From Candidatus Nealsonbacteria bacterium (GTDB taxonomy: Bacteria > Patescibacteriota > Minisyncoccia > Minisyncoccales > CSSED10-335), in the NCBI GenBank assembly GCA_019923605.1, contig JAHXGM010000006.1:1-33286 (forward strand): DNA of 33,286 nt, read 5' to 3'. Shown here in pieces: positions 1 through 33,286 of the stretch; positions within the stretch are counted from its first letter, which is position 1, and each line of letters starts with the position of its first letter. Both the position numbers and the translations under genes were made by a program. The notes under the pieces are model-generated. The model had not been told where the DNA came from, did no database searches, and was given only the letters and a program-made list of their open reading frames with translations.

Positions 1-116
1 AGAGTGTAGAGAAGCGAGGCGGGCGACGGGGCGGAGAGCATACAATTTAGTTTCGCTTCAACACGCGCTCCGCGCGTCCGTCAGTCGTTTCGTTCAAAAT
101 GTATTCGAGCGAAGTC
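1..116. repeat. GC-rich hairpin-rich patch at window edge
   Basis: This patch is far richer in G+C than the AT-rich rest of the window. It holds a perfect hairpin, ACGCGC-TCC-GCGCGT at 63-77, and a wider inverted repeat, GAAGCGA at 11-17 with TCGCTTC at 53-59. No family is recognised. It resembles the interspersed palindromic non-coding elements found in some small genomes, but only one copy is visible here, so calling it a repeat is an inference. Confidence 0.3.
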
Positions 117-340
117 GTATAATTCCACAAAAAGAGATCCTGAAATAGGGTACGCTTTATTTTAACTAACCACTTTTCTACTTTTAATTGAAACATTTCA
201 TTAGATGTTTTTTTATTAAGCCCGCAGTATTCTAAGTTATTATAATACTCATTCCATTTACAATTCTTTTGCGTTTTAGAAACTGTGCTTTTTGTAAAAT
301 TTTTGTTGTCTTCTCTGTGACTTTTCTCAACTATAATCTA
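47..340 (-). pseudogene. Possible gene remnant, unknown function
   Basis: A minus-strand frame stays open for about 96 codons, from the TAG-side boundary near 340 to a TAA at 47-49. The composition looks protein-like, with many aromatic, Lys and Leu residues and two Trp-containing patches. The first in-frame ATG is only at 194-196, which would leave about 49 residues. The last 15 codons or so run through the GC-rich patch, so the natural C-terminus may have been replaced. I do not recognise the family; a transposase or integrase relic is conceivable but not shown. The frame could also be open by chance. The stretch 341-435 holds an imperfect inverted repeat, AGGACTCC/GGATTCCT at 385-407, and nothing else I can name. 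Confidence 0.25.
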
Positions 341-435
341 ATTGGTATTACTAAGAGTCGCATTAACGACACACTATGTCAGCTAGGACTCCAAGAGAAG
401 GATTCCTTATGAGCCTCCCAATGCCAATATACGAA

Positions 436-993
436 CTAATTACTTTTTAGTTTCCCAAAGCCCTTGATATATTTAATGAAGGGTTCTTTTATTTTCCAAA
501 TAAGAATAGATGTCAAAACCCCTATAAATGCTCCGAATAAAATATCAAAAGGCCAATGAATTCCTCCGATAACCCGCGAAATACTGACCAGGAAACTTAA
601 AACAAAAAACCAGCATCCCGCTTTTTTGTTATAGAAATAAATAATAGTTGATAAAGCAAAAAGGAAAGATGCGTGGCCCGATGGAAAAGATGATCTGTCT
701 GTATGGTCAAAAAGAGGGGTTATTCCCCTTTCAATAAATGGAGGAGCGTTATAAGAAAAATATCTAATCGCATCTGTTATTCCATAATTAGCAAAAACCG
801 CTGAAAAAAAAGAAAAGAACGGCAACAATTTATATCTTTTAAAATCTTTTAGAAGAAAACCAAAAACTGCTAAAATTAAAACATAAGGCAAATATTTAGC
901 AGTAAAAATGATTAAGCTATCTAAATAAACATATCTAAAAGCTAACGAATTTAAGACATTAAAGATAAAAAGATTAATTCCCATAAAGTTCAT
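436..993 (-). CDS. PAP2-superfamily membrane phosphatase
   Basis: The 185-residue protein is an integral membrane phosphatase of the PAP2 / undecaprenyl-diphosphatase type. The motif PSGHAS sits near residue 103, and SRVIGGIHWPFDILFG near residue 139 supplies the catalytic His and Asp of PAP2 motifs 2 and 3. The usual first motif, KxxxxxxRP, is not obvious. About five hydrophobic segments fit the family. The start overlaps the end of folD by 20 nt; a second Met three codons in (MGINL) is an alternative start. As the last gene of the operon carrying UDP-GlcNAc genes, recycling of undecaprenyl diphosphate for wall synthesis is a reasonable role, but other lipid phosphates are possible. Confidence 0.8.
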   Translation of the reverse strand: MNFMGINLFIFNVLNSLAFRYVYLDSLIIFTAKYLPYVLILAVFGFLLKDFKRYKLLPFFSFFSAVFANYGITDAIRYFSYNAPPFIERGITPLFDHTDRSSFPSGHASFLFALSTIIYFYNKKAGCWFFVLSFLVSISRVIGGIHWPFDILFGAFIGVLTSILIWKIKEPFIKYIKGFGKLKSN

Positions 994-1798
994 TTAGTTT
1001 AATTAGGTTGTCAATAAGACATGCTGTTGTTATCGGCCCAATACCACCCGGAACCGGAAGAAATAATGAAGCCTTTTTAGCTACTGTTTTATTTTCAAAA
1101 TCACCAGAAACTCTACTAACTTCAATACTAGAACCAGCATCAATAGCTATTACCCCGTCTTTTATCATTTCACCTTTTATTAAGTTAGAACTGCCTGCAC
1201 CAGAGATAATAATATCAGCCTTTTTGATAAATGATTCCAGATCTTTAGTTCCCTTGTTTAAAACAGAAATTGTTGCCCCCTCTGCCATTAACCATATAGA
1301 TAAAGGCTTGCCGACTAATTTTCCAGAACCCACCAAAACAATATACTTATCTTTTATTGATATTTTTTCTTTAGAGATAACGTGTGCCACTGCTCCCACT
1401 ACTGGTGGCAAAAAATAGAAGTCACCCGCATAGTATTTACCAAGTCGATCTTCAGAAAGAATATCAATATCTTTTTCTTTGGGTATCATATTTAAAACTT
1501 CCTGACTTTTTAGACTTGAAGGAAGTGGCAGTTGAATTATTACCCCAGATGATTTCTTATTTATTTCTTCTATCTCTTTTTTAAGATCGTCTTGAGATAT
1601 ATCCCCATTAAATTGAAAAAGGTTAAAATCAACTCCGGCTTTAATGCAGGATTCTTTTTTCTGAGAGATATAGGAAAGAGAAACTTTATTATCCCCTACT
1701 AAAACTACCGAGAGCTTTAGCGACAGCTTCTCTTTATCAACCCTCTCTCTAATTCTAAGCAATATTTCATCAGCTATTTTTCTACCATCTAATATCAT
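974..1798 (-). CDS. folD: FolD methylene-THF dehydrogenase/cyclohydrolase
   Basis: This bifunctional enzyme interconverts 5,10-methylene-, methenyl- and 10-formyl-tetrahydrofolate. Diagnostic features are YISQK with the catalytic Lys, the IQLPLP substrate-binding motif, a Rossmann loop GSGKLVGKP, and PVPGGIGPITTACL near the C-terminus. The active-site Asp is kept in KDID, but the stretch usually reading DGFxxxNxG...CTPxG is replaced by ILSEDRLGKYYAG...LPPVVGAV, an atypical central segment. I chose the ATG at 1798 because it overlaps the glyA stop as ATGA and begins MILDGRKIA, the usual FolD N-terminus. An upstream in-frame ATG at 1819 would add seven residues inside glyA. It pairs with GlyA for one-carbon supply. 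Confidence 0.9.
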   Translation of the reverse strand: MILDGRKIADEILLRIRERVDKEKLSLKLSVVLVGDNKVSLSYISQKKESCIKAGVDFNLFQFNGDISQDDLKKEIEEINKKSSGVIIQLPLPSSLKSQEVLNMIPKEKDIDILSEDRLGKYYAGDFYFLPPVVGAVAHVISKEKISIKDKYIVLVGSGKLVGKPLSIWLMAEGATISVLNKGTKDLESFIKKADIIISGAGSSNLIKGEMIKDGVIAIDAGSSIEVSRVSGDFENKTVAKKASLFLPVPGGIGPITTACLIDNLIKLNELYGN

Positions 1799-3045
1799 TT
1801 GATTGGAAAATCTTTGCAAAGTTTTTTAATCTCACTTTTTACTTTCTTACAGGTATTCTTGTTATCAGCTGAAATAACTTCATCAATCCATGCTGCAATC
1901 TTTTTCATTTCTTTTTCTTTCATTCCCCTAGTGGTAATAGCTGGAGTGCCCAAACGAATACCAGATGGGTTAAACGGAGGATTCGGATCAAAAGGAATTG
2001 CATTCTTGTTAACTGTAATACCTGCTTCATCTAAAAGATCTTGAGCTCGTTGGCCTGTAGTTCCTTTACTCCTAAGATCGACCAAAAGAAGATGATTATC
2101 ACTTCCACCGGTAACTAGAGTGAATCCGGCCTTTGTTAGTCCTTCAGCTAAAGCCCGGCTATTCTTCACAATTTGATGAGCATACTTTTTAAAAGCCGGC
2201 GTTGATGCTTCCTTTAAACAAACTGCAATGCCTGCGATTTGATGCTCATGAGGACCCCCCTGAAGGCCAGGGAAAACAGCTTTATTAATCTTAGAGGGCA
2301 AATCTTTGTCTTTCTTTATCCCTCTACTGGTGACCATAATCATTCCTCCCCTTGGTCCCCTTAAGGTCTTGTGTGTTGTTGTGGTAACAATATCAACGTA
2401 AGGAACTGGACTAGGATGAGCTTCAGCAATAATTAATCCGGCGATATGCGCGATATCAGCACATAGATAAGCCCCTGTTAAATCGGCAATCATTCTAAAT
2501 TTCTTCCAATCAAATACTCGAGGATATGCTGTAGCCCCAACCCAAATAAGTTTTGGTTTTTCTTTTTTAACCACCTCGGCTGCCCCTTCGTAATCTATTA
2601 ATCCATCTTTTTCTCTAACTCCGTAATAGAAAGATTTAAAGTGCTTTCCTGAAAAATTTACTTTCCAACCATGGGTCAAATGACCTCCGGCAAGAAGATT
2701 CATTCCTAAAACTTTGTCTCCTGGATTTAGCAGTGCAAAATAGACAGCTTGATTGGCCGGAGAACCAGAATAAGGTTGGACATTAACATAAGGCACATTG
2801 AAAAGTTTCTGTGCTCTCTCCTGGCATAATGACTCTACTTTATCAATGACTTCATTTCCACCGTAATATCTTTTTCCGGGATATCCTTCAGCATATTTAT
2901 CATTTAGAATTGATGATAATGGTGCTAAAACCGCTGGAGAAGTATGATTCTCTGAAGGTATCATCTCAAGACCATTTTGTCGTCGCTCTTTTTCTTCTTT
3001 TATTAAATTATAAATCTTCGGATCAACTTTTTTTAATTCCTTCAT
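1795..3045 (-). CDS. glyA: Serine hydroxymethyltransferase
   Basis: GlyA converts serine and tetrahydrofolate to glycine and 5,10-methylene-THF, a cytosolic PLP-dependent reaction. The 416 residues are normal for the family. The PLP lysine is K226 in TTTTHKTLRGPRGG; other family blocks are MIPSENHTSP, YAEGYPGKRYYGG, and DIAHIAGL near residue 198. The start lies 23 nt inside the upstream kinase gene, and the stop shares an ATGA overlap with folD, so the three genes are probably translationally coupled. Being next to folD, it supplies that enzyme's substrate. Confidence 0.97.
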   Translation of the reverse strand: MKELKKVDPKIYNLIKEEKERRQNGLEMIPSENHTSPAVLAPLSSILNDKYAEGYPGKRYYGGNEVIDKVESLCQERAQKLFNVPYVNVQPYSGSPANQAVYFALLNPGDKVLGMNLLAGGHLTHGWKVNFSGKHFKSFYYGVREKDGLIDYEGAAEVVKKEKPKLIWVGATAYPRVFDWKKFRMIADLTGAYLCADIAHIAGLIIAEAHPSPVPYVDIVTTTTHKTLRGPRGGMIMVTSRGIKKDKDLPSKINKAVFPGLQGGPHEHQIAGIAVCLKEASTPAFKKYAHQIVKNSRALAEGLTKAGFTLVTGGSDNHLLLVDLRSKGTTGQRAQDLLDEAGITVNKNAIPFDPNPPFNPSGIRLGTPAITTRGMKEKEMKKIAAWIDEVISADNKNTCKKVKSEIKKLCKDFPIK

Positions 3046-3973
3046 TTATTTGGCCGATCGCCAGTTTAACTGCTCCAAAAACCGGGCCATTCTTTGGAAC
3101 AATAATCTTGACAAGCGGATTATGTTTTTTAACTTCTTTTTTAAATGATACTAATAAATATTTTGACTTAAACATACCACCAACTAAAACTAGAGGGAAA
3201 TCTTTATTAAATCCAAGCTTTTTAATTACGGTGTTAGCTGATAAGGCCAATTCTTTACCAGCCTCTTTAAATATATTAATCGCTGATTTATCTCCTCCTA
3301 ACGCTGCCTTATCGGCTATTATTGAAAAATATGGTATTACTTCGGTTAAATTATTGCTATAGATCTTTTTATTATAATCAACAGCGTCCTTTATTTTCAA
3401 TTCTTTTATTACCATATCAACAAGAAGAGATCTTTTCTCACGCCCATCAATTGCCTTCATCGTAGTGGAGTAAACCTTATGACCAACCCAAAAAGCAGAT
3501 CCTTCGTCGGCTAGCCATCCCCATCCACTCACCTTGATGTCTTTTTTACCTTTCCATCCTCGAGCAACAGAACCAGTTCCAGATATTACCACGACCCCTT
3601 CTTTTTTATCTGTCCCCGAATTAAAAGCAACTAACTGATCGCTAACCACCCTAACTCTTCCTTTAAAAACTTTCCTTAATTTAATATGATCTTTTATCTT
3701 CTTTTCTATCTCTGCAGTTCTATCTTGAAACTCTTCAGCCAGTGATGCAATCCCAACCAGCAATAAGTCCAGTTTAACATTCTTTGAATCAAGAGCTAAA
3801 ATAACTGAATCAACAATATTGTCTACAGAACGACTAATGCCAACATTACGAGGATTTGAAGATCCCGAGACTCCTTCTCCGATGATCTCTCCGTTTAAAT
3901 TGGAAATGACCGCAATGGTCTTTGTTCCCCCTCCGTCAACTGCAGCGATAAATTTTTCTTTTACTTTGTTCAT
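3023..3973 (-). CDS. BadF/BadG-type N-acetylglucosamine kinase-like protein
   Basis: The protein belongs to the ASKHA ATPase fold, BadF/BadG/BcrA/NAGK family (316 residues). The phosphate-1 loop is AAVDGGGTKT near residue 10, the phosphate-2 block is VVISGTGSVARGW near residue 128, followed by GWGWLADEGSAFWVGH, which is typical of eukaryote-type N-acetylglucosamine kinases and their bacterial relatives. It overlaps the GlmU-like gene by 4 nt upstream and glyA by 23 nt downstream. Its place between a GlmU-like enzyme and yvcK-linked genes supports amino-sugar phosphorylation, for example salvage of wall-derived GlcNAc. Substrate is inferred; glucosamine kinase or another sugar kinase cannot be excluded. 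Confidence 0.78.
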   Translation of the reverse strand: MNKVKEKFIAAVDGGGTKTIAVISNLNGEIIGEGVSGSSNPRNVGISRSVDNIVDSVILALDSKNVKLDLLLVGIASLAEEFQDRTAEIEKKIKDHIKLRKVFKGRVRVVSDQLVAFNSGTDKKEGVVVISGTGSVARGWKGKKDIKVSGWGWLADEGSAFWVGHKVYSTTMKAIDGREKRSLLVDMVIKELKIKDAVDYNKKIYSNNLTEVIPYFSIIADKAALGGDKSAINIFKEAGKELALSANTVIKKLGFNKDFPLVLVGGMFKSKYLLVSFKKEVKKHNPLVKIIVPKNGPVFGAVKLAIGQINEGIKKS

Positions 3974-5196
3974 TTAATAGATTCTCCGAATTCAGAAAAA
4001 TATTTACTCCCTTGGACAACATTTTTTTTAACCAATGAGTGTGGTCCAACTATGGAATCAGATCCAATCAAGACTCCCGGCATTAAAGATGAATTCACAC
4101 CTATACTGCTATTATTTCCAATAACAACTCCTAGTTTTTCTCTGCCTGAATCAACCATTTCGTCTTTTATCATAACCTTTATACTGCTTTGATCAAAACG
4201 GAAATTGGCCATTATTGATCCGGCACCAATATTACAGTTATCTCCTATTATTGAATCACCAACATAGCTCAAATGAGGAATAAAAGTATTATTACCAATC
4301 ATTGAATTTTTAATCTCTACATTAGCTCCTATTCTTGTATTCTCCCCAACTACGGTTTTGCCTCTGATATAGGCGTTAGGGCCAATAATAGCCCCCGATC
4401 TTATAAAAGCAGGTCCCTCAATATATGTTCCGCTCTTTATATAAGCCCCTTTTTCAATAACCACACTGCCATTAATAGTACATCCTTTTTCTACCTTTCC
4501 TCTAATATCTCTTCTAAGGCTAGATAGAATAAATTCATTGGCACCAAGTAAGTTCCAAGGATATGAAACAGGTATCCATTTGTCAGTTTCCCTAAAATAA
4601 AGACGATGATTTAAAATAAACGCTTTAATATAATCGGTAAACTCATATTCTCCGCGTAATGATTTCTCAATATTAAAATCAAAAATAGATTTATCTAGAA
4701 AATAAAAACCGGTATTAACGAAGACGTTTGGATCTGAGGTCTCAGGCTTCTCAATCAATCCCCGTACAAAGTCATTATAGCAATCAACAACACCAAAAAA
4801 AGATGGAGTAGTAACCCTACCTACTAATATTGAAGGGTATTTCTTAAGACATTTTTTAATATCTTCCCTAAAATAAAGATCGTCTCCATTCATAAGAATG
4901 AACTTATCCTCTAATAAATGAACTGCTTGTTTGGCTGCATCAGCGGTCCCCAGTTGATGCTCTTGGACTACATAGCTAACTTTAATTTTCCCATAATTAT
5001 CACCAATTAAAGACTTAATCATATCTCCCTTATATCCAATAACTATAATCACTTCTTTAACCAATCCTTCTAATTGATCTAAGTTATGCTCAATTATTGT
5101 TTTATTGACTACCGGCATCAATGGCTTCGGTCTAGTAAGAGTTAATGGGTTCATTCTTACACCATTGCCACCGGCTAATATTACTGCTTTAATCAT
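3970..5196 (-). CDS. GlmU-like sugar-1-P nucleotidyltransferase / acyltransferase
   Basis: This 408-residue protein has two domains. Residues 1 to about 225 form a sugar nucleotidyltransferase with the signature AVILAGGNGVRMNPLT followed by RPKPLMPV and a GDD metal site near residue 104. Residues from about 240 on form a left-handed beta helix with many hexapeptide repeats of the type IGxNTxI. The size and the RMxPLTxxRPKP form resemble the archaeal-style bifunctional sugar-1-phosphate nucleotidylyltransferase/acetyltransferase rather than the E. coli GlmU (about 456 residues). The likely product is UDP-GlcNAc or a related nucleotide sugar, made from the GlmS-derived amino sugar. ATGA-type overlaps with both neighbours point to coupled translation. 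Confidence 0.85.
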   Translation of the reverse strand: MIKAVILAGGNGVRMNPLTLTRPKPLMPVVNKTIIEHNLDQLEGLVKEVIIVIGYKGDMIKSLIGDNYGKIKVSYVVQEHQLGTADAAKQAVHLLEDKFILMNGDDLYFREDIKKCLKKYPSILVGRVTTPSFFGVVDCYNDFVRGLIEKPETSDPNVFVNTGFYFLDKSIFDFNIEKSLRGEYEFTDYIKAFILNHRLYFRETDKWIPVSYPWNLLGANEFILSSLRRDIRGKVEKGCTINGSVVIEKGAYIKSGTYIEGPAFIRSGAIIGPNAYIRGKTVVGENTRIGANVEIKNSMIGNNTFIPHLSYVGDSIIGDNCNIGAGSIMANFRFDQSSIKVMIKDEMVDSGREKLGVVIGNNSSIGVNSSLMPGVLIGSDSIVGPHSLVKKNVVQGSKYFSEFGESIK

Positions 5197-6146
5197 ATCT
5201 TTAAAATTATCTTTGTTAACTTCTTAGGATCATGAATTATGTCTCCAGAGGAGGTTATAACATTAACACCTATAAACTTATTCTTATCTAACTTGCTCCC
5301 AAATTTAACTAACCCTAATAGTTCCTTGTTTTTCTTTCTGTATTCTTTTACCCTACTTTCAATATTTACCTTATTATTATAAATCACATAATCAAGCGAT
5401 TTACCAATTAAGCCTTCTATCTTCTCGGCAAATTCTTCAACCGTATAATCATTGGTCTCTCCATACTTGGTCATCAAATTGCAAATATATACTTTCTTAG
5501 CCTTACTTTTCTTAATTGCCTCGGCTGTCCCTTCGGTTAGTAAGATTTGAGCAAGGGAAGAATAAAGATCTCCAGGCCCTATTACAATAATATCTGCTTT
5601 TCTAATAGCATCAAGTGCTTTGGGATAAGCCCTAGCTTTCGGCTTCAAAAATACTCTTTTAATCTTTAATGAGCCGTTGTGTTTAGGGATATCAATATTG
5701 GTTTCCCCGCTAATTATTTTACCATTTTTCAAAACTGCATAGAGATGAGACTTGTCTAGGGTAGCAGGAAGAACCTCATGCTTGATGTTTAAAATTCTTT
5801 TAATCTCCCTAATTGTCTTTTCGTAATCATTAGTACTTAACTCTAGAGCTGTAATAAAGAGATTGGCAAAATTATGCCCTTTCAGGTCTCCTCCTTCAAA
5901 TCTAAAATTAAATAAATTTTCAACTGCTGGGGAGGTATTAGCTAAAGCCAAGAAAGCTCTTCTTATATCACCCGGCGATATAATCTTGTAATCTTTTCTT
6001 AATCTTCCTGCTGACCCGCCTGAATCAAGCATTGCGCAAATAGCAGATATTGAGACGGGATGCTTTTTCAACTCAGATAATATAGCCCTAGGCATTGCAT
6101 TACCCCCTCCAAGACAAACAATCTTTTTCTCCAAGCTATTAGACAT
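5193..6146 (-). CDS. yvcK: YvcK/CofD-like UDP-GlcNAc-binding regulator
   Basis: The 317 residues match the YvcK (GluP) branch of the CofD-like family: an N-terminal LGGGNA loop, SGGSAGRLRKDY, SPGDIRRAFLALAN, GHNFANLF, PATLDKSHL, and IGPGDLYSSLAQ followed by CNLMTKYGET. In Firmicutes, YvcK binds UDP-GlcNAc and is needed for wall homeostasis on gluconeogenic carbon sources. It sits directly upstream of the GlmU-like gene with a 4-nt overlap, so the sensor and the enzyme making the ligand are co-transcribed. Its own start overlaps the end of the broken porB by 8 nt. The canonical GGGTG loop reads GGGNA here, a small departure. Confidence 0.88.
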   Translation of the reverse strand: MSNSLEKKIVCLGGGNAMPRAILSELKKHPVSISAICAMLDSGGSAGRLRKDYKIISPGDIRRAFLALANTSPAVENLFNFRFEGGDLKGHNFANLFITALELSTNDYEKTIREIKRILNIKHEVLPATLDKSHLYAVLKNGKIISGETNIDIPKHNGSLKIKRVFLKPKARAYPKALDAIRKADIIVIGPGDLYSSLAQILLTEGTAEAIKKSKAKKVYICNLMTKYGETNDYTVEEFAEKIEGLIGKSLDYVIYNNKVNIESRVKEYRKKNKELLGLVKFGSKLDKNKFIGVNVITSSGDIIHDPKKLTKIILKI

Positions 6147-6793
6147 GCTTTTTAATCAAATTTTTAACATTTACCTTCTTTTTTTCTTCAATTCCAGAAA
6201 GAAAATCTTCTTCAAATGAAGGTCTCTCTATACAAGGCTGTAATATTTCAACAAAAGAAAAGCCATTATGTTCTATTGCCCTTTCTATTATCTCGGACAA
6301 ATGATCCATTTTACCAGAATATCCCCTAGCCACAAAAGTGGCTCCAGCAACCAACATTAATTCCAAAGGATTAAAGGGTCTGGTGTGGTGCTTCAGTTGA
6401 GGTGAATTGCTTCACTGTTAAAGCAAAGTTATGGTTATCATGAATTAGTACTGTAATATTACTATTTCTTTTAGCGGCATGAATTAAGTGAGATATTCCT
6501 TCACTGTATGAATCGCCGTCTCCTGAAGAACAAATTACTTTTAAGTTTGGATTTCCTACCTTGATTCCTCCAGCTACCGGTATTGACCGTCCATGAAGAC
6601 CATAAAAACTATTAATATTTATAAAATCGGACATCTTGCCATGGCAACCAATTCCTGAGACTAAAATGAAATCCTCTCTCTTTGATCCCTTTTTCTCTAA
6701 ATTAGATATGGATTTTTTAAGGGCCTCAAATAGCGGAAAGTTCCCACAGCCAGGACACCAAGTGTTTTTAGTTGGCAAAGTTAGATCTTTCAT
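6139..6793 (-). pseudogene. 2-oxoacid:ferredoxin oxidoreductase beta subunit, broken
   Basis: The beta subunit of a pyruvate/2-oxoacid:ferredoxin oxidoreductase would bind thiamine diphosphate and a [4Fe-4S] cluster. Frame one (6793 to about 6370) shows NTWCPGCGNF, SGIGCHGK, LHGRSIPVAGG and the TPP-binding GDGDSYSEG with its Asn about 25 residues on. It stops at a TAA just after residues EAPHQTL. The reading continues one frame over as TRPFNPLELM, then LVAGATFVARGYSG and GFSFVEILQPC. The conserved linker normally lying between the QxxSPT region and the NPLEL block is mostly missing. The C-terminus jumps from LQPC to IERPSFEEDF, lacking the roughly 45-60 residues usual there. Summed length is about 215 residues against roughly 280-300 in the family. 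This reads as a decayed gene; a mis-assembled consensus is the alternative. Confidence 0.82.
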
Positions 6794-6795
6794 AT

Positions 6796-8393
6796 TTATT
6801 TCTTAAATTTTATTTTTAATTTCTTCTCTAATTCTAAACCGGTAAAAGGTCGGCCATTATACTTAAGTATTTTACCTGAAACCTTAATCCGTATTAACCT
6901 CAACTACCAAAAGCTGATTAACTCCTAGTAGCGCCTTCTTAATTTGACTCTCTGGAAAAGGATTTAAAATTAAAGGTTGAATAACCTTAATGCCTAATTT
7001 TTCAGCGGCCTCAATTGCAGGTCCTTTAGTAAGTCCCCAAGCCATTACTGCTTTTTTTGAATTTTTAATCTTATTGACTTCTTTTTTCATTAATTCATAC
7101 TTTCTCATTCTCTTATTTTGCATCAATTCAATCTCCTTTTCATCCTCGGTTGCAATACCCATTTCATTGTGCTCATAGCCCGTTCCTTTAACTAAAGCTC
7201 CCTTAGTTCCAGGAAATGATAAAGGTGATATTCCGTTTTTTGTTTCCTTGTATCTAAGATAGCTTCCCTTTCCATTCCAAATTAAAGGCTTTTGAGGTGT
7301 TACAAATATAGTGTTTTTCTCATCAAAAGAGAAAGTGCTCTCAGAAACTTCCTTGTCCGATATAACAATAGATAACATTTGATATTTCCAAGAAATATTC
7401 ATTGCTAATCCGGTTAAATAAAAAGCTTCTTCAGCATCTCCCGGAGCTACTACTAATCGCTCAAATTCTCCGTGTCCAGCTGATAAAACATAAATAAGGT
7501 CTGATTGCATTATAGGTCGGCACTCCAGTCGCCGGTCCCATACGCTGAGCCTCAATAACAACAAGGGGTGTTTCTGATTGAGCTGTTAAACTTAACCCTT
7601 CGGTCATTAAATCAAATCCTCCGCCTGAGCTTCCTGTCATTGTTTTTCTTCCAGAAAAAGCTAACCCAATCGCAGTATTAATTGCGCTAATTTCATTTTC
7701 GGGTTGATAAACTCTTATGTTATGATCAGTTGCCACTTGGGCCATATAATTCAAGACCCCGGTTGATGGAGTCATTGGATAACCAACATATGCCTCAAGT
7801 CCCGCACTTATAGCTCCTAGGGCAATAGCTTCGTTTCCGGAAATAAGAGGTAAAGGCTTTGATTTAAGTTTCTCTATCTTTACAACGGTTTCGGCCTGAT
7901 TATAAGCAGCTTTAGCTATCTTTAAATTCATCTCTGTTTCAATGGGCAATTCTTGCTTTAATACTTTTTGAGCTGTCGCCCAATTGATACCAATAACCTT
8001 AGCAAATGCTCCAACAAGAGCAGTGTTTCTCATTATTGGAATTCCTTTAAACTCCTCTACTATCTTATTGACAGAAACTCCAATACCGCCTTTTGCAGAA
8101 AATACGTCATTGTAAATGAGGTTCTTTTTATTATTCAACTTTTTCTTATGTCTTGCGGCTGTGTCTTCATTTAAAGCTAGAAGAAAATCAATATCTTCCC
8201 TTGATCCTATTACCCGATCACTTGAAGCTCTTATCAATGAAAAATTATGACCGCCCTTAATTATTGACTGATAGTCTTCGTAGACATATATCTTATATCC
8301 GTAATTGGAGAAAAATTTAGCGATTATTAAGCCAGCTTTTTTTGGTCCCTCACCGGCTGCACCACCTATTAATATGGAATATTCTTTTACCAT
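6796..8393 (-). pseudogene. 2-oxoacid:ferredoxin oxidoreductase gamma-alpha subunit, broken
   Basis: This is the fused gamma-alpha subunit. Residues 1 to about 180 are the gamma domain (SILIGGAAGEGPKKAG, then DYQSIIKGGHN); the alpha domain follows with YPMTPSTG and QPENEISAINTAIG. The first frame reaches RMGPATGVPT and then goes out of frame near 7511-7520. The second frame picks up at QSDLIYVLSAGHGEFERL and APGDAEEAF and ends with LLVVEVNTD and a TAA at 6884. A third frame then gives IRIKVSGKILKYNGRPF and stops at 6796, three bases before porB. The ATGQLA-type segment expected after VEVN is missing. Two frame changes plus a lost conserved segment argue for a pseudogene rather than one sequencing error. 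It lies 13 nt behind glmS. Confidence 0.85.
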
Positions 8394-8406
8394 TTATTTT
8401 TTGAAA

Positions 8407-10233
8407 TTATTCTACTGTGCAAACTTTTGCTAGATTTCTAGGACAGTCAACATCATAACCCTTTAAAACTCCGATATGATAAGCAAGTAACTGAAGGGGA
8501 ATAATGGCCATAATTGGAGAAAGAACTTCAAGTGTTTTAGGAATATAGATAACGTCCTCTGACATTTTCTTAATTTCCTCATTGCCCTCGGTAGCAATTA
8601 TGATCACTGATCCCCTTCTAGCCTTTACCTCTTCAACATTAGAAACGACTTTATTATAAACACTATCGCTTAAACATATTGCCATGGTTGGAAAATTCTC
8701 ATCAACTAAAGCTAGCGGACCGTGTTTCATTTCACCAGATGCATATCCTTCGGCATGAATATATGATATTTCTTTTAATTTTAGTGCCCCCTCTAGGGCT
8801 ACTGGACATCCGTACTTTCTACCCAAGAAAAGGAAGTTATGAGAATCTTTATATTTCTTTGCTATTTCTTGAATAGTAGAATCGTCTTTCAAAAATTCCT
8901 CTACCAACGAAGGCATAGCTATTAGCCCTTGAGCAATTTCTTTCCCTTCTTGTAAAGAAAGGCTTCGCTCTCTTCCCAGATAAAGAGCAAGAAGCGTTAA
9001 TACTACAATTTGTGATGAAAACGCTTTAGTTGACGCAACTCCGATTTCAGGCCCTGCATGATTATATATTCCAGCATCAGTTTCTCTTGCAATAGTTGAA
9101 CCAACAACGTTAACTATTCCTAAGGTTAAAGCTCCCTTTCTTTTAACTTCTCTTAGAGCAGCTAAAGTATCCGCTGTCTCACCAGACTGAGAAATAAAAA
9201 GATAAGCCTCATCATCTTTAATGACTTGATTTCGATATCTAAATTCCGAAGCTAAATCAACTTTTGCAGAAACTCCAGCCAGTTCTTCTATAAGATATTC
9301 CCCTACTAATCCGGCGTAATACGATGTACCACAAGCAATAATATTTATTCTTTTAATACCTCTTAATTTTTCTCTAACCAGATCAAGCCCGCCTAACTTC
9401 GCAGTCCCTTCATCAAGCAAGATTCTTCCTCTCATTGAATTAGCAATTGATTCAGGTTGGTCCATTATTTCTTTAATCATAAAGTAAGGGTATCCCCCCT
9501 TTTGTGCCTCTTCAAGGTCCCAATCAAGCTCAGTCTCTTTAGCATCTTTTCTGTTACTATCTAGGTCTGTTATAAAAAAATCATTACCCTTAATTACTGC
9601 TACCTCTCCATCTTCAAGAAAGACCATTCTTTCTGAATGCGAAATAATTGCAGCTGGATCAGAAGCAATAAATCCTCCGCTATCATTAACTGATATTACT
9701 AATGGGCTAAACATTCTAACAGCTACAATTTTATCAGGATCGTCTTTTGCAATAACCGCTAACCCATAAGTTCCCTTAAGAAGTTTCGCAGCCTTGCACA
9801 CAGCATCTTCTAAATTACCCTGAAAGAAATGTTCAATTAAATGAGGGATTACCTCGGTATCTGTCTCAGATTTAAAAACATGGCCATCCTTTAAAAGTTG
9901 ATCTTTTAATTCTTTATAATTTTCAATTATTCCGTTATGAACTACAAAAATATTATCTTTACAACAACTATGCGGATGAGCATTCTCTTCAGTAACACCG
10001 CCGTGAGTAGCCCAACGAGAATGACCTATAACTACACTACCCTCTAGGTTAGTCTCCCCAACTTTCTTAATTAATTCCTCTAATTTACCGACCGATCTGA
10101 CCAATAATGGCCCATCTTCTTTTAAGACAACCGCACCGCTTGAATCATATCCTCGATAAGCAACCCTCTTTAGGCTATCAAAAAGAACTGAATACTTGTC
10201 TCCTTTTCCTATATATCCGATTATTCCGCACAT
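8407..10233 (-). CDS. glmS: Glutamine--fructose-6-phosphate aminotransferase
   Basis: GlmS makes glucosamine-6-phosphate from fructose-6-phosphate and glutamine, the committed step to UDP-GlcNAc. The mature N-terminal nucleophile is Cys2 in MCGIIGYIG; the glutaminase domain also shows RWATHG and NGIIENY. Two SIS domains follow, with CGTSYYAG and SQSGETADT near residues 300-350, and the C-terminus ends PRNLAKVCTVE, the family's sugar-binding tail. The 608 residues are full length. It begins 3 nt after leuS, with no room for a glmS ribozyme leader and none seen. Its place at the head of the glmU/yvcK/kinase cluster fits the amino-sugar theme. Confidence 0.97.
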   Translation of the reverse strand: MCGIIGYIGKGDKYSVLFDSLKRVAYRGYDSSGAVVLKEDGPLLVRSVGKLEELIKKVGETNLEGSVVIGHSRWATHGGVTEENAHPHSCCKDNIFVVHNGIIENYKELKDQLLKDGHVFKSETDTEVIPHLIEHFFQGNLEDAVCKAAKLLKGTYGLAVIAKDDPDKIVAVRMFSPLVISVNDSGGFIASDPAAIISHSERMVFLEDGEVAVIKGNDFFITDLDSNRKDAKETELDWDLEEAQKGGYPYFMIKEIMDQPESIANSMRGRILLDEGTAKLGGLDLVREKLRGIKRINIIACGTSYYAGLVGEYLIEELAGVSAKVDLASEFRYRNQVIKDDEAYLFISQSGETADTLAALREVKRKGALTLGIVNVVGSTIARETDAGIYNHAGPEIGVASTKAFSSQIVVLTLLALYLGRERSLSLQEGKEIAQGLIAMPSLVEEFLKDDSTIQEIAKKYKDSHNFLFLGRKYGCPVALEGALKLKEISYIHAEGYASGEMKHGPLALVDENFPTMAICLSDSVYNKVVSNVEEVKARRGSVIIIATEGNEEIKKMSEDVIYIPKTLEVLSPIMAIIPLQLLAYHIGVLKGYDVDCPRNLAKVCTVE

Positions 10234-10236
10234 ATA

Positions 10237-12630
10237 TTAAATGACTAGATTCATTAATTTATCCTTAACAAAAATGACCTTTTTTATTTCTTTATCTCCA
10301 ATCCATTCTTTGACACGACTTCTTTTGAAAAATATATCTCTAACTTCCTCTTCAGAAGCTCCTCGTTGAATCTCGGCTATATCTCTAACTTTACCATTAA
10401 CTTGAATGATAACATTGACTATATCTTCTTCAATCATGCTTGGATTAAATTCAGGCCAATCTTCTAAGCCAATACTTTTTTTATTACCCAACATTTCCCA
10501 AAGCTCTTCTGAAATATGGGGCGCGAAAGGATAAAAAGAACGTAAAAAGATCATAAAATCATCTTTGGTTGCACCTTCTTTTCTCCAGTGATTTATTAAA
10601 ATCATAAAGGCGCTTACGGCTGTATTAAATTTAAAGTTTTCTAAGTCCTCACCAACTTTCTTAATGGTTTGATGAAGAATCCTATCCTTCGAATTTCCCT
10701 CTTCCTTTAATTCTTGAGCAACAAGCCAAACTTTATCTATAAATCTTCTCACTCCCAAGACTCCGTTAACATTCCAAGCGGCTGCGTCCTCAAAAGGTCC
10801 GATAAACATTTCATATAAGCGGAAAGTATCCGTTCCGTACTTCTCAACTATTTCATTTGGAGAAATAACATTACCTTTTGATTTAGACATCTTCTGCCCA
10901 TCTGGACCAAGAATCATTCCTTGGTTTTTTAATTTCAAAAAAGGCTCTTTGGTTGAAACGATTCCAATGTCATACAAAAATTTATGCCAAAAACGAGCAT
11001 ATAAAAGATGGAGTACTGCGTGTTCAGCGCCTCCAACATAAAGATCAACTGGCATGAAATATTTTTCTTTTTCTGGGTCAACTAATTGATTATCGTTGTT
11101 GGGGTCAATAAATCTTAAATAATACCAGCAAGATCCGGCCCATTGAGGCATAGTATTTGTTTCTCGTTTAGCTGGCCCGCTACATTTAGGGCACTTGGTA
11201 TTTACCCAATCTTCAATCCCAGCCAAAGGAGATTCACCGGTTCCAGTTGGTTGATAATTATCAACTTTAGGCAACTCCAAGGGAAGATCACTTTCTGATA
11301 ATGGAACCACTCCACACAAGTCACAATGAACAACAGGTATTGGCTCTCCCCAATATCTTTGGCGTGAAAAAAGCCAATCTCTTAATTTGTAATTAATAGA
11401 TTTCTTAGCCAATCCCTTTTCTTCTAACCAGCCAACTATTTTTTCTTTTGCGTCTTTAAAATTAAGCCCATTGAACTGATCAGAGTTTACTAAAACTCCC
11501 TCACCGCTATATGCCTCTTCTAATATGTCACCGCCTGATATTACTTCTATAATTGGGATTTCATACTTCTTTGCAAAAGCATAATCTCGTTTGTCATGAG
11601 CTGGTACCGACATAATTGCGCCATACCCGTATGAGACAAGAACATAATCAGCAATCCAAACCGGTATCTCCTTCCCATTTACCGGATTAATAGCACAAAA
11701 ACCCTTCACTTCTATTCCCGTTTTATCTTTAGCTAAATCTGTTCTTTCAAGATCTGATTTCCCTTTTGATGATTCAATATATAATTCAACCTCCTTCAGA
11801 TTATTAAATTTTTCCTTATTTTTAACTACAAATGAATGTTCTGGAGCTAAGACTAAAGATGTTGTCCCAAATAAAGTATCGGGTCTGGTAGTAAAAACCT
11901 TAACTTCTTCTTCAATACTATCGCCCTTTATTTTAAATGTTATATCAGCTCCCTCTGATTTCCCAACCCAATTCTTTTGCATTTCCTTTATCTTGTCGGG
12001 CCAATCAAGTAACTCTAGATCTTCAATAAGACGGTCAGCATATTCAGTTATTTTTAATACCCATTGTCTAATGTCTTTTCTAGTTACTAAAGTTCCACAA
12101 CGCTCACATCCTCCATCAACAACCTCCTCATTAGCCAGACCGGTCTTACAAGATGGACACCAATTAATTGGTAAAACCGCTTCGTAAGCCAATCCTTTTT
12201 CAAATAATTTAAGAAATATCCATTGAGTCCATTTAAAATATTTAGGGTCAGTTGTATTTATTTCTTTTGACCAATCATAGGATAATCCTAATATTCTTAG
12301 CTGATCCTTAAATACTTCAATGTTTTTAGCTGTTGATATCTGGGGCCAAATGCCAGTCTTTAGCGCATAGTTTTCCGCAGGTAAACCAAAAGCATCCCAA
12401 CCCATAGGATGTAACACATTGTACCCTCTCATCCTCTTATAACGAGAAATAATATCAGTAGCTACATAACCCCTGGGATGCCCTACATGCAAACCTACTC
12501 CCGAAGGATAAGGAAACATGTCTAAACAATAGAATTTAGGCTTTTCTGAAACATCTTCAGCTTTGAAAGCTTCGGATTCTTCCCATTTATCTTGCCATTT
12601 CTTTTCAATTTCTAAGTGTTTATATTCCAT
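10237..12630 (-). CDS. leuS: Leucyl-tRNA synthetase
   Basis: This class I synthetase charges tRNA-Leu. The HIGH motif reads HVGH at residues 48-51 within PYPSGVGLHVGHPRGY, and KMSKS lies near residue 580 in GQKMSKSKGN. The CP1 editing domain carries FTTRPDTLFGTT and a conserved Asp in AHDKRDYAF. Two zinc-knuckle-like Cys pairs are present (CPSC...CERC near residue 160 and CDLC...CPKC near 440-480). At 797 residues it is slightly shorter than E. coli LeuRS but complete to the usual VNGKVRD block near the C-terminus. It appears to start a transcription unit after the tatD terminator. Confidence 0.97.
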   Translation of the reverse strand: MEYKHLEIEKKWQDKWEESEAFKAEDVSEKPKFYCLDMFPYPSGVGLHVGHPRGYVATDIISRYKRMRGYNVLHPMGWDAFGLPAENYALKTGIWPQISTAKNIEVFKDQLRILGLSYDWSKEINTTDPKYFKWTQWIFLKLFEKGLAYEAVLPINWCPSCKTGLANEEVVDGGCERCGTLVTRKDIRQWVLKITEYADRLIEDLELLDWPDKIKEMQKNWVGKSEGADITFKIKGDSIEEEVKVFTTRPDTLFGTTSLVLAPEHSFVVKNKEKFNNLKEVELYIESSKGKSDLERTDLAKDKTGIEVKGFCAINPVNGKEIPVWIADYVLVSYGYGAIMSVPAHDKRDYAFAKKYEIPIIEVISGGDILEEAYSGEGVLVNSDQFNGLNFKDAKEKIVGWLEEKGLAKKSINYKLRDWLFSRQRYWGEPIPVVHCDLCGVVPLSESDLPLELPKVDNYQPTGTGESPLAGIEDWVNTKCPKCSGPAKRETNTMPQWAGSCWYYLRFIDPNNDNQLVDPEKEKYFMPVDLYVGGAEHAVLHLLYARFWHKFLYDIGIVSTKEPFLKLKNQGMILGPDGQKMSKSKGNVISPNEIVEKYGTDTFRLYEMFIGPFEDAAAWNVNGVLGVRRFIDKVWLVAQELKEEGNSKDRILHQTIKKVGEDLENFKFNTAVSAFMILINHWRKEGATKDDFMIFLRSFYPFAPHISEELWEMLGNKKSIGLEDWPEFNPSMIEEDIVNVIIQVNGKVRDIAEIQRGASEEEVRDIFFKRSRVKEWIGDKEIKKVIFVKDKLMNLVI

Positions 12631-12654
12631 ATAATAAGCTCTTTAACTAAAATA

Positions 12655-12683
12655 ATAGTATCTCAAAAAAGACATTTTGTCTA
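12655..12683 (-). promoter_or_regulatory. Candidate leuS promoter
   Basis: On the minus strand TAGACA (12683-12678) and TACTAT (12660-12655) are 17 nt apart, with 5/6 and 4/6 matches to the sigma-70 consensus. The -35 box overlaps the tatD terminator stem. This is the only sizeable gap in the minus-strand block, so a promoter here is expected, but these boxes are weak. Confidence 0.3.
12665..12682 (-). terminator. Short intrinsic terminator after tatD
   Basis: Read on the minus strand, AGACA-AAA-TGTCT is followed directly by six T. The stem has only five base pairs with a three-base loop, so termination is probably partial. It lies a few bases past the tatD stop and separates the housekeeping block from leuS. 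Confidence 0.5.
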
Positions 12684-12685
12684 AC

Positions 12686-13492
12686 TTAAATATTGAATAA
12701 TTTTTTAGCATTTTCAGTGGTTACTCTCTCAATATTATCAACCGAATCACTCCTTATTTGTGCAATTTCTTTTATAATTTCCTTAATATAAAGGGGCTCA
12801 TTGCGCCCCTTAAAAAGAGGTGGCGTAAGATAAGGACAATCAGTTTCAACAAGAACCCTATCAAGTGGAATCTTTTCTATCACTTCCCGAAGATCAAACT
12901 TAAACATTATCCCTGCGAATCCAAGGTATAGGCCCAGTTCAATGTATTTCTGGGCTTCTTTTAAGTTACCGGTAAAGCAATGAATAACTCCCCTAATATT
13001 ACCCCTATAACTTTCCAATATTTCAAACATATCATTATGGGCCATTCTGCAATGAAATATATTTGGCAGACCCAATTCATCAGCTAAATCCATTTGACCG
13101 ATTAACGCTTCTTTTTGTTTAGCCTTAAATTCATTTATCTTATCTTTGTCTTTAGGCTTATAATAGTAATCCAAGCCCGTTTCACCGATAGCTACAACCT
13201 TATTAGAAAGAGCTAATTCTTTGTACTTATTATAATCAAAGACTTCAACTCTATGATCTTCTTTTGGCTTAACAAGATCATTAGTTACATGACTTGGATG
13301 AAGCCCAACGGAAACATAAAGACCCTCGTTATACAGCTCGGCCATTTCAACCGATCGCTTACTTGTTATATATTCTGAACCAACATTTATAACTGAAATA
13401 TTGTTTTCTAGACAACGACTAATAACCTGATCTATATCAGGTTCAAAATCTTTAAAATTAAGATGGGCATGAGTGTCAATTATTGGGTTCAT
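12686..13492 (-). CDS. tatD: TatD-family metal-dependent hydrolase
   Basis: The 268 residues form a TatD-type amidohydrolase TIM barrel, a presumed metal-dependent DNase. Metal ligands are visible in order: DTHAHLN at the N-terminus, GETGLDYYY near residue 100, FHCRMAH near residue 147, IHCFTG near 169, and ETDCPYLTP near 215. The start codon shares one base with the proB stop (TAATG), so translation is coupled. TatD proteins often sit beside metG, as here with only proB between. The physiological role in DNA repair or turnover is still loosely defined for the family. Confidence 0.92.
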   Translation of the reverse strand: MNPIIDTHAHLNFKDFEPDIDQVISRCLENNISVINVGSEYITSKRSVEMAELYNEGLYVSVGLHPSHVTNDLVKPKEDHRVEVFDYNKYKELALSNKVVAIGETGLDYYYKPKDKDKINEFKAKQKEALIGQMDLADELGLPNIFHCRMAHNDMFEILESYRGNIRGVIHCFTGNLKEAQKYIELGLYLGFAGIMFKFDLREVIEKIPLDRVLVETDCPYLTPPLFKGRNEPLYIKEIIKEIAQIRSDSVDNIERVTTENAKKLFNI

Positions 13493-14259
13493 TAATCTAC
13501 CTTTGGTGGAAAAAAGGTTCCAATAAAATCTTTCTTAGCTACGCAAGTTGATACATCAACTTTTCTTCCGTTAGCTATGATAACTTCAACTCCAGCCTCT
13601 GTGGCAATGGCGGCAGACTTTAACTTACTCTCCATTCCCCCCTTAGAAAGTGAAGAATCGCTCTTTTTAGCTAATCCCATTATTTCATCACAACTAGAAT
13701 CAACTTCACGGATCAATTCTTGATCTTCTTGGCCATAATTCTTATAAAGGCCATCAACGCTTGTAAGGAGTACCATTAAATCGGCATTAATTAAAGTTGC
13801 GATTTTCGCCGCTAATCTGTCATTATCACCCAGTTCTTTCATTGCTTCTAATTCTTCATCGGCTACCGCATCATTGGCATTTACAATGGTAATTTCTCTA
13901 AACCGAAAACCATCCAAAAGCCTTTCCCTTGTCCTTTTATCATCCCCTTTCTCAAGGTCATGATAGGTATAAAGTGCTTGCCCCACCCTGATAGGTGGAT
14001 GTAATTGATTAAAAAAACGAGCATAAGTTGAAATCAGCTTAATCTGACCCACCATTGATGCGCGCCCAACCGGATAATTTTTGTCTTTAGTTTTTCCAGC
14101 GGCAACGGCTCCTGATGTAACAAGTATTATTTCGTGGCCCATAGCATGAAGCTGTCCAATCTGACCAACCAGACGACCAATAAATGTTTCATCCAAACCA
14201 CTTGCGGTTTTTTCATCAACTAACAATACGCTGCCAACTTTAATTACAATTCGCTTCAT
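13492..14259 (-). CDS. proB: Glutamate 5-kinase, catalytic domain only
   Basis: ProB phosphorylates glutamate in the first step of proline synthesis. The 255-residue amino-acid-kinase domain shows KRIVIKVGSVLL, VTSGAVAAGK, the glutamate/ATP site NANDAVADEE with GDNDRLAA, and LLTSVDGLY. The C-terminal PUA domain of E. coli ProB (367 residues) is absent, as in many short homologues. A strong Shine-Dalgarno, AAGGAGG, lies 6-7 nt upstream of the ATG, one of the few clear ones in the window. No proA or proC lies nearby, so the complete proline pathway cannot be shown here. Confidence 0.88.
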   Translation of the reverse strand: MKRIVIKVGSVLLVDEKTASGLDETFIGRLVGQIGQLHAMGHEIILVTSGAVAAGKTKDKNYPVGRASMVGQIKLISTYARFFNQLHPPIRVGQALYTYHDLEKGDDKRTRERLLDGFRFREITIVNANDAVADEELEAMKELGDNDRLAAKIATLINADLMVLLTSVDGLYKNYGQEDQELIREVDSSCDEIMGLAKKSDSSLSKGGMESKLKSAAIATEAGVEVIIANGRKVDVSTCVAKKDFIGTFFPPKVD

Positions 14260-14291
14260 ATAAATCCTCCTTTTTAATTATGTAAATAAAG

Positions 14292-15719
14292 CTAATCAAT
14301 TTTCTTAAAAAGCATTCCCTTCTCTTTGTTGCTTAAAAATTTTAACACCCTATCAGATGTTTCCGGCATAAAGGGATTAATCATCTTAGCAACTGAAGAC
14401 AAAAGAACAGTTAAGCTGTATATAACTTCTTCCCTTCCCTCTCTTTCTTTTTCCCAAGGTCGGTTAGTCTCAATATAACGATCCGCTCTCTTAAGAAGTG
14501 CCCAAATTTCAGCAAGGGCAAGATTAAACTTTAATTCATTTAAATATTCCAAACATTTCTTACTAGTTTCATCAATCTCTTTTTGAATTCCTATGTCCAT
14601 ACCCAAGGAATCATTCATATAGATACCCCTAGCCAGAGTCACAACTCTAGAGACTAGGTTACCCAATCCACTTGCTAAATCTGCGTTGTATCTTTCCTCA
14701 AATTTATCATAACTAAAGTCTCCATCTTCGTTCGGATTCAATTCTCGAAGAAAGTAGTAACGAACTGGATCAACGCCATATTTTTCAACTAATTCAAAAG
14801 GATCAATAATATTACCTAAGCTCTTTGACATCTTCCTGCCATCAAAATTTAAAAAACCGTGAACAAAAATCTTTCTAGGTAAATCCAAGTCGGCAGACAT
14901 TAGCATTGCCGGCCAAATAAGAGCGTGGAATTTAATAATATCCTTTCCTACAAACTGGATATCGGCTGGCCAAATATTCTTATAATCATCATTCCTTCCA
15001 TAACCAATAGCAGAAATATAATTAGTCAAAGCATCACCCCAAACATATACAGACTGAGTTGAATCACCTGGGACTGGAATTCCCCATTTCACCTTCTCAA
15101 CAGGACGAGAGAAGCTAACATCTTCTAGTCCCCTATCAATGAAACCTAATATTTCTTTCTTTCTTGATGGAGAGATGATTTCAATCTGATTACTTATAAT
15201 CGCTTGCTCTATTCTGTCTGAATATTTAGATAGTTTAAAAAAATAATTCTTTTCTTTAACCGGCTCCGGCTCTTTTCCGTGATAAGGACACTTCTCTTCA
15301 ATAAGATCTCTTGGAACAATAAACGCTTCACATCCAAGACAATATAATCCCTCATAATTTTTTTCGTAAATATCACCATTTGCCTTTAGGGTCTCCCACA
15401 TTTTTGTTACTCCGGGCCAATGCCTTTCTTGGTCAGTAGTTCTAATGAAATCATCATTAGAAATATTTAATAACCGGGTTAAGTCTATAAATTTCTGAGC
15501 TATTTCATCGCAAAATTGACCGGGGTCTTTTCCCTCTTCTTGAGCTTTTTTTGCAACTTTTTCTCCATGCTCATCAGTACCAGTCAAAAACCAAACAGCC
15601 TTACCCAAAGATCGATAATAGCGAGCTGCCACATCAGCTTGAATTAATTCAAGCCCGAACCCAATATGGGGCAAAGCGTTGGTATAAGCTATGCTAGTTG
15701 TAATATATGTTTTTTTCAT
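14292..15719 (-). CDS. metG: Methionyl-tRNA synthetase
   Basis: This class I synthetase charges both initiator and elongator tRNA-Met. The HIGH motif is HIGF at residues 18-21, the zinc knuckle is C127/C130 with C144 and H147 (CLGC...CPYH), and KMSKS is at residues 296-300. At 475 residues it lacks the C-terminal Trbp111-like tRNA-binding domain carried by many bacterial forms, so it may act as a monomer or use a separate partner. It overlaps rsmI by 4 nt and is followed after 32 nt by proB. Confidence 0.96.
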   Translation of the reverse strand: MKKTYITTSIAYTNALPHIGFGLELIQADVAARYYRSLGKAVWFLTGTDEHGEKVAKKAQEEGKDPGQFCDEIAQKFIDLTRLLNISNDDFIRTTDQERHWPGVTKMWETLKANGDIYEKNYEGLYCLGCEAFIVPRDLIEEKCPYHGKEPEPVKEKNYFFKLSKYSDRIEQAIISNQIEIISPSRKKEILGFIDRGLEDVSFSRPVEKVKWGIPVPGDSTQSVYVWGDALTNYISAIGYGRNDDYKNIWPADIQFVGKDIIKFHALIWPAMLMSADLDLPRKIFVHGFLNFDGRKMSKSLGNIIDPFELVEKYGVDPVRYYFLRELNPNEDGDFSYDKFEERYNADLASGLGNLVSRVVTLARGIYMNDSLGMDIGIQKEIDETSKKCLEYLNELKFNLALAEIWALLKRADRYIETNRPWEKEREGREEVIYSLTVLLSSVAKMINPFMPETSDRVLKFLSNKEKGMLFKKID

Positions 15720-16393
15720 TCCCTTGGCCTTATTATTAAGGTAAACTCTCCTTTCACTTTATCTTTTTCTACTTTTTCAAGAACATTACAAACAGACCCT
15801 CTATGAATAGTTTCAAACTTTTTAGTAAGCTCTCTACAGACAACCACCCCTCTTGATTCGTCATGCTCCATTATCTCCTTTAGCGTCTTTGAAATTCGAT
15901 GAGGAGATTCGTAAATAATGACCGGGTACTTTGACTCCATGGCTTCCTCAAAAAATTTATTCCTTTTATTCTTTGAAGGGGGAAATCCTAAAAATATAAA
16001 TCTATCCATGGAAAATCCTGCGATTGAAGCAGCTGTTATTGCCGCGCTACATCCAGGTATCGGAACAATGTAAACACTTTCCCCAAACCTATTAATTACT
16101 TCTTCAATTAACCGTCCTCCCGGATCAGATATTCCCGGAGTACCAGCATCTGAAACTAAGGCTAATTCCTTTCCTTCATCTAAAAGGTTTAAAATTTGAT
16201 CAACTTTCTTTAAGTCACTATGATGATGATAACTTAATGTGGGAGTGCTAATTTCAAAATGTGTTAAAAGATTTTTCGTTCTTCTGGTGTCTTCGCATAA
16301 AATAAAATCAACCTCTTTAAGTGTATTTAAAGCTCGAGAAGTTATATCATCTAAATTACCTATCGGAGTAGCAACGATATATAAGGTGGCCAT
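15716..16393 (-). CDS. rsmI: 16S rRNA 2'-O-ribose methyltransferase RsmI
   Basis: RsmI methylates the 2'-OH of C1402 in the decoding centre of 16S rRNA. The tetrapyrrole-methylase fold is shown by YIVATPIGNLDDIT at the N-terminus, CEDTRRTKNLL, LVSDAGTPGISDPG near residue 80, and GCSAAITAASIAG. The 225 residues are a little shorter than E. coli RsmI (286), missing part of the C-terminal extension. ATGA overlap with metG indicates coupled expression of two translation genes. Confidence 0.93.
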   Translation of the reverse strand: MATLYIVATPIGNLDDITSRALNTLKEVDFILCEDTRRTKNLLTHFEISTPTLSYHHHSDLKKVDQILNLLDEGKELALVSDAGTPGISDPGGRLIEEVINRFGESVYIVPIPGCSAAITAASIAGFSMDRFIFLGFPPSKNKRNKFFEEAMESKYPVIIYESPHRISKTLKEIMEHDESRGVVVCRELTKKFETIHRGSVCNVLEKVEKDKVKGEFTLIIRPRE

Positions 16394-16399
16394 AATTAT

Positions 16400-17437
16400 C
16401 TATACGGATGTATTAACTAGACTTTCTTGTTTTCTCCTATCAAGATATTCTTTAAGGAATTCAAAGATAATTCCAACCAAAGGTATTGCTAATAATGCTC
16501 CCAAGAATCCCCATAGTGCGCCCCCTATTGCAAGGGCCAATATCACTAAGACCGGTGAAAGGCCAATAAATTTTTGGGACAGCACTGGAATAAGAACGAT
16601 ACTTTCTATTAATTGAATTATTAAAAATATTGATGATATAAATAATGCCTTTGTTAGTCCATCCATTGCTGCGATCATAAATATCAAAATTCCGGCAATA
16701 AGTGATCCGATATAAGGAATGAAATTAAATATTCCGGCGATCAACCCTAAGGAAAGAGGATAATCTATCCTCAATATAACACAAGAAATATAGGTTGCCG
16801 CACCAACAAAAAGACAAGATATTATTCTGGTGAAAAACCAGCTGCTCACTTTTTTTTGAGATCTTCCCCATAGTTTAACTGCGTAATCTTCGTACTTCTT
16901 GGGGAATATAAGTAATATAGCTCGATCAACAACCTTACCTTCAATAGATAAGAAGAAAGACATTGTTAGAACAAAGAAGGTTGTAAATAATCCGCCAAAA
17001 ATAGCAAAAGAAAAGCTAAAGAGTGCTGTGGTCATCTCTCTTAATGATCCCCTAATCGCAACAACAAAGTTTTCAATATCTTCAAAAGCATGAATTCCAA
17101 GATCCCTTAAAACTGGTGAAAGTTCTCTGAAGTAGAATGGCAGAATTCTTGAAAACTGATCTAGCTCAGTTATTAAAACAGACAAAACAGAATAAATGAC
17201 CACACTCGATATTCCAAAGAAAGAGAGATAAACAATCGCAGTAGCCAATGATCTTGGTATTTTAAATTTTATTAGAAATTCAATCATTGGATTAAAAAGG
17301 ATGGATATTATCAAGGCAAAAATGAACCAAACCAAAATATCTTTCACCTGAAAAAGAAGGTAAAAGAATATAATTGAAAGCGCTATTTTAAAGATAGTCT
17401 CCCAAGAAAGATCTAAAACATTTTCACTCTTGTTCAT
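16400..17437 (-). CDS. AI-2E-family transporter-like permease
   Basis: The 345-residue polytopic protein matches the AI-2E/PerM family. It has a pair of N-terminal membrane helices after residue 13, a soluble amphipathic middle (residues about 65-130), and four or more C-terminal helices including NFIPYIGSLIAGI and GGALWGFLGALLAIPL, the most conserved blocks. Members have been linked to autoinducer-2 export and to Na+/H+ exchange; substrate cannot be told from sequence. Neighbours (M16 peptidase upstream, rsmI downstream) give no functional clue. Confidence 0.85.
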   Translation of the reverse strand: MNKSENVLDLSWETIFKIALSIIFFYLLFQVKDILVWFIFALIISILFNPMIEFLIKFKIPRSLATAIVYLSFFGISSVVIYSVLSVLITELDQFSRILPFYFRELSPVLRDLGIHAFEDIENFVVAIRGSLREMTTALFSFSFAIFGGLFTTFFVLTMSFFLSIEGKVVDRAILLIFPKKYEDYAVKLWGRSQKKVSSWFFTRIISCLFVGAATYISCVILRIDYPLSLGLIAGIFNFIPYIGSLIAGILIFMIAAMDGLTKALFISSIFLIIQLIESIVLIPVLSQKFIGLSPVLVILALAIGGALWGFLGALLAIPLVGIIFEFLKEYLDRRKQESLVNTSV

Positions 17438-17439
17438 AT

Positions 17440-18702
17440 TTAAATTATGAGTATTTTTTTAATATCACTCTCCTTAGACGGCCCAATAAGGGCTAAGTTA
17501 AGATTTTCTGGTCTAAAAATATCCTTAGCTACTAACAAAATATCTCCTGTTGTGACTGCATCTATCTTTTTAAATATTTCATTTGGCTTAACAATCTTCT
17601 TCTCTAGAAGGTCTTGCATTCCATAAAACATAGACTGAGCATCAGACGACTCTAAAGATATGGCCATCTTTCCTTTAATATTTTCCTTGGCCTTAGTTAA
17701 TTCATCTGAGGATACTTTTCTAGTAGCTATCTTTTTGTATTCGGTAAGAATCGCTGATATGGCATCCTTTACTTTAGTATTATCAACTCCGGCCTGACTT
17801 ACTAAAAAGCCCGTGTCGCTTGTAGCTTCAACGTCGGTACGAATATAATAAGCTAAGCCTAACTCTTCTCTAATTTTAGTAAATAATCGTGAACTCATCA
17901 TTTTTCCCAAGATAGTTTCCATCACCTCTAGGGTATAGCGATGAGGATGGGCTATATTATATGCCCTGACTCCAATACATATATGAGTCTGGTCGGTATT
18001 TCTGTTCTCAATTATTAAAGCGGGACTCTTTTGCTCCTCAACAGTCTTTATTTTTACCATAGGTTCAGCTGAAGATATTTTTGAAAAATATCCTTCCACT
18101 CTTTTTTTAACCTTGTCTGCGGTAACATTTCCGGCTACGCAAATTATTGTATTTGGTCCGACATAACTCTTGTTCATATAATCAACTAGGTCTTTACGCC
18201 CAATTGAAAGAATTGTTTCTTTTGTTCCGGCAATATTCCATCCAGCTGGTTGGTCTCCATAAAGAATATCGGTCCAAAGTCTCTGGACATGATTCATGGG
18301 ATGATCTTTTATCATATTAATCTCCTCTATTATAACCCCTTTTTCTTTGATTATTTCTTTCTGGGGCAAAGTTGAGTTAAGGAAAATATCAGAAACCCAT
18401 TCAATCGCATCATCAAAATGAGATGCAGCTACTTTGGCATAGTAACCCGTGCATTCATCGCCTGTAAAAGCGTTATAAACTCCGCCTATCCTATCAAGTG
18501 TTTCAGCAACTGCTTTTGGATTAGGTCTCTTCTTGGTGCCTTTAAAATACATGTGTTCCAAGTAATGCGAAATTCCATTTATCTCTTTATTTTCATATTT
18601 TGAACCAACACCAACTAAAGCTAAAACCGTAACAGTTTTACTGCTTTTTGATGGGATCGTGATTATCCTTAAACCATTTGAAAGGGTTATTTTTTGAAAC
18701 AT
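17440..18702 (-). CDS. M16-family zinc metallopeptidase
   Basis: This is an insulinase/processing-peptidase-type (pitrilysin clan) protease. The inverted zinc motif HYLEH lies at residues 46-50, and the downstream Glu ligand is in IIEEINMIKDHP near residue 126. The C-terminal half has the conserved block LGLAYYIRT near residue 285. At 420 residues it is the compact form that usually works as a homodimer, or beside an inactive paralogue; no second copy is present here. No signal peptide is seen, so a cytoplasmic peptide-degrading role is likely. Confidence 0.92.
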   Translation of the reverse strand: MFQKITLSNGLRIITIPSKSSKTVTVLALVGVGSKYENKEINGISHYLEHMYFKGTKKRPNPKAVAETLDRIGGVYNAFTGDECTGYYAKVAASHFDDAIEWVSDIFLNSTLPQKEIIKEKGVIIEEINMIKDHPMNHVQRLWTDILYGDQPAGWNIAGTKETILSIGRKDLVDYMNKSYVGPNTIICVAGNVTADKVKKRVEGYFSKISSAEPMVKIKTVEEQKSPALIIENRNTDQTHICIGVRAYNIAHPHRYTLEVMETILGKMMSSRLFTKIREELGLAYYIRTDVEATSDTGFLVSQAGVDNTKVKDAISAILTEYKKIATRKVSSDELTKAKENIKGKMAISLESSDAQSMFYGMQDLLEKKIVKPNEIFKKIDAVTTGDILLVAKDIFRPENLNLALIGPSKESDIKKILII

Positions 18703-18703
18703 T

Positions 18704-20107
18704 CTATTTTTTATTTAAATTTTCTTTTAAATAATTCTCAAGTTCATCTATATTAACTCTTACTTGATTCATTGTATCTCGATCACGTACAGTAACTTCA
18801 TTATTCTCTAGACTTTCAAAATCAATAGTAACACAAAACGGAGTTCCAATCTCATCTTGACGTCGATACCTTTTACCAATAGATGCAGAAGCATCATACT
18901 GACAAACAAAATTTTGCTGAAGTCGGTTAAATATCTTCGTTGCCTTAGAAACTATCTCTTCTTTATTCTTAACCAAAGGTAAAACAGCAACTTTTACTGG
19001 AGCAATCCATCCTGGAAATTTCATAACAATTCTAGTGTCATCGCTAGAAACCTCCTCTTCATTAAATGCCTCAACTAAAACTGCTAATAAAGTTCTTTCT
19101 ATTCCAAAAGTTGGCTCAATTACATGTGGCCAGTATTCTTCTCCTGATTCAGGGTCTCGAAACTTCATATTCTCCCCTGAACCATTTTCATGATTTTTAA
19201 GATCAAAGTCTGTTCTATAGGCCAATCCATATAATTCACTAAGTCCAAAAGGAAACTCATATTCAAAATCTATTGTCTTTTTTGAATAATGAGCTAAGTC
19301 CTCTTTCGGAACATCTAACTCGTGGATATGTGAATAATCTATTCCCAGATGTGTTATCCATTGGGCCATTTGCTTTCGCCAATGCTCAAAATGATCTTGC
19401 CATTCTTTGTCATCTTTTGGAACAGGAATAAAGTATTCTATTTCCATTTGTTCAAACTCTCTGGTCCTGAAAATATAGTTCCCCGGAGTAATTTCGTTTC
19501 TGAAGGCCTTCCCTATTTGAGCCATTCCAAACGGAACCTGCTTTCTTGAAGAATCTAGAATGTTTTTAAAATTAACAAACATTCCTTGGGCAGTTTCTGG
19601 TCTTAGATATGTTATACTTGTTTTGTCTTCTACTACGCCTAAGAAAGTCTTTAACATTAAGTTAAAATTCCTTGGGGCCATTATGGATTCTTTTTCTTTG
19701 CACTCTGGACATTCCGGTATCATCTCTTTAATCTTTTTCTCTTTATCTTCGTTAGATGCTTCTTCAAAAAAATCCTTCACCTTATTCCAAACATCATCAC
19801 CAACTATATGATCAACCCTAAATCTGCGATGACATTTTTTACATTCCACCAAAGGATCCGAGAACCCCTTGGTATGACCTGATGATTCCCAAACCTTTGG
19901 ATTCATAATAATGGCACTGTCAAGCCCTACCATATCATTTCGACTATGAACGAAGATTTTCCACCACTCAGACTTTATATTATTTTTAAGCTCTACTCCC
20001 ATAGGACCAAAATCCCAAGAATTAGCTAGTCCTCCGTAAATATCAGAAGATGGAAAAATAAATCCTCTTCTTTTGCAAAGCGATATTATTTTGTCTATTG
20101 ATGTCAT
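18704..20107 (-). CDS. glyS: Glycyl-tRNA synthetase, alpha2 type
   Basis: This is the single-chain homodimeric GlyRS (eukaryote/archaeal-like and Thermus/Mycoplasma type), not the alpha2-beta2 bacterial form. Seen in order: YGGLANSWDFGPMG near residue 24, a zinc-binding CxxC pair (CKKCHRRF and CPECKEKE), class II motif 2 (FRNEITPG, then FRTREFEQME), motif 3 (EPTFGIERTLLA), and an anticodon-binding domain from about residue 365. The length of 467 is normal. It starts 11 nt downstream of the surface-protein gene. Confidence 0.96.
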   Translation of the reverse strand: MTSIDKIISLCKRRGFIFPSSDIYGGLANSWDFGPMGVELKNNIKSEWWKIFVHSRNDMVGLDSAIIMNPKVWESSGHTKGFSDPLVECKKCHRRFRVDHIVGDDVWNKVKDFFEEASNEDKEKKIKEMIPECPECKEKESIMAPRNFNLMLKTFLGVVEDKTSITYLRPETAQGMFVNFKNILDSSRKQVPFGMAQIGKAFRNEITPGNYIFRTREFEQMEIEYFIPVPKDDKEWQDHFEHWRKQMAQWITHLGIDYSHIHELDVPKEDLAHYSKKTIDFEYEFPFGLSELYGLAYRTDFDLKNHENGSGENMKFRDPESGEEYWPHVIEPTFGIERTLLAVLVEAFNEEEVSSDDTRIVMKFPGWIAPVKVAVLPLVKNKEEIVSKATKIFNRLQQNFVCQYDASASIGKRYRRQDEIGTPFCVTIDFESLENNEVTVRDRDTMNQVRVNIDELENYLKENLNKK

Positions 20108-20118
20108 ATTCTTTAATT

Positions 20119-21795
20119 TTATTGAATAATTCCCATTGCTTCTGTAACACTCGGGTCATCAGGAAGAGTTGTGTCTATTGCTCGAAATTCAGCTCTTAAT
20201 GTTGAATTGGTCCAACTATCTCGTGCTGAAAAAATGGCCTCGGACATAATTTGAGCGACATTCTCTCTTTGATTGGACTGAGGATCAAAAACTATCTGAA
20301 AATGAGTCTCTCTAAAATTATCTCCCTGGGCTGGAAGATATCCAATATCCCAAACTACCTCCCGGCTAACTGGATCAAAAAATATCTTGGCTTCATCTGG
20401 TAGCACCTCCCCTGTCAGCCTTACTCCCTGGGGAAGAACAGCCCTTATCTTCGCATCACCGAGATCATTATTATGATTAGTTACAGACCAATGAATTGTA
20501 TAACTAGTTGATGATCCTACAGTTGGTGGCTGTGGTCCATAATTATTAAATGGTCCCTGATTAAAGTATCCCCGCTGAGCTAATACAACTCTTGATAGAA
20601 CTTTAGTCGTAATTCTTTCTCTAACATTACCCAAAGAAACTTCTATTTGTACAGCCGGATTAGTTATATTAATATTGTCTTTTAGCTTTATCCAGAAATC
20701 TACCTTACCCTCTTCCATAGCGGGCAAGAAACGAAGTTGCGAGACTGAACGAGAATCCCAAATTATTATTCCTGAATTTTCTTGAAATGTTCCCGTTCCC
20801 GGTTGAACACTTTTAAAATCAACCATGTCCTGATTTAGTCTTGCTGTTAGAAAAAGATTTTCTAAAACGTCTTCACCAGTATTTTTGAAGAATAATTCAT
20901 AATGTAAATACTCACCCGCTGTGGCTGAATATTGTGTTCGTTCATTAACTTTGTGAGTTATAAGTAGTAATGGAGTTGCTACTTCAATTCCCCTTGTTGA
21001 TTCTTTCAATAATACAAACTGACCGTCTTTCCAAAAACCAAGGCTTGCTTTAAAAATTTTTGCAGAGGATGGTTCACCTTGCAGGACACCGCTTACCTCA
21101 ATTCTTCCTCCCTGCCCTCTATTTAAAACTCCTATTTCCCACTCTGAATTATCAAAAGATGGCCTTGGTTTACTGCTTGAAAATTCAAATTCAGAAGGAT
21201 AGTATATTTTTACTCTTAAATTAGATATCGGATAGTCTATTCTTGAAAAGTAATTAATGTCAAAACTAAATTCAGTTCCGGGCTCAGTCCTATTTGGAAG
21301 ATGTATTTCAAATGTAAAAGGAACACTGGTTATTCTAATGGTATTAGTTGTTTCGCTGTGGTACTCCACATTCAAGTTCCTTGGATTATAGTAAATCCAA
21401 GCTTTAGCTACAATTGTTGAATCTTCTTTGCCGAAAACAATACCCTTGAATTCTTGTGTTCTTTCTTCCCCTGGCTGAATATTTTCAAGAAATATCTCTA
21501 TCTTACCCCCCCCACGCAATATCACGTTATCATTTTCTAGCTTTTTCCATTCTTCTGATATAATGGTATTTTCGGGAAACTCAAATACAAGCCTTGGGTT
21601 TTCAAGTCTCGTGTTTCCATTATTCTTGTATCTAACAATATAGTTGACTTCGCTACCGGCCTCAACTTCGGATGGACCCAAAATCTCTAACTTCAAAACC
21701 TCTCTTGAATAGGTATTACTCCACCAAAACCAAGTTCCCAAAAGGAGTAAAATTACCCCCACTATCAAAATAAATATTACAAATTTTTTATTCAT
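20119..21795 (-). CDS. Membrane-anchored extracellular protein with Ig-like repeats
   Basis: The 558-residue protein has an N-terminal hydrophobic helix (residues about 4-25, FVIFILIVGVILLLLGTWFWW) and a large extracytoplasmic part. That part looks like three or four beta-sandwich modules of about 110-130 residues resembling DUF11/CARDB-type domains. Recurrent cues are an early phrase such as GSEVNYIVRYKNNGNTRLEN, and the similar TAGEYLHYELFFKNTGEDVLEN near residue 288, each followed by alternating hydrophobics and Asn/Asp-rich turns. No sortase motif or C-terminal anchor is visible, so it is probably held by the N-terminal helix. No enzyme motif is seen. Adhesion or envelope structure is an inference. 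Confidence 0.75.
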   Translation of the reverse strand: MNKKFVIFILIVGVILLLLGTWFWWSNTYSREVLKLEILGPSEVEAGSEVNYIVRYKNNGNTRLENPRLVFEFPENTIISEEWKKLENDNVILRGGGKIEIFLENIQPGEERTQEFKGIVFGKEDSTIVAKAWIYYNPRNLNVEYHSETTNTIRITSVPFTFEIHLPNRTEPGTEFSFDINYFSRIDYPISNLRVKIYYPSEFEFSSSKPRPSFDNSEWEIGVLNRGQGGRIEVSGVLQGEPSSAKIFKASLGFWKDGQFVLLKESTRGIEVATPLLLITHKVNERTQYSATAGEYLHYELFFKNTGEDVLENLFLTARLNQDMVDFKSVQPGTGTFQENSGIIIWDSRSVSQLRFLPAMEEGKVDFWIKLKDNINITNPAVQIEVSLGNVRERITTKVLSRVVLAQRGYFNQGPFNNYGPQPPTVGSSTSYTIHWSVTNHNNDLGDAKIRAVLPQGVRLTGEVLPDEAKIFFDPVSREVVWDIGYLPAQGDNFRETHFQIVFDPQSNQRENVAQIMSEAIFSARDSWTNSTLRAEFRAIDTTLPDDPSVTEAMGIIQ

Positions 21796-21823
21796 ACTAT
21801 TTTATAAGCTTTAATTTAGGTTT

Positions 21824-21829
21824 ATTATA
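21824..21829 (-). promoter_or_regulatory. Candidate -10 box for the surface-protein gene
   Basis: A perfect TATAAT lies on the minus strand in the 48-nt gap after recO, 28 nt upstream of the surface-protein ATG. A -35 partner is weak: TTGCAT overlaps the recO end at 16 nt spacing. It could give the surface protein and genes below it their own transcript. Confidence 0.35.
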
Positions 21830-21843
21830 CTTTATTTAGCCCA

Positions 21844-22557
21844 TTATGCAACGGCACAATAATCAATGTATTGCTGTGAAAGAATATTAATTGATCTCTC
21901 ACTTTCTTTATCCAAAGATAATCTCAAAAGAGTTTCCTTGTCTCCTTTCAAAATGATTCTAATAATCTTTATTACATTAATAGCTACTGGAAAAAATTCA
22001 GCCGTCCCTCTTAAAGAAACACATTTACTGCAAAAAATTCCTCCATCTTTAAAGGAGAAATAAAGATTTTCATCTTTTAGGCTATCTTTACAAGAAATAC
22101 AATGGTAAAGATCGGGAGCATAGCCAAGGATTAAGAGTAATCTCCAAAGAAAGTGATAATAAATTAAATAGTTATATGACTCTTCAGTGTCATTAAGGGT
22201 GCTTTCTAGCAGCTTCCATATTTCTTGATCATTTTCCTGATGACCAATAAGAAGATTTAAGTCTTCTGCAATCTTGTTAACCAATGAAATTCTTTTTAAA
22301 TCTTTTCCTGTTTCTAAATAATTCCTGACTATACTTACATCAGTAAGAGTCTTGTAAACTCTGCCCTCAATAAACTCTACATCTATTAAAGAAAAAGATG
22401 ATACCCCAAAACGAAGCTTTGAAGCTCCCTTTTTAATACTTCTCCCTAAAACACAAGTTTTGCCAAATTCTTTAGTGTATATGGTAAAAATGCGATCGTA
22501 TTCTCCCCTATCTTTTTTTCCGATCACAAAACCTTTGGTCCTATATCTAAAAAACAT
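21844..22557 (-). CDS. recO: DNA repair protein RecO
   Basis: RecO acts with RecR (and RecF) to load RecA on SSB-coated single-stranded DNA. The N-terminal OB fold is recognisable in TKGFVIGKKDRGEYDRIFTI and the LGRSIKKGASKLR region. The middle is the helical RecO domain. A zinc-finger-like module CISC...CSKC lies near residues 153-180. Length 237 is normal. It sits between a histidine phosphatase and the surface-protein gene with 20 and 48 nt gaps, likely within the argS-led unit. Confidence 0.88.
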   Translation of the reverse strand: MFFRYRTKGFVIGKKDRGEYDRIFTIYTKEFGKTCVLGRSIKKGASKLRFGVSSFSLIDVEFIEGRVYKTLTDVSIVRNYLETGKDLKRISLVNKIAEDLNLLIGHQENDQEIWKLLESTLNDTEESYNYLIYYHFLWRLLLILGYAPDLYHCISCKDSLKDENLYFSFKDGGIFCSKCVSLRGTAEFFPVAINVIKIIRIILKGDKETLLRLSLDKESERSINILSQQYIDYCAVA

Positions 22558-22577
22558 ATCAAGTTTTAAAAGTGATC

Positions 22578-23162
22578 CTAGTTTAATTTTCTCAGCTCTC
22601 CTGTTTGAATATAGTTGTTCTTCGCTCGTTTTCTATCCAAGAATTCTTCATCAGTTAAGTTCTTTATCGTATTTTCAAGAAGCCACAAAGGCTCTCCATG
22701 ACTTATAATCAAAATGTTTTTCCCTTTGTGAGCTTGGTCAATTCTTGATACAACTTCCATAATTCGTTCACGCACCTCTCCTAAACTTTCTCCTTTTTCC
22801 GGTTTTTGATTAAAATCAGTCAAGAAATCAGGAAAATCATTATAAAACTTTTCTTTTAATTTTCCGTGATACACGCCTAAGTTAATATCTCTTAATTTTG
22901 AATCAAAAAAAAGATTTTCTTTATCAAGGCCGATTACTTTGGCCACTATTCCCGCTGTTTCTTTAGTTCTCTTAAAGTCTGAGGTATAAATAAAATCTAT
23001 TCTTAAGCTTTTTATTTCTGCTGACCTTTTTCTAATTTGCTTCTCTCCTTGGCTACTAAGACCAATGGTTGTAATTGATTCATCCCAAGGGTATATAAAA
23101 CTATTTTTCCCTTCCTGATATTCTGTTTGGCCGTGTCTTAATATGTAAAAATTATTATTCAT
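22578..23162 (-). CDS. Histidine phosphatase (phosphoglycerate-mutase-like)
   Basis: The 194-residue protein is a branch-1 histidine phosphatase. The phosphohistidine motif is LRHGQTEY with His9, and the second catalytic His is in IIISHGEPLWLL near residue 153. GESLGEVRERI near residue 122 carries the family's proton-donor Glu. It is shorter than cofactor-dependent phosphoglycerate mutase (about 230-250), so a broad-specificity phosphatase (CobC/YhfR-like) is more likely than a glycolytic mutase. It sits 3 nt behind argS. Confidence 0.88.
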   Translation of the reverse strand: MNNNFYILRHGQTEYQEGKNSFIYPWDESITTIGLSSQGEKQIRKRSAEIKSLRIDFIYTSDFKRTKETAGIVAKVIGLDKENLFFDSKLRDINLGVYHGKLKEKFYNDFPDFLTDFNQKPEKGESLGEVRERIMEVVSRIDQAHKGKNILIISHGEPLWLLENTIKNLTDEEFLDRKRAKNNYIQTGELRKLN

Positions 23163-23165
23163 TGA

Positions 23166-24905
23166 TTACATTTTTTCAGGAGCTTCAATCCCTAAAAGAT
23201 TTAACCCGTTATTTATCACTTGAGCTACTGCTGTGGTAATAACAATTCGTAACTTCTTTTTTTCGTCACCTTGAGCTTTGATGATTGGATGGCGATTATA
23301 GAAAAGATTATATTTCTGAGATAAATCAAAAAGGAAATTACAAATAATATTAGGGGAAAATTCTTTTCCGGCCTCCTCAACAATCATTGGAAAGAGACGA
23401 ATCAGCCTTAAAATATTTTTCTCATCTTCATTTATATCTACCAAGGAAATATCTTTAACCAAAGACTCCTCTTCTAATTTTCTTAAAACTCCCTTACAAC
23501 GAGCAAAAGTATATTGTAAGTATGGGCCAGAATTACCCTTTAGATTAAGTATTTTCTCCCAATCAAAAAGAATATCTTTTGAATGGTGTTGAGAAAGATC
23601 ATTGTACTTTACTGCCCCAACTCCAACAAACCTGGATATCTCTTCTTTTTCTTCAGCTGAAAAGTCTTCAACGCTTTCAATAATCTTAAGAGATCTCTCA
23701 ATAGATTCTTCAAGTATGTCTTCTAAATGTACTGTATCCCCTCTTCTGGTTGAGAACTTACCATGTGGCCATCGGACTAGGCCATGTGAAATATGGACAA
23801 AGGTTTCTTTCTGCTCCCAGCCTAACATATCAACTATTTTAAAAAGTTGTTTAAAGTGAAGGGATTGATCGACACCGACTTCATAAGCAATTAAATCAGG
23901 TTTCCATTTATCAATCCTATACCTTATCGTAGCTAAATCTCTTACAATATAAGTACTTGTTCGGTCAGATTTTATCGCCACTAAAGAAGGAAATTCTTCG
24001 TTAGGAAATTCTACCACTAAAGCTCCTTGGCTCTCTTTCAATATATTCTTGTCTTTTAATTCTTTAACTATTTCCTTAGTCATTTCTACATAGAAGCTCT
24101 CACCAATTGAATGCTCAATTTTTACCCCTAAAAGATCATATATTCGGTTAAATTCTCTAATACTTATATCAACACATGCTTTCCATATCTTTGTTGCTTC
24201 TAAGTCACCGGACTCTAATTTCTTAAATTCCTCCCTAGCTCTATCTTCTAGCTTAGGACTTATCTCTGCTTCTTTATGAAATCCAACATACAAGGATTCA
24301 AGCTCGCTAATAGTTAAATCGTTAAGACTTTTATCCGGATCTGATGATCCCATTAATACTTGATTTTTAATTTGATAAATTAACTTACCAAATTGAGTTC
24401 CCCAGTCACCCAAATGATTAACACCTACACAATTCCAGCCCAAAAAACTATATATATTATAAATTGCCTGTCCAATTATCGTAGACCTTAAATGACCAAT
24501 ACCAAATGATTTAGCAATATTGGGAGCAGAATAATCTATTACCATAGTCTTGCCTTTCCCGACTTGACTTGATCCATAAGAAGATCCTTTTTTTAAAATA
24601 AGATTAATTTCTTGTTCTAGGAATTTTTCTGAAAGGAAAAAATTAATGAAGCCTGGAGCCAATGCTTCTATTCGTTCAATTTCAATTCCCTTTATTTCTC
24701 TGGCTGCTTCAACTAAACTATTGGCAATATCCATTGGATCCTCTTTGGCCATTTTAGCTAAAACAAGTGCTACATTTACAGAAAAATCACCGTGGGTACT
24801 TTCTTTTGGTATATCAATTGTGATTTTAAGATTAGACAAAAAGTCCCTTTTTCCAATCTTTTTGATTGAATTTTCAATTATTTTCTTGATATTTTCTTGA
24901 ATCAT
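23166..24905 (-). CDS. argS: Arginyl-tRNA synthetase
   Basis: This class I synthetase charges tRNA-Arg and needs the tRNA for amino-acid activation. The HIGH equivalent is GIGH at residues 135-138 in SFGIGHLRST, a common ArgRS variant with the first His replaced. KMSKS is represented by KFSTRRGD near residue 390. The N-terminal tRNA-recognition domain (residues 1-85) and C-terminal anticodon-binding helices (NLKGNSGPYLQYTFAR, later SQKYNLFYNRHPI) are present. 579 residues is full length. It heads the minus-strand block, divergent from smpB with 71 nt between. Confidence 0.96.
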   Translation of the reverse strand: MIQENIKKIIENSIKKIGKRDFLSNLKITIDIPKESTHGDFSVNVALVLAKMAKEDPMDIANSLVEAAREIKGIEIERIEALAPGFINFFLSEKFLEQEINLILKKGSSYGSSQVGKGKTMVIDYSAPNIAKSFGIGHLRSTIIGQAIYNIYSFLGWNCVGVNHLGDWGTQFGKLIYQIKNQVLMGSSDPDKSLNDLTISELESLYVGFHKEAEISPKLEDRAREEFKKLESGDLEATKIWKACVDISIREFNRIYDLLGVKIEHSIGESFYVEMTKEIVKELKDKNILKESQGALVVEFPNEEFPSLVAIKSDRTSTYIVRDLATIRYRIDKWKPDLIAYEVGVDQSLHFKQLFKIVDMLGWEQKETFVHISHGLVRWPHGKFSTRRGDTVHLEDILEESIERSLKIIESVEDFSAEEKEEISRFVGVGAVKYNDLSQHHSKDILFDWEKILNLKGNSGPYLQYTFARCKGVLRKLEEESLVKDISLVDINEDEKNILRLIRLFPMIVEEAGKEFSPNIICNFLFDLSQKYNLFYNRHPIIKAQGDEKKKLRIVITTAVAQVINNGLNLLGIEAPEKM

Positions 24906-24940
24906 AAACTCATTCTACTAGATAATGAGGGTACCGTCAA

Positions 24941-24970
24941 TTTACATTTAAACGCAATTACTGTTAAAAT
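24941..24970 (+). promoter_or_regulatory. Candidate promoter for smpB unit
   Basis: TTTACA (24941-24946, 5/6) and TAAAAT (24965-24970, 5/6) are 18 nt apart, and TG one base before the -10 gives an extended -10 element. The -10 ends only 6 nt before the smpB ATG at 24977, so the predicted transcription start falls at or next to the start codon. No Shine-Dalgarno precedes the gene. Confidence 0.55.
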
Positions 24971-24976
24971 AGGATT

Positions 24977-25417
24977 ATGAGCGCACTAGCTGAAAATAAA
25001 AAAGCATATTTTGACTACGAGATCCTAGAAAAGATTGAGGCTGGGATTATTTTGAATGGACAAGAAGTGAAATCAATTAAACTAGGACGCATAAACTTAA
25101 AGGGCACTTATGTTGTACCTAAAGATAATGAAATTCACTTAATAGGCAGCCATATTCCACCCTATCAACCTAAAAATGTGACTGACTATGATCCAGACAG
25201 AAAAAGAAAACTTCTTTTCAAAAAAAAGGAGATGAATTATCTTATCGGAAAATCAAAGGAAAAAGGCTTGACTTTACTCCCATTGAAAGTATATACTAGG
25301 AAAGGCATAATAAAGGTTGAAGTCGGAATCGCTAGAGGAAAGAGAAAGGCAGATAAGCGAGAGAAGATCAAGAAAAGAGATATAGATCGCGATCTTCAAA
25401 GATCTTTAAAATCATAG
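24977..25417 (+). CDS. smpB: SsrA-binding protein SmpB
   Basis: SmpB binds the tRNA-like domain of tmRNA and delivers it to stalled ribosomes. The 146 residues show ALAENKKAYFDYEILEKIEAG, LNGQEVKSIKLGRINLKGTYV and HIPPYQPKNV, all family blocks, with a basic C-terminal tail (KADKREKIKKRDIDRDLQRS) that becomes helical in the mRNA channel. The stop lies 4 nt before the tmRNA gene, so partner protein and RNA are adjacent and probably co-transcribed. Confidence 0.97.
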   Translation: MSALAENKKAYFDYEILEKIEAGIILNGQEVKSIKLGRINLKGTYVVPKDNEIHLIGSHIPPYQPKNVTDYDPDRKRKLLFKKKEMNYLIGKSKEKGLTLLPLKVYTRKGIIKVEVGIARGKRKADKREKIKKRDIDRDLQRSLKS

Positions 25418-25421
25418 TCAT

Positions 25422-25781
25422 GGGGATGCTACGGATTCGACAGAGATGTAGCGTAACCGAGGCAAGCCGAGGATTCTCGACAGCTCGTTAAACTTCGAGA
25501 AAACCAATAAGTGCAAACTTATTCAATAGAAAACCTGCGCTAGCATACGCATAGCGTCATCTGCCCCTCTGATTCTCGATAAGAACGGGTGGGTGTCATA
25601 AAAATCGAGATAGGTATTTTTTCTTTCGATCTTAAGAGAAAATTCCAAAAACTACTAAGATCGGGTGTAAAAAGGTTTTGACTTGATTTTTCACTTTCTA
25701 TACCTAAAACAAATCAGTCTAAGCTTGTAGAATCGTTTATGAAACATTCTTTGGACGCGGGTTCGACCCCCGCCATCTCCA
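25422..25781 (+). ncRNA. ssrA: Transfer-messenger RNA (tmRNA)
   Basis: The 5' end GGGGATGCTACGGATTCGAC and the 3' T-arm GGGTTCGACCCCCG with CATCTCC are diagnostic of tmRNA. The acceptor stem pairs GGGGATG (25422-25428) with CATCTCC (25774-25780), with one G-U pair, and A25781 is the discriminator. CCA is not encoded. The tag frame resumes at GCA 25513 and reads ANLFNRKPALAYA, ending in TAG at 25552-25554. The region between tag and T-arm holds several hairpins consistent with pseudoknots. A TAAAAT at 25407-25412, inside the end of smpB, could be an internal -10. No terminator separates it from infC. Confidence 0.96.
25513..25554 (+). other. tmRNA proteolysis-tag reading frame
   Basis: Thirteen codons from the resume GCA to TAG encode ANLFNRKPALAYA. 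The AAN-type start is usual. The C-terminus ALAYA differs from the common ALAA/LAA ending recognised by ClpX. Confidence 0.85.
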
Positions 25782-25805
25782 CATTAGTAAGTAATTAAAA
25801 GTAAT

Positions 25806-26321
25806 ATAAAAAAAGTACCGATCAATAATCAAATAAGAGCTTCCAAAGTTAGAGTCGTTGATAACGATGGTAAACAAATGGGAGTCTTTCCCCTTTTTGA
25901 GGCAGTAGATATAGCTCGCAAAAGAGGACTTGACCTAGTTCAGGTTACGGAAAAAGTCGATCCACCGGTTTGCAGGATCACTGATTACGGTAAATTTGTT
26001 TACTGGGAAAAAAAGAAAGAAAAGGAAAAGCATGTTAAAAGTGCAAGTAGTGAATTTAAGGGAATTAGATTAAAGTTCGGAATATCTTCACATGACATGG
26101 AGGTCAAAGCAAGGTCCGCAGTAAAATTTCTAAATAAAGGGAACAAAGTAAGGATAGAGTTACCATTGCGAGGTCGTCAAAAAAGCTTAGCCGACTTTGC
26201 AAAAGAAAAGATAACATCTTTTTTAGAAATATTAGAAAAAGAAGTTCCTTTCAAAGTAGAAAGAGAGCTTAAGCAAGAAGGTAGAGGCTTGATGTTAGTA
26301 ATCGCAAAAATTGATAAATAG
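25806..26321 (+). CDS. infC: Translation initiation factor IF-3
   Basis: IF-3 binds the 30S subunit and checks initiator tRNA and start codon. Blocks seen are INNQIRASKVRVVDNDGKQ, EAVDIARKRGLDLVQV, PPVCRITDYGKFVYW, the linker, and the C-terminal domain with GIRLKFGISSHDME and IELPLRGRQ. The first ATG (25878) would remove the conserved first 24 residues or so. Homology continues upstream in frame until a stop at 25788-25790 with no ATG, GTG or TTG. Possible starts are ATA 25806 (used here), ATT 25794 or ATC 25821. Rare starts discriminated against by IF-3 are known for E. coli infC (AUU) and allow self-repression. No Shine-Dalgarno is evident. Confidence 0.9.
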   Translation: MKKVPINNQIRASKVRVVDNDGKQMGVFPLFEAVDIARKRGLDLVQVTEKVDPPVCRITDYGKFVYWEKKKEKEKHVKSASSEFKGIRLKFGISSHDMEVKARSAVKFLNKGNKVRIELPLRGRQKSLADFAKEKITSFLEILEKEVPFKVERELKQEGRGLMLVIAKIDK

Positions 26322-26323
26322 TT

Positions 26324-26509
26324 ATGAAAAAAACAAGAAAATCAATAACAAAAAGGTTCAAAATTACCAAAAACGGAAAAGTTTTAAGAAGAGCTGTTGG
26401 AACCAATCATTATCTTTGCAAAAATGATGGAAAGCAAACAAGGCAAAACAAAAAGTGGATTGAGCTTCTAAAGGTAGATGCCAAGAAAATTAAAAGTTTG
26501 TTAAAATAA
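26324..26509 (+). CDS. rpmI: Ribosomal protein bL35
   Basis: The 61 residues are rich in Lys and Arg and follow the L35 pattern: KKTRKSITKRFKITKNGKV, then GTNHYLCKND with the usual K-rich end. It sits 2 nt after infC and 4 nt before rplT, the standard infC-rpmI-rplT order found across bacteria. L35 binds 23S rRNA in the large subunit. Confidence 0.95.
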   Translation: MKKTRKSITKRFKITKNGKVLRRAVGTNHYLCKNDGKQTRQNKKWIELLKVDAKKIKSLLK

Positions 26510-26513
26510 AAAT

Positions 26514-26861
26514 ATGGCTAGAGTCAAGAGGGGTAAATCAGCCCACAAAAAAAGAAAAAACATACTTCAGCACGTAAAAGGATTCCGCTGGGGAAGAAAG
26601 TCTAAATTTAAGCAAGCTAAAGAAGCTTTAGCTCATGCTTGGACATATGCATTCAGAGATAGGAAAGCAAAAAAGAGAGAGTTCAGAAAACTTTGGCAGA
26701 TAAGAATTGGATCGGCTTGCCAAAAAGAAGGAATGAGTTATAGTAGCTTTATCCACAAGCTAAAAAGTAAAAACATTGAATTAGACAGAAAAGTATTATC
26801 TCAACTAGCCGAAAGTAATCCAGATGTTTTTACCAAAATTGCCGAGGAAGTAAAAAAATAA
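26514..26861 (+). CDS. rplT: Ribosomal protein bL20
   Basis: L20 is an early assembly protein of the 50S subunit. The 115 residues show MARVKRGKSAHKKRKNILQ, GFRWGRKSKFKQAKEA (GYxGxR in most bacteria), YAFRDRKAKKREFRKLWQIRI, MSYSSFIHKLK and IELDRKVLSQLA. In several bacteria L20 represses its own operon by binding a leader; here there is almost no leader before infC, so that control is unlikely or acts elsewhere. Confidence 0.97.
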   Translation: MARVKRGKSAHKKRKNILQHVKGFRWGRKSKFKQAKEALAHAWTYAFRDRKAKKREFRKLWQIRIGSACQKEGMSYSSFIHKLKSKNIELDRKVLSQLAESNPDVFTKIAEEVKK

Positions 26862-26865
26862 TTTC

Positions 26866-26905
26866 AAAAAGAGGACCGCTTTTAAAAAGACGGTCCTTTT
26901 TGTTT
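26866..26905 (+). terminator. Intrinsic terminator after rplT
   Basis: AGGACCG (26872-26878) pairs with CGGTCCT (26891-26897), flanked by an A-run upstream and T5-G-T3 downstream. It begins 5 nt after the rplT stop and ends the smpB-ssrA-infC-rpmI-rplT unit. The A-run makes it potentially bidirectional, but no opposing gene reads into it. Confidence 0.88.
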
Positions 26906-26970
26906 ATACAAGGCGAAGGATTTGATGCTCAATGTAGGGCTGATAACTTTTTTAAATCAAGCCTTTAAAG

Positions 26971-26976
26971 TATAAA
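26971..26976 (+). promoter_or_regulatory. Candidate -10 box for the CapA-like gene
   Basis: TATAAA ends 6 nt before the ATG at 26983; no convincing -35 lies at 16-18 nt spacing. The gene must have its own promoter because a strong terminator precedes it. The short distance would again give a leaderless or nearly leaderless transcript. Confidence 0.35.
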
Positions 26977-26982
26977 AATAAT

Positions 26983-27945
26983 ATGAGATACCTTTTATTA
27001 TTAATAATCATTCTTTCCACTTTAGCCATCGCTCCTAATAGATTAGAAAAAAGTGAAATTGAGCAAGTAGAGATAGAAAAAGAAGAAATCATTCTTCTTT
27101 TCGTTGGAGATATAATGCTTAATCGAGGTGTAGAATATTATATAAAAAGAAATAATGATTGGAGGTGGCCATTTCTTCAAGTAGCTGATTTCCTCAATGA
27201 AGCAGATGTTGTCTTTGGCAATTTAGAAAGTGTAATCTCGGATAAGGGTCATAATGTCGGAAGTATTTATTCATTTAGGGCTGATCCTAAATCAATGGAA
27301 GGGTTAATTTATTCAGGATTTAATATTGTTTCAGTAGCAAACAATCATAGCTTTGACTACACAGGAAAAGCCTTTAGTGATTCTCTTTCGAGACTAAAAG
27401 AGGCCGAGATACTATATACCGGTGGTGGATATTCCAAGGATGAAGCCTACTCCCCCACTATCAAAGAATTAAAAGGAACAAAGATAGGCTTTTTAGGATA
27501 TACTTCTCTTGGCTCTCCCTCATGGGAAGCAACTAGTAATTCTCCAGGAATTGCTTGGATAGATATCCATCGAATTGATAAATTAAGAAATGAAGTAGCT
27601 AGTGCAAAAAATAAAGTTGATTTTCTAATAGTTTCATTTCATTTTGGCGAAGAATATCAAAAAAAACCAAGCAATGAACAAGTAACCATGGCAGAAGCCG
27701 CAATAGATAGTGGGGCTAATCTAATAATTGGCCACCATCCCCACGTTCTTCAGCCTTTAGTGGAATACAAGGATGGATGGATTGCCTATAGTCTTGGTAA
27801 TTTTATCTTTGACCAATATTTCTCAGAAGAAACAACAAGCGCAGCTATATTGAAGGTAGTCATTAAAGGTAAAACAATTAAAAGCGTAGAAATGATACCA
27901 ACTAAAATAAATAACTCTTATCAAGTTACAATATTAGGTCAATAA
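26983..27945 (+). CDS. CapA-family metallophosphatase-like protein
   Basis: The 320 residues match the CapA/YwtB (poly-gamma-glutamate capsule) family with a calcineurin-like fold. Motifs are FVGDIMLNRGVEYY near residue 40, VFGNLESVISD near 78, VANNHSFDYTGK near 110, VSFHFGEEY near 210, and IIGHHPHVLQP near 243, carrying the metal-ligand Asp, Asn and His residues. The N-terminus (residues 2-18) is a hydrophobic helix, so the protein is probably exported or anchored. No capsule synthase genes (CapB/CapC) are nearby, so a general envelope hydrolase role is as likely as capsule synthesis. Its 3' end overlaps tspO tail-to-tail by 12 nt. Confidence 0.87.
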   Translation: MRYLLLLIIILSTLAIAPNRLEKSEIEQVEIEKEEIILLFVGDIMLNRGVEYYIKRNNDWRWPFLQVADFLNEADVVFGNLESVISDKGHNVGSIYSFRADPKSMEGLIYSGFNIVSVANNHSFDYTGKAFSDSLSRLKEAEILYTGGGYSKDEAYSPTIKELKGTKIGFLGYTSLGSPSWEATSNSPGIAWIDIHRIDKLRNEVASAKNKVDFLIVSFHFGEEYQKKPSNEQVTMAEAAIDSGANLIIGHHPHVLQPLVEYKDGWIAYSLGNFIFDQYFSEETTSAAILKVVIKGKTIKSVEMIPTKINNSYQVTILGQ

Positions 27946-28380
27946 AAAAGCCCCTGTAAAAAACAAATGAGACAATGCAAGAGCATTGATTATTGAAATA
28001 TAATTTGACACTCCAACGAAACTGACCCAGATAAGATAAGGAATTAAAAGATAAGCTGCGAGTCTGTTAATCTTTGCAATAACTACAATCATCATAACTA
28101 TTGAGAACCAAAGCGTGATTAAATTAAAAAATGATAAATAGGGATCTTGCATTTCGAAAGACAAAAGACTCCATAGGATATTTAAGAAAAGATTAAGACT
28201 AAAAACAAAAGCAACGTTAGTCCTTTTAATCTTGGTATCGGCGGATGTCCAGGCAAGATAAAAAGAAATGGCTATTAAGAAAAACAAAATATTCCAGACT
28301 ATTGAAAAGAAAAAGAAAGCTGAGCCAAAAATAATAAACAAAGATATGATAAAAATCTTAAAATTAAAACTTTTTATCAT
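27934..28380 (-). CDS. TspO/MBR-family membrane protein
   Basis: The 148-residue protein has about five transmembrane helices and the family's conserved blocks: LNLFLNILWSLLSF, a Trp in ITLWFSIVMM, and AAYLLIPYLIWVSFVGVSNYIS near the C-terminus. TspO proteins bind porphyrins and related ligands and have been tied to oxidative-stress and tetrapyrrole handling. It lies 2 nt behind the superoxide dismutase gene and may share its transcript, which fits an oxidative-stress pairing. The first helix is less conserved. Confidence 0.85.
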   Translation of the reverse strand: MIKSFNFKIFIISLFIIFGSAFFFFSIVWNILFFLIAISFYLAWTSADTKIKRTNVAFVFSLNLFLNILWSLLSFEMQDPYLSFFNLITLWFSIVMMIVVIAKINRLAAYLLIPYLIWVSFVGVSNYISIINALALSHLFFTGAFLLT

Positions 28381-28382
28381 AA

Positions 28383-28979
28383 TTATTTATTTAATCTTTT
28401 ACTAACTACCTCCCAATTTACTATCTTCCAAAATGAGTCAATAAATTTTGCCCTTTCATTTTTATAATCTAAATAATAAGCGTGCTCAAATAGATCAAGC
28501 ACCATCAATATCTTAGCGCCCGGATAAGTATTATTGCCATGTTTCTCAATCTGCATAATAAGTAATTGATCAATTTCTTTATCATATATTAATGCAGACC
28601 ATCCTGACCCCTCAACTGACAAAGATGACGCAGAGAATTCTTTCTTGAAATTATCAAAACTGCCAAAATCATTTTCAATCATTTCTTTTAACTTCCCGCT
28701 TGGTTTAGGATCCCCTTCTCCAGCAGGCATAATGTTCTCCCAAAAAAGAGAGTGGAGAGAATGACCACCGATGTTAAAAGCTAATGACTTAAGGGTTGAT
28801 TTTATATCAATTTCAACTCCATCTATTCTTGATTTATTGATTTTTTCTAAAATCAAGTTGGCTCCAGAGACGTAAGCTTGATGGTGTTTTTGGTGATGTA
28901 TCTGTAGTTGTTCTTCAGATATATAGGGATCTAAATCGGTATAAGAATAATTTAATTCGGGTAGAGAATATTTTTTCAT
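28383..28979 (-). CDS. sod: Superoxide dismutase, Fe/Mn family
   Basis: The enzyme dismutes superoxide to oxygen and peroxide. Metal ligands are visible in HHQKHHQAYV, GGHSLHSLFWENI, and DLFEHAYYLDYKN (Asp and His). The usual Trp of DxWEHAYY is Phe here, a variant also seen in some Fe-type enzymes. I chose the ATG at 28979 (MKKYSLPELNYSY), which gives the normal 198-residue length. An upstream ATG at 29039 would add 20 poorly matching residues and place the TATAAT candidate inside the gene. It is followed closely by tspO. Confidence 0.93.
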   Translation of the reverse strand: MKKYSLPELNYSYTDLDPYISEEQLQIHHQKHHQAYVSGANLILEKINKSRIDGVEIDIKSTLKSLAFNIGGHSLHSLFWENIMPAGEGDPKPSGKLKEMIENDFGSFDNFKKEFSASSLSVEGSGWSALIYDKEIDQLLIMQIEKHGNNTYPGAKILMVLDLFEHAYYLDYKNERAKFIDSFWKIVNWEVVSKRLNK

Positions 28980-29009
28980 AGTTTTAAATATTATTTTACT
29001 TCTCATATA

Positions 29010-29039
29010 ATTATAAATACCAATAATTACTGAGGACAA
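29010..29039 (-). promoter_or_regulatory. Candidate sod promoter
   Basis: On the minus strand TTGTCC (29039-29034, 4/6) and a perfect TATAAT (29015-29010) are 18 nt apart. The predicted transcript starts near 29003, giving a leader of about 24 nt before the ATG at 28979. This supports the shorter sod start. Confidence 0.45.
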
Positions 29040-29106
29040 TATGATTAAGGCGCTCTTTATAATTTGTTTCCGCTAACATTAAGTAGTTTAGCGTATTTTG
29101 TAAGTT

Positions 29107-29132
29107 CGTTTAAAAAAGAATCGATTCTTTCT
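29107..29132 (-). terminator. Weak terminator after ldh
   Basis: The perfect 16-bp palindrome AAAGAATCGATTCTTT (29115-29130) can fold with a TCGA loop. On the minus strand it is followed by a T-run, about 45 nt beyond the ldh stop. The stem is A+T rich, so efficiency is doubtful; a protein-binding palindrome is the other reading. The rest of the gap 28980-29174 shows no gene. Confidence 0.4.
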
Positions 29133-29174
29133 TAATAACTCTTATCCTCCATTTCTCCTTTCTTGTTAAAAAGA

Positions 29175-30098
29175 TTATTCACTTAAAGAATTTGCAACCT
29201 TTTTAATCTTTCTTGCCGATTCTTTTAAAAGCCTCTTTTCTTCAGCATCAATGTCTATTTCCAATCTTTCTATTACCCCATCTCTACCCAAGACAACTGG
29301 CAAGCTCAAGCAAACATCTTTAATTCCATACTCTCCTTCAAGATAATAGGATATTGGAAGAACACGTTTTTTATCAAATAATATACTCTCAACAATCTGG
29401 GTCGTTCCAGCTGCTATAGCATAATAGGTCGCTTGCTTTCCCTCAATTATTGCATAGGCTGCATTTTTAGCTTTCTGAAAAATATCTTTTTTAATTTCTG
29501 GTGATATTTGTTTAAATTTCCTAACTAATGTATTTCCAATGCTCGCTGTGCTCCAAAGAGGAACTTCGCTATCTCCATGTTCCCCTACTATATAAGCATG
29601 GACACTTTGAGGATTAACATTTAAATATTGACCTAATAGAAACCTGAAACGAGCCGAATCGAGAATGGTACCGGTTCCAATTATTCTTTTTTTATTCTTA
29701 GGAAATTTCTTGATTGTAAGATAAGTTAAAACATCAACTGGATTTGTTACCATTAAAACAATGACATTTGGATTGTTTTTAAAAACTTGAACTGCTACAT
29801 CTTCAATTATAGCCGAATTTTTCTTAACCAAATCTAGCCTACTCTCTCCTGGCTTTTGTTTTGCCCCACAACAAATAATTACTATCTTACTATCTGATAC
29901 ATCTTTATAACTACCCACCTTCACCTTTGTGTAACCCCAGAAAGGGACTGAGTGCTGAAGATCCATAACTTGAGAAATAGCTAGTTTCTTATTAATATCT
30001 ATTATTGCTATTTCTTCGGTGATATTGGCGGCAATTAAACTATAAGCAGTTGTACTACCTACAAACCCTGCCCCAATTATTGTTATTTTATTTTTCAT
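29175..30098 (-). CDS. ldh: L-lactate dehydrogenase
   Basis: LDH reduces pyruvate to L-lactate and regenerates NAD+. The Rossmann motif is IIGAGFVGSTTAY, the NAD-specific Asp is in IAIIDINKK, and the mobile loop reads GAKQKPGESRLDL. The Gln before KPGESR marks lactate rather than malate dehydrogenase, where Arg occupies that place. Catalytic His lies in VGEHGDSE near residue 178. 307 residues is normal. With the ferredoxin oxidoreductase genes in this window broken, LDH may be the main exit for pyruvate in this organism (inference). Confidence 0.93.
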   Translation of the reverse strand: MKNKITIIGAGFVGSTTAYSLIAANITEEIAIIDINKKLAISQVMDLQHSVPFWGYTKVKVGSYKDVSDSKIVIICCGAKQKPGESRLDLVKKNSAIIEDVAVQVFKNNPNVIVLMVTNPVDVLTYLTIKKFPKNKKRIIGTGTILDSARFRFLLGQYLNVNPQSVHAYIVGEHGDSEVPLWSTASIGNTLVRKFKQISPEIKKDIFQKAKNAAYAIIEGKQATYYAIAAGTTQIVESILFDKKRVLPISYYLEGEYGIKDVCLSLPVVLGRDGVIERLEIDIDAEEKRLLKESARKIKKVANSLSE

Positions 30099-30158
30099 AT
30101 TTTAATGATTTAATTTAATTAATATTAACATAAATTAGACTTTCTTTGAAATAGAAAT

Positions 30159-30171
30159 TATAATCTATAAT
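30159..30171 (+). promoter_or_regulatory. AT-rich divergent promoter region, ldh / OLD-type gene
   Basis: Two perfect TATAAT boxes on the plus strand (30159-30164 and 30166-30171) lie 36 and 28 nt before the OLD-type gene. TAGACT at 30136-30141 is 17 nt from the first. The 101-nt gap is extremely A+T rich and must also serve ldh on the other strand, so individual boxes are not reliable. Confidence 0.35.
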
Positions 30172-30199
30172 ATATAACATTATTAAATCATTCTTATCT

Positions 30200-31465
30200 A
30201 TGCGAATTAAACAATTAGAGGTAAATCGATATAAGAGTATTGAAGATCCGATATTAATTAATAATTTCTCTAATCTTCACATATTAGTTGGTCCAAATAA
30301 TGCAGGTAAAACAAATGTTCTTGATGCAATTAATATTTTCTTTGATCAAAGTTTAGATAAAGAACGTTTTGCAGACCGAAAGGCTTCAATGAAAATTACT
30401 ATAGAAAAAGACGGTCAAGAATATGCACTAGAATATTTTGGACCCCCGTTTAATGATCAAAGCGAGACCATATTAAAGCTAAAAAAACATTTCGTACGAA
30501 TTGGAGATGCATCATTGATATACGGACTGATACCTCAAGAATTAAAATATTTTGCACAAAATTATCCCAAAAAATACAGGGAATTTTCTTTAACGCTTAG
30601 AGATTATTTTAAAGATGTTGAAATTAGTGAAGAGCTTTTCGTTTTAAGCGTTCATGCTGAAGAAAAAAAACATCGACCCCTAAGAAGAATAGGAGAAGGA
30701 TTCAAGCGCCTTTTTGTAATACTTTTTTACTTCTTTCATCCAGAATACAATATTATACTCATTGATGAGCCCGAGCTTCATCTTCATCCCTCAATAATTA
30801 AAAAACTTCTTTTTATTCTTAAGGAAAAAGACTTACAAAAACAGATTTTCCTAACCACCCATCACCCAACATTTATTCAAGCAAGCTGCCTTCAATATGT
30901 ATGGAGAATTTCAAAGAATAAAAATGAGAGCACGGTTATACACGGACTTAATAGCTCTAATATAAATGCAGATCGCTTTATTCAAGAAATAAATGACGAC
31001 AATTCAAGTATGCTATTTTCAGACAAAGTTCTCCTCGTAGAAGGCATATCTGATAAAATATTTATGCAAGAGATATTGGACCGTTTTTATCAAAAGGAAA
31101 AAGACATAAAAGTAGTTTATACCGGAGGTAAAGGAACAGTTGATCTCTATGCTAAACTCTGTAATATCTTTAATATTCCCTGCGCTATTATGCTAGATGG
31201 TGATGCACTATACTCACCATCGCTTCAAAAAATGAAAGGTATTAATTTTATAAAGAAAAATATTTCAAATAAAGAAAAAATTAAAAGACTAAAAGACCTC
31301 GAGATATTTATTCTAGAAAGAGACCTAGAGTATACCTTTCCCAAGAGATACAAAAGAAGAGAGACTAAACCGCTAAATGCGCTTTTCGTATCTCGTAGAA
31401 TGACAGCTCAAGATCTTGATGGTCCAAGAATGAGAATTATAAAAGAAGTCATGGAAACAATCTAG
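30200..31465 (+). CDS. OLD-type ATPase with TOPRIM nuclease domain
   Basis: The 421-residue protein joins an SMC/ABC-like ATPase with a TOPRIM domain, the layout of OLD-family nucleases. Walker A is GPNNAGKT at residues 31-38. The signature-like segment RIGEGFKRLFV lies near 163-173, Walker B is IILIDEPE at 185-192, and the switch His is in LTTHHPTF near 221. TOPRIM residues are E281 in LLVEGISDK and D333/D335 in MLDGDA, with a further acidic motif LERDLEYTF. It is shorter than classic OLD proteins (about 550-600). Relatives act in anti-phage defence (e.g. P2 Old, GajA with GajB), but no UvrD-like partner adjoins it. It stands alone on the plus strand. Confidence 0.83.
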   Translation: MRIKQLEVNRYKSIEDPILINNFSNLHILVGPNNAGKTNVLDAINIFFDQSLDKERFADRKASMKITIEKDGQEYALEYFGPPFNDQSETILKLKKHFVRIGDASLIYGLIPQELKYFAQNYPKKYREFSLTLRDYFKDVEISEELFVLSVHAEEKKHRPLRRIGEGFKRLFVILFYFFHPEYNIILIDEPELHLHPSIIKKLLFILKEKDLQKQIFLTTHHPTFIQASCLQYVWRISKNKNESTVIHGLNSSNINADRFIQEINDDNSSMLFSDKVLLVEGISDKIFMQEILDRFYQKEKDIKVVYTGGKGTVDLYAKLCNIFNIPCAIMLDGDALYSPSLQKMKGINFIKKNISNKEKIKRLKDLEIFILERDLEYTFPKRYKRRETKPLNALFVSRRMTAQDLDGPRMRIIKEVMETI

Positions 31466-31468
31466 AAA

Positions 31469-32614
31469 CTATAAAACAAATAAATAGTAAAAAGAAAGGT
31501 AGAATAATATCGCAGCACCAATAATACTAATTATAGTCATAAATGGACCGGATGTTATCCAGATCTTTTGAGTAAATACTGCGACTAAAAAGATAACCAA
31601 TTCATCAAGCATATAAAAGAAAAGGTACATGCCTATGTAGAATAACGACATTCCTAATGATAAATCAGCTTGAGATAGAATTCCCGCAAATATCACTGGG
31701 AAAACGGCCGAACAAGGAAATTCAACTATAGTAACTATTGTTGCGAAAACAATAACTCCGCCTAAAAGGGACAAAATCCCCTTTTTACTTTTAAAAGACT
31801 CCTCTATCTTTTTAGTCGCATTTGATATTATCTTGTTTTCCGCACTCTCACAAACTGGACCCTCTTTTCTAAATTTAAGAAACTGTTTAATAAAATAAAT
31901 TCCGCCTAAAAATGAAGCAAGTCCAATAAACACCCTCATCGCCAGTAAATGAGGACCGAGAACAGAAAAAAGCTGGTGCCACATAAAGACCAACAGACCG
32001 TAAACAACCACTGTTATTAAAATAAATAATCCGCCGAAAAGCAGAATCATTTTTCTTGATTTAAGAGTGAATACTAGGGATAATATTAAAACCAAAGCCC
32101 CTAATGAACAAACATTAAATCCGTCTATTATTCCTATTGTTATAGCAAGGGCCCCTAAAGACCAATCTTGCACATTAATATCACCAATAATCGGAAGGGA
32201 AAAAGAATCCTCTTCTTTACTATTATCATTTCCTGATAACTCTCTAATAACTGCATTTTCAATTCTCTGACCAATTTCCTGGTTAAAACCAACAAAAAAG
32301 TTATTCCCGATAAAAGTCATTGGCACGCTACCCAGATATCTTTCTGCGTCTGGGTTTTTCTCAATAAAACCCGTTAAGAGATCAATGCTTGATTGCTCAC
32401 TAATCGAGTAATCATTAATTCTAAGATCCGGATATTTATCCCTTAAATCTTCTAAAAATACTTTTTGTTCTTCACAGAAAGGACAGCCTTTAGCCCAAAA
32501 GAAATGAAGCTCGACCTCTCCTTCAGAAGCTGATACAGTTACCGCAAAAGCTAAAAAGGCTGTTATAAAAATTAGAGTGGCTATTAACAGCCATTTTGAA
32601 AAATTTTTAATCAT
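31469..32614 (-). CDS. Thioredoxin-like domain fused to CcdA/DsbD-like membrane domain
   Basis: The 381 residues begin with a signal helix (about 8-28, ending near VSAS). A thioredoxin/glutaredoxin-like domain follows with the redox motif CPFC at residues 44-47. From about residue 155 there are six to seven membrane helices. Two intramembrane Cys, in GFNVCSLGALVL and VEFPCSAVFPV, occupy places comparable to the electron-relay cysteines of CcdA/DsbD. The likely role is moving reducing or oxidising equivalents across the membrane to extracytoplasmic disulfides. The domain order (thioredoxin first) is unlike E. coli DsbD. The stop lies 3 nt from that of the convergent OLD-type gene. Confidence 0.78.
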   Translation of the reverse strand: MIKNFSKWLLIATLIFITAFLAFAVTVSASEGEVELHFFWAKGCPFCEEQKVFLEDLRDKYPDLRINDYSISEQSSIDLLTGFIEKNPDAERYLGSVPMTFIGNNFFVGFNQEIGQRIENAVIRELSGNDNSKEEDSFSLPIIGDINVQDWSLGALAITIGIIDGFNVCSLGALVLILSLVFTLKSRKMILLFGGLFILITVVVYGLLVFMWHQLFSVLGPHLLAMRVFIGLASFLGGIYFIKQFLKFRKEGPVCESAENKIISNATKKIEESFKSKKGILSLLGGVIVFATIVTIVEFPCSAVFPVIFAGILSQADLSLGMSLFYIGMYLFFYMLDELVIFLVAVFTQKIWITSGPFMTIISIIGAAILFYLSFYYLFVL

Positions 32615-32633
32615 ATAATAAAACTGTATTGAA

Positions 32634-33233
32634 TTACCATCTTAAAATAAACTCATGGTAAGAATCACCCTTATGAACACATTTAGTTTCTTCGATTTCT
32701 TTTTTACCTTGAACAACAAAATCAAGCATCCCAATAAAAAATCCTTCTAAATAATAACATCCTACCGGATGAAAATTATATCCATGTATCCTAACGATCC
32801 CGTATCTTTTTTCGTTATTAACTTCGACTGTTTCAGCAGACCCAAAATCAACATATTTATCCCAATTAGAAGGAGCCTGCTCAAACATTTTCTCTACCGA
32901 AATGAAATATTTTGCAATAACTCTTGTTATTAGGGCTAATTTTACAGCCGCCCTCCCTAATTCAAAAATGTCTTCTTTCCCCCATTTAAATATTTCTGTA
33001 CATAAGAAATAAATCAAAATATTTACACTTTTAGGGTACCACTTCAATCGTTCTATATTATTAAAATCAATTGGATAACCCAATCTCTTTAGCTCATTTT
33101 CTACATCTTTTAACCCATTATCTCCTTCTCTTTGTTTGATATAGGAAATGGTACTCAAAAGCAAGTCGCCTCGAGCATTACCATGAACAGACATTATTTG
33201 ATCAGCAACTTTTTGTCTTTCTTCTTTTTCCAT
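32634..33233 (-). CDS. V4R/DUF2378-like protein, function unknown
   Basis: I do not recognise a firm family. The 199 residues are soluble. The N-terminal half has a helical look with WYPKSVNILIYFL and LGRAAVKLALITRVIAKYF. The C-terminal half has GYNFHPVGCYYLEGFF, then GKKEIEETKCVHKGDSYHEFILRW. This tail resembles the end of V4R (4-vinyl-reductase-like) ligand-binding domains, where a CxxxGxxxCxFxxxW pattern is usual; here the second Cys is replaced by His (Y-H-E-F). Such domains bind small ligands or hydrocarbons and often act as sensors. It lies 19 nt upstream of the thioredoxin-CcdA-like gene and is probably co-transcribed. Confidence 0.5.
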   Translation of the reverse strand: MEKEERQKVADQIMSVHGNARGDLLLSTISYIKQREGDNGLKDVENELKRLGYPIDFNNIERLKWYPKSVNILIYFLCTEIFKWGKEDIFELGRAAVKLALITRVIAKYFISVEKMFEQAPSNWDKYVDFGSAETVEVNNEKRYGIVRIHGYNFHPVGCYYLEGFFIGMLDFVVQGKKEIEETKCVHKGDSYHEFILRW

Positions 33234-33239
33234 AGTTAA

Positions 33240-33248
33240 GATTCTAAC
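33240..33248 (-). promoter_or_regulatory. Candidate extended -10 for the V4R-like gene
   Basis: On the minus strand TGTTAGAAT (extended -10, TAGAAT 5/6) ends about 7 nt before the ATG at 33233; no good -35 is seen. The spacing repeats that found at smpB and the CapA-like gene. The remaining bases to the window end show nothing else. Confidence 0.35.
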
Positions 33249-33286
33249 ATAAATATTTTAAAAATAAATACCCCCGTATAACCTCG

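Follow-up and report, generated by a model that had tools for sequence, protein, structure and literature searches.

A probable near-cognate infC start codon behind smpB-ssrA in a Candidatus Nealsonbacteria genome, and avoidance of AUG at infC among its relatives

Results and discussion

Gene order and features of the infC locus

The window, by which we mean the whole stretch of 33,286 nucleotides analysed here (contig JAHXGM010000006.1 of a Candidatus Nealsonbacteria bacterium), belongs to a genome of 559,529 bases in 24 contigs, with completeness given as 100%. Its + strand carries smpB, the tmRNA gene ssrA, infC, rpmI and rplT in that order (Table 1); the arrangement infC-rpmI-rplT is thus present, with the rpmI match slightly under its cut-off. 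The smpB and tmRNA genes lie 4 nt apart. The tmRNA acceptor helix (GGGGAUG/CAUCUCC), from which the 3' end was deduced, is followed by the discriminator A at 25781 and no encoded CCA, and the infC leader beyond it stays single-stranded in the minimum-free-energy fold of 25782-25900. The infC protein carries both the IF3_N and the IF3_C domain and is the sole IF3_N match in the 560-kb genome, in which no second IF3 gene was found.

A consensus scan for promoter-like sites found 11, against 5.4 expected from shuffles. The site in front of smpB ends 6 nt 5' of the smpB ATG, so that a leaderless smpB mRNA is possible; TAAAAT-like boxes, picked out by eye, also stand immediately 5' of the ATG in several other genes of the window.

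Table 1. Coordinates of features at the infC locus of the window.
Feature	Position	Strand	Basis
Promoter-like TTTACA-18-TAAAAT, with TG preceding the -10, 5' of smpB	24941..24970	+	Consensus scan; consensus match only
smpB	24977..25417	+	NCBIfam TIGR00086 and NF003843, above cut-off
tmRNA (ssrA), tag ANLFNRKPALAYA	25422..25782	+	Rfam RF00023, 158.9 bits (25422-25784); ARAGORN 25422-25782
infC leader, 24 nt, AU-rich, from tmRNA discriminator to inferred start; no SD	25782..25805	+	
In-frame TAA closing the infC frame upstream	25788..25790	+	Sequence
ATT, alternative infC start, codon -9; position unmatched in most relatives	25794..25796	+	Sequence
ATA, likeliest infC start, codon -5 before INNQIRA	25806..25808	+	Start positions of relatives
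infC (IF3), 171 codons + stop	25806..26321	+	IF3_N, IF3_C, TIGR00168
IF3_N domain	25821..26030	+	PF05198, 103.4 bits
Earliest in-frame ATG of infC; internal, unconserved	25878..25880	+	
rpmI (bL35), ATG start	26324..26509	+	TIGR00001, 50.4 bits, slightly below cut-off 51.2
rplT (bL20), ATG start	26514..26861	+	TIGR01032, above cut-off
Terminator-like AGGACCG...CGGTCCT, then T run	26872..26902	+	By eye; loop exceeds the limit of the scan, hence unlisted there

The infC start in the window

According to the original prediction, infC offers no ATG, GTG or TTG after the upstream stop and ahead of its conserved N-terminus, and direct reading of the sequence bears this out. After the stop codon the frame runs GTA, ATT (25794), AAA, AGT, AAT, ATA (25806), AAA, AAA, GTA, CCG, ATC (25821), AAT, AAT, CAA, ATA (25833), and IF3_N begins at 25821 with the first ATG following only at 25878. 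The match to PF05198 starts there at profile position 1 (residues 11-80 of the translated frame). That to the NCBIfam infC model TIGR00168 scores 146 bits (cut-off 60) and spans residues 7-172; it enters the profile at position 3 and opens at the residue right after the ATA at 25806. Counted from this ATA, the '24 or so codons' of conserved sequence said to precede the first ATG are exactly 24. Automatic gene callers were further expected to shorten the protein; the one case at hand is the mechanical ORF list, whose ORF begins at 25878 (147 aa).

The infC start is therefore a near-cognate codon by all appearances, most likely AUA at 25806, with AUU at 25794 second; we infer which of the two from comparison, the ATA being favoured because of its position relative to the starts of relatives.

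Start codons of infC in relatives

We collected infC from relatives and measured each start from the codon for the residue that opens the [IV]NNQIRA motif. For the order, 59 loci were fetched including the window and 57 were usable, L058 and L061 being left out because a contig end cuts infC; three rows (L031-L033) were dropped as the same genes as L006, L007 and L053, and one genome (G034) gave no IF3_N match. The sample from the rest of the class took 89 of 100 further genomes with a match, omitting the 11 weakest-scoring, and that from the rest of the phylum took 67 of 108 (27 new among the best 30, and 40 picked by hand down the list).

Within the order the start calls were TTG in 30 loci, ATT in eight, ATC in six, ATA, GTG and CTG in three each and ATG in two, with none called in two; near-cognate calls (ATT, ATC, ATA, CTG) thus make up 20 of 57. 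From the upstream stop to the motif, 13 of these infC loci have no canonical codon at all and 48 have no ATG. Outside the order (n=156) the calls were TTG 24, ATT 22, ATA 21, ATC 13, CTG 11, GTG 6 and ATG 5; the remaining 54 had no call within -4 to -9, many of them with longer N-terminal stretches before the motif. A canonical codon is missing from 55 of these infC loci: 30 of the 89 belonging to the rest of the class and 25 of the 67 from beyond it.

Where canonical starts are present in the order, they lie mostly at codon -6 or -5, and near-cognate codons occupy these two positions in 19 of the 22 loci with no canonical codon at -4 to -9 against 7 of the 35 with one (Fisher p=1.2e-6, with independence overstated, as the loci are related). 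A conservative binomial taking the highest background per position (6/26) gave p=1.4e-5, in which kinship again overstates independence. Judged by these sequences, near-cognate codons at the infC start position exceed chance.

The ribosomal protein genes of the same loci behave otherwise. In the order rplT begins with ATG in 15 of 15 cases and rpmI in 44 of 45, and a canonical start is lacking in none of them, compared with the 13 of 57 for infC. Over all loci, with the genes recognised by pattern, none of 37 rplT and none of 71 rpmI lack one; three of the 71 rpmI have no canonical codon within 9 codons, and all 71 have one between stop and motif. Across the phylum, infC repeatedly avoids AUG in loci whose rplT and rpmI begin with ATG.

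In the family of the window a near-cognate codon is kept in four of five members, as ATA in the window and as ATT in L006, L007 and L053, all at -5, while the fifth (L011) has GTG at -8. The protein tree groups the window with the three ATT relatives (SH-aLRT 91, not starred), and the GTG relative adjoins (89); the tree is weak overall, with only 5 of 54 inner branches starred. On this weakly supported tree, the 55 labelled rows of the order require 13 or more switches between a near-cognate and a canonical start, and the persistent trait is therefore avoidance of AUG, not one codon. An alignment of upstream codons had been proposed as a way to see which rare codon is conserved: the avoidance of AUG does persist, but no single codon is kept. 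As to whether the rare start is ancient or re-evolved, its phylum-wide recurrence favours 'ancient' over a single re-invention, with the reservation that the codon itself turns over.

Start selection and the 16S rRNA tail

No SD-like motif was found before the infC start in any of 55 loci of the order, the window included, nor before 44 rpmI or 15 rplT of the order, and among 29 ORFs of the window listed by hand only two have one. We examined 16S loci from the order (30), the rest of the class (28) and outside the class (28), comprising L220 from the genome of the window (G000:C9:24703-26217), L221-L249 and L255-L310. The predicted 16S rRNA tail of this genome is GGATTATCTAATCT, in the place where GGATCACCTCCTTT is the usual predicted sequence outside the class. 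CCTCC survives in none of the 25 tails readable in the order, in 8 of the 22 from the rest of the class and in 19 of the 21 from beyond it, and SD-like motifs before infC track this anti-SD core (0/55, 2/59 and 15/43, respectively).

With no SD in the leader and no anti-SD core in the 16S tail, initiation at infC in the order has to select its start by means other than SD pairing. The core is absent from all 25 readable tails of the order and from 14 of the 22 read elsewhere in the class, a patchy loss or change wider than the order; a loss specific to the order was accordingly rejected, since only those 8 tails in the rest of the class keep CCTCC. A literature search, in the portions of the papers that it returned, gave no report of anti-SD loss in Parcubacteria or the candidate phyla radiation, and we claim no priority.

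The tmRNA gene upstream of infC

By ARAGORN or Rfam, a tmRNA gene lies upstream of infC on the same strand in 53 of 57 loci of the order; one of the four in which none was seen (L046) begins too close to a contig end. Outside the order, at least 29 of the 156 loci, 23 of them from the class sample and 6 from beyond the class, have a tmRNA within 200 nt of the motif. This is a lower bound, since the only program used there was ARAGORN, which had overlooked many tmRNAs of the order. The CCA is encoded in 7 of the 53 tmRNAs of the order. From the discriminator to the inferred infC start the distance is 2 to 337 nt, with a median of 24, over the 51 loci of the order with a call; it is at most 12 nt in 12 of them and at most 25 nt in 28, and in the window it is 24 nt.

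The consensus scan found no promoter-like site on the + strand of 25312-25806, which is compatible with co-transcription without proving it. At short gaps a separate infC promoter is unlikely, as its -10 box would fall inside the T arm and acceptor of the tmRNA, and for this reason infC is probably co-transcribed with smpB-ssrA. It would then probably be translated from the precursor, or from an mRNA whose 5' end is supplied by tmRNA maturation. Folding decided nothing here: the tmRNA with the leader gave z -1.91, in a best fold without the tmRNA acceptor helix, and 25782-25900 gave z -0.80.

A bolder possibility, which we put forward tentatively, is that smpB-ssrA-infC in the order forms one processing-coupled transcript, in which excision of the tmRNA would make the infC 5' end close to the weak start and ribosomes without an anti-SD would begin from that end. 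If true, synthesis of IF3 would hinge on how the tmRNA matures and would be sensitive to IF3 twice over, through the rare codon and through a near-leaderless mRNA, and the coupling would link the stringency of initiation with the capacity for ribosome rescue.

Turning to the enzymes of 3' processing, no RNase Z was recognised in the genome of the window, the sole match to the RNase_Z model scoring 19.1 bits against a cut-off of 292.95. A tRNase Z as the enzyme freeing the infC mRNA thus found no support, that one ORF resembling, by eye, a ComEC-like metallo-hydrolase. Two other Lactamase_B_2 matches were named by eye as an RNase J-like ORF and another metallo-hydrolase, and a CCA-adding enzyme domain is present. 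The genome (loci L250-L254) combines an RNase J-like ORF and a CCA-adding domain with no recognisable RNase Z, although its tmRNA has no encoded CCA.

A separate observation concerns the other end of the tmRNA. With smpB located in relatives by profile search, its stop TGA was found at nucleotides 6-8 of the tmRNA (GGGGATGA or GGGGGTGA) in 15 of 50 loci of the order, the window not among them (L003, L009, L011, L012, L015, L020, L021, L022, L023, L025, L027, L030, L035, L050 and L052). In such loci, excision of the mature tmRNA would be expected to strip the smpB mRNA of its stop codon and so turn it into a substrate for trans-translation. In a literature search judged by titles and the first lines of abstracts, no paper on the tmRNA-infC junction or on infC starts in the candidate phyla radiation was found.

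Feedback by IF3 and the alternatives

Near-cognate infC starts are already known, and the present case is a variant. IF3 is described as repressing non-canonical starts, with infC starting at ATT in Escherichia coli and ATC in Streptomyces and being autoregulated (PMC5472188); for Staphylococcus aureus, retapamulin ribosome profiling places the infC start at AUA, 'likely enabling auto-regulation' (PMC13009471); and high IF3 is reported to inhibit translation of leaderless mRNAs (PMC9031893).

The E. coli gene resembles that of the window in being orthologous, in lacking AUG, GUG and UUG, in a third-base mismatch to the initiator tRNA and in leading on to rpmI-rplT. It differs in its ATT preceded by the SD GGAGG and in having thrS upstream (control record read here), whereas here there is no SD, no anti-SD core, smpB-ssrA upstream and a codon that is probably AUA; because of the GGAGG before its ATT, the E. 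coli device is not transferable unchanged. S. aureus infC shares the gene and the same inferred AUA codon, but an extended SD is predicted there, according to PMC13009471, and none is seen here. The likeness to Streptomyces infC (ATC) and sigR (GTC) lies in a non-canonical start, with IF3 control shown for sigR; the codons and the context there (PMC5472188) are other ones, and our case is a prediction from sequence. With leaderless mRNAs (PMC9031893) the order shares the lack of an SD and, at the shortest of the gaps given above, a start not far from what may be a processed 5' end; the window differs in its longer gap from the discriminator.

We consider it probable that the window has a near-cognate infC start at the head of infC-rpmI-rplT, behind smpB-ssrA, with negative feedback by IF3. 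The initiator tRNA would pair poorly with such a start and IF3 would reject it, restraining its own synthesis, so that the start would be used more when IF3 is scarce and less when it is abundant. Self-repression by IF3 at this start is the best reading, by analogy with E. coli, and in the order the loop would operate without SD pairing. It need not be uniform. TTG, a codon that IF3 permits according to PMC5472188, is the commonest call of the order and counts against feedback there, so that the loop may be weaker or missing in many relatives; the GTG start of L011 likewise speaks against a uniform loop, within the family itself.

An alternative that we regard as unlikely, but still take seriously, is that the weak infC start merely fixes a low and constant level of IF3, with no feedback. 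The order's mixture of TTG and near-cognate codons, with its many changes between the two kinds, is what loose selection for 'weak' would give. Against a constant level, IF3 is itself the factor that rejects such codons and a loop of this kind is described for E. coli infC in PMC5472188, and the neighbouring rplT and rpmI begin with ATG.

It is improbable that the start is instead AUU at 25794 (codon -9), which would add four residues and leave the mechanism otherwise unchanged. This codon is open in the infC frame, and ATT is both the E. coli infC codon and the most frequent near-cognate call in the order; the order's calls, however, cluster at -5/-6, only 2 of the 27 loci whose frame reaches back to -9 and that have a canonical start place a canonical codon there, and the three ATT relatives of the same family have theirs in the place of the window's ATA.

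A lineage-wide relaxation of start codons by ribosomes without an anti-SD, under which infC would be unexceptional, fits the absence of CCTCC from every readable tail of the order, but it is very improbable and largely refuted by the ATG starts of rplT and rpmI in the same loci (two control genes only, across loci). It is opposed as well by the window itself, where ATG comes first in 28 of 29 other ORFs taken by hand from the mechanical list (the selection omitted some ORFs, including two with TTG first), and by the infC loci outside the class, which often lack a canonical start where CCTCC is mostly kept. This last pattern (25 of 67 such infC loci) suggests that the rare infC start and the loss of the anti-SD are separable traits.

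Translation from the ATG at 25878, the earliest ATG and the choice of the ORF finder, was rejected as scarcely credible: the truncated IF3 would lose the first 19 of 70 IF3_N positions, a stretch well conserved in the order (motif position 5 is I in all 57 loci, position 11 is R in 54), while its Met is not (M in 2 of 57, L in 33).

Implications

Avoidance of AUG at infC spans a deep, genome-reduced branch of the bacteria, including an order in which no readable 16S tail retains the anti-SD core. Gene callers restricted to ATG, GTG and TTG likely shorten or misplace IF3 in many such genomes. If a near-cognate infC start under negative feedback by IF3 is the right reading, the order provides a natural test of whether IF3 start-codon feedback works without SD pairing.
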